Assembly: GCF_004135975.1 (NCBI RefSeq)
Contig: NZ_CP026538.1
Location: 1,798,001 to 1,862,000 of the forward strand
Source: Solidesulfovibrio carbinolicus
GTDB taxonomy: Bacteria > Desulfobacterota > Desulfovibrionia > Desulfovibrionales > Desulfovibrionaceae
Reading direction: 5' to 3'
Length of the DNA stretch: 64,000 bases
Shown in pieces: positions 1 through 64,000 of this stretch. The translations under genes were made by a program, and so were the position numbers. Each line of letters opens with the position of its first letter. Position 1 is the stretch's first letter. Below the pieces are notes generated by a model. That model was not told the DNA's origin. It made no database searches and was given only the letters and a program-made list of their open reading frames with translations.

Positions 1-76
1 GTTCGAGCTTGTCGTCGTCCAGGCGCAGCCGCGCCAGCTTGGCCACCTTGGCCGCGTCTTCGGAAGAGATGTGCAT
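1..76 (-). CDS. gatC: Aspartyl/glutamyl-tRNA amidotransferase subunit C (N-terminal part, cut by window edge)
   Basis: Reading leftward from the ATG at 76, the frame gives MHISSEDAAKVAKLARLRLD, the typical opening of GatC (helical, with the AKLARL core). GatC is the small subunit of the GatCAB complex that converts misacylated Glu-tRNA(Gln) or Asp-tRNA(Asn) to the amidated form in the cytoplasm. Only about 25 residues are in the window. The start lies 7 bp after the stop codon of the upstream lipoprotein gene, so the two are probably cotranscribed. gatA would be expected next, outside the window. Confidence 0.8.
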   Translation of the reverse strand, partial: MHISSEDAAKVAKLARLRLDDDKLE

Positions 77-83
77 GACGTCG

Positions 84-1562
84 TTATCCTTGGGGTTGGG
101 AAATCGAAATCGCCTGGCGATGGGCTGGGACCGGCGCGGCCGGTGCGGGCTGGGCCGGGACGGGCTGGCTCGGCTGGGCCGGAACGCCGGGCTGGCCGGG
201 CGCGGTCGGAGCCTGCCCCGGAACCGGCTGGACCGGCGAATAGGACTGCTCGTTTTCCGGGGCCGGATTCTCCAGCGCCTTTTGCCGGATGGCGTTTAAG
301 CGCTGGCGGAAGCCTTCGGGATCAAGCAGCACCGGGCCGGTGACCGAGGGCCTAAAGAGATACATGGCCACATGGGCCTTGCCGTCGGGGCCGTAGGACA
401 GCGGGGCCATGCTGAAGTCCAGGCCGTTGACGGCCTGGGCCAGCCGGGCGCTGACGTCCTGGGGCGGCAGGCCCTGGGGCAGGCGGCCCAGACGCGCGGC
501 CATGCGGGCAAAATCGAAGCCCACGGCCTCCCACATGTCAGGATGTTCCACGCCCTGGGCGCGCATGGCGGCCACGAGCTGCTGGGTGGCCTGGCCCTGG
601 TTTTCCGGCCACCAGGCTCCGGGGCACACGGCCAGACGGTAGTTTTGGATGTTTATTTGCGCCTTGGTGGCGGCGGCCCGATACAGGGCCTCGGTCCACA
701 GCTGCGGCCCGAGGATCAGCAGATCCTCGACCCGGTTTTTGAAAAAGGAAGGCAGCACTTTGTCGGCCCTGGCCCATTCGTCGGGCAAAAACACCGCGCC
801 AAAGCCCGGGCGGCCGCCGCTGGTGTGCACCATGTCGGCCACGGCGGTTTCCCAGCTAGCCGGGTCCTGGGGATTGTAGACGCCGGTGGCGGTGATCTGC
901 GCGCCGATCTTGGAAGCGGCCAGGGCAAAGGCGTCGCCCATGGTCTGGCCGTAGCGGTCGCCGGGACGCAACACGGCAAACTGGTTGATGCCGTAGTCGC
1001 CGCCTGCCAGCCGCAACAGGGCGTCGATCTCGTCCTCGGCGCTGGGGAAAAAGCGCCAGGCGTCCACGCCTTCCCGGGCTTCATTGAGCGAGGGCATGAA
1101 GGCCACAAACACGCGGGTCGGCAACATGCCGGCGGTTTCGAGTTCCTTGAGCGTCAGCCGGTGCATGGGGCCGCCGACCACCGTGACCTCGGGGGGCAGG
1201 TTGCGCACGGCGTCGAGCCAGCCCGGCTGGGTGGCGTCGATGACGTGGACATCCAGGGGCGTGCCGGCTTTTTCCAGCTGCTCCTGAGCGGCCTTGACGC
1301 CCTTTTGCACCCGGCCGCCGAATTCCCGAAACGGGCCGCCAAGGGGCAGCAGCATGGCGATGGAATTGGCGAAAGCCGGCTTGGGCGGCGGCGTCGGCTC
1401 GGGCTGGACCACAGGCGGCGGAGGCGGCGTCGGCGCGGGAGCCGGCTGGGAAGAACCGAAAAAGCTCCCGGCGCAACCGGCGAGCGAAGCGGCGAGGAAA
1501 CAGGCGACAAGCCCGGCCACCAGGCGCGGGGCGAAGAAGCGATGCGTGGTCGTGACGTTCAT
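84..1562 (-). CDS. Lipoprotein with periplasmic-binding-protein fold (LpoA / penicillin-binding-protein-activator-like)
   Basis: A 492-residue exported protein. Residues 1-30 form a lipoprotein signal ending in LAGC (lipobox, Cys30), followed by a proline-rich spacer. The core (about 65-420) resembles type I periplasmic binding proteins of the Peripla_BP_6/LpoA class (opening with SIAMLLPLGGPFREFG). The C-terminal 70 residues are proline/glutamine-rich and probably reach through or anchor to the envelope. The ATG at 1562 was chosen because the more upstream ATG at 1676 lies outside the dnaK terminator hairpin and would force translation through it. The gene follows dnaK and precedes gatC. By analogy it could activate cell-wall synthases, but a ligand-binding role is equally possible. 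Confidence 0.75.
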   Translation of the reverse strand: MNVTTTHRFFAPRLVAGLVACFLAASLAGCAGSFFGSSQPAPAPTPPPPPVVQPEPTPPPKPAFANSIAMLLPLGGPFREFGGRVQKGVKAAQEQLEKAGTPLDVHVIDATQPGWLDAVRNLPPEVTVVGGPMHRLTLKELETAGMLPTRVFVAFMPSLNEAREGVDAWRFFPSAEDEIDALLRLAGGDYGINQFAVLRPGDRYGQTMGDAFALAASKIGAQITATGVYNPQDPASWETAVADMVHTSGGRPGFGAVFLPDEWARADKVLPSFFKNRVEDLLILGPQLWTEALYRAAATKAQINIQNYRLAVCPGAWWPENQGQATQQLVAAMRAQGVEHPDMWEAVGFDFARMAARLGRLPQGLPPQDVSARLAQAVNGLDFSMAPLSYGPDGKAHVAMYLFRPSVTGPVLLDPEGFRQRLNAIRQKALENPAPENEQSYSPVQPVPGQAPTAPGQPGVPAQPSQPVPAQPAPAAPVPAHRQAISISQPQG

Positions 1563-1609
1563 TGGGCGAACCGGGGTTTGGCGGCCGGGCCGCCGTGGCG
1601 TGAGGGCAC

Positions 1610-1649
1610 AAAAAAAGCCCGACCCGTCCGGGGACGGGTCAGGCTTTTC
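1610..1649 (-). terminator. Intrinsic terminator of the hrcA-grpE-dnaK operon
   Basis: On the minus strand an inverted repeat GACCCGTCC / GGACGGGTC with flanking GCC/GGC pairs is followed by seven T residues. It lies about 50 bp after the dnaK stop codon. Confidence 0.85.
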
Positions 1650-1695
1650 GATACGCGCAATGGCCGGCGAAGGCAAGCCCGCGCGGGACTGGTCG

Positions 1696-3609
<1,914 letters not shown>

Positions 3610-3730
3610 ATCAGCCTTTCCTCCTTATCATTGCCTGTATGTGCTTGTGCCTTGCGGCGCGGTATTTCTCGAACGAGTGCTATATAAGCCCCGTTTTCGG
3701 CGAGTAAAGGGGCAGCCGCGAAAAAACGAT

Positions 3731-4261
3731 TTATTGCGCCTTGTTGACCATGACCTTGGCCGGACGCAGCAGCCGGCCGCGCAGCATGTAGCCGCGCTGG
3801 ACCACCTGGGCCACGGCGTCCTCGGCCAGACCGGCCACGCTGGCCACGCCGATGGCCTCGTGGGTCTCGGGGTCGAAGGCTTCGCCGACCGCGCCGAATT
3901 CCGTGACGCCGTGGCGGGCCAGGATGTCGATGAAGGCCTTGCGGGTCATGTCCACGCCGACGACAAAGTCCTTGCAGGCTTCGTTGCCGCGGCCATGGGC
4001 CAGGGCCAGATCAAGATGGTCCAGCACCGGGATAAGCTCCGAGACCAAGCTTTCGGTGGCGTATTTCTGGAAATCTTCCTTTTCCTTGATAAGCCGCTTT
4101 TTCAGATTTTCCGTCTCGGCCAGGGCGCGCAGGCGCTTGTCGGCTTCGGCGGCGAGTTCGGCGCGCAGGCGTTCGATGGTGTCCTCCGGGGTGGCCGGGG
4201 TTTCCTCGGCCGGGGTTTCGGGGGCGGTTTCGGCGTCTGGCAGTTTTTCCTCAGGGACCAT
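3731..4261 (-). CDS. grpE: Nucleotide exchange factor GrpE
   Basis: A 176-residue protein. The N-terminal 35 residues are acidic and proline-rich. A long coiled coil follows (about 35-85, with ETENLKKRLIKEKEDFQKYA), then the beta-sheet head domain with the family motif GVTEFGAVGEAFDPETHEAIG. GrpE releases ADP from DnaK and acts as a thermosensor through its helix. It sits between hrcA (73 bp upstream) and dnaK (121 bp downstream), all leftward. The length is normal for a bacterial GrpE. Confidence 0.96.
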   Translation of the reverse strand: MVPEEKLPDAETAPETPAEETPATPEDTIERLRAELAAEADKRLRALAETENLKKRLIKEKEDFQKYATESLVSELIPVLDHLDLALAHGRGNEACKDFVVGVDMTRKAFIDILARHGVTEFGAVGEAFDPETHEAIGVASVAGLAEDAVAQVVQRGYMLRGRLLRPAKVMVNKAQ

Positions 4262-4334
4262 GATTCCTCCACAACAAACGTTTGGGCGCGACGAAAAGCC
4301 CAGGCAGGCCTGGGCGGTCGCGGACGGGTCGAGG

Positions 4335-5372
4335 CTAATAGTGCCGATCGAGCAACCGGGTGAGCGCCCCGGCGGTGTAGTTCACCACCGGAACGAGCCG
4401 GGCGTAATCCATGCGCAGGGGGCCGATGAGGCCGATGGCGCCCTGGGCGCGCGATCCCGACCCATACGGGGCGGTGATGACGCCAAGATCGGCCAGGGCG
4501 GCCTGATCCGACTCGTCGCCGAGTATGATGACCGTTTTAAGCTCGTTTACGGTTTTGTCCAGAAGGTCGAGCAAAATCGTGCGCTCTTCCAGGACGCGCA
4601 TGAGCTCGCGCATGTGTTCGGCGTCGGTGAATTCGGGCTGGGCCAGCATGTTGGGCGTGCCGTCGACGATGACTTCGCTGGCCGGGGCGCGCTCCTGCTC
4701 GAAGGCCGAGCGGGCCATGGTCAGGGCGCGCAGGCACAGGGCATTGAGCGAGCGGCGGGCCTCGTCCATCTCGCGCACGATGCTGGCCCGGACTTCGGCC
4801 AGGGTGCGGTCGGTAAAGAGATGGTTCAGGTAATTGGCGCAAACGACCAGATCGTCAGCGGTGACGTCCGGGGTGGTCTCGATGACGCGCTTGCGCACAA
4901 GCCCGCCCTGAAGCACCAGGATGACCATGACCAGGCCGGGGTTGAGCAGGGAAAAGTCGATGCGCTTAAAGCGCGCGCCGGCCGGATTGGGGGCGATGAC
5001 CACCGACACCTGGAGCGACAGGCCAGACAGCAGCCGCGAGGTCTGGCGCAGCACGTCGTCGATCTCAAGGCCCGCCAAGGTGAGGTTGTCGCGGATGCGG
5101 CGCATCTGGTCTTCGCCCAGGGGGGCCACCTGCATGACTTGGTCGAGATAGAGCCGGAAGGCCTTGGCCGTGGGCACGCGGCCGGCCGAGGTGTGGGGCT
5201 GCTCCAGATAGCCGGCCTCGGTGAGGTCGGCCATGATGTTGCGGATGGAGGCGGCGGAAAGCCCCAGCGAACTGCGCTTGGACACGATGCGGGAACCCAC
5301 GGGCGCGGCCGAAGCGACGTAGGCTTCGATGATGGTGGTCAGGACTTCCCGTTCGCGTTCGGCAAGAGGCAT
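4335..5372 (-). CDS. hrcA: Heat-inducible transcription repressor HrcA
   Basis: A 345-residue repressor. The N-terminal winged helix is at about 1-75 (REREVLTTIIEAYV, then SAASIRNIMADLTEAGYL, then the conserved PHTSAGRVPT). A GAF-like domain and dimerisation region follow, with VNYTAGALTRLLD at the C-terminus. HrcA binds CIRCE and represses the chaperone operon, its activity depending on GroEL in other bacteria. The ATG at 5372 is preferred over one at 5423 because the upstream one would place the CIRCE operator inside the coding region. The first gene of the operon is thus autoregulated. Confidence 0.95.
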   Translation of the reverse strand: MPLAEREREVLTTIIEAYVASAAPVGSRIVSKRSSLGLSAASIRNIMADLTEAGYLEQPHTSAGRVPTAKAFRLYLDQVMQVAPLGEDQMRRIRDNLTLAGLEIDDVLRQTSRLLSGLSLQVSVVIAPNPAGARFKRIDFSLLNPGLVMVILVLQGGLVRKRVIETTPDVTADDLVVCANYLNHLFTDRTLAEVRASIVREMDEARRSLNALCLRALTMARSAFEQERAPASEVIVDGTPNMLAQPEFTDAEHMRELMRVLEERTILLDLLDKTVNELKTVIILGDESDQAALADLGVITAPYGSGSRAQGAIGLIGPLRMDYARLVPVVNYTAGALTRLLDRHY

Positions 5373-5380
5373 GGCGCGTC

Positions 5381-5417
5381 CCCGTTTGGCACTCGTGGCT
5401 TTCGAGTGCCAAACGGG
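5381..5417 (-). promoter_or_regulatory. CIRCE operator for HrcA
   Basis: TTGGCACTC, nine bases, GAGTGCCAA at 5386-5412 matches the CIRCE consensus TTAGCACTC-N9-GAGTGCTAA with one symmetric change. The repeat extends to 14 perfectly paired bases per arm (5381-5394 and 5404-5417). It ends 9 bp upstream of the chosen hrcA ATG, so bound HrcA would block transcription or initiation, and the CIRCE would also lie in the 5' leader of the mRNA. Confidence 0.93.
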
Positions 5418-5536
5418 TAACAACCGAATGGTCCGGTGTCAAGGGAGAGGCCGGAAAATGCCCGGCATCTTGCGGAAATCACGACTGTTTTGCCTTTGGA
5501 GCAGGAGCGGGCGAAAGCACGTCCCTCAAAGGGGGG

Positions 5537-5566
5537 GGCCGGCGCGCCGCGGCTTGCGCGCCGGCC
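5537..5566. terminator. Strong GC hairpin in the gap between hrcA and the next gene
   Basis: A 10-bp perfect stem GGCCGGCGCG / CGCGCCGGCC with a 10-nt loop. It could end the leftward transcript of the small exported protein at 5704-6066, but on that strand it is followed by a C run and then TTTG, not a clean T tract. The rest of the 280-bp gap shows no gene. Confidence 0.4.
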
Positions 5567-5703
5567 GTCGCCCCGTGGGCGGGGCGGCCTTGGAGCCGAG
5601 AGATATTGTCAGGCGGCAGTTACGCGCCATGGCGCCGTCAAAACTGGGTGCTGCCCAGGACAGGCCGGGACCTGCCCCGAATGGGCGACGCGGACCGGTC
5701 GGC

Positions 5704-6066
5704 TCAGTCCTGGCCGGGCAACAGGCCAGAAGGGCCGGGGCCGATGTCGGCCGGAGCCGGACGCAAGTCGTTTTCCAGGGCAGCCCACAGGGCCACATGG
5801 GCCTGGCGGGCGGCTTCGTCCGAAGGCCGCGAGTCGTGCATCAGCGCCGAGGCCTGGACGATGTCGCGCAGCTCGCGGAAGCCCGCACGGGCGGTCACCA
5901 CGGCCGAGGCGGCCGGCGACACCCGGGGCAGGAACTGGCCCAGGCCGGCCAGGGACGTTTTGGCTTCACGGGCCTCGTGGCGGCTGGGCGAGGCGTCGGC
6001 CAGCACGGCGCAGTAGCCGAGGCAGGCCGACAGGGTCACGGCGACGACGGAACGGGAAAGGCGCAT
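5704..6066 (-). CDS. Small exported protein of unknown function
   Basis: A 120-residue protein with a cleavable-looking signal peptide (positively charged MRLSR, then a hydrophobic stretch to about residue 25, AVLADAS). The mature part is helical, alanine-rich and without cysteines or recognisable motifs. A GGAG ribosome site lies 8 bp before the ATG, and codon use is like the neighbours. The four candidate GntR operator repeats at 6112-6279 lie directly upstream, so this gene may be a target of the adjacent regulator. No function is proposed. Confidence 0.6.
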   Translation of the reverse strand: MRLSRSVVAVTLSACLGYCAVLADASPSRHEAREAKTSLAGLGQFLPRVSPAASAVVTARAGFRELRDIVQASALMHDSRPSDEAARQAHVALWAALENDLRPAPADIGPGPSGLLPGQD

Positions 6067-6111
6067 GGGTGCTCCAGGTTGGCCGACGTTGCGACTGCCG
6101 GCGCTGTCAAG

Positions 6112-6131
6112 TCATATCATCTGATGTTTGT
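6112..6131. promoter_or_regulatory. Candidate GntR/FadR-family operator, copy 1
   Basis: TCATATCATCTGATGTTTGT. The core TCATC-T-GATG(T) at 6117-6127 is nearly palindromic and recurs at 6193, 6250 and 6265. It resembles the TCATC-N-GATGA site I recall for the FadR-subfamily regulator LutR. Confidence 0.55.
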
Positions 6132-6187
6132 GCTGCCACGTTCCCGAATGGAGAGAGCCATCCCTGGAGGGCCACGTCGCAACTCCA

Positions 6188-6207
6188 TCATATCATCTGC
6201 TGTTTAT
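6188..6207. promoter_or_regulatory. Candidate GntR/FadR-family operator, copy 2
   Basis: TCATATCATCTGCTGTTTAT: 18 of 20 bases are identical to copy 1. The core TCATCTGCTGT (6193-6203) is weaker in its right arm. Confidence 0.45.
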
Positions 6208-6249
6208 CTGCGGGCTGCTCCGCTCAGGCGGCTGCCGCCGCGCCCAAGC

Positions 6250-6279
6250 TCATCTGCTGTCTTATCATCTGATGTTTGT
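6250..6279. promoter_or_regulatory. Candidate GntR/FadR-family operators, copies 3 and 4
   Basis: Two cores lie close together: TCATCTGCTGT at 6250-6260 and TCATCTGATGT at 6265-6275, the latter again followed by TTGT as in copy 1. They lie 25 bp past the stop codon of the regulator gene and upstream of the leftward small exported-protein gene. Confidence 0.5.
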
Positions 6280-6303
6280 CAACCGCAAAAAAGAGTGTCC
6301 GGA

Positions 6304-6999
6304 CTATTCTTCCAAAGCCTTGATGTCGCTGGTGAAATGGTCGAGGCCTTCCATGGCGAAACGGGCCGCTTCCGGGGCGTCCTGGCGGGTGATGGCGTCG
6401 AGGAGGCCGTTGTGGATGTGGTCCTGGTACCGGTTGACGCCGACGTCGGCGATGAGGTGGTCGAGGAAATCCTGAAAAACCATGCAGAAGCTGCGGTACA
6501 GGTCGGCCAGCAGGCTGTTGCCGCTGGCGGCGGCCACGGCGGAGTGGAAGGCGATGTCGGCGGCCACGTAGCCATGGGTGTCGCCGGCGGCCACGGCGGC
6601 TTTCTTGCGGGCCAGGCAATCGCGCATGGTTTCCAGGTCGGCCTCGGTGCGGTTGGCGGCGGCCAGGCGGGCGGTTTCCACCTCGATGATGCGGCGCACT
6701 TCGCGGATTTCGACGGCCGTGGCCCGGCGCAGGCGGTATTCCAAGGGTTCCTGGCCGGACGCGCCGCTTAGGACATAGGTGCCGTCGCCCTGGCGCACTT
6801 CCAGCAGACCGGCGCTGACCAGCACACGGATGGCTTCGCGCACGGTGGAGCGGCCGACCCCGAGTTGGGCCATGAGGGTCGGTTCGGTGGGGATCTTGGC
6901 GCCAGGCGCAAAAATCCCCAGCGAGATCTTTTCCTGGATCTGCTGGATGACGAGGTCGCACAGTTTGCGCGAGCGGACCGGACTCAGGCGGGCGGGCAT
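6304..6999 (-). CDS. GntR-family transcriptional regulator, FadR (FCD) subfamily
   Basis: A 231-residue protein. The N-terminal winged helix-turn-helix spans about 10-75 (IQEKISLGIFAPGAKIPTEP, then GVGRSTVREAIRVLVSAGLLEVRQGDGTYV, the GntR signature). A C-terminal all-helical FCD domain (about 90-225) carries the histidines and aspartates expected for metal/ligand binding (AADIAFHSAVAAASGN, and FAMEGLDHF). Such proteins sense organic acids or similar metabolites. A GAGGAG site precedes the ATG, with a near-consensus operator (6999-7009) between the ribosome site and the start codon, which suggests autorepression. The effector is not deducible; no transport or catabolic operon adjoins it. Confidence 0.9.
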   Translation of the reverse strand: MPARLSPVRSRKLCDLVIQQIQEKISLGIFAPGAKIPTEPTLMAQLGVGRSTVREAIRVLVSAGLLEVRQGDGTYVLSGASGQEPLEYRLRRATAVEIREVRRIIEVETARLAAANRTEADLETMRDCLARKKAAVAAGDTHGYVAADIAFHSAVAAASGNSLLADLYRSFCMVFQDFLDHLIADVGVNRYQDHIHNGLLDAITRQDAPEAARFAMEGLDHFTSDIKALEE

Positions 7000-7009
7000 C
7001 GTCTGATGA
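6999..7009. promoter_or_regulatory. Candidate autoregulatory operator at the GntR start codon
   Basis: TCGTC-T-GATGA, one mismatch from TCATC-N-GATGA and matching the repeats at 6112-6279. It overlaps the first base of the regulator's ATG (6999). Confidence 0.5.
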
Positions 7010-7141
7010 TCTCCTCAAAGTTTGGGATTTTTCTAGTGCCGGCCTGGGGCCATGTCAAGGCGACTTCCCGGATTTGCGCGCAATGCCCCCTTTTGGCAAG
7101 CCTAAATCGGGTAGTTTAAGAGAGAAGAGAAGAGAAAACAG

Positions 7142-7180
7142 GCCTCCGGCGGCCGGGGGCCTGAGGCCCCCGGACCCCCC
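7142..7180 (+). repeat. Interspersed palindromic element, copy A (opposite orientation to the others)
   Basis: GCCTCCGGCGGCC followed by a 9-bp stem (CCGGGGGCC / GGCCCCCGG, loop TGA) and CCCCCC. This is the same family as copies at 18747, 19595, 24166, 52282, 54476, 58460 and 63911, but on the other strand. It is preceded by a purine tract (GAGAAGAGAAGAGAAAA) like the other copies, though no rightward gene ends here. Confidence 0.8.
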
Positions 7181-7239
7181 AAACGGGAGAAGGTTTAAAG
7201 GGGCGCGGCGGGGGGGGCGTCGGGTCGGCAGGAGAGACG

Positions 7240-8058
7240 CTAGGCGAGGGGGGAAACGGTCAAGGTCAGGCCGCCAAGCGTCACGGTGGACGTGAAGAAC
7301 GTGGTCGTCTCGGTGGAAGGGATGCCGGCTTTGGCCGCGTCGTAGTCGGCGGCGGCGGTCAGGTACAGGCCCGTGCCGTGGACGCTTAAGTAGGAGGCCG
7401 GATCGGCCAGCAGCGTCGACAGATCAAGGCCCGAGTCGAGGCTCCCCGAGCCGTCGCTGAAGCTCACGGTCAGGCCGGCGGTTTGCGTGCCGAGCTGGGT
7501 GGAAAAATCCGACGGCGCGACGAAATTGACGATGCGCGCGTCGGCGGCATAGCCGGCGTCGTCGCCGGACAGGCCCATGGAGCCGAAGACCACGGCGGCG
7601 TAGCCTGTGTCGGCGTCGTCGGGATGCGCGGCCATGTAGGCCTGGGCGGCCGCGCCGCCGAGGCTGTGGCCGGTGACGTAGACCTGGCTGATGCCGAGGC
7701 TGTCCACGGCGGCGTCAAAGGCGGCCGTCTTGGCCGAAAGCTGGTCGTAGTAGCCGACCGTGTCGAACCAGTAGGCGGCGTCGGCGCTGCCGAGATAGGC
7801 GGTCAGGCCGTCGGTGGAATAATTGATGTCGTCGGTGCCGCGAAAGGCGATGATGGCCACGGTCTGATTGCCGGCCACCGTGGTCCAGGCGTCAAAGGCG
7901 GCGCTGCCGGCTGTGGAAGTGCCGTTGCCGTCGCCGTCAAGGTCGAGCTGGACGTAGCCGGCCCCTTCCAGGGCGGTAATAAGCGAAGCGTCCTGGCGGT
8001 AGCTGGCCTCGGTGAGAACAGCCAGGGAGGCGTCAAGATTGGCGGCGGTCAGGCTCAT
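7240..8058 (-). CDS. Lipase, class 3 type (alpha/beta hydrolase), probably secreted without a signal peptide
   Basis: A 272-residue protein with the lipase box GHSLGG at 130-135 (nucleophile Ser132), the oxyanion strand IIAFRGTDD at 69-77, and candidate acid and base partners Asp184 (NFVAPSDF) and His228 (SVHGTGLYL). No signal peptide is present. Residues 39-46 (DLDGDGNG) form a calcium-loop-like motif, and the last 20 residues are Thr/Val/Leu-rich and uncharged, which would suit type I secretion; no exporter is adjacent. It likely hydrolyses acylglycerols or phospholipids. The flanking genes (GntR regulator, modC) are unrelated. Confidence 0.8.
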   Translation of the reverse strand: MSLTAANLDASLAVLTEASYRQDASLITALEGAGYVQLDLDGDGNGTSTAGSAAFDAWTTVAGNQTVAIIAFRGTDDINYSTDGLTAYLGSADAAYWFDTVGYYDQLSAKTAAFDAAVDSLGISQVYVTGHSLGGAAAQAYMAAHPDDADTGYAAVVFGSMGLSGDDAGYAADARIVNFVAPSDFSTQLGTQTAGLTVSFSDGSGSLDSGLDLSTLLADPASYLSVHGTGLYLTAAADYDAAKAGIPSTETTTFFTSTVTLGGLTLTVSPLA

Positions 8059-8163
8059 GGCGATCCGTTTCCGGCGGCTGGCGGCAACAGGCCGTTATCG
8101 CCGGGCAATTTTGGCTCAGGCTACGCCCGGCCGGGCTGGCCGTCAACAGGGCGGGAGGCGGCC

Positions 8164-8871
8164 CTAGGCCACCTTGACCATGGAGCGGCGCATGTCCTCG
8201 GCCGAGTGGATGTCGATGACCCGGCCTTCGCCGTAGCGCACCACCTCGCCGCCGAAAAAGGCCACATCGGCCGGATCGTGGGTGACCATGACCAGCGGAA
8301 TGTCCAGGCGGGAGAGGATGCCGGCCAGCTCGGCCCGCACCTTCTGGCGCAGGGGAATGTCCAGGGCCGAGAAGGGTTCGTCCAGGAGCAGGGCGGCTGG
8401 TTCGCAGACCAGCGCCCTGGCCAGGGCCACGCGCTGGCGCTGGCCGCCGGAAATCCGGGCCGGACGCAGATCGGCCAAACCCTCAATGCCGAAAAGCGCC
8501 AGGGTATTCTGGACGTGCTCGGCAGCCTGGGGCGTGAGCCGCCCGGTCAAGGGCGCAAGGCCAAAGGCGACGTTTTGGCGCACGGTGAGGTGGGGAAATA
8601 GGGCGTAGTCCTGGAACACGTAGCCGATGCGGCGAAGCCTGGGCGGCACGAACACGCCCTGGGCGGAATCGAAAAAGACCCGGCCGTCCACGTTGATGGC
8701 GCCGGAATCGGGCCGCAGCAGGCCGGCCAGGGCGCGCAGCGTCAGGGTCTTGCCCGAGCCCGAGGCCCCGAACAGCACGGCCCGGTTGCCGGATACGGCA
8801 AAAGCGGCGTCGAGATGGAATTCGCGTCCGCCGCAGCAGTAGGTTTTCTGGATGTCCACGACAATGCGCAT
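8164..8871 (-). CDS. modC: Molybdate ABC transporter, ATP-binding protein ModC
   Basis: A 235-residue ABC ATPase with Walker A GASGSGKT, signature ISGGQRQRVALARAL, Walker B ALLLDEPFSALD and switch His in MVTHDP. It is shorter than E. coli ModC (352) because the C-terminal molybdate-binding TOBE domain is absent; a separate molbindin gene lies at 41241-41450. The ATG at 8871 was chosen because the preceding part of the open frame has no ribosome site and overlaps modA out of frame. It is the last gene of modB-modA-modC and drives import of molybdate (or tungstate) with ModB. Confidence 0.9.
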   Translation of the reverse strand: MRIVVDIQKTYCCGGREFHLDAAFAVSGNRAVLFGASGSGKTLTLRALAGLLRPDSGAINVDGRVFFDSAQGVFVPPRLRRIGYVFQDYALFPHLTVRQNVAFGLAPLTGRLTPQAAEHVQNTLALFGIEGLADLRPARISGGQRQRVALARALVCEPAALLLDEPFSALDIPLRQKVRAELAGILSRLDIPLVMVTHDPADVAFFGGEVVRYGEGRVIDIHSAEDMRRSMVKVA

Positions 8872-8896
8872 GGGCGACTCCGGCGGTTGGTGATCC

Positions 8897-8926
8897 GGCG
8901 ATCCCGGGGCTGTCCCCGGGATCGCC
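8897..8926 (-). promoter_or_regulatory. Perfect 13-bp hairpin between modA and modC
   Basis: GGCGATCCCGGGG / CCCCGGGATCGCC with a 4-nt loop and no T tract, 10 bp after the modA stop and 25 bp before modC. It is likely an mRNA-stabilising or partial-termination hairpin that keeps the binding protein in excess over the ATPase, a common arrangement in ABC operons. Confidence 0.6.
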
Positions 8927-8936
8927 GAAAACGGGG

Positions 8937-9683
8937 CTAGGGCTTCTTGAAACCGTACTTGGCCAGGATGGCCTGGCCCTTGGATCCGGTGACGAAGGCC
9001 ACGAAGGCGGCGGCGTCTTTTTTGTCCTTGGCGGCTTCCAACACGGCGATGGGGTAGGTGACCGGGGTTTCCACAGGCACTTCGAGGAGGGTCTTGACCT
9101 TGTCGCCGCCCTGCTTGGCGTCGGTGGCGTAGACGAAACCGGCGTCGACCTCGCCCCGGGACAGGTAATCGAGCACCTGGCGCACGGACTCGGCCAGAAC
9201 GAACTTGCCGGAGATGGCGTCCCACAGGCCGGTCTTGGTAAGCGCCGCCTTGGTGTAACGGCCGACCGGCACCGAGTCGGGGTTGCCGATGGCGATACGC
9301 TTGATGGCCGGCGTGGCGAGGCTGGTCAGGTCCTTGAGCTTGGCCGGGTTGTCGGCCGGCACGGCCATGACCAGGGCATTTTGGACGAAGTTGACCCGGG
9401 TGGCCGTGTTGATGAGCTTCTTCTCGGCGGCCTGGTCCATGGTCTTCTGGTCGGCCGAGGCAAACACGTCCACGGGCGCGCCCTGGGCCATCTGGGAGAG
9501 CAGCGCGCCGGAGGCGGCGAAATTAAACGTCACGTTGACGCCGGGATTTTCCTTGGCGAACACGCCCTTGATTTCATTGAAGGCGTCGGTGAGGCTGGCG
9601 GCGGCGGAGACGGTGATGTCGCCGGCGGCGGCCGGAGCGGCCAGGGAAAGGCACAGGGCCAGGGTGAGCAGCAGTTTTTTCAT
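8937..9683 (-). CDS. modA: Molybdate ABC transporter, periplasmic binding protein ModA
   Basis: A 248-residue protein with a Sec signal (MKKLLLTLALCLSLAAPAAAG, cleavage after about residue 20). The mature protein opens with ITVSAAASLTDAFNEI and has FAASGALLSQMAQGAPVDVFASAD, the oxyanion-binding serines and family motif of ModA. It captures molybdate or tungstate in the periplasm; sequence alone does not separate these. The gene starts 15 bp after modB. Confidence 0.93.
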   Translation of the reverse strand: MKKLLLTLALCLSLAAPAAAGDITVSAAASLTDAFNEIKGVFAKENPGVNVTFNFAASGALLSQMAQGAPVDVFASADQKTMDQAAEKKLINTATRVNFVQNALVMAVPADNPAKLKDLTSLATPAIKRIAIGNPDSVPVGRYTKAALTKTGLWDAISGKFVLAESVRQVLDYLSRGEVDAGFVYATDAKQGGDKVKTLLEVPVETPVTYPIAVLEAAKDKKDAAAFVAFVTGSKGQAILAKYGFKKP

Positions 9684-9698
9684 GCGTGTTCCATACCT

Positions 9699-10367
9699 CT
9701 AGGCTTTCGGTTTCACGATTCTGGCTACGAACACGAGAAGCGCCACGCAGGCCACGGAAATGAGCAGCACCAGTTCGTTGGCCAGGGCGTCGTTGCCGGC
9801 CTGGGTGGCGCTGTACACGGCAAGGGACAGGGTTTGGGTCTTGCCCGGCAGATTGCCGGCCACCATGAGCGTGGCCCCGAACTCGCCCATGGCCCGGGCC
9901 AGGGCCAGCACAACGCCGGCCACGACCCCGCGCAGGGCCAGGGGAAACGACACCCGCAAAAAGATGGCCGTCTCCGAAGCCCCAAGCGTCCTGGCCGCGT
10001 TTTCCAGATTGCCGTCCACGCCCTCGAAGGCCGCCCTGGCCGAACGGTAGACCAGGGGGAAGGCCACCACCGCAGCCGCCACCACCGCGCCCTGCCAGGT
10101 GAACATGATGGTCACCCCAAAGGTGTCCCACAGCCAGGAGCCGATGATCCCGCGCCGGCCGAGCACCACGATGATGTAGTAGCCAAGGACCGTGGGCGGC
10201 AGCACCATGGGCAGGGTCAGCACGGCGTCGACGACGTCGCGGCCGGGGAAATCGCGCACCTGGGCCAGTCGGGCCAGACAAACCGCCGGCAGGGCGGCCA
10301 GGGCCGTGGCCAGGGTGGCCACCTTGAAGGTGAGGAGCAGGGGCGGCAGCACGCTGGCGTCAAACAT
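9699..10367 (-). CDS. modB: Molybdate ABC transporter, permease ModB
   Basis: A 222-residue inner-membrane permease with about five transmembrane segments and the cytoplasmic EAA loop ENAARTLGASETAIFLRVSFPLALRGVVAG that docks on ModC. The motif LPMVLPPTVLGYY is typical of ModB. First gene of modBAC. Upstream (10440-10490) there is an imperfect repeat TGACAT...ATGTCA, but no convincing ModE box. Confidence 0.93.
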   Translation of the reverse strand: MFDASVLPPLLLTFKVATLATALAALPAVCLARLAQVRDFPGRDVVDAVLTLPMVLPPTVLGYYIIVVLGRRGIIGSWLWDTFGVTIMFTWQGAVVAAAVVAFPLVYRSARAAFEGVDGNLENAARTLGASETAIFLRVSFPLALRGVVAGVVLALARAMGEFGATLMVAGNLPGKTQTLSLAVYSATQAGNDALANELVLLISVACVALLVFVARIVKPKA

Positions 10368-10586
10368 GAAAAGGCGTCTCCCGTGTCAGTTGCCGCTGCG
10401 CCTTGACACAATGAAAGCCATTTATGTCGCGGCGGACAATACTCGTGGCAGCCTACATGACATCATCGCGTAAAGTATAGAATGTCACGGCAAAAATAAA
10501 AGAAGTGTCGCTATTGCCGAAATCAAGCCCTGCCGCGTCACGCTTGTCGGTAATGCGTGAGAGTCACTTGTTTTAAATGTATCGTG

Positions 10587-10715
10587 TCAGTCGCTTTGCT
10601 TGCGCTTCTCGCTTCGGCGGCTGCGCCTGTCGTCGTGCTCCACAGGACAGGGAACAGGCGCGGGCTCTTTGCGAAGAAGCCTCTCAAGCAGGGCTTCGAT
10701 AAGGGGCACGAGCAT
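10587..10715 (-). CDS. Possible 42-residue small protein
   Basis: The frame MLVPLIEALLERLLRKEPAPV... begins 5 bp after a perfect AGGAGG ribosome site. It has a short amphipathic hydrophobic N-terminal helix, then a proline-rich turn and a very basic tail ending RRSEKRKQSD. That looks like a small membrane-associated peptide. The strong ribosome site is the main evidence; length and lack of homologues known to me keep this tentative. A CCGACA-TATT-TGTCGG palindrome lies about 125 bp upstream. Confidence 0.45.
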   Translation of the reverse strand: MLVPLIEALLERLLRKEPAPVPCPVEHDDRRSRRSEKRKQSD

Positions 10716-11142
10716 GGCAGCCTCCTGGGTTCGTTCTTGAATAGCAAACTTGGTGCCATGGCAGATGCCCCGGCAATGCCCGAAAGTATAACGCCTTGGC
10801 CGGCAAAGGGAAGCGGCGTCGCCAAAAACGACGTTATTGTCCGACATATTTGTCGGTTGTCGTTGGCGGCAAGGACCGCTTGGCCGGGGATGGAGCCGGC
10901 CGTCAGGGCAGCGCCGGGATTGTGGGGAGTGGCAGCTCTGCGGCGAGGCCGCGCGCGGCTGGTAAAGCCGCTCGACTGTGCGGTGAAGAACCGGCCAGGG
11001 GCCGGCGAGGCCGTGTGTGGGCGGGAAGGCCAGAAAAGGCGTTGCCGCGGAAGCCCGAAGCGTCGCCGGGCCAGAGCCGGAAACAAGGCATTGCCGCCCA
11101 AGCCGGCTCGGCCCTCGCGGCGGTCTGGGGAGCGGTCCGGGC
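10716..11142. other. Gap of 427 bp with no convincing gene
   Basis: Short frames exist on both strands but lack ribosome sites and family-like sequence. The only clear signal is the palindrome at 10841-10856. Part of the region is very GC-rich (10950-11060). Confidence 0.5.
10841..10856. promoter_or_regulatory. Palindrome CCGACA-TATT-TGTCGG, possible operator
   Basis: Perfect 6-bp arms. It shares the pattern GACAWATTTGTC(G) with a perfect palindrome at 16997-17008 in the nifE upstream region, so the same regulator may bind both. The regulator is not identified. Confidence 0.4.
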
Positions 11143-11808
11143 TCAGCTCAGCACGGACAGGGCCTGGTCGAGATAGGAACCAATGGCCTGTTTGGCCGGT
11201 TCGGGCAGCTTACGAAACTTGAGCCCCAGTTCCAGCCGGCGGCCGGACAGGGAGACGCGTTTGACCACCCCGGTCAGGGCCGTGTCCGGGGATTGGCCGA
11301 AAAGGCCGCAGCGCAACAGCACGTCGTCGTCTATGGCTACGGCCGGGGCCTTGGCCGGCGCGGTCTCGGGCAATGCGGCGGAAAACAGGCAGCCCGAGTG
11401 GCTGAGGTCCAGGACCATGCCCGCCAGATCGGCCCCGGCCACGCTGGCCTGGCCCGGCAGGCAGCAGGCCACCCGGGGGTGGCGGCGCAGGTCGTGGGAT
11501 TCGAGCTTTTTGGGAAAGGTGAAAAAGACCAGGGGAAAGGGAATTTGGATAAATCGGATGACCTGGGTGGAAAAGCCCACCACCGTTCCTTCGTGGAGAT
11601 AGCGCACGATGGCCGTATTGTCGGGATACAGGAGTTGGTAGAGGGCCTCGCGGCCGGTGTCCGGCACGGCCGGAGCCTGGGTGACGACGAAACGGCCGCG
11701 CACATGGCCCACGCAGACCGTGGCCAGCTTGTCCGGCAACCCGGACAGTTCCAGGATGACCTTGGCCCCGGGCGGGCAGTGGAAGTGGTTGAGGTCCGGG
11801 ACGCTCAT
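11143..11808 (-). CDS. PilZ-domain protein (YcgR-like flagellar brake class)
   Basis: A 221-residue protein with an N-terminal YcgR-type beta-barrel (about 1-100) and a C-terminal PilZ domain. The c-di-GMP-binding motifs are RxxxR at 108-112 (RRHPR) and DLSHSG at 134-139. It is expected to bind c-di-GMP in the cytoplasm and modulate motility or exopolysaccharide. Its ATG overlaps the TGA of the upstream TPR gene by four bases (ATGA), so the two are translationally coupled. Diguanylate cyclases elsewhere in the genome (one at 41753) would supply the ligand. Confidence 0.85.
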   Translation of the reverse strand: MSVPDLNHFHCPPGAKVILELSGLPDKLATVCVGHVRGRFVVTQAPAVPDTGREALYQLLYPDNTAIVRYLHEGTVVGFSTQVIRFIQIPFPLVFFTFPKKLESHDLRRHPRVACCLPGQASVAGADLAGMVLDLSHSGCLFSAALPETAPAKAPAVAIDDDVLLRCGLFGQSPDTALTGVVKRVSLSGRRLELGLKFRKLPEPAKQAIGSYLDQALSVLS

Positions 11809-12635
11809 GACGGGCTACCGCCTTCGGAATAAGCCCCGGCAGCGCCGTTTTTGGCCAGAAAATCTCGGTACTTGCGGGCGGCGTCAAAAGCGGGGTCCAG
11901 GGACAGGGCGGTTTCCAGGTGGCTGACGGCCCTGTCGATATGCCCGGATTCGGCCAGGGCGCGGGCGATGTTGAAATGCAGATTCTCGTCGGCGTCGTTG
12001 TGTTCCAGGGCCTTGCCGTAAAAGGCGATGGCCTCGGTGAAATGCTTTTCCTTGCGCAGGCTGATGCCGAATTCGTTGAACAGATGGCGTTCCTGTTCCT
12101 GGAAGATGGCGTCGTTGCTTATGAGCCGGCGCATGGCCGCGGCCAGCTTCTTGCCGTCGCCCTTGTGCATGTGGATCTTGCCGAGCTCGATGTTGGCCTT
12201 GGGATGCTTCTCGTCCAGGAGCAGGGCCTTGCAGAATTCCTTTTCCGCCGCGTCCAGGTCGTCCTCGGCCAGGTACTTGTCGGCCTGGGCCAGCTTCTTT
12301 TTGAGCGAATCGACAAAGGGCAGGCAGCGCTTTTCGTAATATCCGACTTCAGGAGTGTAGTTTTTGATGAATTCGCCCTTGGTGACGATGGCCAGCGGCC
12401 CCGAGGGGATGGAGTTGGCGTTAAGCGCCTGCACTACATATTCGTCGTCCTCGGTACGGCGCACGAACCACAGGGTTTTTTGTTCATAGGTGCGGGTTGT
12501 GGCGCCGTGGCCGGTGCCTGCCGCCTTGACCAGGGAATAGACGCCGAGGATGCGGCAATGGGCCAGCGGGTTCTCGTCGTGATCCTCGTTGTGCTCGGGG
12601 ACGGCCGTCGTATCAGTGGGCACAGATGATTCCAT
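11805..12635 (-). CDS. Tetratricopeptide-repeat protein
   Basis: A 276-residue cytoplasmic protein. Residues 25-110 form an N-terminal domain of unknown fold (with QKTLWFVRRTEDDEYVVQALNANS). Helical repeats run from about 112 to 265; clear TPR units include AEKEFCKALLLDEKHPKANI and SHLETALSLDPAFDAARKY. It is probably a scaffold or adaptor. The gene is coupled to the PilZ gene by ATGA overlap, which suggests the two proteins act together. No ribosome site of note precedes the ATG. Confidence 0.8.
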   Translation of the reverse strand: MESSVPTDTTAVPEHNEDHDENPLAHCRILGVYSLVKAAGTGHGATTRTYEQKTLWFVRRTEDDEYVVQALNANSIPSGPLAIVTKGEFIKNYTPEVGYYEKRCLPFVDSLKKKLAQADKYLAEDDLDAAEKEFCKALLLDEKHPKANIELGKIHMHKGDGKKLAAAMRRLISNDAIFQEQERHLFNEFGISLRKEKHFTEAIAFYGKALEHNDADENLHFNIARALAESGHIDRAVSHLETALSLDPAFDAARKYRDFLAKNGAAGAYSEGGSPS

Positions 12636-12787
12636 GGTTTTGAAGTCGAAGGAACAATGAAAAACCGCTGGGCAAAGGAATTTACGGATTATCCAAGGGG
12701 TTGAGGAATCGCGTCAACAGCTCTTCCCAGGGCGGACCACAAAGTCCCACTTCAACACTGCTGAACTACACCTTCGTAAGCATGTTG

Positions 12788-12824
12788 TCAAAACAAAGAC
12801 GGCGTTTCGTCACAACGAAACGCC
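12788..12824 (-). terminator. Intrinsic terminator of the nifENB operon
   Basis: On the minus strand, GGCGTTTCGT / ACGAAACGCC (10 bp, 4-nt loop) is followed by GTCTTTGTTTT. It lies 42 bp after the nifB stop codon. Confidence 0.85.
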
Positions 12825-12865
12825 GCCTTAGGGTTTGCATCGGGGCTTGACGGTCGTCTGCCCGG

Positions 12866-14134
12866 CTAGCAGCCTTCGCCGCCTCCGCCGCAGCAGGCCT
12901 TGCCCAGGCCCTTACGCCGGCTCTTGAGCTTGGACAGGTCGCCCGCGCCGTAGACCTCGGCCAGGGCCGATTCCACCAGACCCGAGCATTCGTAGGGCAG
13001 CACCCCGGAATCGGCCAGAACCTTGCGCGGCGTCTCGCCGCAGGCGGCGATGAGCACGGCCCGGCAATCCAGAAGAAGCTTGGCCATGTCGATCCAGCGC
13101 TTGGTGCCGCCGCCCGGTTCGGGCGCGTAGCGGTCCTCGACAAAGACGAAGTTGTCGCCGTCCTGCTTCCATATCTGGAACTTGTGCGCCTCGCCCAGGT
13201 GCATGTTGACGAGCAGCCCCTCGCGGCTGGCCACGGCGACGTAGGGCCGCTTGGAAAGGTCCACGCCCGGCAGCGCCTTGGCGCAATCGCCCAGGATGCC
13301 GGCCATCTCGCCCGAGAGATCCTTGCCCAAAAGGCCCACGGCGTCGGCCCGGCAACGCTTGCAATGGGTCATCTGGGGCACCACGTCCTTGGCCTTCTCG
13401 CGCAGGTTGTGGATGAGCTCGTGGGTAGGGGCGGGCACGTCGGCAAAGGGCGTGTCGGCCACCGGGAAGATGGGCATGATGTTTTGGATGTCCACGCCAA
13501 GCTCCGACAGGGTCTTGGAGACCTCCAGTACGTGATGGTCGTTGACGCCCGGGATGACGATGGTGTTCGATTTGACGATGACGTCGTGTTCCTTGAGGAT
13601 CTTAATACCTTCGAGCTGGCGGGACAGCAGCAGGGCGGCCGCGGCCTCGCCCCGCAGGATGACCTTGCCGTCGCGGGCCCAGGAATAGACCTTGGCCCCG
13701 ATTTTCGGGTCCACGGCGTTGACCGTGACGGTGACGTGGGTGACGCCCAGTTCGGCCAGGGTCTTGGCATGGGTCGGCAGGGCCAGCCCGTTGGTGGACA
13801 GGCAGAAAAGCAGATGCGGGTACTTGTCCTTGAGAAGCGCGATGGTCTCGATGGTCTCGGGGTTGGCCAGGGGGTCGCCCGGGCCGGCGATGCCGACCAC
13901 GGTGATGCGGGGCTCTTTTTCCAGGACCTTGTCCATGTAAAGCAGGGCCTGGGCCGGGGAGAGCACGGCGCTGGTGACGCCCGGGCGCGATTCGCTGACG
14001 CAATCGTACTTCCGGTTGCAGAAGTTGCACATGATGTTGCACTTCGGCGCGATGGGCAGGTGGACGCGGCCGCAGGTTCCGGCGGATTCGCGATTAAAGC
14101 ACGGGTGCTTGGAGAGGTCCTTTTCGGTGGTCAT
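12866..14134 (-). CDS. nifB: FeMo-cofactor biosynthesis radical SAM protein NifB
   Basis: A 422-residue NifB. The radical SAM cluster motif C-x3-C-x2-C is at Cys32, Cys36 and Cys39 (CNIMCNFC), with the GIAGPGDPLANP SAM-contact motif after it. A C-terminal NifX-like domain (from about 290; AVASREGLLVNMHLGEAHKF) is fused, and the protein ends in CCGGGGEGC. NifB fuses [4Fe-4S] pairs and inserts carbide to make NifB-co, the precursor of the nitrogenase cofactor passed to NifEN. It starts 12 bp after nifN with an AAAGGAG site. The structural nifHDK genes are not in this window. Confidence 0.97.
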   Translation of the reverse strand: MTTEKDLSKHPCFNRESAGTCGRVHLPIAPKCNIMCNFCNRKYDCVSESRPGVTSAVLSPAQALLYMDKVLEKEPRITVVGIAGPGDPLANPETIETIALLKDKYPHLLFCLSTNGLALPTHAKTLAELGVTHVTVTVNAVDPKIGAKVYSWARDGKVILRGEAAAALLLSRQLEGIKILKEHDVIVKSNTIVIPGVNDHHVLEVSKTLSELGVDIQNIMPIFPVADTPFADVPAPTHELIHNLREKAKDVVPQMTHCKRCRADAVGLLGKDLSGEMAGILGDCAKALPGVDLSKRPYVAVASREGLLVNMHLGEAHKFQIWKQDGDNFVFVEDRYAPEPGGGTKRWIDMAKLLLDCRAVLIAACGETPRKVLADSGVLPYECSGLVESALAEVYGAGDLSKLKSRRKGLGKACCGGGGEGC

Positions 14135-14146
14135 GATCGCGCTCCT

Positions 14147-15502
14147 TTAGAGATAGCCGTAACCCACGGCGCTGTCTTCCTGCTTGCGTTCCAAGACGAC
14201 GTTGACGAGGCGGTCGAAAAGTTCCAGGGCGCCGCCGTAGGCCACATGGCGCATGCGCTGGCCGCCGAAGCGGTCGTGGATGGGGAAGCCCACCCGCATA
14301 AGCGGCACGTTCCAGGCCTTGGCGTAGGTGTAGCCCTTGCTGTGGCCGACCAGCAGATCCGGGGCCAGGTCGGCCGCCTGCTCGGCGATGTCGTGGAAGT
14401 CCACGCCTTCGCGCGCCTCGGGCGGTTCGGGCAAAAGCCCCTCGGTCACGGCGGCGAGCTGGGCCTTGAAATTCTTGCAGGTCGCGCCCGTGGCGCACAG
14501 GATGGGCTTGACCCCGATTTCGGCCAGAAAGGCCGTCATGGCGATGACGAGGTCTTCCTCGCCGTAGACGATGGCGCGCTTGCCGGCCACGTACTTGTGG
14601 CCGTCCACATAGGCGTCCACCAGCCGGCCGCGCTCATCCTGGTACTTCTTGGGGGTGGGGATGCCGGTCAGGTCTTCCAGGGCGGCGAAAAAGGCGTCGG
14701 ACTCGCGGATGCCGACCGGGATGCCGACCCGGAGGTTTTTGACGCCAAAGCGCCTTTCCAGGTTGGCCCCGGCCGATTCGGCCACATGGCTGGCCCGGCC
14801 GCATTCGATGGACCCCAGGGACCCGGACATGGCCCGGATGTCGGCCAGGGTGGTGCCGCCGGCCGGCAGCTTTTCGTAGTCGAGCAGGGCCGGCCGGTCC
14901 ATGGAGTCGGAGATGTCGGGCAGGATGGTGGCGTCCACGCCGAAGTCGGCCAGGATGTCCTTGAGGTGGCGCAGGTCGGCCGGCGACACCAGGCCCGGCA
15001 TCAGATTGACGCGCCGCTGGGGCTCAGCCTTTTGCGTGACGAGCTGGCCGGCCAGGGCGGCCACGGCGGCGTGCCAGCCTTCCATGTGGGTGCCGGAGTA
15101 GCTCGGGGTGGAGACGTGGACGATCTCGGGCAGGGGCAGGTCGGCGAACTCCTTGCGAAATTCGGCCAAGAGCCGGGGCACGTCGTCGCCGATGGTTTCG
15201 GTCAGGCAGGTGGTGGCCACGCCGACCACCGACGCGCCGTACTTGCTCATGACGTTTAAGATGCCCTTCTTGAGATTGGGGCCGCCGCCGAACACGGCCT
15301 GCTTTTCGCCCAGGGCCGAGGAAGCGATGTCCATGGGCTCGCGGAAATGGCTGATGATGTAGCGGCGCATGTAGGTGGCGCAGCCCTGGGAGCCGTGCAG
15401 GAAGGGGATGGCCCCTTCGACGCCCCGGAAGGCCAGGGCGGCGCCCAGCGGCGTACACAGCTTGCAGGCGTTGGTGGTGGAGACGTAGGGCGAGTCGCTC
15501 AT
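14147..15502 (-). CDS. nifN: Nitrogenase cofactor scaffold subunit NifN
   Basis: A 451-residue NifK paralogue with P-cluster-type cysteines near the N-terminus (NACKLCTPLG, Cys13/Cys16, and GSQGCATY, Cys41) and TTCLTETIGDD. With NifE it forms the tetramer on which NifB-co matures to FeMo-co. The ATG at 15502 overlaps the nifE stop (ATGA), so the subunits are translationally coupled. The preceding part of the open frame is the nifE gene in another frame and was excluded. Confidence 0.95.
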   Translation of the reverse strand: MSDSPYVSTTNACKLCTPLGAALAFRGVEGAIPFLHGSQGCATYMRRYIISHFREPMDIASSALGEKQAVFGGGPNLKKGILNVMSKYGASVVGVATTCLTETIGDDVPRLLAEFRKEFADLPLPEIVHVSTPSYSGTHMEGWHAAVAALAGQLVTQKAEPQRRVNLMPGLVSPADLRHLKDILADFGVDATILPDISDSMDRPALLDYEKLPAGGTTLADIRAMSGSLGSIECGRASHVAESAGANLERRFGVKNLRVGIPVGIRESDAFFAALEDLTGIPTPKKYQDERGRLVDAYVDGHKYVAGKRAIVYGEEDLVIAMTAFLAEIGVKPILCATGATCKNFKAQLAAVTEGLLPEPPEAREGVDFHDIAEQAADLAPDLLVGHSKGYTYAKAWNVPLMRVGFPIHDRFGGQRMRHVAYGGALELFDRLVNVVLERKQEDSAVGYGYL

Positions 15503-16884
15503 AGGGCCTCCTTCTTGGCGGCTTCGGCCTTGGCCATGGCTTCGCGGCGGGGGACGAACCGCCAGATGGGGCTGGTGGCCGAGGCGTGGACCTCGCGGGC
15601 AAAGTTGAGCATCCCGACAAAGCCTTCCAGGGCTTCCTTGCGTTCGTGGTTGTGGTCGCAAAAGCCGACCCCGAGCTTGTGGGCGATGGGCCGCTCCTTG
15701 ACGCCGCCGACGAAGAGGTCGACGTCGAGTTCCTTGACGAACTTCGAGAGTTCCAAGGGGTTGGAGTCGTCCACGATGACCGTGCCCGGGTCGCAGATGG
15801 CGGCCAGCTCCTCGTAGTCTTCCTTGGTGCCGGTCTGGGAGCCGACCAGTACGACCTTCATGCCCAGGTGGCGGAAGGCCTTGATGAGCGAAAAAGCCTT
15901 GAACGCGCCGCCGACGTAAATGGCGACCTTCTTGCCTTCAAGATCCTTGCGGTACTGTCCGAGCTGGGGCAGCAGCACCGAGAGTTCCTCGCGCACCACC
16001 TGCTGGGCGCGTTCCATGATGCCCGGGTCGCGGTCCTTGAAGTGTTCGGCCACGGCGTAGAGGGAGTCGGCCATGTCCTCGATGCCGAGGTAGGAAGCCC
16101 GGATAAACGGGATGCCGTACTTGTCCTGCATCATCTTGGCCAGTTCCATGGTGGCCCCGGAGCACTGCACGACGTTGAGGGCCGCGCCGTGCGCCCGGCG
16201 GATGTCGTCCACCCGGCCGTCGCCGGTGATGTTGGCCACGGTCGTAACACCCATGCGCTTGAAGTAGTCGCGGATGATCCAGATCTCGCCGGCCAGGTTG
16301 AAGTCGCCCAGGATGTTGATGGAGATGGGGCTGATGTCGGAAATGTCGCCCGTGCCGGTCAGGGTGAACATGGCCTTGCAGGCGGCGGTGTAGCCTTCGC
16401 GCTTGTTGCCCTTGAAGCCTTCGGACTGGACCGGGATGACCGGGATGCCGGTCTTCTCGGCCACGTCGCGGCACACCGCGCCCACGTCGTCGCCGATGAT
16501 GCCCACGATGCAGGTGGCGTAGACAAAGGCCGCCTTGGGCTTATGGCGTTCGATAAGTTCGAGCAGGGCGGCCTTGAGCTTTTTCTCACCGCCGAAAATG
16601 ACGTCCTTTTCCTGGAGATCGGTGGAAAAGCTCAGGCGGTGCAGTTCCGGGCCCGAGGACAGCGCGCCCCGGATGTCCCAGGTGTAGACGGCGCAGCCGA
16701 TGGGGCCGTGCACCAGGTGCAGGGCGTCGGCGATGGGGTAGAGCACCACGCGCGAGCCGCAAAAAACGCAAGCCCGCTGGGACACCGCTCCGGCCAGGCT
16801 GTCGCGGTTGCAGGCCAGCTCGAAGGGCCCCTCGCCGGTACGGTGGATCTGGTCCCGCCGCTCCTCGAAAATCGCCTGTTCCAT
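15499..16884 (-). CDS. nifE: Nitrogenase cofactor scaffold subunit NifE
   Basis: A 461-residue NifD paralogue. Cys39, Cys64 and Cys125 occupy the positions of the cluster-binding cysteines. The signature DHNHERKEALEGFVGM near the C-terminus is typical of NifE. It forms an alpha2beta2 scaffold with NifN. First gene of nifE-nifN-nifB, with an AAGGAGCG site before the ATG and a sigma-54-like promoter 45-60 bp upstream, so expression should be tied to nitrogen limitation through a NifA-type activator not encoded here. Confidence 0.96.
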   Translation of the reverse strand: MEQAIFEERRDQIHRTGEGPFELACNRDSLAGAVSQRACVFCGSRVVLYPIADALHLVHGPIGCAVYTWDIRGALSSGPELHRLSFSTDLQEKDVIFGGEKKLKAALLELIERHKPKAAFVYATCIVGIIGDDVGAVCRDVAEKTGIPVIPVQSEGFKGNKREGYTAACKAMFTLTGTGDISDISPISINILGDFNLAGEIWIIRDYFKRMGVTTVANITGDGRVDDIRRAHGAALNVVQCSGATMELAKMMQDKYGIPFIRASYLGIEDMADSLYAVAEHFKDRDPGIMERAQQVVREELSVLLPQLGQYRKDLEGKKVAIYVGGAFKAFSLIKAFRHLGMKVVLVGSQTGTKEDYEELAAICDPGTVIVDDSNPLELSKFVKELDVDLFVGGVKERPIAHKLGVGFCDHNHERKEALEGFVGMLNFAREVHASATSPIWRFVPRREAMAKAEAAKKEAL

Positions 16885-16928
16885 AACGCTCCTTTTCCTG
16901 TCGCCAATTGTCAGGACGAGCGTGACTT

Positions 16929-16944
16929 TACAAGGAGCGTGCCA
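16929..16944 (-). promoter_or_regulatory. Sigma-54 (-24/-12) promoter of nifE
   Basis: On the minus strand, TGGCACG-CTCC-TTGTA at 16944-16929. The consensus is TGGCACG-N4-TTGCA, so there is one mismatch, at the -12 C. Location 45 bp before nifE fits. No TGT-N10-ACA NifA site was found in the next 120 bp. Confidence 0.7.
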
Positions 16945-16996
16945 GATTTTAATTAACTGATTTTATTTGTTTATAGCGGTGGTGGGCGCGCCTTGA

Positions 16997-17053
16997 GACA
17001 AATTTGTCGCTGATCTCTCGACAGAATTGTAGATCGAGCGCGACCTTTGTCGG
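16997..17053. promoter_or_regulatory. Three tandem palindromic sites upstream of nifE
   Basis: GACAAATTTGTC (16997-17008, perfect), GACAGAATTGTA (17020-17031) and GACCTTTGTCGG (17042-17053) begin 23 and 22 bp apart, so they lie on one face of the helix. The spacing and location behind a sigma-54 promoter suggest a cooperative activator or repressor array. The binding protein is unknown. Confidence 0.45.
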
Positions 17054-17264
17054 AAAAATACGCGAGCCTGGACGAAACTCGTTTTGTCCGGCCGGCTCTT
17101 CCTCAAACGGCCTGTTTTGCTGCTCCATCGACTTGTTTGCCTGGTTCTCCAGGCCGCAAAAGGCTGGAATCGGTCTTCTGTCTGTTTTGACACAACCGGG
17201 CAAGGCGTCTACACGGCCCGAAAGCGTCGGCGCGCAGCCGGCCATGCCCCAGGAGGAAACGACG

Positions 17265-18716
17265 ATGCTTCACGATATGCGCCTTTTCCGGGAAGCCTGC
17301 CTGATCGGCGGCCAGTGGACGGCGGCCGATTCCGGCGAGACCGTGGCCGTGGACAATCCTGCCACCGGCGAAATCCTCGGCCATGTGCCGCGCTGCGGCC
17401 GCGAGGAAACCCGCCGGGCCATCGAAGCGGCTTACGCCGCCTGGCCGGCCCTGCGGGCCATGACCGCCCTGGAGCGGGCCGACATGCTCCTGCGCTGGCA
17501 TGACCTCATCCTGGCCAACAAGGACGATCTGGCTAAGCTCATGACCCTGGAGCAGGGCAAATCCCTGGCCGAGTCGGCCGGCGAGATCGGCTACGGCGCC
17601 AGCTTTATCCGCTGGTTCGCCGAGGAGGCCCGCCGGGCCTACGGCGACATCGTCCCGGCCAATGCCCGGGGCCGCATGATCTTCGTCACCCGCGAACCGG
17701 TTGGCGTGTGCGGCGTCGTCACGCCCTGGAATTTCCCCATGGCCATGATCGGGCGCAAGGTCGGCCCGGCCCTGGCCATGGGTTGCCCCACGGTCGTCAA
17801 GCCTGCCTCCCAGACGCCGTTCTCCGCCCTGGCCCTGGGCGAACTGGCCATCCGGGCCGGCATCCCGGCCGGCGTGGTCAACATCGTCACCGGCAACGCC
17901 CGGGCCATCGGCGCGGAACTCACCGAAAACCCCGTCGTGCGCAAGGTGAGCTTCACCGGCTCCACCGAGGTCGGCAAGGCGCTCATGGCCCAATGCGCCG
18001 GGACCGTCAAAAAGGTCTCCATGGAACTCGGCGGCAACGCGCCCTTTATTGTCTTCGACGATGCCGGCATCGACGCCGCCGTTGCCGGAGCCATGGCCAG
18101 CAAATACCGCAATTCCGGCCAGACCTGCATCTGCGCCAACCGCTTCATCGTTCAGGCCGGCATCCACGACGCCTTTGTTAAACGGCTGGTGGAGGCCGTG
18201 GCCGGCCTGTCCGTGGGCAACGGCCTGGACCAGGGCGTGAACCAAGGCCCGCTTATTGACGGCAAGGCCGTGGCCCGGATGCACGCCCAGGTGGCCGACG
18301 CCGTGGCCAAGGGCGGCCGGCTGGCCTTGGGCGGCAAGGCCCATGCCCTTGGCGGCAACTTCTTCGAACCCACGGTCATCGCCCACGCCACCCCGGCCAT
18401 GGCCTTTGCCAAGGAAGAAATCTTCGGCCCCCTGGCCCCGGTTTTCACCTTCGACACCGAAGCCGAAGCCGTGGCCATGGCCAACGACACCGAATACGGC
18501 CTGGCCGCCTACCTCTACACTCGCGACATCGGCCGGGCCATGCGCGTGTCCGGGGCGCTGGAGTACGGCATGGTCGGGGTCAACGAGAGCCTTATCTCCT
18601 GCACCGAAGCGCCGTTCGGCGGCGTCAAGGAAAGCGGCGTGGGCCGCGAAGGCTCGCGCTACGGCATGGATGAATACTCGGTGATGAAGTACACTTGTCT
18701 TGGCGGCTTGGCGTAA
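17265..18716 (+). CDS. gabD: NAD(P)-dependent aldehyde dehydrogenase, succinate-semialdehyde dehydrogenase class
   Basis: A 483-residue ALDH. The general base is Glu254 (MELGGNAP), the nucleophile Cys288 (NSGQTCICANR), the cofactor region TPWNFPMAMIGRKVGPALAMG and FTGSTEVGK. The C-terminal PFGGVKESGVGREGSRYG is characteristic of the GabD/SSADH group. It oxidises an aldehyde, probably succinate semialdehyde, to the acid. The ATG at 17265 has AGGAGG eight bases upstream; the open frame extends further but without a comparable site. It stands alone, divergent from nifE. Confidence 0.88.
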   Translation: MLHDMRLFREACLIGGQWTAADSGETVAVDNPATGEILGHVPRCGREETRRAIEAAYAAWPALRAMTALERADMLLRWHDLILANKDDLAKLMTLEQGKSLAESAGEIGYGASFIRWFAEEARRAYGDIVPANARGRMIFVTREPVGVCGVVTPWNFPMAMIGRKVGPALAMGCPTVVKPASQTPFSALALGELAIRAGIPAGVVNIVTGNARAIGAELTENPVVRKVSFTGSTEVGKALMAQCAGTVKKVSMELGGNAPFIVFDDAGIDAAVAGAMASKYRNSGQTCICANRFIVQAGIHDAFVKRLVEAVAGLSVGNGLDQGVNQGPLIDGKAVARMHAQVADAVAKGGRLALGGKAHALGGNFFEPTVIAHATPAMAFAKEEIFGPLAPVFTFDTEAEAVAMANDTEYGLAAYLYTRDIGRAMRVSGALEYGMVGVNESLISCTEAPFGGVKESGVGREGSRYGMDEYSVMKYTCLGGLA

Positions 18717-18746
18717 GCCGGGATGCAATGCCTCGGCCCCCTAACT

Positions 18747-18790
18747 GGGAGGGTCCGGGAGGGGGTAACCCCCTCCCGGCCGCCGGAGGC
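18747..18790 (-). repeat. Interspersed palindromic element, copy B
   Basis: GGGAGGGTCC, then an 11-bp stem (CCGGGAGGGGG / CCCCCTCCCGG, loop TAA), then GGCCGCCGGAGGC. It lies 18 bp after the stop of the leftward amidase gene and also separates it from the convergent aldehyde dehydrogenase. Confidence 0.85.
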
Positions 18791-18808
18791 GTCGCTGTAT
18801 CCCCGCTT

Positions 18809-19579
18809 CTACTTTTCGCGTTTCCGGCACCACGTCGCCACAGCCTGGGCTATGGCCCGGGCTGTTTGCGTTTGGCGGGCCTGGGTGAGAAGCGCTTGTT
18901 CCTCGGCCGGGTTGACGATGACGCCGGCTTCCACCAGCACGGCCGGCATGTTCGCGGCATGGAGCACGGCCAGTCCGTCGTAGCGGTAGACGCCAGCAAT
19001 GGGGTCCACGATGGGTCGGCCTTCGCCCGGGATGTCGGCGGCGTGGTGGGGGCTAAAGGGCAGGCCCGAGGCGGCAAGCTCCCGGCCCACGGCCTTGGCC
19101 AGTTCCAGGCTGGCGGCGGCCGATTTATTGCGCTGGGAGTAGAACACGCCGTAGCCGGCGAAGCGGTCGCACACCCGGCGCTTTTTGCCGTCGATGACGA
19201 CCGTGGTGAAAAACTGGGGTTGGGCCGAATCGTGGTGGATGGAGATGAGCAGACCGGCTTTGGCGGCATTGGCCCGTTTGGCCCGGCCGGCCGGGGGCAG
19301 GTCCGTGCCGACGGGATCGATGAGAAAGGCCTTGGCGAAGCCGGCCTGGATCAGGGCGTCCTTGACCGCGGCGGCCAGGCGTTTGTTGAAGGCGTATTCG
19401 GGCTGTCCCGAGGCGCTGGTCGCGCCCGGGGATTTGGGGCCGTGGCCGGCGTCGATGGCCACGATCAGCTCGGCCGGTTTGCAGCCGGCCCGGGCAACCC
19501 CGCTCAATCCCACCAAGATGACGGCTATGGTCAGGAGCAGAACGTAAGAAACCTGACGTGACAACCGTGCCGTGCCCAT
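18809..19579 (-). CDS. N-acetylmuramoyl-L-alanine amidase (Amidase_3), exported
   Basis: A 256-residue protein with an N-terminal hydrophobic signal (residues 10-31, ending VARAG). Zinc ligands expected for the family are visible: His46 (IDAGHGPKSPG), Glu61 (PEYAFNKRLA) and His115 (SIHHD); the catalytic Glu is in AVLVEAGVIVN. It cleaves the amide between N-acetylmuramic acid and L-alanine in peptidoglycan, in cell separation or recycling. No AMIN or SH3 targeting domain. An EnvC-like activator is encoded at 34603. Palindromic elements flank it on both sides. Confidence 0.9.
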   Translation of the reverse strand: MGTARLSRQVSYVLLLTIAVILVGLSGVARAGCKPAELIVAIDAGHGPKSPGATSASGQPEYAFNKRLAAAVKDALIQAGFAKAFLIDPVGTDLPPAGRAKRANAAKAGLLISIHHDSAQPQFFTTVVIDGKKRRVCDRFAGYGVFYSQRNKSAAASLELAKAVGRELAASGLPFSPHHAADIPGEGRPIVDPIAGVYRYDGLAVLHAANMPAVLVEAGVIVNPAEEQALLTQARQTQTARAIAQAVATWCRKREK

Positions 19580-19594
19580 CCCTTTCCCCCTTTC

Positions 19595-19638
19595 GGGAGG
19601 GTCCGGGAGGGGCTGAGCCCCTCCCGGCCGCCGGAGGC
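19595..19638 (-). repeat. Interspersed palindromic element, copy C
   Basis: GGGAGGGTCC, stem CCGGGAGGGGC / GCCCCTCCCGG around TGA, then GGCCGCCGGAGGC. It lies 26 bp after the stop of the leftward membrane-protein gene. Confidence 0.85.
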
Positions 19639-19664
19639 ATTCTTCGCCTTTGTTTTTCTTCTTC

Positions 19665-20396
19665 TTAAATCATCTTGCCTTCGCTGCGCAGGGATTCCTT
19701 GAGGCCGGCGTCGAGGAGTTCCTCAGGCGAGGCCAGCAGGTGGTGCAGGAAGTCGCTGGTTTTTTCGGTCAGCCACGGGTCGCGGGCCAGGGCTTCCACG
19801 GCGCGCTGGCGTTCGGAGCGCTTGTCGCCGGGCATGGCCTTGTCGGCGGCGAGCGCGGTGCGCAGGAACTGGAAGTAGAGGCTCGCGCCGAAGACCGAGG
19901 CCTTGGGATCAAGGCCGACAAACACCCGGTGCAGATCGTCGCGGGTGCGTTCGGCGGCCACGGCGGCCAGGAAATGGAAGGGCGAACCGCCGCAGGTGAG
20001 CGCGGCGAAGAAGTAGCGCACCTTGTAGAAGCGCTTGCCCGTGGTAAAGGCCTGCTCCAGATCGTCGGCGGTGCACACGCCTTCGACGCAGCTGGTCAGT
20101 GCCCGGCGATAGGGCAGCTCCATGGCAGCGACGATGGTCTGCCAGAGCATGTAGACGTTGATGAGCGTCATGATGAGAATGCTGCTGCTGCGCAGGGTTG
20201 GATTGACGTCGCTGGCCCAGTTGAGGAACAGATAGATAAAGATGAAGATGAAGATGAGGTATTTTGCGCCGCTGACCAGCATGTGGGGGATGGAGCCCAT
20301 CTTCCAGTGCAGACGGATGACCAGGGCGATAAAGACGATAAACATGATCGTCTGGAAGTATATGCTCATGTCGACTTGGGCCAATTGCTCCAGCAT
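19665..20396 (-). CDS. Membrane protein of unknown function
   Basis: A 243-residue protein. Hydrophobic segments at about 9-31 (MSIYFQTIMFIVFIALVIRL), 41-61 and 75-95 suggest three membrane helices; the C-terminal 140 residues are soluble and helical. There is one cysteine pair region (SCVEGVC) and no known catalytic motif. The ATG at 20396 has GGAG eight bases upstream; the open frame extends 51 codons further but with no ribosome site. It stands between the thiamine-binding-type gene and the amidase. Function unknown. Confidence 0.7.
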   Translation of the reverse strand: MLEQLAQVDMSIYFQTIMFIVFIALVIRLHWKMGSIPHMLVSGAKYLIFIFIFIYLFLNWASDVNPTLRSSSILIMTLINVYMLWQTIVAAMELPYRRALTSCVEGVCTADDLEQAFTTGKRFYKVRYFFAALTCGGSPFHFLAAVAAERTRDDLHRVFVGLDPKASVFGASLYFQFLRTALAADKAMPGDKRSERQRAVEALARDPWLTEKTSDFLHHLLASPEELLDAGLKESLRSEGKMI

Positions 20397-20568
20397 GTGC
20401 GTCTCCTTGGCGTTGCGGTGCGCGCGCGTCGGCGTGGCGCGTCCGGGCCGACCGCCGGCCCGTCGCGCGGGACAGGGGAAATCTTTTCCGTCTGTGTACC
20501 TTCGAGGCCGGGCCTTGGCAACGGGCGAGGGCGATTGCGCTGCCTGCAAATCGGCTCGGCCGGTCGCC

Positions 20569-20871
20569 TCAGCCTTGGGCCAGATGATCCTCCACAGCCT
20601 GGATCTTGGCCGTCAGCCGTCCGGCCGGGCCGGTGCGCCAGTCGATGCGCACAGCCACATGAATGCGGGAACAATCCTGTTCCAACGCTTCCTTGCAGCG
20701 GGTGACCACGGCCAGGACCTCGTCCCACTCGCCTTCGATGCTCGTGGACATGGGCGAAAAAACGTAGGGCAGGCCGGATTCGCGCACGATGCGGACGGCA
20801 CGGGCCACATAAGCCGAGAGGCTGTCGCCCTTGTCCAGGGGAAAGATGGAGAAATCGAGAATGGCGCTCAT
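20569..20871 (-). CDS. MTH1187/YkoF-family thiamine-binding-type protein
   Basis: A 100-residue ferredoxin-like alpha/beta protein matching the MTH1187/YqgV family (ILDFSIFPLDKGDSLSAYVARAV, SPMSTSIEGEWDEVLAVV). Members bind thiamine or related pyrimidines and may act as carriers. The ATG at 20871 overlaps the TGA of pbpC, so it is translated by coupling to that gene. No thiamine biosynthesis or transport gene is nearby, and no THI-box was seen. Confidence 0.82.
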   Translation of the reverse strand: MSAILDFSIFPLDKGDSLSAYVARAVRIVRESGLPYVFSPMSTSIEGEWDEVLAVVTRCKEALEQDCSRIHVAVRIDWRTGPAGRLTAKIQAVEDHLAQG

Positions 20872-23243
20872 GGGGCGTCCTCCTTGGTTGGGGTTGGGGT
20901 TTCGACGCGCACGGTGACGGCGTGGCCGCGGCCCTGGTCGTCGGTGACGGCGAAGCGGTGCGCGCCGGGGGTGGGCCGCCAGAACAGCCGGCTGCCGGGC
21001 GGCCCCTGGGCGGCCAGTTCGCCGTCCACATACCAGGACAGGCGGGTGGTGGCGGCCGGGGCGTCGGCGGCCAGGGCGATCTGCTGGAAGTCGGCCGGAA
21101 TGTCGGGGCGCACGGCATAGACCGTGGCTGGGTTCGGCGAGACGATGCGCGGCCCGGCCCCGGCCGTGCCCAGGCAGTCCGGGGCCAGGGGCGGGGGCGA
21201 CTCGAAGGGGATGCCTACCGAGCGCCACCAGGACACGAGTTCGCCCGGAAATTCCGTGACGGCGGCGGTGGTGGCTTCGTGGCCGGCGGCGCAGTCGGCG
21301 GTGAGGCGCTCGCCGGTCTGAGCGTCCACCAGGGTGCGGCGGTGGATCGGGCAAGGGGTCAGGCGGCTGCGGCCGGGGATGATCGTGGCCGGCACGCGCC
21401 GGGGGCAGTCGGGGCCGGGCAGCTCACGGCTTTCGGCGCAGACCTCGATGGTGGCCAGGTTGAGGCCTGTGTTGGCCGCCGGACGCGAACCATAGGGTTC
21501 CAGCGCCCGGAACAGCTCGAAAAGGATCGGCCCGGCATGGACCGCGCCCGAGATGCCGGCCACGGCCCGGCCGTCCATGTTGCCCACCCACACGCCGATG
21601 GCGTAGCCGGCGCTTATGCCCACGGCCCAGGCGTCGCGGTGCCCGAACGAGGTGCCGGTCTTCCAGGCCACCTGGGGCACGGCCAGGGCGCGTTCCCAGG
21701 AGGTGGGCAGATCGGGCCGCTCGACCCGGGTCAATATTTCGGTGGTCAGGGCGCAGGCCTCGGGCGAGAACAGCCGCTCGGCCCGCACGGCCGGGGCGTC
21801 AGCCAGGAAGACCGGCGGCCGGAACCGGCCGTCGTCGGCCAGGCAGGCGTAAAGGTTGGTCAGGGACACAAGCGTGGCCTCGCCGCCGCCGAGGATGAGC
21901 GAAAGCCCGTAGTGGCTGGCCGGCTTGTCCAGGGCCGTCAGCCCCCCCCGGCGCAGGAGGTCGAGGAAGGGGGCCGGGCCGACGTCGTTTAATAGCCGTA
22001 CGGCCGGGATGTTCAGCGAAGTGATGAGCGCTTGTTCGGTCGTCACCCGGCCCCGGAACAGGCCGTCATAGTTTTTGGGCGTGTAGCCGCCAAAGCCGGT
22101 GGGGATGTCGAGCATCTGGCTTTGGGGGAAGACGCGGCCCTGGTCCATGGCCATGGCGTAGAGAAAGGGTTTGAGGGTCGAGCCGGGCGAGCGGCGGATG
22201 GTCGCACCGTTTATTTGCCCGAACCGGGCATCGCCGAACCAGTCCACGCCGCCGACCATGGCCCTGACCTCGCGGCTGGCCGGTTCGATGACCACGGCGG
22301 CCACGCTGCCCAGGCCCTGGGCGGCCAGCCAGCGAGCCCGGGACCGCAACACGTCGGTGGCGGTCTTCTGGGCGGCAGGGTCAAGGGTGGTGTCGATGCG
22401 CGGGATGGGACCGGCGGCCTCGCGGGCCATCTGGGCGAAATGGGGGGCGGCAAAAGGCAGCGGCGCCAGGCGCGTGGGCACCGGGGCGGCTGTGGCCTCG
22501 GCGGCCGCTTCGGGTGTGATGACGCCGCGCCGGGCCATGGCGGCCAGGAGTTTGTCGCGGGCCGCCTTGGCCGCTTCGGGGCGGCGCAGAGGGTCAAGGC
22601 GCAGAGGCGAGCGGGGCAGGACGGTCAAAAGCGCGGCCTCGGCCAGGGACAGCTTGTCCGGCGTTTTGCCGAAATAGAGGGTGGCGGCCGCGCCGACGCC
22701 CACGATGTTGCCGCCGTAGGGGGCCATGTTGAGATAGCGCTCTAAAATGGCGTCCTTGCCGAGCTTGCGCTCCAGGGCCAGGGCGGCAAGCCCTTCGTGC
22801 CATTTGGCGGCCAGGGTGCGCTCCTTGGGCTGGGCCAGCCGGGCCAGCTGCATGGTGATGGTGGAACCGCCGGAAACGACGTGGCCGGCCGCGAGATTGG
22901 ACAGGGCGGCCCGGCCAAGGGCCAGGGGATCGACGCCGGGGTGGCCGTAGAACCGCTTGTCCTCGGCGGCGACGATAAGCTTTGGCAGGATGGGGGCGAC
23001 GCCGGACAGGCGCACCGGAAAGCGCCAGGACTCGTCCGGGGCGAGATACAGGCGCAGGGGCTGGCCGTTTCGGGCGGCAACGACCGTGGCCGGCGGCGGC
23101 GACAACGCGGCCAGAGGAAAGGGCGGCCGGGCCGTGGCCGTAAAAAGGGCCAGCCCGCCAGCCAGGGCGGCAAGGAGCAGGACGGACGCGGCCACGGCCG
23201 CCCGTCGCCGCCAGCGGGGCGGGCGTGAAGCCGTTGCGGTCAT
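20868..23243 (-). CDS. pbpC: Penicillin-binding protein 1C (bifunctional peptidoglycan synthase)
   Basis: A 791-residue class A PBP with an N-terminal membrane anchor (about 14-36), a glycosyltransferase GT51 domain (about 60-230; AEDKRFYGHPGVDP and GGSTITMQLARL), a transpeptidase domain with the SxxK motif at Ser355 (STLK) and KTGTSFG, and a C-terminal PBP1C-specific domain (about 700-785). Acts at the outer face of the inner membrane. The alpha-2-macroglobulin partner often found next to pbpC is absent. It begins 4 bp after the double-receiver gene. Confidence 0.94.
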   Translation of the reverse strand: MTATASRPPRWRRRAAVAASVLLLAALAGGLALFTATARPPFPLAALSPPPATVVAARNGQPLRLYLAPDESWRFPVRLSGVAPILPKLIVAAEDKRFYGHPGVDPLALGRAALSNLAAGHVVSGGSTITMQLARLAQPKERTLAAKWHEGLAALALERKLGKDAILERYLNMAPYGGNIVGVGAAATLYFGKTPDKLSLAEAALLTVLPRSPLRLDPLRRPEAAKAARDKLLAAMARRGVITPEAAAEATAAPVPTRLAPLPFAAPHFAQMAREAAGPIPRIDTTLDPAAQKTATDVLRSRARWLAAQGLGSVAAVVIEPASREVRAMVGGVDWFGDARFGQINGATIRRSPGSTLKPFLYAMAMDQGRVFPQSQMLDIPTGFGGYTPKNYDGLFRGRVTTEQALITSLNIPAVRLLNDVGPAPFLDLLRRGGLTALDKPASHYGLSLILGGGEATLVSLTNLYACLADDGRFRPPVFLADAPAVRAERLFSPEACALTTEILTRVERPDLPTSWERALAVPQVAWKTGTSFGHRDAWAVGISAGYAIGVWVGNMDGRAVAGISGAVHAGPILFELFRALEPYGSRPAANTGLNLATIEVCAESRELPGPDCPRRVPATIIPGRSRLTPCPIHRRTLVDAQTGERLTADCAAGHEATTAAVTEFPGELVSWWRSVGIPFESPPPLAPDCLGTAGAGPRIVSPNPATVYAVRPDIPADFQQIALAADAPAATTRLSWYVDGELAAQGPPGSRLFWRPTPGAHRFAVTDDQGRGHAVTVRVETPTPTKEDAP

Positions 23244-23247
23244 GGGA

Positions 23248-24036
23248 TCAGCCCTGGTGCGCGGCGCGCAACTCCCGGAGATTTTCGAGCAGGTCGAGCA
23301 TGTCGAGCTGCATATGGACGCGGCAGGTGAATTCCTCGACCTCCACCGGCTTGACCAGGAAATCGTTGGCCCCGACCTTGAGGAAACGCACGGTCTGGCC
23401 GCCGCCCTCGGCCGAAACGCCGATAATCGCCAGCCGTTCCTTGGACTTGCTGGCCCGCAGTTCCTCGATGAGTCCGAAACCGTCGAGGTTGGGCATGTTG
23501 TAGTCGGTGATGACGAGCCGTATGGCGTCGTTTTTGTTCAGTATCTCCAAGGCCTTCTGGCCGTCTTCGGCCTCCAGCACGGTGATGTTGAGATTGCGCA
23601 GCAAGCCGGTCAGGCGGGCGCGGAACAATTTCGAATCGTCCACGACCAGGGCCCGGATGAACTGGTTTTTGTACAGTCGTTCGATGAGCCGCTCCATGGC
23701 TTCCATCTCGGCCATGGACTTGATGAAATAATCGACCACGTTTTCTTCCAGGAGGATTTTGCGCACTTCCTCGGAAAAGCTGGCGGTCATGACCACCGAG
23801 GGAATGCCCAGGCTCTTGGCCAGGGGCACGATGCGGCCTTCGGGGTCGTCGGGCAGATTGCGGTCGAGGATGGCGACGAAGATGGAGTCGCGCCGTTCGG
23901 TCATGGCCGCCTCGGCCTCGGCGAAGCTGTGGGCCACGATGGTGGGAAAGGGCGTGCGGTCGGCGATGTGCTGGGAGATGATCTTGGCCTGGACGCGACT
24001 GTCTTCGACGACGAGAACGTGGCGATGGTCGGTCAT
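23248..24036 (-). CDS. Response regulator with two receiver domains and no output domain
   Basis: A 262-residue protein made of two REC domains. The first (about 5-122) has the acidic pair in VVEDSR and the predicted phosphoacceptor Asp58 (AILDRNLPDD). The second (about 128-250) has Asp178 (VITDYNMPNLDGFG) and the conserved Lys in FLVKPVE. No DNA-binding or enzymatic domain is present, so it presumably relays phosphate or binds a partner. It is 4 bp upstream of pbpC, which hints at envelope-related signalling. No histidine kinase adjoins it. Confidence 0.88.
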   Translation of the reverse strand: MTDHRHVLVVEDSRVQAKIISQHIADRTPFPTIVAHSFAEAEAAMTERRDSIFVAILDRNLPDDPEGRIVPLAKSLGIPSVVMTASFSEEVRKILLEENVVDYFIKSMAEMEAMERLIERLYKNQFIRALVVDDSKLFRARLTGLLRNLNITVLEAEDGQKALEILNKNDAIRLVITDYNMPNLDGFGLIEELRASKSKERLAIIGVSAEGGGQTVRFLKVGANDFLVKPVEVEEFTCRVHMQLDMLDLLENLRELRAAHQG

Positions 24037-24165
24037 GCTGCTGCCATCCTTGACGAGGGTATGATCCTTTCTGGATACGGGATGGCGGCTGCTCTGGCAA
24101 GCCGGACAGCGCGTCTCGCGATGCGTTATGGATGGAAGACCCGCTCGTCTCCATCACCCTGGCCA

Positions 24166-24209
24166 GGGAGGGTCCGGGAGGGGGTTACCCCCTCCCGGCC
24201 GCCAGAGGC
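24166..24209 (-). repeat. Interspersed palindromic element, copy D
   Basis: GGGAGGGTCC, stem CCGGGAGGGGG / CCCCCTCCCGG, then GGCCGCCAGAGGC (one change in the tail). 15 bp after the FlgO-like gene stop. Confidence 0.85.
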
Positions 24210-24224
24210 ATCTTCCTCTTATTA

Positions 24225-24887
24225 TTACCAATGTCGCGACATATACGGCTGCATCTCGCGTTCGAAGCTGGCCGGGTCGGTGGTGGAGACGGTGGGGGCC
24301 ACGAAGGCGGTGGGCGACAGGCCGGCCATGGCTCCTACCGTGGCGTCCATGGGCAGGGTGCGGCTGGACGCGGCGATGATGTTGTTGTTTCTGGCGTCGA
24401 TGACTTCCAGGTTGAAGCGCACTCCGCCCGGGGTGACGCTGTAGGTGCCGGCCAGGACCAGGGTGGCCGTGGCCCGGGTGGTGGCCAGGGCCTTGGTGTC
24501 GCGGGTGAGGACGAATTCGCCCTGGGTGCGGCTGAAGATGATGTCGCTGGCTTTGCGGATTTCCTGGACATTGTAGCCCAGGCCCACGAAGGCGGCGTAG
24601 AGTTCCTGGCCAAAAAGGCGCGACAGGGGCGAAGCCCGCTCCAGGTTGTTGAGATCGGCCGGGGTGGTGATGACCAGCCAGTAGAGTCCCCGGCTGTTGG
24701 TGGGGGTTCCCATGCCCAGGCGCGGGCCGAGCTGGCGGTCGAGGTCGGCGGCCATGGCCATGGCCACGTCGGGATATTGAGGCGGCGGCGGATTCTTGCC
24801 GGAACCGCACAGCGCGCCCATGAGCAGCGGCGACAGCAGGGCCGCCAGCAAAAGGGGCAAAAGGCCGGTAAAGCGTGTAAGGCGCAT
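24225..24887 (-). CDS. FlgO-domain outer-membrane/periplasmic protein
   Basis: A 220-residue exported protein with an N-terminal signal; LLMGALC at about 22-28 could be a degenerate lipobox. The body matches the FlgO family (DLDRQL near 48, YNVQEIRKASDIIFSRTQGEFVLTRDT, and VLAGTYSVTPGGVRFNLEVIDARNN). FlgO-type proteins associate with the flagellar outer-membrane ring or polar surface. No flagellar genes are linked. It follows a small proline-rich exported protein by 12 bp and is probably cotranscribed with it. Confidence 0.72.
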   Translation of the reverse strand: MRLTRFTGLLPLLLAALLSPLLMGALCGSGKNPPPPQYPDVAMAMAADLDRQLGPRLGMGTPTNSRGLYWLVITTPADLNNLERASPLSRLFGQELYAAFVGLGYNVQEIRKASDIIFSRTQGEFVLTRDTKALATTRATATLVLAGTYSVTPGGVRFNLEVIDARNNNIIAASSRTLPMDATVGAMAGLSPTAFVAPTVSTTDPASFEREMQPYMSRHW

Positions 24888-24899
24888 GGCGGACTCCTG

Positions 24900-25367
24900 T
24901 TATTTGGCGGCCGGGGCCTTGGCCGGGGCCGGTTCGGGCGGAAAGGCGGCCGGCGTCGGGGCCGGCTCGGCCGGTTTGGCCGGGGCTTGGCCTGGGGCCT
25001 TGGCCGGTTCCGGGTCCAGGGGGAAGATGGAATCGGTGGCGGCCTCGTAGCGTTTTTCCAGCTTGGGCTGGCCCGGGTTCTGGGAGACCGGAGCCGGTCC
25101 CTGGCTTTGGGCCGGCGCCTGGGCTGTTGGCGGCGCCGGCGCGTGGCGAGGAGCCTTGGCCCGACTGGGCTTGCGTTTGCCGGGCTTGGACACGAAAGGC
25201 TTGGCCGGCGTCGAGGGCGTGGGCGGCTGGCTCACGTCGCGGATGCGGATTTGCGTCGGCAGCGGGGCCGGAGTGTCGGCCAAGACCTCGTCTCCGCCGA
25301 CCGGCCCCGCAAGAGCCAGGGCGGCCAGCACGGCCCAGGCGGCCGGAAGTTTGCGGATGGCGGTCAT
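24900..25367 (-). CDS. Proline/alanine-rich exported protein of unknown function
   Basis: A 155-residue protein with a Sec signal (about 1-30) and an otherwise low-complexity body rich in Pro, Ala and Lys (basic KPGKRKPSRAKAPRH, then alternating AP/EP segments). No folded domain is visible. Such tails often span the periplasm or contact peptidoglycan. It is transcribed with the FlgO-like gene and may be its partner. Confidence 0.6.
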   Translation of the reverse strand: MTAIRKLPAAWAVLAALALAGPVGGDEVLADTPAPLPTQIRIRDVSQPPTPSTPAKPFVSKPGKRKPSRAKAPRHAPAPPTAQAPAQSQGPAPVSQNPGQPKLEKRYEAATDSIFPLDPEPAKAPGQAPAKPAEPAPTPAAFPPEPAPAKAPAAK

Positions 25368-25462
25368 GGCGTTTCCTCCCCGGGAATGTTCCCCGTGCCG
25401 CTCCCATCGGCCGGATCGGCCAAATCTTTACGGCAGGGGCGAGTTCTCCCGAGCTTAAGGAC

Positions 25463-25491
25463 TTGCCTAAGGGCGCGAGAAGTGGTTTATG
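25463..25491 (+). promoter_or_regulatory. Possible sigma-70 promoter of the desulfoferrodoxin-ferritin operon
   Basis: TTGCCT, 17 bp, TTTATG, about 90 bp upstream of the desulfoferrodoxin ATG. The match is moderate, and no PerR- or Fur-like operator was recognised. Confidence 0.35.
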
Positions 25492-25581
25492 GTAATACAA
25501 GGTTTTGCTTGTCCCCGCCGGCCGGCCTCGCCCCCGGCTCCCGGCGGACACCCAAGAACGGGGCCCTTTAAGGAGTAAAAA

Positions 25582-25959
25582 ATGGCTGAACAACTCGAAA
25601 TCTACAAGTGTGAACTGTGCGGCAATATCATTGAAGTCTTGCATGCCGGCGGCGGCGAACTGGTGTGCTGCGGCCAGCCCATGGTGCTTATGACGGAAAA
25701 CACCGTGGACGCCTCCAAGGAAAAGCACGTGCCGGTCATCGAGAAGGTCGAAGGCGGCTATCTGGTCAAGGTCGGCGGCGTGGCCCATCCCATGGAAGAA
25801 AAGCACTACATCGAGTGGATCGAACTGATTGCCGACGGCAAGTGTTACCGCGAGTTCCTCAAACCCGGACAGGCCCCGGAAGCCTTTTTCTGCGTCAAGG
25901 CCGACAAGGTTGCCGCCCGCGAGTACTGCAACATCCACGGACTGTGGAAGAAGGACTAG
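25582..25959 (+). CDS. dfx: Desulfoferrodoxin (class I, two-iron superoxide reductase)
   Basis: A 125-residue protein. Centre I (desulforedoxin-type FeS4) ligands are Cys10, Cys13, Cys29 and Cys30. Centre II (catalytic FeN4S) ligands are His49, His69, His75, Cys116 and His119, all at the same numbers as the Desulfovibrio enzyme. It reduces superoxide to hydrogen peroxide without oxygen release. AGGAG precedes the ATG. It is followed after 3 bp by ferritin, so superoxide removal and iron storage are coexpressed. The usual partner rubredoxin is not adjacent. Confidence 0.98.
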
Positions 25960-25962
25960 CCC

Positions 25963-26472
25963 ATGCTGTCGCCGACCATGGAAAAGGCGCTTAACGATCA
26001 GGTGCATTGGGAGCTCTATTCCGCCTACCTCTATGTCTCCATGGCCACCTACTTCGAGGACAAGGGCCTCATGGGCTTCGCCAATTGGATGCATGTCCAG
26101 GATCAGGAAGAGAAGTTCCACGCCCAGAAGTTCTACAACTACATCGTGGAACGAGGCGGCCGGGTGATCCTGCAGGCCATCGAAGCGCCGCCCCACGACT
26201 GGGCCTCGCCCCTGGCCGTGTTCCAGGACGCGCTGGAGCATGAAGAGGGCGTCACCGCCCGCATCTACAGGCTCATGGACCTGGCCCTGGAAGAGCGCGA
26301 CCATGCCACGGCCTCGTTCCTCAAGTGGTTCATCGACGAGCAGGTGGAGGAGGAGGCCAGCGTGGCCGACGTCATCGCCAAGCTCAAGCTCGTGGACCAG
26401 ACCCCGGGCGGGGCGTTCATGCTCGACAAGGATTTGGCGACCCGGGTGTTCACGCCCCCGACCAACGCCTGA
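25963..26472 (+). CDS. ftnA: Ferritin (non-haem, FtnA type)
   Basis: A 169-residue four-helix ferritin. Ferroxidase residues are visible in the first helix (NDQVHWELYSAYLY, Glu17), in FHAQKFYNYIVERGG after QDQEEKFH, and in EEGVTARIYRLMDLALEERDHATASFLKWFIDEQVEEE. It oxidises and stores iron in a 24-mer shell. The length is normal. It is the second gene of the dfx operon, followed by a strong terminator. Confidence 0.95.
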   Translation: MLSPTMEKALNDQVHWELYSAYLYVSMATYFEDKGLMGFANWMHVQDQEEKFHAQKFYNYIVERGGRVILQAIEAPPHDWASPLAVFQDALEHEEGVTARIYRLMDLALEERDHATASFLKWFIDEQVEEEASVADVIAKLKLVDQTPGGAFMLDKDLATRVFTPPTNA

Positions 26473-26498
26473 TCGAATCCCGCGCCAAACGGCGCAAC

Positions 26499-26533
26499 GG
26501 CCGCCCGCGCCAGCGCGGGCGGCCCTCCTTTTT
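26499..26533 (+). terminator. Intrinsic terminator after ferritin
   Basis: A 12-bp perfect stem GGCCGCCCGCGC / GCGCGGGCGGCC with a 2-nt nominal loop, followed by CTCCTTTTT. Its last four bases also start an alternative hairpin GGCCCTCC / GGAGGGCC (26521-26542) that ends just before the korA ribosome site, so the two structures are mutually exclusive. Confidence 0.85.
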
Positions 26534-26554
26534 CGGAGGGCCAAGGAGTTCCGC

Positions 26555-28249
26555 ATGGCTCGATCTTCCGTCAACGTGGTCATCGGCGGCGAGGCCGGAC
26601 AAGGGCTTGTCACCATCGGCGAGTTTCTTTCCCGGGCGCTGACGCGCGCCGGCTACGCCATCTGCGTGACCCAGGACTACATGTCGCGCATCCGGGGCGG
26701 CCACAACACCTTTGCCGTGCGCATCGACCCGGTCGCCGTCGCCGCGCCGGACGAAGCCATTGATCTGCTTGTGGCCCTTTCCGCCGACACCCTGGACATC
26801 CACCGTGGCGACCTGTCCCCGCGCGCCCTGGTGTTGGCCGACGCGGCCGTCGGCCTTGGCGGCCTGCCCGGCCTGGCCGTCCCCTATAAAACCCTGTGCC
26901 CCAAACCGCTCTATGAAAACGTCGCCGCCCTGGGCGTGGCCGGCGCGCTGTTGTGCCTGGACGCCGCCATCTTAAGCGGCCTTGTGGCCGAGAAGTTCGT
27001 GGCCAAGGGCGAGGCGGTGGTCGCGGCCAACCTGGAGGTGCTGGCCGCCGCCATGGACTGGGCCAAGGGACAGGAGGCGACATTTGCCTGTCTGGCCCCG
27101 CCGACGCTCGGGCCGGGGCGGCTCATGCTCCACGGCAACGAGGCCATCGCCTTGGGCGCGCTGGCTGCCGGGGTCAATTTTTCGTCGTTTTATCCCATGA
27201 CGCCGGGAACATCCGTCATCCAGACGCTCATTGACCAGGCCGACGCCATGGGCGTGACCGTGGAGCAGGCCGAGGACGAGATCGCGGCCGTGGTCATGGC
27301 CGTGGGCGCGTCCTATGCCGGGGCGCGGCCGCTGGTTTCCACCTCGGGCGGCGGCTTTGCCCTGATGACCGAGGGCGTGTCGCTTGCCGCCATGCTCGAA
27401 ACGCCGGTGACCGTCGTGGTGGCCCAGCGGCCAGGCCCGGCCACGGGATTGCCCACCCGCACCGAGCAGGCCGACCTCGATCTTGTGCTGTACGCCGGCC
27501 ACGGCGAGTTCCCCCGGGCGATATTTGCTCCGGGCGACGTTTCCCAGTGCTTCCATCTGGCCCACCTGGCCGTGGACACGGCCGAGCGGTTTCAGTCGCC
27601 GGTTTTTGTGCTCACCGACCAGTTCCTGGCCGATTCCTTTCGCGACGTGCCCCCCTTCGACCTGGCCGCCCTGCCGGCCGTGGCCCGGCCCCTGACCACG
27701 GTGGACGACCCGGCCGGCTATGTGCGCTACGCCGTCACCGACTCCGGCGTTTCGCCGCGCTTGCTGCCGGGCTTCACCGAGGCGACGGTGGTCCTGGACA
27801 GCGACGAACACACCCAGGACGGCCATATCACCGAGGATCTGGCCGTGCGCGTGGCCATGCAGGACAAGCGGATGCGCAAGCTCACCGGGCTGACGGCGGC
27901 GGCCCTGCCGCCGGACCTTGTGGGCGAGGCCGAAGGAGCCACGCTGCTGGCCTGCTGGGGCTCGACCCTGGGCGCGGCCCTGGAAGCGGCCGAGAGCCTG
28001 CGCCAAGCCGGGGAGCCGGCCTGCGTGCTCCATTTCAGCCAGGTCTATCCCCTGGTCGGCCAATGCTTCCTGCCGATCCTGGCCAAGGCCCGGCGCACGG
28101 TGATGGTGGAAGGGAATTACTCCGGCCAACTGGCCAGCCTGATCCGGCGCGAAACCGGCTACGTCTTTGACGCCCGCGTCGCCCGCTACGACGGACTGCC
28201 CTTTACGGCCGCTTTTATCCTGTCCAAGCTCCGGGAGGCCACGGCATGA
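26555..28249 (+). CDS. korA: 2-oxoacid:ferredoxin oxidoreductase, fused gamma-alpha subunit (KorA type)
   Basis: A 564-residue protein. Residues 1-180 are the gamma (CoA-binding) domain (VVIGGEAGQGLVTIGEFLSRAL, MSRIRGGHNTFAVRI). The alpha domain follows (GNEAIALGALAAGVNFSSFYPMTPGTS to about 560). With KorB it decarboxylates a 2-oxoacid, most likely 2-oxoglutarate, to the acyl-CoA and reduced ferredoxin. The ATG at 26555 has AAGGAG six bases upstream; the open frame continues upstream within ferritin but that is out-of-frame overlap. No delta (ferredoxin) subunit is linked, so the enzyme is the two-gene type. Confidence 0.92.
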   Translation: MARSSVNVVIGGEAGQGLVTIGEFLSRALTRAGYAICVTQDYMSRIRGGHNTFAVRIDPVAVAAPDEAIDLLVALSADTLDIHRGDLSPRALVLADAAVGLGGLPGLAVPYKTLCPKPLYENVAALGVAGALLCLDAAILSGLVAEKFVAKGEAVVAANLEVLAAAMDWAKGQEATFACLAPPTLGPGRLMLHGNEAIALGALAAGVNFSSFYPMTPGTSVIQTLIDQADAMGVTVEQAEDEIAAVVMAVGASYAGARPLVSTSGGGFALMTEGVSLAAMLETPVTVVVAQRPGPATGLPTRTEQADLDLVLYAGHGEFPRAIFAPGDVSQCFHLAHLAVDTAERFQSPVFVLTDQFLADSFRDVPPFDLAALPAVARPLTTVDDPAGYVRYAVTDSGVSPRLLPGFTEATVVLDSDEHTQDGHITEDLAVRVAMQDKRMRKLTGLTAAALPPDLVGEAEGATLLACWGSTLGAALEAAESLRQAGEPACVLHFSQVYPLVGQCFLPILAKARRTVMVEGNYSGQLASLIRRETGYVFDARVARYDGLPFTAAFILSKLREATA

Positions 28250-29085
28250 CCGACGCCAATCCTTACGGCGAATTCGAAACGGCCTGGTGCCCCGGCTGCG
28301 GCAATTTCGCCATCCGCAAGGCCATGGTGGCGGCACTGATGGAACTGGGCCTGCCGCCTCACAACGTGGTCTTTTCCACCGGCATCGGCCAGGCGGCCAA
28401 GGCCCCGCACTACATCCGCGTCAACCTCATAAACGGCCTGCATGGCCGCAGCCTGCCGGCGGCCACGGGCGTCAAGCTGGCCAACCCCGAGCTGGCCGTT
28501 TTCGCCGAGTCCGGCGACGGCTGTTCCTACGGCGAGGGCGGCAACCACTTCCTGGCTGCCATCCGGCGCAACATCGACCTCACCTACGTGGTCCACAACA
28601 ATCAGATCTACGGCCTGACCAAGGGCCAGGCCAGCCCGACCACGCCCAAGGGGCAAAAAACCAAGACCCAGCCCCATGGCGCGCCCTCGGAAGCCTTCAA
28701 TCCCGTGGCCGTGGCCGTGACCATGGGCGCGGGCTTCGTGGCCCGGGGCTTTGCCGGCGAAGTGGAGCATCTGGCCGGACTCATCGCCGCCGCCGCGCGC
28801 CATCCGGGCTTTTCGCTGGTGGACGTGCTGCAGCCCTGCGTGTCCTTTAACAAGGTCAACACCTATGCCTGGTACAAGGAACGCTGCTACAGGCTTGGCG
28901 ACGACCATGACCCCACGAACCGCCAGGCGGCGTTGGACAGGGCTTTGGAGTGGGGCGAGCGCATTCCCCTGGGCGTTTTGTGGCGAAGCGACCGGCCGGC
29001 CTTTGGCCCCATGCCGACCGGGCCGTTGGCCGTCCGGGAGCCGGACCTGAAAACCCTTTCCGGCATCCTGGCCGGATACGCCTGA
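28246..29085 (+). CDS. korB: 2-oxoacid:ferredoxin oxidoreductase, beta subunit (TPP-binding, KorB type)
   Basis: A 279-residue beta subunit with CPGCG at Cys15/Cys18 (cluster ligands with later cysteines) and the thiamine-pyrophosphate motif GDG (90-92) continuing to NHF and, further on, NNQIYGLTKGQASPTTP. The ATG overlaps the korA TGA by four bases, giving a 1:1 coupled pair. Substrate specificity (2-oxoglutarate versus other 2-oxoacids) is inferred from overall resemblance to KorB. Confidence 0.92.
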   Translation: MTDANPYGEFETAWCPGCGNFAIRKAMVAALMELGLPPHNVVFSTGIGQAAKAPHYIRVNLINGLHGRSLPAATGVKLANPELAVFAESGDGCSYGEGGNHFLAAIRRNIDLTYVVHNNQIYGLTKGQASPTTPKGQKTKTQPHGAPSEAFNPVAVAVTMGAGFVARGFAGEVEHLAGLIAAAARHPGFSLVDVLQPCVSFNKVNTYAWYKERCYRLGDDHDPTNRQAALDRALEWGERIPLGVLWRSDRPAFGPMPTGPLAVREPDLKTLSGILAGYA

Positions 29086-29292
29086 TCGGCCGGTGGCCAG
29101 GCAAGGGCCACGCTTGACCCGTTTTGGAGCATGTGTGGAAGCATATGGCTGATTTTCGCGGCCCGTGGACAGGCATGGGCGAGATGGGGCGGCAGGACGC
29201 CGGGCAGACTGCCGAAGGATGGCCGGGCGGCGGTCGCCGCGATGTTTGTCCCTGCCTTGAGCATTGACCCAACACGCCAGGAGACGGCGGGC

Positions 29293-30036
29293 ATGAACGT
29301 AAATCTCAAGTTCTTCTTGAAAGACACCATCCGCAAGATGGTGGATTTTTCCAAGACCGCCCAGAACCGGGGTCTGCCGCCGCCGCCGTTGCAAAAGCCC
29401 TATCCCCTGGGGGCGGAGCTGATCCGGCTGGCCGGGCCGGGGCAGTGGCAGGGGGTGCGCGATGTGCCCGTGGCCCAGGCCATGGCGGCGCGCAAATCCC
29501 ACCGCAGCTTTCGCCAGGAGCTTTTCACCCAGGACGAGCTGGGGTTTCTCCTGTGGGCCACCCAGGGCCTGCGCAAGTCCCCGGGGCTGACCGGGGGGCT
29601 TCGCACCGTGCCCTCGGCCGGCTGCCGCCACGCCTTTGAAACCTATGTCGCCATTTACCGCGTCCAGGGCCTCGACCCCGGCGTCTACCGCTATTTGCCC
29701 ATCGAACATGCGCTGATCGAAGCGGTTACGGTGGAAGATCTGGAAGAGGAGGTGGCCATGGCTTCCTTCAACCAGGGCTTTGTGTCGCGGGGGGCGGCCA
29801 CGTTTATCTGGACGGCTGTGCCGGCGCGCATGGAGTGGCGCTACGGCGAGGCGTCCTACAAGGTCATGGCCCTGGACGCCGGCCATGTCTGCCAGAACCT
29901 CTATCTGGCCTGCGAGGCCGTGGGGGCCGGAACCTGCGCCATAGCCGCCTATGACCAGGAAGCCTTTGACGCCATGCTGGGCTTGGACGGCGAAACGGAA
30001 TTCACCATCTATCTCGCTCCGGTCGGCAAGGTCTGA
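29293..30036 (+). CDS. Nitroreductase-fold oxidoreductase (SagB-type)
   Basis: A 247-residue FMN-fold protein. Family features are AARKSHRSFRQELFTQDELGFLLWATQG (phosphate-contact RxSxR region), PSAGCRHAFETYVAIYRV, LDPGVYRYLP, and DAGHVCQNLYLACEAVGAGTCAI. SagB-type enzymes oxidise azolines in peptide modification, but many standalone members have unknown substrates. No precursor peptide or cyclodehydratase is nearby. The ATG at 29293 has AGGAG about 9 bp upstream. It is 32 bp upstream of a DsrE-like gene. Confidence 0.82.
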   Translation: MNVNLKFFLKDTIRKMVDFSKTAQNRGLPPPPLQKPYPLGAELIRLAGPGQWQGVRDVPVAQAMAARKSHRSFRQELFTQDELGFLLWATQGLRKSPGLTGGLRTVPSAGCRHAFETYVAIYRVQGLDPGVYRYLPIEHALIEAVTVEDLEEEVAMASFNQGFVSRGAATFIWTAVPARMEWRYGEASYKVMALDAGHVCQNLYLACEAVGAGTCAIAAYDQEAFDAMLGLDGETEFTIYLAPVGKV

Positions 30037-30068
30037 CCCGGGCGGCAACGGCGATTTCGGAGGAAAAA

Positions 30069-30419
30069 GTGGAGAAAAAAGTCGTGCTGTTCGCCTTTCG
30101 CGGCGACGTGTCCTGTTTCGTGCATGTGCTGTTAAACGCCATCGATTATCGGGAACGCGGCTACGAGGCCAAGGTGGTGCTGGAAGGCGAGGCCACCAAG
30201 CTGGTGGCCGTTTTGTCCAAGGCCGAGCACCCCATGCACGGCCTTTTCGAAAAAACCAAGGGGCAAGGGCTTTTTGCCGGGGCCTGCCGGGCCTGTTCGC
30301 ACCAGCTCGGCAGCCAGGAGGCTTGCGTGGCCGAAGGGCTGACGCTGCTTGACGACATGCACGGCCACCCGGGCATGGGGCGGTATACGGAAGAGGGCTA
30401 CACGATCCTTATTTTTTAG
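30069..30419 (+). CDS. DsrE/DsrF-like small protein with conserved cysteines
   Basis: A 116-residue protein starting with GTG (GGAGGA six bases upstream). The fold resembles the DsrE/YchN family (KKVVLFAFRGDVSCFVHVLLNAIDY, then YEAKVVLEGEATKLV). Cys73, Cys76 and Cys86 (GACRACSHQLGSQEACVAEG) could carry a persulfide or bind a metal. Such proteins handle sulfur transfer, fitting a sulfate reducer. It lies just after the SagB-type gene and ahead of a bidirectional terminator. Exact partner unknown. Confidence 0.75.
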   Translation: MEKKVVLFAFRGDVSCFVHVLLNAIDYRERGYEAKVVLEGEATKLVAVLSKAEHPMHGLFEKTKGQGLFAGACRACSHQLGSQEACVAEGLTLLDDMHGHPGMGRYTEEGYTILIF

Positions 30420-30444
30420 GCCCAAACAGCGACACGAACGATTC

Positions 30445-30468
30445 GGGGCGGCCCAAACGGGCCGCCCC
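30445..30468. terminator. Bidirectional terminator between the DsrE-like gene and mutL
   Basis: GGGGCGGCCC / GGGCCGCCCC, a 10-bp stem with loop AAAC, placed 25 bp after the rightward stop and 4 bp after the mutL stop. T-rich sequence follows on the plus strand (CTCTCATTTCTT). Confidence 0.75.
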
Positions 30469-30471
30469 CTC

Positions 30472-32685
30472 TCATTTCTTGCGCTTGAACATCTTCTCCA
30501 TCTCGCGCCGGCCAAAGCGCACCGTCACCGGCCGGCCGTGGGGGCAGTAGTCGCGGTCCGGGGCCGTGGCCCACTGGGATAAAAGCGCCACGGCTTCGTC
30601 GGCGGTGAGTTTTGTGCCGGCCTTGATCGCTGTTTTGCAGCTCATGAGAATCCACAAATCCTGCAAGGACTTGGACTGGCCGGCCAAGGCGGCGCGCAGG
30701 TACTCCTTGGCCTGGCCCACGGTCAGCTCCGGCGGCGCGCCGGTGATGGCGGCCATGCCCGGACGCGGCGTGTCCACGACAAAGCCCATGGAGCGCAATT
30801 CGGTGAAGAGCTTTTGCAGCCGGGCCTGCTCGGACGGGTGCAGCGTCAGTTCCACGGGCATGCCCAGGGGCCGGCTGTGGCCGCGCCGGCCGGCCGCTTC
30901 CCGGGCGGCGTAGATGACGCGCTCGTGGGCGGCGTGCTGGTCCACCAGCACCAGCTCCCCGCCGGTGTCCACGATGAGATAGGTGTCGTCGAACTGGCCC
31001 AGGTAGCGCATGTCCGGCGGCAGGGCCGGTTCCAGTTCTTCCATGGTCCTAGCGCGAAGGGGCGCGCCGGTCTCGGCCCCGTCGTCCTCCTGGGCGGCCT
31101 CGGCGGCGGCCCGGCGGGCCACGGCCGGCGGATCGAAATGGCGGGCCGGTCCCTGGCGCGGGGCCGGAGCTTCGGCCACGCCATGCCCGGAGGACCGGGC
31201 CGGCCAGGCCCCCGGGGCCGCCGTCTGGCCCGACATGTCCCGGGCCGCCGCCGGCGACGGCGCGAAGCGGTTCGGCTCCCGGCCAAAGGTGTGGGCCGCG
31301 TCCTGGTCCGGTCGCCGGCCATGGGGCTGGTGCGCCGCCCTGCCCGGGCCTTGGTCCGCCAGCGGGGCGGCCGGCCGGGACGTTGGCCGGCCGGCCGCGC
31401 CGCCCGCAGTTTGGCCCGCCGTCTGGGCCGCGCCCTCGGGCGGGGCCAGGGGCGGCAGGGTTTCGTCAAAGGAGCTGCTGCTGAGGAGTCGCGGATCGCC
31501 GGCCAAGGGCGCGCGTTCCCGCACGGACTGGCCCGAAGGCGTGGTCTCATGGGGCGAGGGCGCGCCGGCCCGGCCAAGTTCCTCGAAAAAGTCGCGGCGG
31601 CTGGCGAATTTCGGCGGCTCGGCCCCGGCCTTGACCCAGGGTTCCGGGGCCGGGACCGTGCGGTGGACGAGCGCCTTGTCCAGGGCCGCGCCCACGGCCC
31701 GGCGCAGGGTCAGGAACACGGCCTGCTCGTCGCGGAAACGCACCTCGGTCTTGGCCGGATGCACGTTGACGTCGAGGTCGGCCGGGTCGAGTTCGAGAAA
31801 AATGACGGCTTGCGGGTATTCCCGGGCTAAAAGCCGTCCCTTGTAGGCCTCGCGCACGGCGGCCAGCAGCACCCGGTCCAGGACCGGCCGGCCGTTGACG
31901 TAGAAATACATCCGGTCGGCCTTGCCCTGGGCGCGCAGCGGCTTGCCGAGAACGCCGTGGACTTTGGCCCCGGCGGCGTCGCTGGAAAATTCGAAGAGAT
32001 CCTCGGTGACGGCCGGCGGCCAGAAGGCGGCCAGCCGGGCGGGCAGGGTCTGGCCGGCCGGAAAGCGCAGGGCCGTGCGGCCGCCCACGGTCAGCTTGAA
32101 GGCGACATCGAGCCTGGCCAGGGCCGCCCGGCAAAAAAGCTCGGTGGCCCGCTTGGTCTCCACGGCCTCGGATTTGAGGAACTTGAGCCGGGCCGGCACG
32201 GCGGCAAAAAGGTCGCGCACTTCGATGCGCGTGCCCTGGGCCACGGCGGCCGGGCCGCGCTCGGTGAGGCGGCCGTTTTCCACGGCCACAAACGCCCCTT
32301 CCTCGAAAGCCTCGTGGCGCGAGCTGATCCGAAACCGCGACACCGAGGCGATGCTCGGCAGGGCCTCGCCGCGAAAGCCGAAGCTGCCGATACGCTCCAG
32401 TTCGTCGATGGAGGCGATTTTGCTCGTGGCGTGGCGGGTCAGCGCCAGGGGCAGCTCTTCGGGAGTCATGCCGCAGCCGTCGTCGCTGACAATGACGGCG
32501 GTGCGGCCGCCGCCGTCGATGGCCGCCTCGATGCGGCTGGCCCCGGCGTCGAGGCTGTTTTCCACAAGTTCCTTGAGCACGCTGGCCGGCCGTTCCACCA
32601 CCTCGCCGGCGGCGATCTGGTTTTGCAGTTCCGGGGGCAGCACGCGGATGGTGCGATGGGTCGTCGAAGCTGTCATGGGGGCCAT
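30472..32685 (-). CDS. mutL: DNA mismatch repair protein MutL
   Basis: A protein of about 737 residues. The GHKL ATPase domain (about 1-220) has IAAGEVVERPASVLKELVENSLDAG, DDGCGM and GFRGEALPSIASV. The transducer domain follows to about 330. A long Ala/Pro/Arg-rich linker (about 340-530) is unusually large. The C-terminal domain has nuclease-type motifs DQHAAHERV, SCKTAIKAG and CPHGRP, so it is probably an endonuclease-type MutL, although the last Glu of DQHA(X)2E(X)4E is Ala. The start is uncertain (32685 or 32676); neither has a strong ribosome site. No mutS is linked. Confidence 0.93.
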   Translation of the reverse strand: MAPMTASTTHRTIRVLPPELQNQIAAGEVVERPASVLKELVENSLDAGASRIEAAIDGGGRTAVIVSDDGCGMTPEELPLALTRHATSKIASIDELERIGSFGFRGEALPSIASVSRFRISSRHEAFEEGAFVAVENGRLTERGPAAVAQGTRIEVRDLFAAVPARLKFLKSEAVETKRATELFCRAALARLDVAFKLTVGGRTALRFPAGQTLPARLAAFWPPAVTEDLFEFSSDAAGAKVHGVLGKPLRAQGKADRMYFYVNGRPVLDRVLLAAVREAYKGRLLAREYPQAVIFLELDPADLDVNVHPAKTEVRFRDEQAVFLTLRRAVGAALDKALVHRTVPAPEPWVKAGAEPPKFASRRDFFEELGRAGAPSPHETTPSGQSVRERAPLAGDPRLLSSSSFDETLPPLAPPEGAAQTAGQTAGGAAGRPTSRPAAPLADQGPGRAAHQPHGRRPDQDAAHTFGREPNRFAPSPAAARDMSGQTAAPGAWPARSSGHGVAEAPAPRQGPARHFDPPAVARRAAAEAAQEDDGAETGAPLRARTMEELEPALPPDMRYLGQFDDTYLIVDTGGELVLVDQHAAHERVIYAAREAAGRRGHSRPLGMPVELTLHPSEQARLQKLFTELRSMGFVVDTPRPGMAAITGAPPELTVGQAKEYLRAALAGQSKSLQDLWILMSCKTAIKAGTKLTADEAVALLSQWATAPDRDYCPHGRPVTVRFGRREMEKMFKRKK

Positions 32686-32785
32686 ATACGATCTTTCGCC
32701 GTCCCAGGCCACCCGCTCGTTTCGACTGGAAAAACGCCGGCGTCGGGGGTAGATGGGCGGGTGTCCCATGCAAAAGGAGCCGACC

Positions 32786-33913
32786 ATGCCCATCGAGCAT
32801 AATTACCTGCGCACCCGGATACGCACGGAAAACATCGTCGCCAACTATACGCGCCTGCGCGCCCAGGGCGGTCAGGTCGTCAGCGTCATCAAGGCCGACG
32901 CCTACGGCCACGGGCTTCTCGAAACGGCCACGGCCCTGGCCGGGGCCGGTTGCGAGAGCTTTGCCGTGGGTTCGGCGGCCGAGGGCGCGGCCCTGCGCGA
33001 TGCCGGCTGCACGGCGGAAATCATTTCACTCCTTGGTCCGGTGCTGCCCGAGGACGAGCAGCTGATCATCGAAAAAAATCTCGTGCCCTTCATGCACGAT
33101 TTCGACCAGCTGTCCCGGCTGGCCGCGACCTGCACCCGGCTTGGCCGGTCGGCCAAGGTGGCGCTGAAGTTCGACACCGGCATGGCCCGGCTGGGGTTCG
33201 TGGAGGCCGACGCGCCCAAACTCGCCGAGATGCTGTGCGCTTCGCCCTGCATCGAGGTGGTCATGGTCAGCTCCCATCTGGCCACGGCCGACGATCCGGG
33301 TGCCTTCGAATTCGTGGCCGAGCAGGGGGCGCGCTTTGCCCGCATCTGCCAGACCCTGCGCCACGGCGGGCTGACGTTTCGGGCCTCGCTGTGCAACTCC
33401 GCCGGCATCCTGGCCCATGCCGGGGCCATCGGCTTCGACGCCCGCCGGGCCGGCATCGCGCTCTACGGCGTCAATCCCTTTGCCGGCAGCGCCCGCGAGG
33501 CCCTTGGCCACGGCTTGCTCCCGGCCATGGAGACCGTGACCCGCATCGTCTCGGTCCACGACCTGCCGCGCGGGGCCTCCATCAGCTACGGCCGCACCTA
33601 CGTGGCCGAGCGCGACATGCGGGTGGCCATCGTGGCCGCCGGCTACGCCGACGCCTACAGCCGGGGGCTGTCCAACAAGGGCTTCATGTGCCTGGCCGGC
33701 CGGCGCGTGCCCATCCTGGGCCGGGTGTGCATGCAGCTCACGGCCGTGGATGTCTCGGGCCTTGATGCCGTGCGGCCCGGCGACGCCATCCATCTGCTTG
33801 GCGGCGAGGGACCGGGCGCGGTCACGGCCGACGACCTGGCCCTGTGGTGGGGCACCATCCCCTACGAGGTTTTCTGCCTGCTGGGGCTTAATCCCCGGGA
33901 ATATGTCGCCTAA
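32786..33913 (+). CDS. alr: Alanine racemase (PLP-dependent)
   Basis: A 375-residue enzyme. The PLP lysine is Lys36 in VIKADAYGHG. The catalytic Tyr region is ASISYGRTYVAERDMRVAIVAAGYADAYSRGLSN, with RVCMQLTAVDVSG near the C-terminus. It supplies D-alanine for peptidoglycan. The ATG at 32786 has AAAAGGAG upstream; an upstream in-frame ATG at 32753 lacks a site. It is divergent from mutL and followed by a glycosylase gene. Confidence 0.95.
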   Translation: MPIEHNYLRTRIRTENIVANYTRLRAQGGQVVSVIKADAYGHGLLETATALAGAGCESFAVGSAAEGAALRDAGCTAEIISLLGPVLPEDEQLIIEKNLVPFMHDFDQLSRLAATCTRLGRSAKVALKFDTGMARLGFVEADAPKLAEMLCASPCIEVVMVSSHLATADDPGAFEFVAEQGARFARICQTLRHGGLTFRASLCNSAGILAHAGAIGFDARRAGIALYGVNPFAGSAREALGHGLLPAMETVTRIVSVHDLPRGASISYGRTYVAERDMRVAIVAAGYADAYSRGLSNKGFMCLAGRRVPILGRVCMQLTAVDVSGLDAVRPGDAIHLLGGEGPGAVTADDLALWWGTIPYEVFCLLGLNPREYVA

Positions 33914-33955
33914 GCGTCGTTTCGGTCATCAACCGAGGCAACAGGGCATCCGGCC

Positions 33956-34606
33956 ATGAAGCGCCAAACCCTTTTTCTCAACATGTACGGGGCCATGCTC
34001 GACGCCATGGGCCCAAGCGGCTGGTGGCCGGCCAAGACGCCCTTGGAGATGGCCGTGGGTGCGATCCTGACCCAGAACACCAACTGGCAGGGCGCGGCCA
34101 AGGCCGTGGCCGGACTGCGCGAGGCCGGGCTGCTCGATCCTTACGCCCTGCACGCCGCCAGCCTGGAAACCGTGGCCGAGCGCATCCGGCCGGCCGGGCA
34201 TTTCCGGGTCAAGGCCGGGCGGCTCAAAAACCTCATGGCGCTTATCGTGGAGGAGCTTGGCGGCGACTTGACCGCCCTGGCCGGCTACGATCTCGATCAG
34301 GCCCGGGACAAGCTCTTGTCCGTCAAGGGCGTTGGCCCCGAGACCGCCGACAGTATTTTGCTCTATGGCCTGAACCTACCGGCCTTCGTGGTGGACGCCT
34401 ACACCGCCCGTATCTGCTTCCGCCACGGCCTGGCCCCCGAGGAGGCCGGCTACGACGAGCTGCGGGAGCTGTTCATGGACGCGCTGCCCGAGGACGTGGG
34501 GCTATATAACGAATTCCACGCCCTGCTGGTGCGCGTGGGCAACGCCTGGTGCCGGCCGCGCGCGCCCAAATGCGCCGCCTGTCCTTTGGAGCGTTTTTTG
34601 CAATGA
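33956..34606 (+). CDS. Endonuclease III-related DNA glycosylase (COG2231/MagIII-like HhH-GPD)
   Basis: A 216-residue HhH-GPD protein. The helix-hairpin-helix is LLSVKGVGPETADSILLYG and the catalytic Asp is in FVVDAYTAR. The position of the endonuclease III lyase lysine is Glu here, so it is probably a monofunctional glycosylase. The C-terminal cluster region has C-x6-C-x2-C but lacks the fourth Cys of endonuclease III. These features match the COG2231 group that includes 3-methyladenine glycosylase MagIII. The stop overlaps the next start (ATGA). Confidence 0.85.
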   Translation: MKRQTLFLNMYGAMLDAMGPSGWWPAKTPLEMAVGAILTQNTNWQGAAKAVAGLREAGLLDPYALHAASLETVAERIRPAGHFRVKAGRLKNLMALIVEELGGDLTALAGYDLDQARDKLLSVKGVGPETADSILLYGLNLPAFVVDAYTARICFRHGLAPEEAGYDELRELFMDALPEDVGLYNEFHALLVRVGNAWCRPRAPKCAACPLERFLQ

Positions 34607-35631
34607 AGACGGCGCTTTTGGCCCTTATGTGCCTGCTGGCCCTGGCCGGGCCGGGGCAGGCCGTCAAACCGCCGACGGTCCCGCCCAAGGCCGTGTCGGC
34701 GGCCCAGGACGCGGCCAAGGCCCGGCTGGCCGAGGCCCGGGCCAAGGTGGCGGCCCAGTCGGCCGAGGCCGCCCGGCTTGGCCGGGAGCTGGCCGCCCTG
34801 GAGGCCGCCCGGGACGCCGAGGCCAGACGCCTTGCCGCTCTGACGGCGGCCTTGTGGCCGGTTCGGGCCGAGAGCCTGGCCGGGGCGGCCCAGGCCGAGG
34901 ATTGGGCCGAGGCTGACCGCCGGTTCGTCTGGACGCGGTCGCTTATCGAGGCGGCCGGCGCGTCGCGGCTGGCCTTTGAGGCCGCCGCAGCCAAGGCCAA
35001 GGCCGGGCGGTTGGCCCGGGACGACGCGGCCTTGCGGTTGCTGGCCGGGCGCAAGGAGGCCGACGTGGCCTTTGCCGCCGCCGTGGCCGGCCGGCTGCGC
35101 GAGCTGGAAGCGGCTTCCAGCCCGCCGGGGCGCGGCGACGAGGCCGCCCTGGCCGAGGCCCTGGACGCGGCCGCCGCGCCGGATGACGGGGCGGCTGGCG
35201 AGGCATCGACGGGCGAGGAGGGCGCGGCCGGGCCGGCGGTCTTCACGCCGCCGCCCGGCGGGCTGGCCTGGCCGAGCCAGGGGCGGGTGGCCTTGCCCTT
35301 TGCCCCGTCCGGCCGCGACGCCCGGCAGGGGCTGGTGCTGGCCGTGCCCGAAGGATCGCCCGTTGTGGCCGCCGCCGACGGGCGGGTGGTTTTCACCGGC
35401 ACGTTGCGCGGCCTGGGCCGGGTGCTTATCCTGGCCCATGACGACCGTTGCCACACGGTCTATGCCTGCCTGTCGGAAACGAGCCTCGCCGTGGGCGAGG
35501 TCGTGCCCCGCCAGGGGACACTCGGCCGCAGCGGCTATTGCAACCAGACGCGCGCCCCCGGCGTCTATTTCGAATTGCGTTTTCGGGAAAAAGCCCTTAA
35601 TCCGGCGGAGTGGCTCGCCGTCAGGCGCTAG
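34603..35631 (+). CDS. EnvC-like murein hydrolase activator (coiled coil plus degenerate M23 domain)
   Basis: A 342-residue exported protein with a signal (MKTALLALMCLLALAGPGQA), a long alanine/arginine coiled coil (about 25-205), an acidic linker, and a C-terminal LytM/M23 domain (about 228-340). The zinc ligands are missing: the usual GxHxGxD is ARQGLVLA and the final HxH is VYFELRF. Like EnvC or NlpD it is therefore probably a non-catalytic activator of periplasmic amidases, perhaps the one at 18809. The ATG overlaps the glycosylase stop. ctpA follows 81 bp downstream. Confidence 0.82.
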   Translation: MKTALLALMCLLALAGPGQAVKPPTVPPKAVSAAQDAAKARLAEARAKVAAQSAEAARLGRELAALEAARDAEARRLAALTAALWPVRAESLAGAAQAEDWAEADRRFVWTRSLIEAAGASRLAFEAAAAKAKAGRLARDDAALRLLAGRKEADVAFAAAVAGRLRELEAASSPPGRGDEAALAEALDAAAAPDDGAAGEASTGEEGAAGPAVFTPPPGGLAWPSQGRVALPFAPSGRDARQGLVLAVPEGSPVVAAADGRVVFTGTLRGLGRVLILAHDDRCHTVYACLSETSLAVGEVVPRQGTLGRSGYCNQTRAPGVYFELRFREKALNPAEWLAVRR

Positions 35632-35712
35632 GCTCGGCTGCCGGCCGGTTTCGCGGGGATAGGCGTTTTCACCCGAGGCCGGCGTTTCGGTCCGCATTTC
35701 CTGGAGGATGGT

Positions 35713-36999
35713 ATGCGTCTTTTGACCAAAGTGTCCTGTTCCCTGGCCGTTAGCCTGGCGTTATGCTCCGTCGCGTTTGCCGCCAAACCCGAGGAAGACC
35801 GGTTCGCGCCACTCAAGCGCTTCAGCCAGGTCATGGATCTGGTGGAAAACCACTACGTCAAGCCGGTCACCCGCAACGAACTCATCGACGGGGCCATCGT
35901 CGGGATGCTGCAGCAGCTCGATCCCCATTCGAGCTTCTTGTCCAAAGACGAGTTCAAGGAGATGCAGGTCAGCACCTCTGGCGAATTCGGCGGCATCGGC
36001 ATTGAAATCAGCATGGAAAACGGCCGCCTGACCGTCATCTCCCCCATCGACGACACCCCGGCCGACAAGGCCGGCATCAAGGCCGGCGACGTCATTTTGG
36101 AAATCGAGGGCGAGTCCACCCAGGACATGACCCTGGTCGATGCCGTGCAAAAAATTCGCGGCCCCAAGGGCAAGGCCGTGTCCCTGACCCTTATCCACAA
36201 GGACCAGCAAAAGCCCTTCAAGGTGAAAGTGGTGCGGGACACCATCCCCATCATCAGCGTCAAAAGCAACGAAGTGGAGCCGGGCTATCTCTACATCCGC
36301 CTGACCCGCTTCAACGAGAACACCACCGCCGAGCTCAAGCAGGCCCTGGCCGACTACCAGGCTAAAAGCGGCAAGCCGCTCAAGGGCGTCATCCTCGACC
36401 TGCGCAACAACCCCGGCGGACTTCTGGAACAGGCCGTCAACGTCTCCGACGTGTTTTTGCCCTCGGGCCAGATCGTCTCCATCAAGGGCAAGAACCAGGA
36501 GCAGGAAAAGATCTTTTCCGCCAAGGGCGACGGCGCCGACGTGGCCGTTCCCCTGGTGGTGCTCATCAATTCCGGCTCGGCCTCGGCCTCGGAGATCGTG
36601 GCCGGTGCCCTCAAGGACCACAAACGCGCCTTGCTTGTCGGTGAAAAAACCTTTGGCAAGGGTTCTGTGCAGACCGTCATCCCGCTGTCCGACGGTTCGG
36701 GCATCAAGCTTACCACCGCGCTGTACTACACGCCAAGCGGCCGCTCCATCCAGGCCGAAGGCATCGAGCCCGACTTCATGGTCCCGCTCCAGGATACCGA
36801 GTCCGACCGTGACAAGCTCTCGGTCAACCACCAGTTCCGTGAGCGCGACCTGTCCCGGCATCTGGAAAACAAGAAAAAGAAACCCGAGGCGACGGACGAT
36901 CCCAAGCAGAAGATGCTCGATCAGCTCGCCCGGGACAACCAGCTCAAGCTGGCCCTGGAACTGGTGAAGTATTTCCCCATCAAAACCTACGCCCCCTAA
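35713..36999 (+). CDS. ctpA: Carboxy-terminal processing protease (S41, CtpA/Prc family)
   Basis: A 428-residue periplasmic serine protease. Signal peptide about 1-23, PDZ domain about 90-170 (FGGIGIEISMENGRL, AGIKAGDVILEIEGE), then the S41 core with the nucleophile in NSGSASASEIVAGALKD and the general-base Lys in EKTFGKGSVQTVIPL. It clips C-termini of envelope proteins and often controls peptidoglycan hydrolases. It follows an EnvC-like gene, the same order seen in many proteobacteria, which supports a joint role in cell-wall remodelling. Confidence 0.95.
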   Translation: MRLLTKVSCSLAVSLALCSVAFAAKPEEDRFAPLKRFSQVMDLVENHYVKPVTRNELIDGAIVGMLQQLDPHSSFLSKDEFKEMQVSTSGEFGGIGIEISMENGRLTVISPIDDTPADKAGIKAGDVILEIEGESTQDMTLVDAVQKIRGPKGKAVSLTLIHKDQQKPFKVKVVRDTIPIISVKSNEVEPGYLYIRLTRFNENTTAELKQALADYQAKSGKPLKGVILDLRNNPGGLLEQAVNVSDVFLPSGQIVSIKGKNQEQEKIFSAKGDGADVAVPLVVLINSGSASASEIVAGALKDHKRALLVGEKTFGKGSVQTVIPLSDGSGIKLTTALYYTPSGRSIQAEGIEPDFMVPLQDTESDRDKLSVNHQFRERDLSRHLENKKKKPEATDDPKQKMLDQLARDNQLKLALELVKYFPIKTYAP

Positions 37000-37069
37000 G
37001 AAGCGCCAGGCCAAAAAGGGAGCCGCCAAGCCCGCCAAAGGGCAAGGCAAGGCTCCCCGGCGCTCCGGA

Positions 37070-37102
37070 GCCGGAGAGAACAACCGTGTGGTTCTCTCCG
37101 GC
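37070..37102 (+). promoter_or_regulatory. RNA hairpin with the deacetylase ribosome site in the stem and its GTG start in the loop
   Basis: A perfect 12-bp stem GCCGGAGAGAAC (37070-37081) / GTTCTCTCCGGC (37091-37102) encloses a 9-nt loop AACCGTGTG. GGAGAG (37073-37078), the likely ribosome site, is paired, and the GTG (37088-37090) is in the loop. A T5 run follows only 8 bases later (37111-37115). It could repress translation of the downstream gene or partly terminate ctpA transcription. Confidence 0.6.
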
Positions 37103-38299
37103 AAACCTGTTTTTACGGCCGTGGCCGCCCTGGCCCTGGTCGCTACGCTTGCCGTGCTCGCGGCGCTCCTGTTCGGCCCGTTCCCGACGCCCCCGGGCGA
37201 ACGTCAGGCGGCCAAGCCGCAAAAGCCGGCCGTAAACCAACAGGCGGCCCGCAAAAAGCCCGAACCGCTCAAACCCACGTCCAAGGCGACGGCGGCCGTT
37301 TCCGAGGCCACAGCGCCCCCGGCCGCGACGCCCCAGGCCACGCCCCCGACCCCAACCGACGAGCAGGACGCTCTGACCCTGGCCCGGGCGCTGTCCCAGG
37401 CCCAGACCCAGGCCCGGGGCACGCCGCCGCCCGTGCATTTCGAAGAGCACCTGCCGCCCCAGGCCGTCTCGCCGGAAAACGGCAACGGCAACGGCAACGG
37501 CACTGGCAACGGCAATGGCAATGGGAACGGCAACGGGCCGCACGAAGTGCGGGGCAAGGTCGAACCGCCGGCTGGCGGGCAAGCCCAGCCGCCCGAGCCG
37601 ACGGCCCAGCCCGTGGCCCGGGACGAGGGCAAAAATCCGCGCATGGTCGTGGTCATCGACGACATCGGCGACCATCCGGTCATGGCGCAGCACCTTACGG
37701 AACTGCCGTTTCCCGTCACCCTGGCCATCCTGCCCAACCGCCCCCGGACGCGGTCCGTGGAGACCATGGCCGTGGCCCGGGGCGTGGAACTCCTCCTGCA
37801 CCAACCCATGCAGCCCGGAACCTACCCTCGAGTCAACCCCGGGCCGGGCGCGCTTTTCACCGACATGGAGCCCGAGCGCGTGAAGGACATCCTGGCCGAC
37901 AACCTGAGTCAGGTTCCCCACGTCAAGGGCATCAACAACCACATGGGCTCGGCCTTTACCAGCGACCCGGCCGGCATGGACGCCGTCATGGCCGTGCTCA
38001 AGCAAAAGGGCCTTTTTTTTCTGGATTCGGTCACTTCGGCCGTCAGCGCCGCGCCCGAGGCGGCGCGCAGGCACGGCGTGCCGTTTTACCGCCGGGCCGT
38101 GTTTCTGGACAATGTCCGCAACGTCCGCACGATCCTGGGCCAGCTCAAGACCGCCGAGCGCAACGCGCTCAAAAACGGCCGGGCCATCGCCATCGGCCAT
38201 CCCTACGGCGAAACCCTGGAAGCCCTGAAAATCTGGGCCAAGGAACGCGACAGCCGCGTTGAGGTGGTGACGCTCACCGAGCTAGGGCCTGAATTCTAG
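37088..38299 (+). CDS. Divergent polysaccharide deacetylase family protein
   Basis: A 403-residue protein with a membrane anchor at about 7-31, then a long low-complexity segment (Pro/Ala/Lys, then a run of Gly-Asn repeats at about 132-151), and the deacetylase domain (about 185-400; MVVVIDDIGDHPVMAQHL, LAILPN, ELLLHQPMQPG, GINNHMGSAFTSD, IAIGHPYGETLEAL). Such proteins act on envelope polysaccharide and are commonly encoded after ctpA. The only usable start in frame is GTG at 37088; the frame stays open 40 codons upstream into ctpA with a basic Lys-rich sequence, so the true N-terminus is uncertain. Confidence 0.85.
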   Translation: MVLSGKPVFTAVAALALVATLAVLAALLFGPFPTPPGERQAAKPQKPAVNQQAARKKPEPLKPTSKATAAVSEATAPPAATPQATPPTPTDEQDALTLARALSQAQTQARGTPPPVHFEEHLPPQAVSPENGNGNGNGTGNGNGNGNGNGPHEVRGKVEPPAGGQAQPPEPTAQPVARDEGKNPRMVVVIDDIGDHPVMAQHLTELPFPVTLAILPNRPRTRSVETMAVARGVELLLHQPMQPGTYPRVNPGPGALFTDMEPERVKDILADNLSQVPHVKGINNHMGSAFTSDPAGMDAVMAVLKQKGLFFLDSVTSAVSAAPEAARRHGVPFYRRAVFLDNVRNVRTILGQLKTAERNALKNGRAIAIGHPYGETLEALKIWAKERDSRVEVVTLTELGPEF

Positions 38300-38364
38300 C
38301 GCCACGTCCCCGAAAAGCGCCTGAGGCGTTTCGAGGGCAACAGCATACCATGCCGGTTTTTTAT

Positions 38365-38386
38365 AACAAATACGTTCGTATTGTTT
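38365..38386. promoter_or_regulatory. TetR-like palindrome upstream of the cyclase
   Basis: AACAAATACG-TT-CGTATTGTTT, arms matching at 8 of 10 positions, in an AT-rich island within the 230-bp gap before the cyclase gene. GTTTACA follows. No TetR gene is nearby. Confidence 0.35.
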
Positions 38387-38531
38387 ACAGGACCCGGTTT
38401 CTTGAGCTGTCCGGGTCGCAAGATTTTCATGGACGGCCCGGGCCGGCTGGCCGATACTGCCGCCCGGGGCCTCGTCTGCCCATGCCGTCGCCAACCGCCC
38501 GCCAAACCTCCGGCCTTCGCCGCCATAGCCC

Positions 38532-40385
38532 ATGCAATTCAAACCCGTTTTCTACACCGGCCTGACCTTGGCCGCCCTGGCCCTGGGGCTTTTCACCACC
38601 CGTTTGGAACCGGCCCGGCGCGTGGACGCCTGGTCGTCGGATCTGTGGCATGTGCTGGCCGGCAAGCGCTTCGAACCCCAGCACGTGGCCGTGGCCCTTT
38701 TGGACGACAAGGCCCTGGCCGCCGAACCTGACCGGCCGCTGGTTTTCTGGGGACCGCTGTACGCCAAGATCCTGGCGAGGCTTCGCGAGGTCGGGGCCGT
38801 GGCCGTGGGCATGGACATCCAGCCGGCGCTGAGTCCCGTCACCTGGATGGACATCATCGGGGCCGACGCCAGCCGCGATTTCGACCGCGACTTCATGCTG
38901 GAGTTGGCCAAGGGCAAGGTCGTCCTGGCCGCCAGCGTGTCCACCGAATCGGGCGAACCGTCGTTTAGCCTGCCGGCTACGGACTATCTGCTGGCCTTGC
39001 CCCGTCACGAGGCCGATCTCGGGCTGACCAACGTGCCCCTGGACCGTGACGGCGTGGTGCGCCGATTCGCCCCGGCCTTGTACAGCGAGGGCGAGCCACG
39101 CCTGTCCTTTGCCGCCGCCTTGGCCAAAAAAGGCGCACCAGGTATTTCTGGCGCGCCGGGGCTGGCCGGCCTGGATGACCGGGCCGCCTTGCAGCCGCGC
39201 CCTATCGCCTATGCCGGCCCGCCCGGGACTTTTGCCCATGTGAGCTTCGCCCGGCTGCTGGCCCCGGACGCCTTGAGCGACCCCATGGTTCAGGCCCTGG
39301 CCGGCAAGCTCGTCATTCTGGGCATCGACATCCACGGCGCCCACGACCGACTGGCCTCGCCGTACTCCCTGCCGCTGTTCGGCGCGCCCAAGGAGTTCAT
39401 GCCCGGCCCCGAGATCCATGCCAACATCATCGAGGCCATGCTGACCGGGCGCTCGCTGACGAACATCGGCCTCGGCGCCGCGGCCGGGGCCTGGTTGCCG
39501 TTTCTGGCCCTGTGCTCCCTGGCCTGTTCGCGGCTTGGGCCGGGGCGTTCGGCCCTGGCCGCCCTTGGACTGGGGCTTGGGGCTTTCGGCCTGGGCTATG
39601 GTCTGTTTCTGGCAGGGCGGCTTCTGCCCCTGGCCGGCCTTGACGTCGGACTGGTGGCCGTCTGGGCCGGGGCCAACGCCGTGCGCCTCACACGCGGCGA
39701 GCGGGAAAAAGCCCACATCCGCCACGCCTTTGGCAAGTACGTGTCCGACGCGGCCATTACCGCCATCCTGGCCAGCGGCAAACCGCCCGCGCCAGGCGGG
39801 TCCCTGGCCACGGTCACCGTCCTTTTCTCTGATATCCGCGATTTCACGACATTAAGTGAAAAGCTCACGGCCGAGGAAGTGGTGGAGCTCTTGAATGTCT
39901 ACTTCAGCCGGGTCTGCGACATCATTTTGGCCCATGGCGGTATGATCGACAAATTCGTCGGCGACGCGGTCATGGCCGTTTTTGGCGCGCCTCTGGCCGA
40001 TCCGAAACATGCGCGCCAAGCCCTTGCCACGGCACTCGGCATGATTACTGCTTCCCATGACTTTGAGACCTGGATGCGCGAGCGTTTTCCCAAGCTCGGT
40101 GACTGGCGTTTTCGCATCGGCGTGGGGCTGCACAGCGGCCCGGCCGTTGTCGGCAACATCGGCTCCCGCCAGCGGCTCGATTTCACGGCCATCGGCGACA
40201 CGGTCAACACCGCCTCGCGCTTGGAAGGCGTGACCAAGGACATGGGCTGCCCCATCGTGGCCAGCCGCATGACCGTGGAAATGGCCGGGCCGGGCGTCGC
40301 CACCGGCCGCGAGGAAATGGCCCGGGTCAAGGGCAAGAGCGAACCCGTGCCGGTCCTGGAAATCCTGGGACTGGCCGATACATAG
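38532..40385 (+). CDS. CHASE2-domain class III adenylate cyclase
   Basis: A 617-residue membrane receptor cyclase. One helix at about 6-24, a periplasmic CHASE2 sensor (about 30-320), three further helices (about 325-390), then the cyclase domain (about 425-600). Metal ligand Asp434 (LFSDIRDF) and the second Asp478 (FVGDAVMAVFG) are present, and ATP-type specificity residues Lys474 and Asp550 (DFTAIGDTVNTASRLEG) suggest cAMP rather than cGMP. It should convert an extracytoplasmic signal into cAMP. It is followed by a FecR-like exported protein 15 bp later. Confidence 0.93.
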   Translation: MQFKPVFYTGLTLAALALGLFTTRLEPARRVDAWSSDLWHVLAGKRFEPQHVAVALLDDKALAAEPDRPLVFWGPLYAKILARLREVGAVAVGMDIQPALSPVTWMDIIGADASRDFDRDFMLELAKGKVVLAASVSTESGEPSFSLPATDYLLALPRHEADLGLTNVPLDRDGVVRRFAPALYSEGEPRLSFAAALAKKGAPGISGAPGLAGLDDRAALQPRPIAYAGPPGTFAHVSFARLLAPDALSDPMVQALAGKLVILGIDIHGAHDRLASPYSLPLFGAPKEFMPGPEIHANIIEAMLTGRSLTNIGLGAAAGAWLPFLALCSLACSRLGPGRSALAALGLGLGAFGLGYGLFLAGRLLPLAGLDVGLVAVWAGANAVRLTRGEREKAHIRHAFGKYVSDAAITAILASGKPPAPGGSLATVTVLFSDIRDFTTLSEKLTAEEVVELLNVYFSRVCDIILAHGGMIDKFVGDAVMAVFGAPLADPKHARQALATALGMITASHDFETWMRERFPKLGDWRFRIGVGLHSGPAVVGNIGSRQRLDFTAIGDTVNTASRLEGVTKDMGCPIVASRMTVEMAGPGVATGREEMARVKGKSEPVPVLEILGLADT

Positions 40386-40400
40386 AGAAAAGGAGCTTCC

Positions 40401-41060
40401 ATGCGTCGCGCCGTCGCGTTTTTCGTGTTTGTGATTCTGGCCGTGGGCCTGTCCGGTGTTTACGCCCTGGCCGACGCGCCGCGTCTGGTCTGTCTGGTGG
40501 CGGCCGTGTCCGGCCAGGCCAGCCTGTCGCCGGCTGACGGCCCGAAAAAGCCCCTGGAACTCTTTACCCGCCTGCGCGAGGGCGAACGCCTGGAGCTGGC
40601 CCGGGGAGCCGAGGTGCAGCTGGCCTTTTTGCAGCTTGGCCAGCGCGAGACCTGGACCGGGCCGGCCACGGTGCTCATCGCCGCCGCCGGCGGCCAAAGC
40701 CCCAACGCGTCCACGCCGCCGGTGGTGGACAAGCTGCCGGGCAAGCCCAAACCGGCCACGGGCGAAGCCTCGTCCATCCTCAGCCAGGCCGGCGAGCAGG
40801 CCACGGCCCAGGTCAAGACCCGGGAGGTCGCTCTGCCCGAGGACAGGCCCCTTTCCGAGGAGGAGCGGGCGCAACTGGCCGATGTCGAAGGGCAGGTGGC
40901 CGAGATGCGAAAGACTGCCGCGCCCGGCGACGTGACCCCGGACATTGCGTTGCTGGAAGAACTCACCCGCCTGGGCCAGCGCCGCAAAGCCCTGGAGGAA
41001 GTGCGCCGGTTGCGCGAGGCTTACCCGGACAACGCCGCCCTGGCCGCTTTCGAGGAATAA
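40401..41060 (+). CDS. FecR-like exported protein
   Basis: A 219-residue protein with an N-terminal signal/anchor (about 5-24), a beta-rich region (about 27-95; LVAAVSGQASLSP, LREGERLELARGAEVQLAFL) resembling the FecR periplasmic domain, and a helical charged C-terminus. CHASE2 cyclases are often paired with FecR-like proteins, which may present the signal to CHASE2. AAAGGAG precedes the ATG. Confidence 0.72.
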   Translation: MRRAVAFFVFVILAVGLSGVYALADAPRLVCLVAAVSGQASLSPADGPKKPLELFTRLREGERLELARGAEVQLAFLQLGQRETWTGPATVLIAAAGGQSPNASTPPVVDKLPGKPKPATGEASSILSQAGEQATAQVKTREVALPEDRPLSEEERAQLADVEGQVAEMRKTAAPGDVTPDIALLEELTRLGQRRKALEEVRRLREAYPDNAALAAFEE

Positions 41061-41165
41061 CCGCCAGGCGGCAGCGGCGCGGCCGGGGCGGCGTTGCCCC
41101 TCCGCCGGTCGTCGCCTGGTTTTCTGAGTCATGGAGCGGCCGAAGCCGCCCCATGCAACGCCAAC

Positions 41166-41208
41166 GGCCGGCCCGGGAACCTCCGACAGGTTCCCGGGCC
41201 GGCCGCGT
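41166..41208 (+). terminator. Strong terminator after the cyclase/FecR-like operon
   Basis: A 17-bp perfect stem GGCCGGCCCGGGAACCT / AGGTTCCCGGGCCGGCC with a 5-nt loop, followed by GCGTTTT on the plus strand. Molbindin converges on it from the other side. Confidence 0.8.
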
Positions 41209-41240
41209 TTTGGCGGACAGGCGCTGTCTGTCTCGACCGA

Positions 41241-41450
41241 TTATTCCTTGACCGGCACCACGTGGATGGCCTTGACCACCAGCAGCACCGTATCGCCCGG
41301 GGTCAGGGAGAGGTCTTCCACGGATTCGGTGGTCAGCACCGACGCCATGGCGTGGGGGACCTCCACGCTGAAGTTGACCTGGGTCATGACGTCGCCCTTT
41401 TTCACGGAAGTCACCTTGGCCGGAATCTGGTTCCTGGCTCCGTAGCGCAT
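41241..41450 (-). CDS. mop: Molbindin (Mop/TOBE-domain molybdate-binding protein)
   Basis: A 69-residue single Mop domain (NQIPAKVTSVKKGDVMTQVNFSVE, then GDTVLLVVKAIHVV). Molbindins bind molybdate or tungstate in a multimer and buffer the cytoplasmic pool. It may compensate for the missing TOBE domain of ModC at 8164. It is monocistronic, with an AT-rich leader upstream and no clear operator. Confidence 0.9.
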   Translation of the reverse strand: MRYGARNQIPAKVTSVKKGDVMTQVNFSVEVPHAMASVLTTESVEDLSLTPGDTVLLVVKAIHVVPVKE

Positions 41451-41752
41451 GGTCGTCTCCTGGGTGTTAGAGATTTGTGGGCGGAAAAGGTTGTGCTGCG
41501 TAGATGACGTTTTTATGATATTTCGTGATGTGGCTTATATGTTATTGTTATCTTGTGCTGTAATTTCTGAAGGTATTTAGTGTAATAAAGCTATGACATA
41601 GGATAGAATTGCTTTTGAGACGGCATGGTCTTGTCTCGAAAATCGACGCTTGTGTCGCGTTATGTTGATCAGGGCGCTTGCGTTATTCTGTTTTGTAAAA
41701 AGTATGGTCGGTTTTCTGTAAAATGCCCTCCGTGTATTTCGAGGGAGCGACA
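41451..41752. other. AT-rich gap of 302 bp without a gene
   Basis: Much lower GC than the surroundings. A 61-codon frame here lacks a ribosome site and resembles no family. It probably contains the mop promoter and the 3' end of the diguanylate cyclase transcript. Confidence 0.5.
41721..41745 (-). terminator. Weak hairpin after the diguanylate cyclase
   Basis: On the minus strand CCCTC / GAGGG around ten bases, followed by CATTTT; 8 bp past the stop codon. Confidence 0.35.
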
Positions 41753-42955
41753 CTAGACGCAAACCCTGTCGCGGCCCTGGGCTTTGGCTTTGTAGAGAGC
41801 GGCGTCGGCTTGTTGCAGCAGGATGTCGGCGGACCTTATGGCCTTCGTCATGCTCGCTATTCCAAATGATGACGTTATCCGAAATTGTTCCGCAAGATTG
41901 GGGCCATCGAAGAGCAGATCGGCGATATCCCGGCGCAGTCGTTCGGCAATGTCAACGGCTTGGTTGGCGTCGGTGTCGGGCAGAATGACGAGAAATTCCT
42001 CGCCGCCGAAGCGGAACAACTCGTCGTTGTGCCGCAGGCTCGACTTCACCTGGCTCCCCGCCTGGGCAAGGACACGATCGCCGATGACGTGCCCGTAGGT
42101 GTCGTTGATGGTCTTGAAGTGGTCCAGGTCGAACAGGATCAGGGAAAAGGGTTCGTCGGAACTGTTGTGCCGGGAGACATGGTGATGCAGTCGCGACTGC
42201 ATATGGCTTCTGTTGTATGCTCCAGTGAGAACGTCGATCTTCGAACGCTCGATGATTTCCTTGTTGGCCTGGGAAAGCCTGGACTGAGTATCCATGAAAT
42301 CGAGGAGGGGAAAGCAGAGGATGAGCGCGTCCAGGCAGAGCATGTTGCCAAAAAGCACGATGGCGGTCAGGTTGGGGCCGATGGCGTCGATGGGCGAGGC
42401 CGGAGAAAGCCAGCCGGCGCACAGGATGGCGGCCCGGATAAAGAGCGTTGTCGCCAGCAGGAGGCAGAAGCCGTACATGGACCAGACTACGGCGTTGGTT
42501 GGTCGGGTTTTTCGGATGATTTGCAGCGCGGTATACAGATACAGCGCGCCGTTTATGGCCGAGGTGTAAATCCCTGGCAAGTGCTTGTCATGCGTGGTCA
42601 TGACTAAAAAAACAAAAGTAAACGCGAAAATTGAGGAAACTGTCAGGCCAAAGCGCAGTGTTGGTTGATGGCGGGCCAATGCAAATATAGACAGGGTAAT
42701 GAATATGGGCAGTGAAAGGATGCACAGGTTGGCTATAGGCAGCGAGGCGATGTTGATGCCGGTCATGAATCGCAGCAGGAACAAGGCCCAGCCTAGGGAA
42801 AACGCAAAACAGCCGTAAGATAGGATTAAAAGATAGTTTTGACGTCTGATCTTGTGTAGAACCAGCAGAAAAAGACCTTTGATGAAAAAACTTGCGACGG
42901 CCATATTGATGACGGTCTTTGACTGGAAAAAAAGCAATATTGCGCTAATATCCAT
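41753..42955 (-). CDS. Membrane-bound diguanylate cyclase (GGDEF)
   Basis: A 400-residue protein. About seven hydrophobic helices occupy residues 5-220. A GGDEF domain follows (about 240-395) with the active site GGEEF at 317-321 and an inhibitory I-site RHND at 308-311, so c-di-GMP synthesis should be feedback-controlled. The metal-binding FDLDHFK is present. The ATG at 42955 is chosen over an upstream TTG at 43018, as neither has a strong site but the ATG is closer to the first helix. Codons are less GC-biased than neighbours. A PilZ effector is at 11143. Confidence 0.9.
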   Translation of the reverse strand: MDISAILLFFQSKTVINMAVASFFIKGLFLLVLHKIRRQNYLLILSYGCFAFSLGWALFLLRFMTGINIASLPIANLCILSLPIFITLSIFALARHQPTLRFGLTVSSIFAFTFVFLVMTTHDKHLPGIYTSAINGALYLYTALQIIRKTRPTNAVVWSMYGFCLLLATTLFIRAAILCAGWLSPASPIDAIGPNLTAIVLFGNMLCLDALILCFPLLDFMDTQSRLSQANKEIIERSKIDVLTGAYNRSHMQSRLHHHVSRHNSSDEPFSLILFDLDHFKTINDTYGHVIGDRVLAQAGSQVKSSLRHNDELFRFGGEEFLVILPDTDANQAVDIAERLRRDIADLLFDGPNLAEQFRITSSFGIASMTKAIRSADILLQQADAALYKAKAQGRDRVCV

Positions 42956-43054
42956 AATGCCGCCCGGTTTTGCCGACGCCCGCTTACTCAGTACGTGGCG
43001 TAGGTTCAGATAATACAAGTCTTGGAAACGGATGTTTGGCCTGCAGAGGCTGCT

Positions 43055-44998
43055 TTATGCCCCGTGTTTGCGGCGCAGGCCGCGCTGGTCGTCAGTCGCC
43101 GTGGAGCGCGAGTCGGGTTTGCCTCTGCGGCCGTCCGGGTGACCGCGCCCGGCGTCCCCCTTGCCCGGGCGCGGCGGCGGCGCGTCGCGGCGGGAAGAAG
43201 CGGGTGCGCCCGGGGCGCGGCGTCCGGGCCGCCGGTCGGGCTGGCCCTTGTCCTGGCCGGCCAGGCGCTTTTCGCGCTCGCCGCCCAATACGGCGTGCTG
43301 GCGCAGGCGCTCGGCGTCGGCGTCGGCCACAAAAAGCGGCTGGCCGGACAGGTCCGTGCCGGCGAAATACATGGCCGCCGCCGCCGTGCCGGGCAGGGGG
43401 ATGAAGCACTGCACCTGACTCGGCCGCCAGCCCTTGCCGGCGAACCACTCGGCCATGCGCCGCATGTCCTCCAGGGTGCAGCCCGGAAAAGCGCTCATGA
43501 GGTAGGGGACCACGTATTGCTCCTTGCCGGCCCGGCCGGATTCCCGCTCGAAGACCTTCAGGAACCGCTCGAACACGGCAAAGGGCGGCTTGCGCATGAG
43601 CCTTAGCACCCGGTCGTTTTGGTGCTCCGGGGCCACTTTGGCCTGGCCGCCGGTAAAACGCCGCACCATGCGCCCAAGAGCCGCCTCGTCGGCCAGGGCC
43701 AGATCCATGCGCCAGCCGCTGGCCACCCGCACATGGCGTACGCCCGGAACCTCGGCCACCGCCTCCAACAGATCGACGAACGCGCCCTGGTCCACGGAAA
43801 AATGTTTGCAGATGGTCGGCGTCAGGCAGCTTGGCCGCTGGCAGGAAGACATGTCGCCCTGGCAGCGCCCGCCCCACATGTTGGCCGAGGGGCCGCCCAC
43901 GTCGCTCACCGAGCCGTCGAAGCCCGGCGTCTCGGCGAGCCGCGCCGCTTCGGCCAGCACCGAACCGGCGCTGCGCGAGCGTATGGCCCGGCCCTGGTGC
44001 AGGGCCAGGGTGCAAAAGGAGCAGCCGCCGGCGCAGCCCCGGTGGATGTTGAGGCTGCCCCGGATCATGTCCGCCGCCGGGATGGGCAGCGCGTAGGCCG
44101 GATGCGGCCGGCGCGAGTAGGGCAGGGCGTAGAGGGCGTCCAGGGTTTTGCCGGAAAGACCCGGCCCGGGCGGGGTGAGCACGGTCAGCCGGTCACCGCT
44201 ACGCTGCACGGCGAGCTGCTTGTTCTGGTGGACGTGGCGCTCCAGGGTCAACGTGGCCTCGATGAGCCGCTTGGGGGCGGCGGCGATGGCCTCATGGGCC
44301 GGCAAGGTCAGGACGTCGGCCTGCGGGAACCGCTGGGGCAGTTCGTCGGGCTTGAGGGAAAAGGCCGCGCCGGGAAGTTCGGTGAGGACATCGGCCAGTA
44401 AGCCCCCTTCGTCCTCCAGCCGGTCCAGTCCCTCGGCCAGGGCCAGGATGCCGGTCTCGGCCATGCCGTAGAGCACCACGCTGGCCTTGGCGTCGTAAAG
44501 GACCGAGCGGCGCAGGGCGTTTGACCAGAAATCGTAGTGGGACACGCGCCGCAGCGAGGCCTCGATGCCGCCCAGGGCCACGGGCAGGCCCGGAAAGGCC
44601 CGGCGCACGAGGTTGGCGTAGACGATGGCCGCCCGGTTGGGGCGCGCGCCGGCCTTGCCGCCCGGGGTGTAGGCGTCGTCGGAGCGTTTTTTGCGAAAGG
44701 CGGTGTAGTGGGCCAGCATGGAGTCCAGCGACCCGGCCGTGACGCCGGCGAATAGGCGCGGCCGGCCCATGGCGGCAACGTCCGCCGCGTCGCCTTCCCA
44801 GCGCGGCTGGGCCACAAGGCCGGTCTTGTAGCCGTGGGCCACAAGCCACCGGCCAAGCAGCGGCGCGCCAAAGGACGGATGGTCCACGTAGGCATCGCCG
44901 GTGACGAGCAGGACATCCAGGCTGTCCCAGCCGAGGGCGTCCATCTCGGCCCGGGTCATGGGCAAAAAGTCGGGTTGCGTCAGGGGCGTGCGTGCCAT
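43055..44998 (-). CDS. YgiQ-family radical SAM protein
   Basis: A 647-residue protein. N-terminal domain about 1-280 (SLDVLLVTGDAYVDHPSFG), then a radical SAM core with the cluster motif C-x3-C-x2-C at Cys322, Cys326 and Cys329 (NIHRGCAGGCSFC), and the family's second half with GKEQYVVPYLMSAFPGCT. The last 80 residues are very basic and low-complexity. Function of YgiQ proteins is not established. The ATG at 44998 was chosen by the family start (PLTQPDFLPMTRAEMDALGWD). Confidence 0.9.
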   Translation of the reverse strand: MARTPLTQPDFLPMTRAEMDALGWDSLDVLLVTGDAYVDHPSFGAPLLGRWLVAHGYKTGLVAQPRWEGDAADVAAMGRPRLFAGVTAGSLDSMLAHYTAFRKKRSDDAYTPGGKAGARPNRAAIVYANLVRRAFPGLPVALGGIEASLRRVSHYDFWSNALRRSVLYDAKASVVLYGMAETGILALAEGLDRLEDEGGLLADVLTELPGAAFSLKPDELPQRFPQADVLTLPAHEAIAAAPKRLIEATLTLERHVHQNKQLAVQRSGDRLTVLTPPGPGLSGKTLDALYALPYSRRPHPAYALPIPAADMIRGSLNIHRGCAGGCSFCTLALHQGRAIRSRSAGSVLAEAARLAETPGFDGSVSDVGGPSANMWGGRCQGDMSSCQRPSCLTPTICKHFSVDQGAFVDLLEAVAEVPGVRHVRVASGWRMDLALADEAALGRMVRRFTGGQAKVAPEHQNDRVLRLMRKPPFAVFERFLKVFERESGRAGKEQYVVPYLMSAFPGCTLEDMRRMAEWFAGKGWRPSQVQCFIPLPGTAAAAMYFAGTDLSGQPLFVADADAERLRQHAVLGGEREKRLAGQDKGQPDRRPGRRAPGAPASSRRDAPPPRPGKGDAGRGHPDGRRGKPDSRSTATDDQRGLRRKHGA

Positions 44999-45177
44999 GA
45001 TGGCAGTATGGCCGCTTGGGGGCGACAGGTAAAGCGCGGTTTCGCGGCCGGCCGGGAGGCCCCGGGATTCCCGGGAAGCCTTCCCGAACATTCGGGAGAT
45101 CGGCCCATGGACACCCGCCCGGCCGTCCTGTGTATTACGGCGGTTTTATTCCACTCTACGATCCGCCAGGAGAGACC

Positions 45178-46812
45178 ATGCGCAACCTGTCCAAGACCAA
45201 CGACGTCCTCGGCACGACCAATCGCGGCAATGTCGCCCCGTCCGGGCTGTGCACCCTGTGCCGCGCCGACTGCGCCGGCAAATGCGAAACATGGCTGTCG
45301 AGCCTCAAGGGCCGGGCCATGCTCTATCCCCGGGATTTCGGGATCGTCACCGCCGGCAGCGGCAACACCGAACACGTGGGCGTGAGCTACGACGCCCTGC
45401 GCATCCAGGGCTACAACTACGGTGCCCACGCCGTGGCCGCCGGGCGCACCACCAATCCCGACGACTGCCTGTTCACCAACGTGAACCTGGAAACGGCCTT
45501 TGGCAAAGGCCTCAAGGCGCGCTTGCCGCTCATGACCGGGGCGCTGGGGTCGACCTTTATCGCGGCCAAGTACTGGGACAGCTTCGCCATCGGCTGCGCC
45601 CTGGCCGGTCTGCCCATCGTCATCGGCGAAAACGTGGTCGGCGTGGACCGGGCGGCCGTCATCGAGAACGGCAAGATCACCGCCGCCCCGGAACTCGACC
45701 GGCGCATCGACGGCTATCTGCGCTACTTCGACGGCTACGGCGCGGTCATCGTGCAGCTCAACGTCGAGGACGCCCGCAACGGCGTGGCCGAGTACGTGGC
45801 CGACAAGTACGGCGACAAGGTGGTGGTGGAGCTCAAATGGGGCCAGGGGGCCAAGAACATCGGCGGCGAGATCGAGGTCAAAAGCCTCGACTACGCCCTG
45901 TTCCTCAAAAAGCGCGGCTACCTCGTGGACCCGGACCCGCAGGACCCGGCCGTGGTCGAAGCCTTCCAAAACGGCGCGGTCAAGGGCTTCGCCCGCCATT
46001 CGCGCCTGGGCTACACCGACCTTGCCGGCAACGACGCCGTGCGCGAGGCCTTTGCCGCCAACGTCGCCTATCTGCGCTCGCTTGGGTTCCGCAACATCTC
46101 GCTCAAGACCGGGGCCTACGGCATGGAAGCCTTGGCCCTCTCCCTGCGCTGCGCCACCGACGCCGGGCTTGATCTGCTCACCATCGACGGCGCCGGCGGC
46201 GGCACGGGCATGAGCCCCTGGAACATGATGGAGACCTGGGGCGTGCCCTCCATCCTGCTCCACGCCAAGGCGGCCGAGTACGCCGCACTTCTCGCCTCGC
46301 GCGGACAGCGCGTGGTCGATCTGTCCTTTGCCGGGGGCCTGGCCCGGGAGGACCACATCTTCAAGGCCCTGGCCCTGGGCGCGCCCTATGTGAAGCTCGT
46401 GTGCATGGGCCGCGCAGTGATGATCCCGGGCTTTTTGGGCTCCAACATCGAAGGGGCCCTTAATCCCGCGCGCCGAGAGGCGGTCAGCGGCAATTGGGAC
46501 AGCCTGCCCAAGACCGTCACGGACATCGGCCGCACGCCCGAGGAACTCTTCGCGGCCTACTCCACGGTGAAGGAAAAAGTCGGCGCGGACGAGATGGCGA
46601 ACATCCCTTACGGGGCGGTGGCCATCTGCACCCTGGCCGACAAGCTCGGCGCGGGCTTGCAGCAGCTCTTGGCCGGCGCGCGCAAGTTCGCGGTCACCTC
46701 CATCGACCGTCGCGACATCGCCTCGGCCAACCGCGAAACCGAGCGGGAGACCGGCGTGCCGTTTATCACGGATGTACAGGACGAGGTGGCGCGGGGGGTG
46801 TTGTTGGGGTAG
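45178..46812 (+). CDS. FMN-binding glutamate-synthase-family protein
   Basis: A 544-residue homologue of the central/FMN domain of glutamate synthase (TIDGAGGGTGMSPWNMMETWGVPS, DLSFAGGLAREDHIFKALALGAPYVKL). An N-terminal cysteine group, Cys25, Cys28, Cys32 and Cys36 (CTLCRADCAGKC), may hold an extra Fe-S cluster. There is no amidotransferase domain, so it would need ammonia or a separate glutaminase subunit. The ATG at 45178 has AGGAGAG upstream. It is monocistronic and ended by a terminator at the border of the AT-rich island. Confidence 0.85.
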   Translation: MRNLSKTNDVLGTTNRGNVAPSGLCTLCRADCAGKCETWLSSLKGRAMLYPRDFGIVTAGSGNTEHVGVSYDALRIQGYNYGAHAVAAGRTTNPDDCLFTNVNLETAFGKGLKARLPLMTGALGSTFIAAKYWDSFAIGCALAGLPIVIGENVVGVDRAAVIENGKITAAPELDRRIDGYLRYFDGYGAVIVQLNVEDARNGVAEYVADKYGDKVVVELKWGQGAKNIGGEIEVKSLDYALFLKKRGYLVDPDPQDPAVVEAFQNGAVKGFARHSRLGYTDLAGNDAVREAFAANVAYLRSLGFRNISLKTGAYGMEALALSLRCATDAGLDLLTIDGAGGGTGMSPWNMMETWGVPSILLHAKAAEYAALLASRGQRVVDLSFAGGLAREDHIFKALALGAPYVKLVCMGRAVMIPGFLGSNIEGALNPARREAVSGNWDSLPKTVTDIGRTPEELFAAYSTVKEKVGADEMANIPYGAVAICTLADKLGAGLQQLLAGARKFAVTSIDRRDIASANRETERETGVPFITDVQDEVARGVLLG

Positions 46813-46856
46813 GGTGGAGAGTTCGCCGCTGGTTGTTGCGGCGAAGTCTTGCTGGG

Positions 46857-46899
46857 AAGTCCTGGTCGGGGGGAGCCTCCGGTCAGGACTTTTCTTTTT
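46857..46899 (+). terminator. Terminator of the glutamate-synthase-like gene
   Basis: AAGTCCTG / CAGGACTT with an internal GC-rich region, followed by TTTCTTTTT. A second 8-bp hairpin (TTCGCCGC / GCGGCGAA, 46822-46845) lies just before it. Confidence 0.8.
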
Positions 46900-46953
46900 G
46901 GCGGGTAGACCACTTCAGACACCAGAAAAGTAATTGCTTGAATAATATAGATT

Positions 46954-46982
46954 TTGACATTTGATGGTGGTTTTCGTATGCT
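46954..46982 (+). promoter_or_regulatory. Near-consensus sigma-70 promoter facing the inverted-repeat cassette
   Basis: TTGACA (46954-46959), exactly 17 bp, TATGCT (46977-46982). It points rightward, 140 bp before the left inverted repeat and outside the repeat-bounded segment. The transcript would begin near 46990 and enter the gene at 47151. Confidence 0.65.
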
Positions 46983-47089
46983 TAACCGGATTGACCGTCG
47001 GCGTGCTGCCCTCTGATGTGTATCAGTTAGCAATTTTTGCGTTTAGCAAGGCTATGCACTGGCCCTGAATTGATTAAAGCCTTAGTCGC

Positions 47090-47106
47090 GGGGAGGTGAT
47101 CTCCCC
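47090..47106 (+). promoter_or_regulatory. Hairpin containing an anti-16S sequence in the leader of the cassette
   Basis: GGGGAG-GTGAT-CTCCCC. The segment GGAGGTGATC is perfectly complementary to the 3' end of 16S rRNA, yet no sizeable reading frame begins at the right distance. It may be a ribosome-standby or regulatory structure. Confidence 0.4.
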
Positions 47107-47124
47107 TGAAAGTGTACATCTAAC

Positions 47125-47144
47125 CAATCGATAATTGAGAATTA
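47125..47144 (+). repeat. Left copy of the 20-bp inverted repeat (putative recombination site)
   Basis: CAATCGATAATTGAGAATTA, identical and inverted relative to 48695-48714. With flanking bases, this copy forms AATCGATAA-TTGAGAA-TTATCTATT, i.e. two near-perfect inverted arms around a 7-bp centre, the layout of a tyrosine-recombinase core site. It ends 6 bp before the ATG of the next gene. Confidence 0.85.
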
Positions 47145-47150
47145 TCTATT

Positions 47151-47933
47151 ATGAAAATTGCAGAAGGAAGAATGGGAAAATGGCTTGGCATTTTGTCGGG
47201 CCCAATTCTTAGTCTTATTGCATTTGTCGTGTCGTATTATTTAGATCCTTTAAATTTTGGAGGTCAAAAAGAACTTGCAGCGATACCTGCGCTGCTGTTT
47301 TCTATTATAGTCTTACTAATAGGGCAAGGGATAAACACTGATCTTGAAATTCGAAAGGCATCAATGTACTCTGGACAGGCCTGTGAAGCTGTAAAAGACT
47401 ATCTGCATGTTATAAAAATTGGATCACCAGAGAAAGCTCTTCAATATATTATTGGAAGAATGCCGTCACTTCGAGAAGTTGACAATACATCATTCAATAT
47501 AGAAGGAGAGCAAGAAAGGGCCTCAGAAAAATACTATGACACTGATACATATAACGATTCATGCAAGCAAATAGCATACTACTCTTCAAAAAAATTAATA
47601 TGGAAAGACATTGGCGATAGTTGGGCAATAGATAGATTTCGAGAGATTGAAACTGCATCTAGACGACTTGCCAAAGGGAATGCGTGTCATTATAAGTACA
47701 AGCTTATCGGGCATAAAGATCCGCAAATGAATTTCATTATTCTCGAGTACGCTGACGATACTCGCGAGGTGTTGTTTAACTGGGATTTTCGAGGGATAGG
47801 GAAAGACCCCATCGTACTCTTGTCGAGAGACCATCAAGTGATAGAGATGTTTGCAATACATTATGCACAGCTATGGAAAAGGGCGAGTTTCGATCACGAC
47901 AGTGTAGCCACTAAATCGACTTCAACAAAGTAA
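47151..47933 (+). CDS. Membrane protein of unknown function in the AT-rich cassette
   Basis: A 260-residue protein with two transmembrane segments (about 11-33 and 42-62) and a cytoplasmic domain of about 195 residues. The C-terminal part (EVLFNWDFRGIGKDPIVLLSRDHQVIEMFAIHYAQLWKRAS) looks like a ligand- or effector-type domain, but I do not recognise the family. AT-rich codons differ strongly from the flanking genome, indicating transfer. It starts directly after the left repeat with only a weak GAGA site. Its 3' end overlaps that of the convergent methyltransferase by 40 bp. Confidence 0.75.
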   Translation: MKIAEGRMGKWLGILSGPILSLIAFVVSYYLDPLNFGGQKELAAIPALLFSIIVLLIGQGINTDLEIRKASMYSGQACEAVKDYLHVIKIGSPEKALQYIIGRMPSLREVDNTSFNIEGEQERASEKYYDTDTYNDSCKQIAYYSSKKLIWKDIGDSWAIDRFREIETASRRLAKGNACHYKYKLIGHKDPQMNFIILEYADDTREVLFNWDFRGIGKDPIVLLSRDHQVIEMFAIHYAQLWKRASFDHDSVATKSTSTK

Positions 47934-48691
47934 GATTGTTCTGGATTTGGTGTCGCTACATATTTTTCTTGCCATTTAATAAGTAAATTCCTTGCGGTTT
48001 CACTTAAGAACTGCGCATTCCAATTGATTGTCTCGTCGAGATAATGCTTAAAACTGTTTGTATATGGAGATCTCTTCTCGAACACATCGAATTCAATGTC
48101 TTTTTGTGTAAAATCGGATGCAGATATTGCTTGAATAGTTCTGTCAATGTCATAGTGTCGAAACATATTGCTGTCTGAAAGAGCTGTGAATAATGACATT
48201 TCTATCTCGAAGCGCTCTTTATTGTCCATTGGGCCGAATCGCATAGTTCCTTCATCATATTGGCGTATCACGACACAACCGTTTTTATTAAGCTTTTTGT
48301 GCAGGCTATTTAAAAAGTTAAGACTGTCATTAACATATGAAAACATATTAAATACGAGGAACATGTCGGCGCAGGGGATGTTGCTACTTGATTCAATATC
48401 AGATTGAATGAATTCGTGACTCCTTTTCCAGTTTTGAGAGATTTCTTTTGCCTTAGAAATTGCAGCGGTATCACCGTCAATCCCAATAAAATGACAGTTT
48501 GCTGAAGCGATTTTATCTAAAATGTTGAGCCATAGACCTGTTCCACAGCCTAAGTCGACGATACATGCTGGTGAGCTTTGAAGAATTTTTTTTGCAAAGT
48601 GCATTCGTTCATTTATTTTTGCATTGTGATGAATTTGAAGCCATTCAGACGAACTTAGCGGGCGGCCCGATTTGTTGATCCATGATGTCAT
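47894..48691 (-). CDS. Class I SAM-dependent methyltransferase in the AT-rich cassette
   Basis: A 265-residue Rossmann-fold methyltransferase. Motif I VDLGCGTG is at 45-52, the acidic residue of motif II is in FIGIDGD, and FNMFSYVNDSLNFL is the post-III helix. Substrate not deducible; no DNA-methyltransferase (N/D)PPY motif is seen. AT-rich codon use as for the cassette partner. Its ATG is 4 bp after the right repeat and 13 bp after the recombinase stop, so readthrough from the recombinase would express it. Confidence 0.85.
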   Translation of the reverse strand: MTSWINKSGRPLSSSEWLQIHHNAKINERMHFAKKILQSSPACIVDLGCGTGLWLNILDKIASANCHFIGIDGDTAAISKAKEISQNWKRSHEFIQSDIESSSNIPCADMFLVFNMFSYVNDSLNFLNSLHKKLNKNGCVVIRQYDEGTMRFGPMDNKERFEIEMSLFTALSDSNMFRHYDIDRTIQAISASDFTQKDIEFDVFEKRSPYTNSFKHYLDETINWNAQFLSETARNLLIKWQEKYVATPNPEQSYFVEVDLVATLS

Positions 48692-48694
48692 TGG

Positions 48695-48714
48695 TAATTC
48701 TCAATTATCGATTG
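48695..48714 (-). repeat. Right copy of the 20-bp inverted repeat (putative recombination site)
   Basis: Reading leftward it is CAATCGATAATTGAGAATTA, identical to 47125-47144. It contains the recombinase codons for Asn-Arg and the TAA stop (48707-48705), so one recombination site coincides with the 3' end of the recombinase gene. Confidence 0.85.
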
Positions 48715-49649
48715 TTCTCCTCGGCATTGAGTTGGAGGCGGGGGTGGCGTTCCGTTAAGGCTTCCCTTTGGGCCGAGAGGCTGACATGGGTGTATATCTC
48801 CGTGACGGCCAAGGAGCTGTGTCCCAAAAGTTTTTGAATATTTCGGATGTCCACTCCATTTTCAAGCAGCAATGTGGCTATGGTGTGTCTGAACATATGT
48901 GGTGTCGCATGTTCTGGTATGCAAGATAGAGTGTTGTATTTTTTTATGATATGGCGTACGGATTGGTCGGAGAGCGGGCGTTTGTCTCTATTTAGAAAAA
49001 ATTGGGTGCTTGGATCAAGGTATTCAGTGTATTGGGCCATGTAGGTAGTCAGCGCATTGACTGTTGAGTCGTTGCATAATGGTATTACTCGTTCGCGTTT
49101 TCCTTTTCCAAGTACAAGTATTTGTTGGTTTCTTAAGTCGACGTCGGAAACTTTCAGCTTGCATAGTTCAGAAACCCTGATGCCTGTGGAGAATAGTATT
49201 TCCAGTACGGCAATATCTCTGGTCTTCTCTTTGTAGTTGGCTGTGTCTTGTTTAGCTCTTTCGAGCGAATTGTATGCTGCTTTCAGTAGCTTGTTGACGG
49301 ATGGTAATGATAGAGTTCTCGGTAAATTTACCGCTCTGTCAAGTCTGAGTCTGAGCTTCCTGAATGGCGAGTTTTCGATGTGCTCCTCTTGTTCAAGGAA
49401 AGAAAAAAACGATTTAAGTGTTGCGATCTTTCGTTTTATGCTTCGTGGTTTGTAATTGTCGTCCAGCCACGATAAATAATTGCGTATAACATTCTTGTCT
49501 ATTTCTGTTACGGAGTTCAGCGATGCCACGTACCGTTTCTCTTGGAATTGACTGAGGTCCAACTTGTAAGCCGTCAAAGTAAATGGCGCCAATCCCCTTT
49601 CGAGTCTGCAGTGTAACAGAAAATTATCGATAGCTTTTTGCACGGTCAT
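48705..49649 (-). CDS. Tyrosine recombinase (XerC/D-like integrase)
   Basis: A 314-residue recombinase. SAM-like N-terminal core-binding domain about 1-90, catalytic domain about 108-295 with all catalytic residues: Arg158 (GIRVSEL), Lys182/184 (GKGKRERVIP), His251 and Arg254 (HMFRHTIATLLLENG), His277 (LLGHSS) and nucleophile Tyr286 (EIYTHVS). It is not the housekeeping XerC by codon use, which is AT-rich. The ATG at 49649 has AAGGAAG upstream. It presumably acts on the two inverted repeats flanking the neighbouring gene pair. Confidence 0.93.
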   Translation of the reverse strand: MTVQKAIDNFLLHCRLERGLAPFTLTAYKLDLSQFQEKRYVASLNSVTEIDKNVIRNYLSWLDDNYKPRSIKRKIATLKSFFSFLEQEEHIENSPFRKLRLRLDRAVNLPRTLSLPSVNKLLKAAYNSLERAKQDTANYKEKTRDIAVLEILFSTGIRVSELCKLKVSDVDLRNQQILVLGKGKRERVIPLCNDSTVNALTTYMAQYTEYLDPSTQFFLNRDKRPLSDQSVRHIIKKYNTLSCIPEHATPHMFRHTIATLLLENGVDIRNIQKLLGHSSLAVTEIYTHVSLSAQREALTERHPRLQLNAEENNR

Positions 49650-49801
49650 TGCGACTTCCTTCATGTCGATTCGGACATCTCGCCGATTCTGACACAAATA
49701 GTATGGAAAGTCACAGGGATAGGGGTTTATTCGTGTATTGCATTTGTTTTGTTCGGTAGTCCGGTTCGCCGTTCATTTGTCAGTATTATTATCAGAATTA
49801 A

Positions 49802-49839
49802 TAAAAAGCGGCCCAGGGGTATTCTCACCCCCGGGCCGC
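49802..49839 (-). terminator. Intrinsic terminator of acs
   Basis: On the minus strand, GGCGGCCCGGGGGT / ACCCCTGGGCCGC (one G-T pair) followed by TTTTTAT. It marks the right border of the AT-rich island. Confidence 0.85.
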
Positions 49840-49874
49840 CTTGATTTATTCTTCTATTATTGGTCAGGCGTCGC

Positions 49875-51860
49875 CTATTTTCCAAACAACCGCTTCTTGC
49901 CGTCGATGAGCTCGTTCACCACGCTCGGATCGGCCAGGGTCGAGGTGTCGCCCAAGCTTTCCACTTCGTCCGAGGCGATTTTGCGCAGGATGCGCCGCAT
50001 GATCTTGCCGCTGCGTGTCTTGGGCAGGCCTGGGGCGAACTGGATCACCTCCGGCGCGGCGATGGGGCCGATCTCCTTGCGCACATGGAGCTTGAGGCCC
50101 TTGAGCAGCTCCTCGCTCTCGTCGTAGCCGGCTTTCAGCGTCACGTAGGCGTAGATGCACTGGCCCTTGATGTCGTGGGGCATGCCGACCACGGCCGCTT
50201 CGGCCACGGTCGGGTGCGACACCAGGGCCGATTCGATCTCGGCCGTGCCCATGCGGTGGCCGGAGACGTTAATGACGTCGTCGACCCGGCCCATGATCCA
50301 GAAATAGCCGTCCTCGTCGCGCCTGGCCCCGTCGCCGGACTCGTAGCAGCCCTTGAACGCCGCGAAATACTGCTGCTTGAAGCGGTCCTTGGCCCCCCAG
50401 ATGCCGCGCAGCATCCCGGGCCAGGGCTTGCGGATGACCAGGAATCCGCCCTGGTTGGGGCCGACTTCCTTGTTTTCCATGTCCACGATGGCCGGATCGA
50501 TGCCGGGCAGCGGCAGCGAAGCCGAACCGGGCTTGAGCGGCGTGGCGTAGGGCAGCGGCGAAATCATGAGCCCGCCGGTCTCGGTCTGCCACCAGGTGTC
50601 CACGATGGGCAGCTTCGAGCCGCCAATGTGGTCATGGTACCACATCCAGGCTTCGGGGTTGATGGGTTCGCCAACCGATCCGAGGATGCGCAGCGACGAC
50701 AGGTCGTGCTTCTGGGTCCAGGCCGGGCCGGACTTCATGAGCGAGCGGATGACCGTGGGCGCGGTGTAGAAGACGTTGACCTTGAACTTGGAGCAGATCT
50801 GCCAGAAGCGGTCCGGGGCCGGGTAGGTGGGCACGCTCTCGAACATGAGCGAGGTCGCGCCCAGGGCCAGCGGGCCGTAGACGATGTAGGAATGGCCGGT
50901 GATCCAGCCGATGTCGGCGGTGCACCAGTGGATGTCGTCGTCTTTGAGGTCGAAAACGATCTGCGAGGTGTGGGCGGCGTAGGTCAGGTAGCCGCCGGTG
51001 GTGTGGTAGACGCCCTTGGGCTTGCCGGTGGAGCCGGAGGTGTAGAGGATAAACAGCACATCCTCGGCGTCCATGGACTCGGCCGGGCAATCGCCCTCGA
51101 CGTCGTGGTCGGCCATGACGTCGTGCCACCAGACGTCGCGGCCGGGCTGCATCTCCACGTCGTTGCCGGCGTGGCGCAGCACGATGCATTTATCGATGGT
51201 CGGGCATTCCTTGAGGGCTTCGTCGGCGTTGGGCTTGAGCGGGATGGTCTTGCCCGAGCGGATGACGGCGTCGCTGACCACGATGACCTTGGATTCGCAG
51301 TCGTTGACGCGGTCGCGCAGGCTATGGGCCGAAAAGCCGGCGAAAACGATGCTGTGGGGCGCGCCGATGCGGGCGCAGGCCAGCATGGCGATGGCCAGTT
51401 CCGGCACCATGGGCAGGTACAGGCTCACCCGGTCGCCCTTTTTGACGCCCATCTTCTTGAGCACGTTGGCAAACCGGCAGACTTCGTCGTGGAGCATCTG
51501 ATAGGTGTAGGTGCGCACGTCCTCGTCTTTCTCGCCCTGCCAGATGATGGCGGCCTTGTTGCGGCGGCCGTTGGTCAGATGGCGGTCCAGGCAGTTGTAG
51601 GCGGCGTTGAGCTTGCCGCCGGCGAACCATTTGATTTCGGGGGCGTTGAAATCGTATTCGAGGACCTTGTCCCAGGGGGATTCCCAGGTCAGCAGGTCGG
51701 TGGCGCGCTCGGCCCAGTAGCCCTCGGGGTCTTCGATGGAGCGTTTGTAGATGGCGCGGTATTCGTCGAGGCTTTTAATGTAGGCGGTGTCGCGTCCGGC
51801 GGCGGGCGGTTCGAAGGTGCGTCCTTCCTGCTGGAGGCTTTGGATATTGTCGGCGGTCAT
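49875..51860 (-). CDS. acs: Acetyl-CoA synthetase (AMP-forming)
   Basis: A 661-residue enzyme of normal length. Core motifs: YTSGSTGKPKGVYHTTGGY (P-loop of ANL enzymes), WWQTETGG, YESGDGARRDEDGYFWIMGRVDDVINVSGHR, and the acetylatable Lys in LPKTRSGKIMRR. It converts acetate, ATP and CoA to acetyl-CoA, AMP and PPi. The ATG at 51860 has GGGAGGA upstream. Monocistronic. Confidence 0.97.
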   Translation of the reverse strand: MTADNIQSLQQEGRTFEPPAAGRDTAYIKSLDEYRAIYKRSIEDPEGYWAERATDLLTWESPWDKVLEYDFNAPEIKWFAGGKLNAAYNCLDRHLTNGRRNKAAIIWQGEKDEDVRTYTYQMLHDEVCRFANVLKKMGVKKGDRVSLYLPMVPELAIAMLACARIGAPHSIVFAGFSAHSLRDRVNDCESKVIVVSDAVIRSGKTIPLKPNADEALKECPTIDKCIVLRHAGNDVEMQPGRDVWWHDVMADHDVEGDCPAESMDAEDVLFILYTSGSTGKPKGVYHTTGGYLTYAAHTSQIVFDLKDDDIHWCTADIGWITGHSYIVYGPLALGATSLMFESVPTYPAPDRFWQICSKFKVNVFYTAPTVIRSLMKSGPAWTQKHDLSSLRILGSVGEPINPEAWMWYHDHIGGSKLPIVDTWWQTETGGLMISPLPYATPLKPGSASLPLPGIDPAIVDMENKEVGPNQGGFLVIRKPWPGMLRGIWGAKDRFKQQYFAAFKGCYESGDGARRDEDGYFWIMGRVDDVINVSGHRMGTAEIESALVSHPTVAEAAVVGMPHDIKGQCIYAYVTLKAGYDESEELLKGLKLHVRKEIGPIAAPEVIQFAPGLPKTRSGKIMRRILRKIASDEVESLGDTSTLADPSVVNELIDGKKRLFGK

Positions 51861-52107
51861 GGATTCCTCCCGGTTGGGATTTGGCGTCGCGTATGGGGGC
51901 ACAGTGCCGTAAAGCGCCCGGCCCGAAAAGCGTAAATCGGCCAATGGCGGAAACAATCCAATAATCGTATCGGGCTTGGGACAAAAGACCGTTCACCGAG
52001 AAATCGACGCCGTTTACCGACCAGCTCCGGGGCTGGCGTGAACTCGCTTGTGCGGGGCCGGCAATCGGGCAGCGCGCTGCCCATGCACCAACCCCGATCC
52101 ACAAAAG

Positions 52108-52134
52108 AAAAAGCCGGCGCGGGGCCGGCTTTTT
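52108..52134. terminator. Orphan bidirectional terminator
   Basis: AAAAAGCCGGC / GCCGGCTTTTT with a 5-nt loop, a textbook intrinsic terminator usable from either strand, but no annotated gene ends here. Confidence 0.75.
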
Positions 52135-52281
52135 CAGGTATTCGCCAGAAAGCGGAGCGCTCGTACAAGCTTGGAGAAGACCGGTCGGACGCGCGGCCCG
52201 AAGCTATTGAGCCTCGCTCACAACCGGAGAACGTCCGCCCTCCCGATTGCCGCAGTAGCCCCTTGACCCCATCACTCATTT

Positions 52282-52320
52282 GGGGGGTCCGGGGGCCTCA
52301 GGCCCCCGGCCGCCGGAGGC
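52282..52320 (-). repeat. Interspersed palindromic element, copy E
   Basis: GGGGGGTCC, stem CCGGGGGCC / GGCCCCCGG (loop TCA), then GGCCGCCGGAGGC. 40 bp after the zinc-ribbon gene stop. Its stem sequence equals copy A, different from B-D, F and G. Confidence 0.85.
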
Positions 52321-52360
52321 ATCTTCTCTATTCTCTTTCTATTCTCTTTCTACTCTCGCC

Positions 52361-53122
52361 TTAATCAGCCGCGTTCTCGGCGGCTTCGTCCTCGGGCTTG
52401 ACTTCGGGTTCGATGTGTTCGCTCCAGTAGATGAGCCGCTGGCAGTTGGGACAGCTCAGGATCTGGATGCCCTTTTGCAGTTCGATGAACGACTGGGGCG
52501 GGATGGCGATATGGCAGCCCGAGCAGATGCCGGCGTTGACGGGCACGATGACCGGGTTTTTAAGGCGCGAGCGGATGAATTCGTAGCGCTGGAGGATGGG
52601 ACGGGGCACGGCCTGGCCGGCTTCGTTGCGGCGCAGACCGAGTTCGTCCAGGCGGCTCTGGGCCTGCTGGATGCGGGCGTCGAGGCTTTCGCGGGCCACG
52701 ACCAGTTCGCTGTCGAGTTCCTTGGCCTGACCGTCGATGTCGGCCAGCTCCTGGTTTTGGCGGGAGAGTTCCTCGGCGACGGTGGTCTTTTCCTCTTCGC
52801 GGCCGCGGTTTTGCTTTTCCAGATTGTCCATCTCGCGCATCATGGCGTGATATTCTTTCTGGTTGCCGACCATCATCATCTTGCTTTTGCTCTTTTTGAG
52901 CCGCACGGAATCGGTTTCGATTTCGCCGTCCAGGCGCTTTTGCTGGTCGGTCAGATACTTGAGCTTGTCGCGGACGAGCTCGGCGCTGTCCTCAATGTCC
53001 TGGCGGCGCTTTTCGAGCTCAATGATCTGTTCCGGGGCCCGTTTGAGTTCATCCTGGAGCAGGACGATTTCGTCGTCGACCTTCTGCAGGACCACGAGCT
53101 GTTCGATCTGTTTCAAATACAT
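52361..53122 (-). CDS. Coiled-coil protein with C4 zinc ribbon (COG1579)
   Basis: A 253-residue protein. Residues 10-170 are a long antiparallel coiled coil. A C-terminal zinc ribbon has Cys pairs in GICSGCHIAIPP and LSCPNCQRLIYW. The tail is acidic. COG1579 members are nucleic-acid or RNA-helicase-associated proteins of unclear function. It is commonly next to nif3-like genes as here (18 bp gap) and probably shares an operon with it. Confidence 0.88.
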   Translation of the reverse strand: MYLKQIEQLVVLQKVDDEIVLLQDELKRAPEQIIELEKRRQDIEDSAELVRDKLKYLTDQQKRLDGEIETDSVRLKKSKSKMMMVGNQKEYHAMMREMDNLEKQNRGREEEKTTVAEELSRQNQELADIDGQAKELDSELVVARESLDARIQQAQSRLDELGLRRNEAGQAVPRPILQRYEFIRSRLKNPVIVPVNAGICSGCHIAIPPQSFIELQKGIQILSCPNCQRLIYWSEHIEPEVKPEDEAAENAAD

Positions 53123-53140
53123 GACTGTCTCTCCGAGTGG

Positions 53141-54166
53141 TTATTCGTCCCGGGCGACGTGGTCGTCCGGGCGGCAGGCGGCCATGGGGTCCCGACCAGG
53201 GAAATAGCGGACTTCGGGGCCGTCAGGGCCGCATTCGGCGGCTATAAGGGCGGCGAAACGCCGCATCATGACTTCTTCCAGGGAGAAATGCCCGACGTCG
53301 ATCAGGCAGCGCCCGGCCGGCACGGCCTGGGCTTGATGGTACTTGAGATCGCCGGTGACGTAGACGTCGGCTCCGGCGGCAAAGGCCCGCGGAGCCATGT
53401 CGGCCCCGGAGCCGGGGCAGTAGGCAAGGCGGGAAATCCGGTCCGGCAGCGAGCCGGCCAGGGTGAAAAAGGGGCGCGGCAGCAGTTCGCCCAGCTGCGC
53501 CAGCAGCGCCTGGGGCGCGACGGGCGCGGGCAGGTCGCCGACAAGGCCGTAGCCGTAGACTTCGGCCGGCTCGGCCAGTTCCTGCACGGCGACCAGGGCG
53601 GCCTCGGGCACGGCGGCCAGGGCGGCTGCCTGGGCTGTCTGGCGCAGCCGGGGCGGGCAGACGGCTTCGATGCCGTCCGACCCCAAGGCAAAGGCCGTGA
53701 CTCCGGGCAGGGCGGCCAGGGCGGCCTGCAGGGCCTCGGCGCGGCCCTTGGCGACGAAGCGCAGGGCGAGGTGCGGCACACGGCCGGCCGGTTCCAGGAC
53801 GCGGCGTCCGGTCAGGCCGAGGGCGTCGGCCAGCCAGCCGGCCGGGCCGTCGGTGACCACGTCCAGGGAGGTGTGGGCGCTGTAGAGGGTCGCCCCGCTG
53901 GCCATGACCAGGGCCAGGACGCGGTGGTAGTCGTCGAGGCGGTCGGGCAGGCGCGGGGAGAGGGTGAGCGGATGGTGGGCCAGGACGACTTCGGCCCCCC
54001 AGTCCAGGGCCTGGGCCACCACGTCCGGCAGCGGATCGAGGGTGACGGCGAGGCGGGCGCAGGACGGGACGGTTCCGGCGATCTGGACGCCGCTGCGGTC
54101 CCAGGAAGCGGCTCGGGCCGGGTCGGCCACGGCCTCGATGCGGGCGATGAGGTCGGCTACGCGCAT
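53141..54166 (-). CDS. Nif3-like dinuclear metal centre protein
   Basis: A 341-residue Nif3/YqfO-type protein with metal ligands in AEVVLAHHPLTL and in VGHFSLEEVMMRRF, SAHTSLDVV in between, and an inserted PII/CutA-like middle domain (about 130-235) as in longer YqfO proteins. Possibly a GTP cyclohydrolase-related hydrolase; role unproven despite the historical name and unrelated to nitrogen fixation. The ATG at 54166 was chosen by the family start (MRVADLIARIE). Confidence 0.88.
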   Translation of the reverse strand: MRVADLIARIEAVADPARAASWDRSGVQIAGTVPSCARLAVTLDPLPDVVAQALDWGAEVVLAHHPLTLSPRLPDRLDDYHRVLALVMASGATLYSAHTSLDVVTDGPAGWLADALGLTGRRVLEPAGRVPHLALRFVAKGRAEALQAALAALPGVTAFALGSDGIEAVCPPRLRQTAQAAALAAVPEAALVAVQELAEPAEVYGYGLVGDLPAPVAPQALLAQLGELLPRPFFTLAGSLPDRISRLAYCPGSGADMAPRAFAAGADVYVTGDLKYHQAQAVPAGRCLIDVGHFSLEEVMMRRFAALIAAECGPDGPEVRYFPGRDPMAACRPDDHVARDE

Positions 54167-54176
54167 GGGAGAACGC

Positions 54177-54216
54177 AAAAGGCGCTTTTTGGGGCCGTGT
54201 CGGCAAAAAAGCGCCT
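54177..54216 (-). terminator. Hairpin terminator after the tRNA gene
   Basis: A perfect 11-bp stem AGGCGCTTTTT / AAAAAGCGCCT with TTTTGCG following on the minus strand. It sits between the tRNA and the Nif3-like gene. Confidence 0.55.
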
Positions 54217-54301
54217 CTGGAGGAGCCCCTTGGCCGCCGCGTGGGCGGTGGCGGAGGGCGTATAGAAAAAGGCGACGATTGCTGTCATGGAACCTTCGTC
54301 G

Positions 54302-54377
54302 TGGTGGGCCCACCAGGATTCGAACCTGGGACCTGCCGGTTATGAGCCGGTGGCTCTGCCAACTGAGCTATAGGCCC
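54302..54377 (-). tRNA. tRNA with CAU anticodon (elongator Met most likely)
   Basis: Reading leftward it folds as a complete cloverleaf: acceptor GGGCCTA / TGGGCCC, discriminator A with encoded CCA, D-arm AGCTCAGTTGGCAGAGC, anticodon stem CCGG(C)/(A)CCGG with loop CTCATAA (anticodon CAT at 54344-54342), and T-arm CCAGG-TTCGAAT-CCTGG. A lysidine-modified tRNA-Ile(CAU) cannot be excluded from sequence alone. The formylated initiator type is unlikely because the acceptor 1-72 pair is G-C. Confidence 0.93.
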
Positions 54378-54475
54378 ATGCCGCGATAGCGAACTGGTAT
54401 TGATACGCCGTGCTCCTTGGCTCTGTCAAGACCCAGCCCGACCGCAACACTCCCGCCCGTCGCCGTGCCCATGCA

Positions 54476-54519
54476 GGGAGGGTCCGGGAGGGGGGTACCC
54501 CCTCCCGGCCGCCGGAGGC
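54476..54519 (-). repeat. Interspersed palindromic element, copy F
   Basis: GGGAGGGTCC, stem CCGGGAGGGGG / CCCCCTCCCGG, then GGCCGCCGGAGGC. 12 bp after the thioredoxin-reductase-like stop. Confidence 0.85.
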
Positions 54520-54531
54520 ATTCCTCCCTGC

Positions 54532-55437
54532 TTATTTGGCGTCCTTGCCGGCGCGTTCCTTCACATGGGCGATGGCGGCGCGGCCGGCCTTGGCGCCTTC
54601 GCCCACGGCCACGCTGATTTGCATGAAATGGCCCACGCAGTCGCCGGCGGCGAACACGCCGGGCACGTTGGTCTTTTGCTCGTGGTCGGCCTCGATGAAC
54701 GCGCCCCGGGTGGCGACGCCCAGGGTCTTGGCGAAGTCCAGGGCCGAGGCCTGGCCCATGGCCACGAAAAGGCCCTCGGCGGCGATTTCGGTCCCGTCCT
54801 CCAAGGTTGCGCCGGTCATGGCCGGTTGGCCGGAGAGGCGTATAATCTTGGCGGTGGAGACGGTGATGCCGGCTTCGGCCAGGCTGGCGGCGAACCGCTC
54901 GTCCATGGCCGGTTCCTTGCCCTGGGTGTAGATGACGACGTCGGAGGTGAAATTGGTCAGTTCCAGGGCTTGGTTGGCGGCGTAGTTGCCTTCGCCGACC
55001 ACGACCACCTTGCGGCCCCGGTAGAAAAAGCCGTCGCAGCTGACGCAGTAGGAGACGCCCTTGCCGTCGTAGTCGCCGATGTTGGCGATGCCGGGGCGCA
55101 CCCGGTTGACGCCGGCGGCGATGACGATGGCCTCGGCCTCGATTTCTTCCTTGTCGGTGACGCAGTGGAAGCCGCCGGTCTCGGTCATGTGCACGGCCAG
55201 CACGCGTTCGCAGGCGATGCGCGCGCCGAAGCGCTGGGCTTGCTTGACGCCGCGTTCGATGAGTTCGCGGCCGGAAATGGTTTCCGGGAAGCCGAAATAG
55301 TTGTCGATATCGTAATCGCCGGCGATTTTGGGTTCGCAGCCGGCGACCAGGGTTTCCATGCCGGCCCGGGCGGTGTAAATGGCGGCGGAAAGGCCGGCCG
55401 GGCCGGAGCCGATGACGAGGCATTGGGTCTTTTGCAT
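54532..55437 (-). CDS. Thioredoxin reductase-like flavoprotein (atypical)
   Basis: A 301-residue FAD enzyme. FAD motif GSGPAGLSAAIYTARAG at 10-26, redox disulfide Cys131/Cys134 (YCVSCDG), and the C-terminal FAD motif VFAAGDCVG. The pyridine-nucleotide domain is unusual: GEGNYA replaces GGGDSA, and the HRRxxxR that contacts the NADPH 2'-phosphate is missing (YTQGKEP in its place). It may use NADH or another electron donor. No thioredoxin gene adjoins it. The ATG at 55437 gives a normal family start. Confidence 0.85.
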   Translation of the reverse strand: MQKTQCLVIGSGPAGLSAAIYTARAGMETLVAGCEPKIAGDYDIDNYFGFPETISGRELIERGVKQAQRFGARIACERVLAVHMTETGGFHCVTDKEEIEAEAIVIAAGVNRVRPGIANIGDYDGKGVSYCVSCDGFFYRGRKVVVVGEGNYAANQALELTNFTSDVVIYTQGKEPAMDERFAASLAEAGITVSTAKIIRLSGQPAMTGATLEDGTEIAAEGLFVAMGQASALDFAKTLGVATRGAFIEADHEQKTNVPGVFAAGDCVGHFMQISVAVGEGAKAGRAAIAHVKERAGKDAK

Positions 55438-55621
55438 GTTGTCGTCTCCCTTGCCGCGCCGCGCCGCGCCCGAAATACCGGCTTTCGGCCGGGAGGGCGG
55501 GCGGGCATGGCCCTTGGCCGCGCCGCGTTGTCTTGGGCGCGACCCTGGCGTAGAATGCGCACTCGACGAGCGCTTGGCAAGTCCCGACGCCAGGAAGCGC
55601 AACCCCGCAAAGGAGCCAGGC

Positions 55622-58381
55622 ATGGCCGATACGCCGTCCATTGATCCCGTTTTGTCCCTGGAGCTCGTGCGCAGCCTCTACGAAAAAGCGCCGGTGATGC
55701 TGCATTCCCTGGATGTCCGGGGGAGGTTGTTGTCGGTCAACGCCATGTGGCGGCAGACCTTGGGCTACAGCCTGGACGCGGTGGTTGGGCGTTCGTTTGG
55801 CGATTTCATGACGCCGGCCTCCCGGGCCGATTTCGAGGCGACCCTGCCGCGGTTCGTGCGGGAGGGCCGCCTCACGGACAAGCCGTACCAGCTCGTGGCC
55901 AGCGACGAGCGCGTCATCGAGGTGTCGCTGTCCGCTGTGGGCGAATACGACGCCACGGGGACCTTTCGACGCTCCCTGGCGGCCCTTGTGGACGTGACCG
56001 GCCGGCGGCAGGCCGAGGAAGCCCTGGCCAAGAGCGAGGAACTGTTCCGGCTGGCCTTCGAAAACGCCAACGAAGGTCTGGCCATGGTGGGCCTGGACGG
56101 CCGATTTCTGCGGGTCAACGCGGCCCTGTGCCGATTTTTCGGTTACGAATCCGAGGCGCTGCTTGGTAAAACCATCAATGATCTTGCCGCCGAAGGCCAC
56201 GAAGCAGTCAGCCCGCGTTTCATTTCCCTGGCCCTGGCCGGGGTGCGCGAGGAATTCCGTTTCGAGAAGCGTTACCGCCATGCCTCGGGCGAGGAGGTCT
56301 GGGGGCAGGTCTCGGCCAAGCTCGTGCGCGGCAGCGGTGGGGAACCGCTCTATTTCATTTCCCATCTCCTGGACGTGACCGAGGCGCGGCGCACCGCGGC
56401 CCGGCTCACCCTGCACGCCAACACCCTGGAGGCCTTGTTGCGCCTGGGGCGTATGCGCGGGGCCAATCTGGCCGCTCTGGGCGAGTTCGTGCTCTCCCGG
56501 GGCGTGGCCCTGACGGCCAGCAAGAGCGGGCTTGCGGCCATGTCCGACCCGGCGACGGGCCGCTTTGCCGTATTGGCCGCCGGCAGCGAAGCCCTGGCCG
56601 TCTTCGGGCTTGGGCAAGGGACGCGGGAATTCGACCTGCGGGACTCGCCAAGCCTGGCCATGGCCGTGGGCGACCTGCGGCCGGTGGTGGGAGACACGCC
56701 CTGCTGTCGGCTGGCCACGGCCCTTCGCGGCGACGGGCAGACCTTTATTCTGGCTGTGGCCGGCCGGGCCACGCCGTACGGCGACGACGACATCAACCGC
56801 CTGACGCTGCTTGGCGAAGGGGTGTTGCGCCACGTCAAGGAACGCCGCCGCGAGGAGGACCTGACCACGGCCAGGCGCCAAGCCGAGGCGGCAAGTCAGG
56901 CCAAGAGCGGCTTTCTGGCCAACATGAGCCACGAGATCCGTACGCCTTTGTCCGGCATCATCGGCCTCACCCAGATGACCCTGACCCAGAACCCCAGGCC
57001 GGAGATCCGGGAGAACCTGGAACTGATCCTCGATTCCTCCCGGTCGCTTCTGGGCATCGTCAACGACATCCTGGATTTCTCCAAGATCGAGGCCGGCAAG
57101 ATGGAGTTCGTGCCGGTGGACTTCGACCCGCGCGACACCCTGGACCGGACCATGAAGTCCTTCCAGTTCTTGGCCCGGCAAAAGGGGTTGATCCTGGGGG
57201 TGCGCATCGATCCGCAGGTGCCGGCCATGGTCCACGGCGACCCTGACCGCATCATGCAGGTGGTGCGCAATCTGGTCGGCAACGCGCTCAAATTCACGGA
57301 CCAGGGCGAGGTGGAAGTGACGTTGTCCCTGGCCCGGCCGGGCGATCCCATGCTGGTGTCGTGCAGCGTGCGCGACACCGGCATCGGCATCCCCGAGGAC
57401 CGGCTGCACGAGCTTTTCCAGGTCTTTTCCCAACTCGAATCCACCCGGGCCAAACGCTACGGCGGCACGGGGCTGGGGCTGGCCATCAGCCGGCGGCTGG
57501 TGGAGATGATGGGCGGGTCCATCGATGTGGAGAGTGTGCCGGGCCAGGGCAGCGCGTTCACTTTTACCGTGTCCCTGCGCCCGGCGAGCGCGGCCGCGCC
57601 TGAGCCGGAGCGGCTGGCATGCGCCGCCCAGGCCGGCGGTTTTGCCGGGTTGCGGGTGCTTTTGGCCGAAGACAACCAGGTCAATCGCCTTTTCCTCAAG
57701 CATTTTCTGACCGAAGCCGGCTGCCAGGTGCGTCTGGCCGGTTCGGGCCTGCAGGCCTTGGAGCTTTTGTGTCAGGAACCGGCCGATCTCGTGCTCATGG
57801 ACATCCAGATGCCGGAGATGGACGGGGCCGAGGCCACCCGGCGCATCCGGGAGGGCGAGGTCGGGGAGGCGGCCCGGGGGATGCCGGTGGTGGCGCTGAC
57901 CGCCTACAGCATGAAGGGAGACCGGGAGCGGTTTTTGTCGGTGGGGTTGGACGACTACGTGTCCAAGCCGGTGGACGTGGACGAGCTGTTTATGGTCATG
58001 CGCCGGGTGCTGTCCCGTCCGGTCGAGCCGGCCAAGGCGGCCGTGTCCGCCACCGGGGTCATGGACCTCGACTACTACGAACAGCGGGGCAAGTCGGCCT
58101 TTGCCCGGGAAATTTGCCGCATGTTTCTGGAGGAGAGCCCGCAGGTGGTGGTTTCCCTGGAAACGGCCATGCGGGAGGCGAACTGGGAAGCGGCCGGCGA
58201 CGCCGCCCACACCCTGCTCGGCATGGCTGTGCCGCTGCGGGCCAGGGGGCTGACCGAAGGCGCGCGCAAGCTGCAAGAAGCCGGTCTTTCCGGCAACTCC
58301 GCAGGCTGCCGCGACGCCTGTCGGCTGGTGGTCGAGGAGCTGGGCAGGGTTCAGACGGCCATTGGCGAGTTGCTCAAATAG
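55622..58381 (+). CDS. Hybrid sensor histidine kinase (PAS-PAS-GAF-HisKA-HATPase-REC-HPt)
   Basis: A 919-residue cytoplasmic kinase with no membrane segment. Two PAS domains (about 15-130 and 140-258), a GAF-like domain (about 265-410), HisKA with His437 (NMSHEIRTPLSG), HATPase with DTGIGIPED and GTGLGLAISRRL, a receiver with Asp727 (LVLMDIQMPEMDG), and a C-terminal HPt with His863 (AAHTLLGMA). This supports a complete His-Asp-His relay within one protein. The final response regulator is not adjacent. AAAGGAG precedes the ATG. Two cysteines in the GAF region (DTPCCRL) could be redox- or metal-sensitive. Confidence 0.93.
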   Translation: MADTPSIDPVLSLELVRSLYEKAPVMLHSLDVRGRLLSVNAMWRQTLGYSLDAVVGRSFGDFMTPASRADFEATLPRFVREGRLTDKPYQLVASDERVIEVSLSAVGEYDATGTFRRSLAALVDVTGRRQAEEALAKSEELFRLAFENANEGLAMVGLDGRFLRVNAALCRFFGYESEALLGKTINDLAAEGHEAVSPRFISLALAGVREEFRFEKRYRHASGEEVWGQVSAKLVRGSGGEPLYFISHLLDVTEARRTAARLTLHANTLEALLRLGRMRGANLAALGEFVLSRGVALTASKSGLAAMSDPATGRFAVLAAGSEALAVFGLGQGTREFDLRDSPSLAMAVGDLRPVVGDTPCCRLATALRGDGQTFILAVAGRATPYGDDDINRLTLLGEGVLRHVKERRREEDLTTARRQAEAASQAKSGFLANMSHEIRTPLSGIIGLTQMTLTQNPRPEIRENLELILDSSRSLLGIVNDILDFSKIEAGKMEFVPVDFDPRDTLDRTMKSFQFLARQKGLILGVRIDPQVPAMVHGDPDRIMQVVRNLVGNALKFTDQGEVEVTLSLARPGDPMLVSCSVRDTGIGIPEDRLHELFQVFSQLESTRAKRYGGTGLGLAISRRLVEMMGGSIDVESVPGQGSAFTFTVSLRPASAAAPEPERLACAAQAGGFAGLRVLLAEDNQVNRLFLKHFLTEAGCQVRLAGSGLQALELLCQEPADLVLMDIQMPEMDGAEATRRIREGEVGEAARGMPVVALTAYSMKGDRERFLSVGLDDYVSKPVDVDELFMVMRRVLSRPVEPAKAAVSATGVMDLDYYEQRGKSAFAREICRMFLEESPQVVVSLETAMREANWEAAGDAAHTLLGMAVPLRARGLTEGARKLQEAGLSGNSAGCRDACRLVVEELGRVQTAIGELLK

Positions 58382-58459
58382 CCAAGCAAAACGCCCTGAA
58401 ATCCCTCGCCGGATTCCAGGGCGTCCATATCATGAAGTGCCCTCGTCCTCCCCCATTCA

Positions 58460-58502
58460 GGGAGGGTCCGGGAGGGGCTTAGCCCCTCCCGGCCGCCGGA
58501 GC
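58460..58502 (-). repeat. Interspersed palindromic element, copy G
   Basis: GGGAGGGTCC, stem CCGGGAGGGGC / GCCCCTCCCGG, then GGCCGCCGGAGC. 23 bp after the WD40 gene stop, and convergent with the kinase gene. Confidence 0.85.
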
Positions 58503-58525
58503 TCTCTTCCTGTCTTGCTTCCTCG

Positions 58526-59545
58526 TTACGCCATCTTCATAAAAAACGCCGGTCCGCCGTCGCTGCCGCCGGCCAGATGGCGGCCGTCCGGGGACCACAC
58601 GAGGCTGGTCACGCGGTGGCTTTCCAGGGCGAAAAGCGGCGCGGCCCCCTTGCGCGAGGCGCTGCCGAGGAACACCACGCCGCCGTCGAAGCCGCCGGCC
58701 ACCAGCGGCAGGGCGGGATGGGCGGCCACGGCCCCGAGCATGCCGTGTTCGAAGATGCCAAATACCGTGGCTTCGCGGGTGGCCGGATCAACGTCCGCGC
58801 CCACGGGCCAGCCGACAAAGGCGCGTTCGCCGCCGGTCCACAGCGTGCCGCCGTCGCTGGAAAAGGACAGGCAGCGCACCTTGGCCGGGTAGCCTTCCAG
58901 AAGGTAGCCGGCAGACTGGGCCAGATCGTAGACGCGCACGGACTTGTCCTGGGTGGCCAGGGCCATCTTGTCGTTGTCCGGGGAGAAGACCACGGTGAGG
59001 TTGGAACCGGCCCCTTCCAGACGGTTGCCGGGCGTGCCCGGGCGCGGCGGGGCATAGACGGTGACGCCGTCGTAGTGGCTGGCGGCCAGGGTGCGGCCGT
59101 CTGGGCTGACGGCCAGGCCGGCCACGGCGCTTGCCAGTTCCGGCAGTGGAGCCGGGGTGAAGTCGGGTCCGGGGAACAGCACCACCTGCTTGCCCACGGC
59201 CACGGCCAGCACCCGGCCGTCGGGGCTGGCGGCGGCGTGTTCGACCCACTGGCCGGGGAAGGCGGCCAGTTCGCGGCAGCCGGTTTCCAGGGTGGTCAGG
59301 ACGACCCGGCCGTCGTCGCCGCCGGTGAGAAAGCCGTAGGGGGAGGCGGCCAGACACAGGGCCGCGCCGGTGTGGGGCGCGGCGAATTCGGTCTCGCCGG
59401 TCTCGGCCTCGACCAGGGCGAGGCGGCCGTCGCCCAGGGCGTAGGCAATGGTTTCGCCATCGGAGGAAAAGGCGCAAGAGGCGACATACGCGCCGAAATC
59501 GGCCCGCATGAGGCCCTTGAGTTCCGCGTCGGGAGTAAACGTCAT
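58526..59545 (-). CDS. WD40-repeat protein
   Basis: A 339-residue beta-propeller protein without signal peptide. Repeating units of about 40 residues are seen (CAFSSDGETIAYALGDGRLALVE, AASPDGRVLAVAVGKQVVLF, LAVSPDGRTLAASHYDGVTVY, VFSPDNDKMALATQDKSVRVYD, LSFSSDGGTLWTGGER, LVWSPDGRHLAGGSDG). It lies 4 bp after the CobW-type GTPase and is surely cotranscribed; the same pairing is found in other proteobacteria and suggests it is a client or adaptor of the metallochaperone. Confidence 0.85.
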   Translation of the reverse strand: MTFTPDAELKGLMRADFGAYVASCAFSSDGETIAYALGDGRLALVEAETGETEFAAPHTGAALCLAASPYGFLTGGDDGRVVLTTLETGCRELAAFPGQWVEHAAASPDGRVLAVAVGKQVVLFPGPDFTPAPLPELASAVAGLAVSPDGRTLAASHYDGVTVYAPPRPGTPGNRLEGAGSNLTVVFSPDNDKMALATQDKSVRVYDLAQSAGYLLEGYPAKVRCLSFSSDGGTLWTGGERAFVGWPVGADVDPATREATVFGIFEHGMLGAVAAHPALPLVAGGFDGGVVFLGSASRKGAAPLFALESHRVTSLVWSPDGRHLAGGSDGGPAFFMKMA

Positions 59546-59549
59546 GGTC

Positions 59550-60560
59550 CTAGGCCTCCTTGGCCGCGCAACCGGCGAGGCCGTCTTCGAGGGATGTCCG
59601 GTCCAGGTCGCGGCCGATGAACACGGCCCGGCTCTGGCGCGTTTCGCCCTCGGCCCAGGGCGTGCCCCAGGCGGTTTCCAGATACATGTGCACGCCGTGG
59701 AAAATAAAGCGCTGCTTGGCCCCGGCCACGGACAGGATGCCCTTGGAGCGGTAGATGTCCTGTCCCTTGGAGGCGAGCAGCGTGCGCAGGAATTCGCCGA
59801 GCTTGTCCGGGTCCAGGGGGGCGTCCAGGGTGAAGCTCAGGGACTGGATGCCATGGTCGTGGACATGGCCGTGCTGATGGTCCTCTTCAGGCCGATAGGG
59901 AGCCAGCCCGCCCGGGGCAGGCCCGGCCGGCGCCGGCTGGCCCAGGGGCAGGCGGGTCAAGTCAAAGGCGTTGCGGTCCAGGAGCACGTCCATGGGCACC
60001 TGGCAACGCGTGGTTTCCAGGACCTGGGCCGTGTCGTTGATTCGGGCAATGGCCTGGCGGATGTCGGCCAGCTCGGCCTCGGGCACGAGGTCGGTCTTGT
60101 TGAGCAGGATCAGGTCGGCATAGACGACCTGTTCCAGGGCCTGGCGGTTTTCGGCGGCGTGGCGGCGAAAGTGCAGGGCGTCGACCACGGTGACCACGGA
60201 GTCGAGGCGAAAGGCGTCGCCGGTGTCCTCGTCCATGGAAAAGGTCTGGATGATGGCGGCGGGATCGGCCAGGCCGGTGGTTTCGACCAGCACGGCGTCG
60301 TAGGCGCCCCGGCGCTTGGCCAGGCCGGACAGCACGCGGATGAGGTCGCCGCGTACGGAACAACAGATGCAGCCGTTGTTCATGAGGTAGATCTCCTCAT
60401 CGGAGGAGACCACCAAATCGTTGTCGATGCCGATTTCGCCGAATTCGTTGACGATGACGGCGAACCTGCGGCCATGGGCCTCGGTGAGGAGGCGATTTAA
60501 CAGCGTGGTCTTGCCGGCCCCGAGAAAGCCGGTGAGCACGGTGACGGGTACGGATGCCAT
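59550..60560 (-). CDS. CobW/ZNG1-family GTP-dependent metallochaperone
   Basis: A 336-residue GTPase. P-loop GFLGAGKTT at 11-19, the metal-transfer motif CxCC at Cys64, Cys66 and Cys67, NKTD for guanine, a His-rich loop ([13 protein letters not shown], about 226-238), and the C-terminal CobW_C domain. It probably delivers zinc to an apo-enzyme, though cobalt/iron roles are possible. Expression appears to be under an intrinsic terminator that ends exactly at the start codon (60561-60597). The ATG at 60560 fits the family start and has no good ribosome site. Confidence 0.9.
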
Positions 60561-60597
60561 GAAAAACCCCCGGGGTTGGTCTACGGACCCCGGGGGG
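60561..60597 (-). terminator. Attenuator-type terminator abutting the CobW-family start codon
   Basis: On the minus strand, ACCCC...: stem CCCCCGGGGT / ACCCCGGGGG (10 bp, loop of 10) followed by TTTTTC and then the ATG at 60560. The structure both ends transcription and hides the initiation region. Upstream (60599-60760) the leader contains further hairpins, e.g. GGGGAG...CTCCCC with an inner GGCCT/AGGCC and GGCC-CTTC-GGCC. Confidence 0.75.
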
Positions 60598-60762
60598 TAT
60601 CACCAAATCGGCCGAAGGGCCAGTCGTCGGGGAGGGCCTGGAAGGCCTGCCGCTCCCCAGCCGGTACAGGCATTGGGATCGTTGCGCTCGGTTCCGTCCG
60701 GGTTGCGTCTCGGGGGAGGCGCACATGGCCCGTCGTCACGTCCCGAAGGGGTCGCTTCCCGG

Positions 60763-60784
60763 CCCCGGCTCTGTCCGGCCGGGG
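60763..60784 (-). terminator. Hairpin after the 69-residue gene
   Basis: CCCCGGC / GCCGGGG (7 bp) immediately after its TAA; no T tract follows. Confidence 0.4.
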
Positions 60785-60994
60785 TTACTGGAGGCGATCG
60801 TAGGCCAGTTCGAAATCGATCAGTTCGCGGCCGCGCTCCACGGCGCGGGTTTCGGTGTTGCCGGCCACGCCGAGGTGATGGAGCACACGCCCTTCGCCGT
60901 CGCGGATATCGACGGCAAAGGTGGCGCAGTAATCGCCTCGCGGGGTCAGGTCGATGGAGAAGCCCTTGTAGTCGCTATGCAGGGAGGTGTTCAT
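60785..60994 (-). CDS. Small conserved-looking protein of unknown function (69 aa)
   Basis: A 69-residue soluble protein (KGFSIDLTPRGDYCATFAVDIRDGEGRVLHHLGVAGNTETRAVERGRELIDFEL), a compact alpha/beta layout with one Cys. AAGGAGG lies 6 bp before the ATG, and GC3 is typical of the genome, so it is very probably expressed. Family not recognised. It precedes the leader region of the metallochaperone operon. Confidence 0.7.
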   Translation of the reverse strand: MNTSLHSDYKGFSIDLTPRGDYCATFAVDIRDGEGRVLHHLGVAGNTETRAVERGRELIDFELAYDRLQ

Positions 60995-61076
60995 GGCCTT
61001 CCTCCTTTTTGATAGAGATAGTCATTATCGCTTTCTTGGCAAGTCGAGTGAAAGCGGCGCGAATGCCGAAAATGGC

Positions 61077-61112
61077 AAAAAGAACGCCGCCCCGTGGAGA
61101 GACGGAGCGGCG
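61077..61112 (-). terminator. Terminator after the 82-residue gene
   Basis: On the minus strand, CGCCGCTCCGT / ACGGGGCGGCG (one mismatch) followed by TTCTTTTT. Confidence 0.75.
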
Positions 61113-61205
61113 CATGGTCCGCGTCGGGAGAGGGGGGGGCCGGCGCGGGCCAAATGTCAGCCGGATTTTGCCTTCATGCGCAAAACCCCTCTCTGTGGCG
61201 TTAGG

Positions 61206-61454
61206 TTAGTCGTCAACTTTGCCGATGGTGGTGACGCAGCAGATTTTGTCCCAGGAATAGTAGGAGTTGCAGGTTTCCTCGCCCTGCTTGACGGTGACGC
61301 GCACGAACTCGTCGCCGAGAAACAGCGTGGCGGCTTCGTAGATTTTTCCTTCGTTAATCTGGATTTTCACGCCCTTGCGGAGTTTCCGGGAGAGCGTCCC
61401 GTGGACTGGCGAGGAGGCGTACTCGAAAACTTTTTCGAGGGTTTGCTTCTGCAT
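61206..61454 (-). CDS. Small protein of unknown function (82 aa)
   Basis: An 82-residue soluble protein (QTLEKVFEYASSPVHGTLSRKLRKGVKIQINEGKIYEAATLFLG..., Cys62, Cys72 and Cys73). The ATG at 61454 has AAAAGGAG upstream, far better than any upstream candidate. The ending KICCVTTIGKVDD has an adjacent cysteine pair. Likely a small beta-barrel-like protein; family not recognised. Monocistronic with its own terminator. Confidence 0.7.
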   Translation of the reverse strand: MQKQTLEKVFEYASSPVHGTLSRKLRKGVKIQINEGKIYEAATLFLGDEFVRVTVKQGEETCNSYYSWDKICCVTTIGKVDD

Positions 61455-62078
61455 GGTTGCGGCTCCTTTTAACAAATTTCGGTAATTCTCTGTTCGGTTA
61501 CCCCTTAACCCTTCTGGGGCAAAAATCAAAGGCAAAATGTTCGCGGTCCCGGGCGCCTGGTGCTTGTTGCAACTGTTATTTGTAAGAGATAGCAGCAATT
61601 GTCTGTCATCAGGAGGGGCGCTCCGGCGGTCTCGGTCCTGTTTCGACGTTCCGGTTGCGCAGGTTTGTGACAAAAATGACGATACGTTTTGGGCGGCAAC
61701 GAGGGCGAGCGGCAGGGGAACGCTGCGCCAGGACGGCGTTGGCGGTAATGCCCCGCTGGAAGCAGGCGGCGGGGGCGGTCCCAGGAAGGGGGGAATGGGA
61801 CGGAAGGGATCAGGGCAAGGGCAAACGCTGCGCGTCCGGCCCGCGAAGAGGCGGGACAGGCGACCAAAGGGCGTTGGAGACCAAGGGCCGCTCAAGTGGG
61901 GCGTGCTTCAGCCAAGAGCCGGGTCAGCCCGGCCATGTTTCGCAGCTTCGGCGGCCGGCCGGTCATGCCGCGCCCTTGGAAAAGCCGGAGGCAAGCGGTC
62001 GAAAAGCCGCCGCGCAAACGCGCTTCCGGCGAAAAGCCGGCGGCGAGCTTGCGCGGCGCGCGCCCCGACAACGCGGCG
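61455..62078. other. Gap of 624 bp without a supported gene
   Basis: Frames on either strand lack ribosome sites and family-like composition. 61540-61680 is less GC-rich and could hold the promoter of the 82-residue gene. 61900-62070 contains several GC-rich short repeats around AAAAGCCG, not matching the palindromic element family. Confidence 0.5.
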
Positions 62079-62531
62079 CTAGGAGGCCTTGTCTTCCGGA
62101 CGCATGGACAACACCGGAGCCTTGGCGGTCTTGATGACCTTTTCGGCGACGGAGCCAAACAGGATCTTGTCGATGCCCTTGCGGCCGTGGGTGCCGAGCA
62201 CGATGAGGTCCGCGCCCACTTCCTCGGCGGCGTTGACGATCTCCTCGGCGGCGTAGCCGGACACGACCCGGCCTTCCACGGGCACGCCCTTGAAATATTC
62301 CTGCACAAAGGAATCCATGGTCTCGGAGGCGCCGCTGACGATGCCGGAAACGAAATCGTCGATGTAGCTGGCCTGGACGTGGAACTCCACATACTGGGTG
62401 AGGGACGGGGCCACGTACAGAGCCACGACCTTGGCTCCCAGGGCCTCGGCCAGGGTCTTGGCGTAGGCGGCGACCTTGGGGCTGACTTCGGAAAAATCCA
62501 GGGCGCACAGAATGGTCTTGATGGCAACCAT
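62079..62531 (-). CDS. Universal stress protein (UspA family, ATP-binding type)
   Basis: A 150-residue protein. Opening TILCALDFSEVSPKVAAYAKTLA, and the ATP motif G-2x-G-9x-G-S in GTHGRKGIDKILFGSVAEKVI, which marks the nucleotide-binding subgroup. Cytoplasmic dimer induced by stress. GAGG precedes the ATG at 62531. No clear partner gene. Confidence 0.92.
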   Translation of the reverse strand: MVAIKTILCALDFSEVSPKVAAYAKTLAEALGAKVVALYVAPSLTQYVEFHVQASYIDDFVSGIVSGASETMDSFVQEYFKGVPVEGRVVSGYAAEEIVNAAEEVGADLIVLGTHGRKGIDKILFGSVAEKVIKTAKAPVLSMRPEDKAS

Positions 62532-62692
62532 GGCGATGTCCTCGCGTGTTTGGGGTTTGGCTTGGGGACACGCTAACACGGCGCGAAAAAATGTAAAAGG
62601 GCGCACGGGCAGGAAAAGTGCAGGAAATAGCTCCGACATCGGCGGGCAAGCGGCCAATGGCCGGAAGCCGCAGGAATCTGGCCCGACGCTGT

Positions 62693-63763
62693 TTAGCGGC
62701 TGGCCAGCACCCGGCGCTGGCGGAGGCGTTCGATGGGATCGGCCACGAGCTTGTTGAGCGCCAGGCTCGCCGCCACGGTGACGGCCAGGGCGATGATCGG
62801 CAGATGGGTGCGGCCGCAGGCGTATTCCACGGCCATGATGACCGTCCAGTGGGTGATGTAGATGGGATACGACAGCTCCCCCACGGCCCTGTCCAGGGGC
62901 AGGCGCTTGGTCAGTCGGAAGAGCAGGGGGACGGACAGGACGGTGGCGGCGTAGAGATAGAATTCCTTGACGTAAAAGCCGGGCAGGAACTGGAAGCCCA
63001 CGATGGAAGCGAGGTAGACGCCGAAAACCGTCCACAGGGCCGGCTGGGGAAAGGCCACGGGCTTGAGCGCGGCATAGAGCCGGTAGGACAGGATGCCCAG
63101 GAGGAAAAAACCGCATTCCACCGGGAAAAACCGTTGTTTCCAGGGATCAAACGGCAGGTCGGCCAGATAGACCAGGGCGCGCAGGCCGAAGCTCAGGCCG
63201 GCCAGGGCCAGCAGCGTGCCGGTCCCCCGGCGCACAAGCCAAGGCGCGAAGGCGTAGAAGACGAGTTCCAGGGACACGGTCCAGGCCTGGGGGATGAGCA
63301 GGAAAAACCAGGCCGGGGTCGGGCGGTAGAGGGCGTCGGCGGAAAAAGACAGCGTGCCGGCGTCGGTGACGTGGCTGAAAAACAGGATGTCCTGGCCGAA
63401 GATGGTGATGTTGGCGGCGGCCAACAGCGCGGCCACGGCCGGGTCGAGCTTGTGCAGCCAGGTTTGCCACGGCCCCAGGAGCAGGGCGGTGTTGAGGCCG
63501 AACTTGAAGACCAGCGACACCCCAAGCGAGAGCAGGAGCACGGCCCAGTAGAGCGGAAACAGGCGCAGGAAGCGGTTGGAATAAAAAAGGCGCGTCTGGC
63601 CCGGGCCGGCATATTTCTCGGTCAAAATCAGCGCCATGTAGAAGCCCGAGATGATGAAGAAGACCTTGATGGCCATGTAGGCGTCGGTCATGACCAGACC
63701 GTAGAGGGGGCCGGTGTGGTTGATGACCACGGCGGCGGCCAGGAGAAAGCGGACCAGACCCAT
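62693..63763 (-). CDS. Membrane acyltransferase (acyltransferase 3, OafA/YrhL type)
   Basis: A 356-residue protein with about ten transmembrane helices. The N-terminal active-site region is AAAVVINHTGPLYG (conserved His), with FFIISGFYMALIL and RFLRLFPLYW after it, all typical of the family. It transfers acetyl or other acyl groups to cell-surface polysaccharide. The ATG at 63763 is preferred over a GTG at 63838, because the latter lies inside a terminator hairpin. Confidence 0.88.
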   Translation of the reverse strand: MGLVRFLLAAAVVINHTGPLYGLVMTDAYMAIKVFFIISGFYMALILTEKYAGPGQTRLFYSNRFLRLFPLYWAVLLLSLGVSLVFKFGLNTALLLGPWQTWLHKLDPAVAALLAAANITIFGQDILFFSHVTDAGTLSFSADALYRPTPAWFFLLIPQAWTVSLELVFYAFAPWLVRRGTGTLLALAGLSFGLRALVYLADLPFDPWKQRFFPVECGFFLLGILSYRLYAALKPVAFPQPALWTVFGVYLASIVGFQFLPGFYVKEFYLYAATVLSVPLLFRLTKRLPLDRAVGELSYPIYITHWTVIMAVEYACGRTHLPIIALAVTVAASLALNKLVADPIERLRQRRVLASR

Positions 63764-63816
63764 GAAACGGCGTCGCCTCTTTGTGTTCAAGCTGCCGGCG
63801 GCAGGCTGCAATTCGG

Positions 63817-63850
63817 AAAAAACGGCCCGCCTCTTCACCGAAGCGGGCCG
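63817..63850 (-). terminator. Intrinsic terminator for a leftward transcript from beyond the window
   Basis: On the minus strand CGGCCCGC / GCGGGCCG (8 bp) followed by six T residues. Confidence 0.8.
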
Positions 63851-63910
63851 GTATCATAGCAAACTATCGCCTATCGTCGTCTCCCCCTGGCGGATCACCT
63901 CACCCCAATT

Positions 63911-63950
63911 GGGGTTTCCAAAGGGGCTCAGCCCCTTTGGCCGCCGGAGC
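63911..63950 (-). repeat. Interspersed palindromic element, copy H (diverged stem)
   Basis: GGGGTTT, stem CCAAAGGGGC / GCCCCTTTGG (loop TCA), then CCGCCGGAGC. The stem has changed on both sides relative to other copies while pairing is kept. Confidence 0.75.
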
Positions 63951-63955
63951 ATTCT

Positions 63956-64000
63956 TCATTCTCGCCTCTCACCGCTGCAATCGTATGTTTTAAAGTTGGC
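63956..64000 (-). CDS. Possible C-terminus of a leftward gene entering from the right edge
   Basis: Reading leftward from the edge, the frame ANFKTYDCSGERRE ends in TGA at 63958-63956, 5 bp before palindromic element H and about 100 bp before an intrinsic terminator. Both signals elsewhere in the window follow real leftward genes. Only 14 codons are visible, so this is tentative. Confidence 0.35.
   Translation of the reverse strand, partial: ANFKTYDCSGERRE

Follow-up and report, generated by a model that had tools for sequence, protein, structure and literature searches.

A tyrosine recombinase gene and two convergent genes that lie between perfect inverted repeats form a compact module in the window (the whole stretch of 64,000 nucleotides from Solidesulfovibrio carbinolicus analysed here), and we interpret this module as a site-specific DNA inversion switch with a probability of roughly 0.88. 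We infer that the window copy flips, that the recombinase is responsible, that an outer promoter dominates expression and that the orientation has a phenotype. A relative of the module is flipped between two strains, and the window module is therefore very probably a genetic toggle. The preliminary description of this DNA had proposed a two-gene inversion switch, and comparative sequence analysis supports the proposal through the layout of the relatives, their common core, a centre that is specific to each locus, and one strain-to-strain inversion.

Organization of the locus

The repeat CAATCGATAATTGAGAATTA occurs twice in opposite orientation (Table 1), with 0 mismatches and exactly where the preliminary description had placed it. 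A pair of this length with up to 3 mismatches is expected 0.00 times by chance in the window, and the sequence is found at exactly two places in the 4.69-Mb genome when up to 2 mismatches are allowed. A chance repeat was rejected on this uniqueness in window and genome, together with the same-centre statistics across the family given below. The left copy reads GATAA-TTGAGAA-TTATC, two arms around TTGAGAA, and the other structural details of the preliminary description also hold: the inward-facing genes that begin at 47151 and 48691 are both open, with starts just inside the sites, and the TAA of the recombinase frame falls inside the right copy. The two cargo genes overlap tail to tail by 40 nt, and the GC content of the segment is 38%.

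Table 1. Coordinates of the module and its flanking elements in the window
Feature	Position	Strand	Details
Terminator-like stem-loop, 3' of upstream glutamate-synthase-like gene	46854..46894	+	19 pairs, T-rich tail
Putative fixed outer promoter, pointing into the segment	46954..46982	+	TTGACA-17-TATGCT; p=0.02
Leader hairpin	47090..47106	+	GGGGAG-loop-CTCCCC, read by eye
Proposed outer recombination site, left copy	47125..47144	+	core ATAA-TTGAGAA-TTAT
Cargo gene 1, 260-aa membrane-like protein	47151..47933	+	two N-terminal hydrophobic stretches, by eye
Cargo gene 2, 265-aa SAM-dependent methyltransferase	47894..48691	-	PF13847, 2.8e-14
Proposed recombinase-side recombination site, right copy	48695..48714	-	contains recombinase stop codon
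Xer-like tyrosine recombinase	48705..49697	-	PF00589, 6.1e-43; likely start ~49649
Terminator-like stem-loop between acetyl-CoA-synthetase-like gene and recombinase	49805..49842	-

From their translations we take the neighbours of the module to be a glutamate-synthase-like gene and an acetyl-CoA synthetase gene. The stem-loop behind the former would insulate the module from this upstream gene. The stem of the leader hairpin is retained in UBA7700, a relative with 97% recombinase identity, with one pair changed on both sides (GAGGAG/CTCCTC), and the GGAGGTGATC stretch within it matches the usual anti-Shine-Dalgarno. No RNA family was found in the region at E ≤ 0.1.

The 260-aa protein has no match in Pfam, PADLOC or the PDB and at best 0.09 in NCBIfam, and its predicted fold (mean pLDDT 43.7) is too poor for use. 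The methyltransferase weakly resembles that of the relative in genome G314 (73 aa, 1e-9), and it matches mad2 in PADLOC at 1.2e-9, over the methyltransferase domain only.

The recombinase and its sites

The recombinase gene is intact, and alignment of its product with relatives favours Met17 as the start. Residues R174, K198, H267, R270, H293 and Y302, which we take to be those usually called catalytic, are invariant in six relatives. The protein misses the cut-offs of both the XerC and XerD equivalog models (248.7 vs 335.15 and 248.1 vs 329.6 bits), as well as those of the integron integrase subfamily (95 vs 265 bits) and of the FimB/FimE type of tyrosine DNA invertases (75.6 vs 221 and 55.1 vs 222 bits). 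Pfam gives Phage_integrase and SAM-like domains only, and no serine recombinase domain.

By sequence comparison, the window module is a member of a family of relatives with the same layout and core. When 348 genomes of the class were searched at the protein level, with at most a few candidates scored per genome, 28 recombinases from 21 genomes exceeded 200 bits; the next match has 173.6 bits. In a tree of 55 rows, to which long-branch warnings apply and from which two broken recombinases were omitted, the 17 ordinary Xer proteins cluster together (100/98). On the opposite side are 32 of the 34 rows marked as family, joined by four viral or faecal relatives (94/89), and the remaining two, G467 and G494, are placed on the Xer side (94/89). 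The recombinase G000-2 forms a long branch and was grouped with Xer (86/62) in an earlier, partly faulty tree.

A dif-like core, ATAA-N7-TTA, is present at the recombinase end in 27 of 29 systems (the 28 of the class and one more, G417, that belongs to a different class in the phylum). The two exceptions are G013, where the contig stops just before the expected spot, and G245, which has an N run there. Four of the 27 core-bearing contigs stop at the site, and each of the other 23 has a second core, inverted and with an identical 7-bp centre, 1.6-5.8 kb from the recombinase-side core (22 found by the strict pattern, G417 by a looser one). An inverted core is expected by chance 0.002 times per system. 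The nearest strict inverted core shares the centre in 22 of 22 cases, against a permutation mean of 3.9 and a maximum of 12 in 20,000 permutations. Ten centres occur (TTGAGAA, TTGGAAA, CTAGGAA, CTAAGAA, CTACTAA, CTAGAAA, CTGGAAA, CTAAAAA, CTGAGAA and CTAAAGA), each the same within a site pair and varying between loci. The crossover region of tyrosine recombinases requires identity within a pair and may drift between loci. Five strict cores are in direct orientation: two arise when a paired site is read as a palindrome, and the other three (in G020-2, G314 and G291) have another centre.

In a search of 395 genomes of the phylum the profile score fails to separate the family. Among the matches listed there, G417, G467 and G494 were inspected, and L127 and L128 for the core only. 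In G467 the recombinase end carries a core, with no partner core on 16 kb; in G494 the contig stops 17 nt beyond the core.

The combination of an ordinary Xer gene with chance repeats was also considered and rejected: among the best ten exact inverted repeats per locus, no recombinase-end pair was found at four ordinary Xer loci (L044-L047). At one of these loci (L045 11117-12717, G092), ~1 kb upstream of the ordinary Xer gene, two convergent genes are enclosed by a perfect inverted repeat of 33 bp that lacks the family core. The genome of the window itself contains a second, partly decayed system (L043 4900-8700; G000:C1 ~2000899-2004699) with a 40% identical recombinase, 62-bp inverted repeats and the core ATAACTAGGAATTAT. 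On one of its sides is a protein of 446 aa that weakly matches TIR, and on the other a decayed copy of the start of this protein plus a glycosyltransferase-like fragment.

Relatives on plasmids and viral contigs

A tblastn search against plasmids gave relatives of the recombinase in Aliarcobacter (43% identity) and Streptococcus (36-37%), and 8 of the 15 plasmid records were examined (three Aliarcobacter, five Streptococcus), along with 2 of 7 phage records. In all eight plasmids a convergent pair adjoins the recombinase and is enclosed by perfect inverted repeats that contain the core ATAA-N7-TTAT and measure 17-18 bp in Aliarcobacter and 26-39 bp in Streptococcus. The near site in Streptococcus precedes the recombinase start instead of following the recombinase end. 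On the gut contig MT835475 (L162 5561-7726), a SIR2/STALD gene faces a TIR gene (both by Pfam) between 19-bp repeats, next to a recombinase of the family.

Of 12 viral loci, L071-L075 were scanned for the core and L071-L073 examined further. L071 has a site pair at 7320-7337/10672-10689, but its ORFs are not arranged as two convergent genes that begin cleanly at the sites. L072, L073 and L163 encode related recombinases, with no site pair on the stretch analysed, and the streptococcal site has 0 matches in the viral contigs.

Inversion between strains

The plasmids of Aliarcobacter cryaerophilus ATCC 43158 (L160) and M830MA (L165) share a 3,458-nt cassette that is 99.9% identical and reversed. 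The inversion breaks at the 17-bp sites, and the flanks are co-directional (99.9% over 988 nt for the recombinase stretch and 99.9% over 5.5 kb for the far flank). The gene that follows the recombinase, which is 43% identical to that of the window, is an NTPase gene in ATCC 43158 and an ATP-grasp gene in M830MA. The NTPase gene is split into two frames in M830MA (L165 1937-4407) and open in ATCC 43158. In the main text of the M830MA plasmid paper (PMC6690266), the word start 'invert' occurs 0 times.

More distant relatives also differ in orientation. In systems with the ATP-grasp/NTPase pair, the NTPase gene adjoins the recombinase in G291 and G295, and the ATP-grasp gene does so in G284-2 and G292; the homology between G284-2 and G291 amounts to 5e-45 for the small protein and 1e-38 for the large one. 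A pair of SHMT and NTPase occupies opposite sides in Streptococcus salivarius ICDC2 and G284-1 (1e-90, 2e-35), as does a methyltransferase/GNAT-like pair in S. salivarius SALI-10, which is identical to LAB813 over 14.9 kb, and Aliarcobacter faecis (5e-55, 2e-33). Homologous pairs thus lie on opposite sides across phyla, from which it follows that the pairs persist and the orientation does not. The five streptococcal plasmids contain cassette swaps and no inversion of one and the same cassette.

Breaks in assemblies point in the same direction. Contigs stop at the site in 6 of 27 systems (G007, G013, G020-1, G039, G281 and G325), compared with 0.16 expected within 40 bp, a figure derived from rounded contig counts, and the N run in G245 is a seventh case of a break at a site. 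In G007 and G281 the two flanking contigs stop at one and the same base of the repeat, a pattern that would arise if either flank could lead into two different inner sequences. Such ends could also stem from mixed strains or from the exchange of cassettes, and 7 of the 13 systems in genomes of at least 20 contigs are unbroken at the site, or 6 with the N run included. The contig end in G020-1 may be due to a duplicated site: a third copy in direct orientation, followed by the same NTPase start, lies 17 kb away (G020:C9:20791-20805). In G325, a lone core with the centre CTACTAA is present at a contig start (C5:12-26); the recombinase-side core of this genome has the centre CTAGGAA, and the lone core is perhaps the flank of a second system.

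The cassette of the window was not seen in the opposite orientation. In UBA7700 the assembly breaks at both sites, and neither cargo gene of the window was found there. The preliminary description had proposed a search for other genomes with the recombinase, the repeat and alternative gene pairs, and had counted a single orientation throughout or unconserved repeats against a switch. The genomes found by this search have repeats that are conserved along with the recombinase, and in the assemblies both orientations occur within the family.

The repeats could alternatively be duplicated leaders or operators that do not recombine, since they lie directly 5' of both start codons and may, as judged by eye, hold a ribosome-binding site. 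For the family this is contradicted by the strain-to-strain inversion at the sites; centres that are the same within pairs and different between loci, and contigs that end at a site, also speak against it, and we consider it extremely improbable.

Replacement of cassettes

In several related loci the homology extends through the recombinase, halts at the core and resumes at the outer core. G132 and G133 are 86% and 89% identical for several kb on either side of the replaced cassette. G286-2, G292 and G295 share 92-94% identity over the recombinase and the ~100 nt before it and 86-87% over 0.9-3.1 kb outside, and the two sides of the cassette in G289 and G286-1 are 76% and 85% identical. For G020-1 and G291 the comparison is limited to the recombinase side (96%), as the outer site is where the G020 contig begins. 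The replaced cargo is unrelated by blastp, except for a distant ATP-grasp match between G292 and G295 (1e-5). Cassettes are also replaced from site to site between A. cryaerophilus and A. faecis and among the S. salivarius plasmids. G323-1 and G294 represent the reverse case, with related cargo and unlike flanks.

These replacements between cores, in the three groups of the class as well as in the Aliarcobacter and streptococcal plasmids, would be accounted for if the repeats were mainly the ends of exchangeable cassettes at a landing site, and inversion a side reaction. However, in all 23 systems the two cores that match in centre are inverted relative to each other, one cassette is purely inverted, and convergent genes that start at both sites fit a toggle; moreover, ordinary homologous recombination in the flanks could equally swap cassettes. 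We therefore regard cassette exchange as the main function of the sites as improbable and prefer the inversion switch.

Cargo of the family

Convergent ORFs start within ~55 nt of the outer edge of the core in 20 of 23 systems, sometimes with two genes on one side, and one side is decayed in the other three (G000-2, G286-1 and G323-2). According to Pfam, the enzyme side encodes an ATP-grasp ligase, methyltransferase, glycosyltransferase, carbamoyltransferase, SHMT, ketoacyl synthase III, radical SAM protein, or an aminotransferase plus a sulfotransferase; in G286-2 and G293-2 a protein without an assigned family takes this position. On the opposite side is a large protein with AAA/STAND-type, NB-ARC, TPR, Mrr or SIR2 domains (Pfam; many of the NTPase matches fall below the gathering scores), or else a pentapeptide-repeat protein or one that appears membrane-like by eye. 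Seven of the 48 scanned cargo ORFs have no Pfam match. As judged from these domains, the cargo recurrently pairs an enzyme with a STAND-like NTPase, SIR2, pentapeptide-repeat or membrane-like protein. PADLOC gave weak matches (TIR 1.3e-5, SIR2 types, Avs2 0.003) or none for nine large proteins of the relatives.

A second system in G291 (L159 1419-8250) has a broken recombinase and an apparently open cassette, in which an aminotransferase plus a sulfotransferase face a SIR2-nSTAND protein.

Putative outer promoter and proposed mechanism

The preliminary description had placed a fixed promoter at 46954. This stretch is indeed the best promoter-like match in 46700-50000 (10/12), and TTGACATTT of it is retained in UBA7700; the number of promoter-like matches in the same region is ordinary (7, against a shuffle mean of 6.7). 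Among the relatives, TTGACGTT/TTGACATTG, read towards the site, is present in 9 of 22 outer flanks, compared with 0/23 upstream of the recombinase, 0/23 before the recombinase-side site and 0/22 on the opposite strand; this motif was chosen after viewing the flanks, and some of the nine are mutually related. The full TTGAC[AG] plus -10 pattern occurs in 3 of 22 outer flanks, the window included, where 0.1 are expected. Because it is found in these three only, the promoter logic is weaker than the case for inversion. Whichever gene is next to the outer site is probably driven by a fixed promoter beyond that site; in this assembly it is the gene for the membrane-like protein.

We propose that the Xer-like recombinase would exchange strands at the adjacent inverted dif-like sites, ATAA-TTGAGAA-TTAT, with the 7-bp centre as the crossover region, and that this strand exchange would flip the 1.6-kb segment. 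Since the inward genes start just inside the sites, a flip would change the gene that is located behind the 46954 promoter, and the other gene would come last in the transcription unit of the recombinase. The cell would then toggle between producing mainly the membrane-like protein, as in the orientation of this assembly, and mainly the methyltransferase.

Inversion might also act without such an either/or outcome, if both genes were expressed in both orientations and the dose alone changed, a reading that concerns the expression step and overlaps with the inversion switch. In the window the recombinase stop lies within the site and no terminator-like site is listed before the near gene, and in the streptococcal plasmids a weak promoter-like stretch, seen by eye, precedes the near site. 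By contrast, the absence of TTGACGTT/TTGACATTG from the recombinase-side flanks and its presence in the outer ones, as well as the terminator-like stem between the recombinase and its upstream gene, argue against this reading, and we consider a change in dose alone rather unlikely.

Relation to known systems

In many of the inversion switches known so far, a promoter is flipped or a single antigen is reshuffled. An invertase gene is located beside the invertible segment in the Mu G segment with Gin, the P1 C segment with Cin and Salmonella Hin, and in Mu two inward alternative gene sets lie behind an outside promoter. These systems differ from the window module in that their enzymes are serine recombinases and the cargo consists of related tail-fibre variants or, for Hin, a promoter. 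The XerC/XerD-dif system, a two-protein system for dimer resolution, resembles the window module in protein family and in the ATAA and TTAT inner arms of the site, whereas the window recombinase falls below both equivalog cut-offs and the 7-bp centre of its site varies by locus.

In Ureaplasma, inversion at short inverted repeats alternates two oppositely oriented genes (mba/UU376 and UU172/UU171), tyrosine recombinases are the candidate enzymes, and a quoted repeat has GATAA-6 bp-TTATC (PMC3047005). Those genes encode surface proteins, and one repeat lies within the coding sequence, with the effect that inversion joins one common start to either of the two genes; unlike in the family described here, the passages considered mention no exchange of unrelated gene pairs (PMC3047005). 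PsrA of the pneumococcal hsdS locus is a tyrosine recombinase encoded in the locus that is inverted, at short inverted repeats, but it shuffles the specificity genes of one restriction-modification system (PMC7096588). The features that go beyond Mu G and Ureaplasma are the Xer-like recombinase within the module, the non-homologous cargo, the exchangeable pairs and the distribution over three phyla. Searches of open-licence PMC papers, excluding preprints, gave none that describes the module by title and abstract start, and in the available part of PMC7159879 'inversion', 'invert' and 'phase variation' have 0 occurrences.

Implications

Unrelated whole genes would alternate in this module, and the gene pair itself appears to be exchangeable at a fixed place. 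The same kinds of pairs recur in Thermodesulfobacteriota, Campylobacterota and Bacillota, and the sites together with the recombinase provide a simple search rule for more pairs. If the STAND, SIR2 and TIR cargo is defensive, bacteria would hedge between two alternative proteins at the level of the population, and the pairing would indicate which enzyme belongs with which sensor. More tentatively, and with considerable doubt, we speculate that the family represents a general-purpose two-state module, an exchangeable phase-variable immunity or conflict system under the control of inversion, whose pairs move between phyla as units. The Xer-like recombinase would be dedicated to inverting pairs that are inherited together, a modifying enzyme with an NLR/STAND-like, SIR2 or membrane-like protein. 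A clone would then always hold both cell types, for example cells that make a modification or signal alongside others equipped with a sensor or effector, and the pairs would be inserted as units into conserved landing sites.
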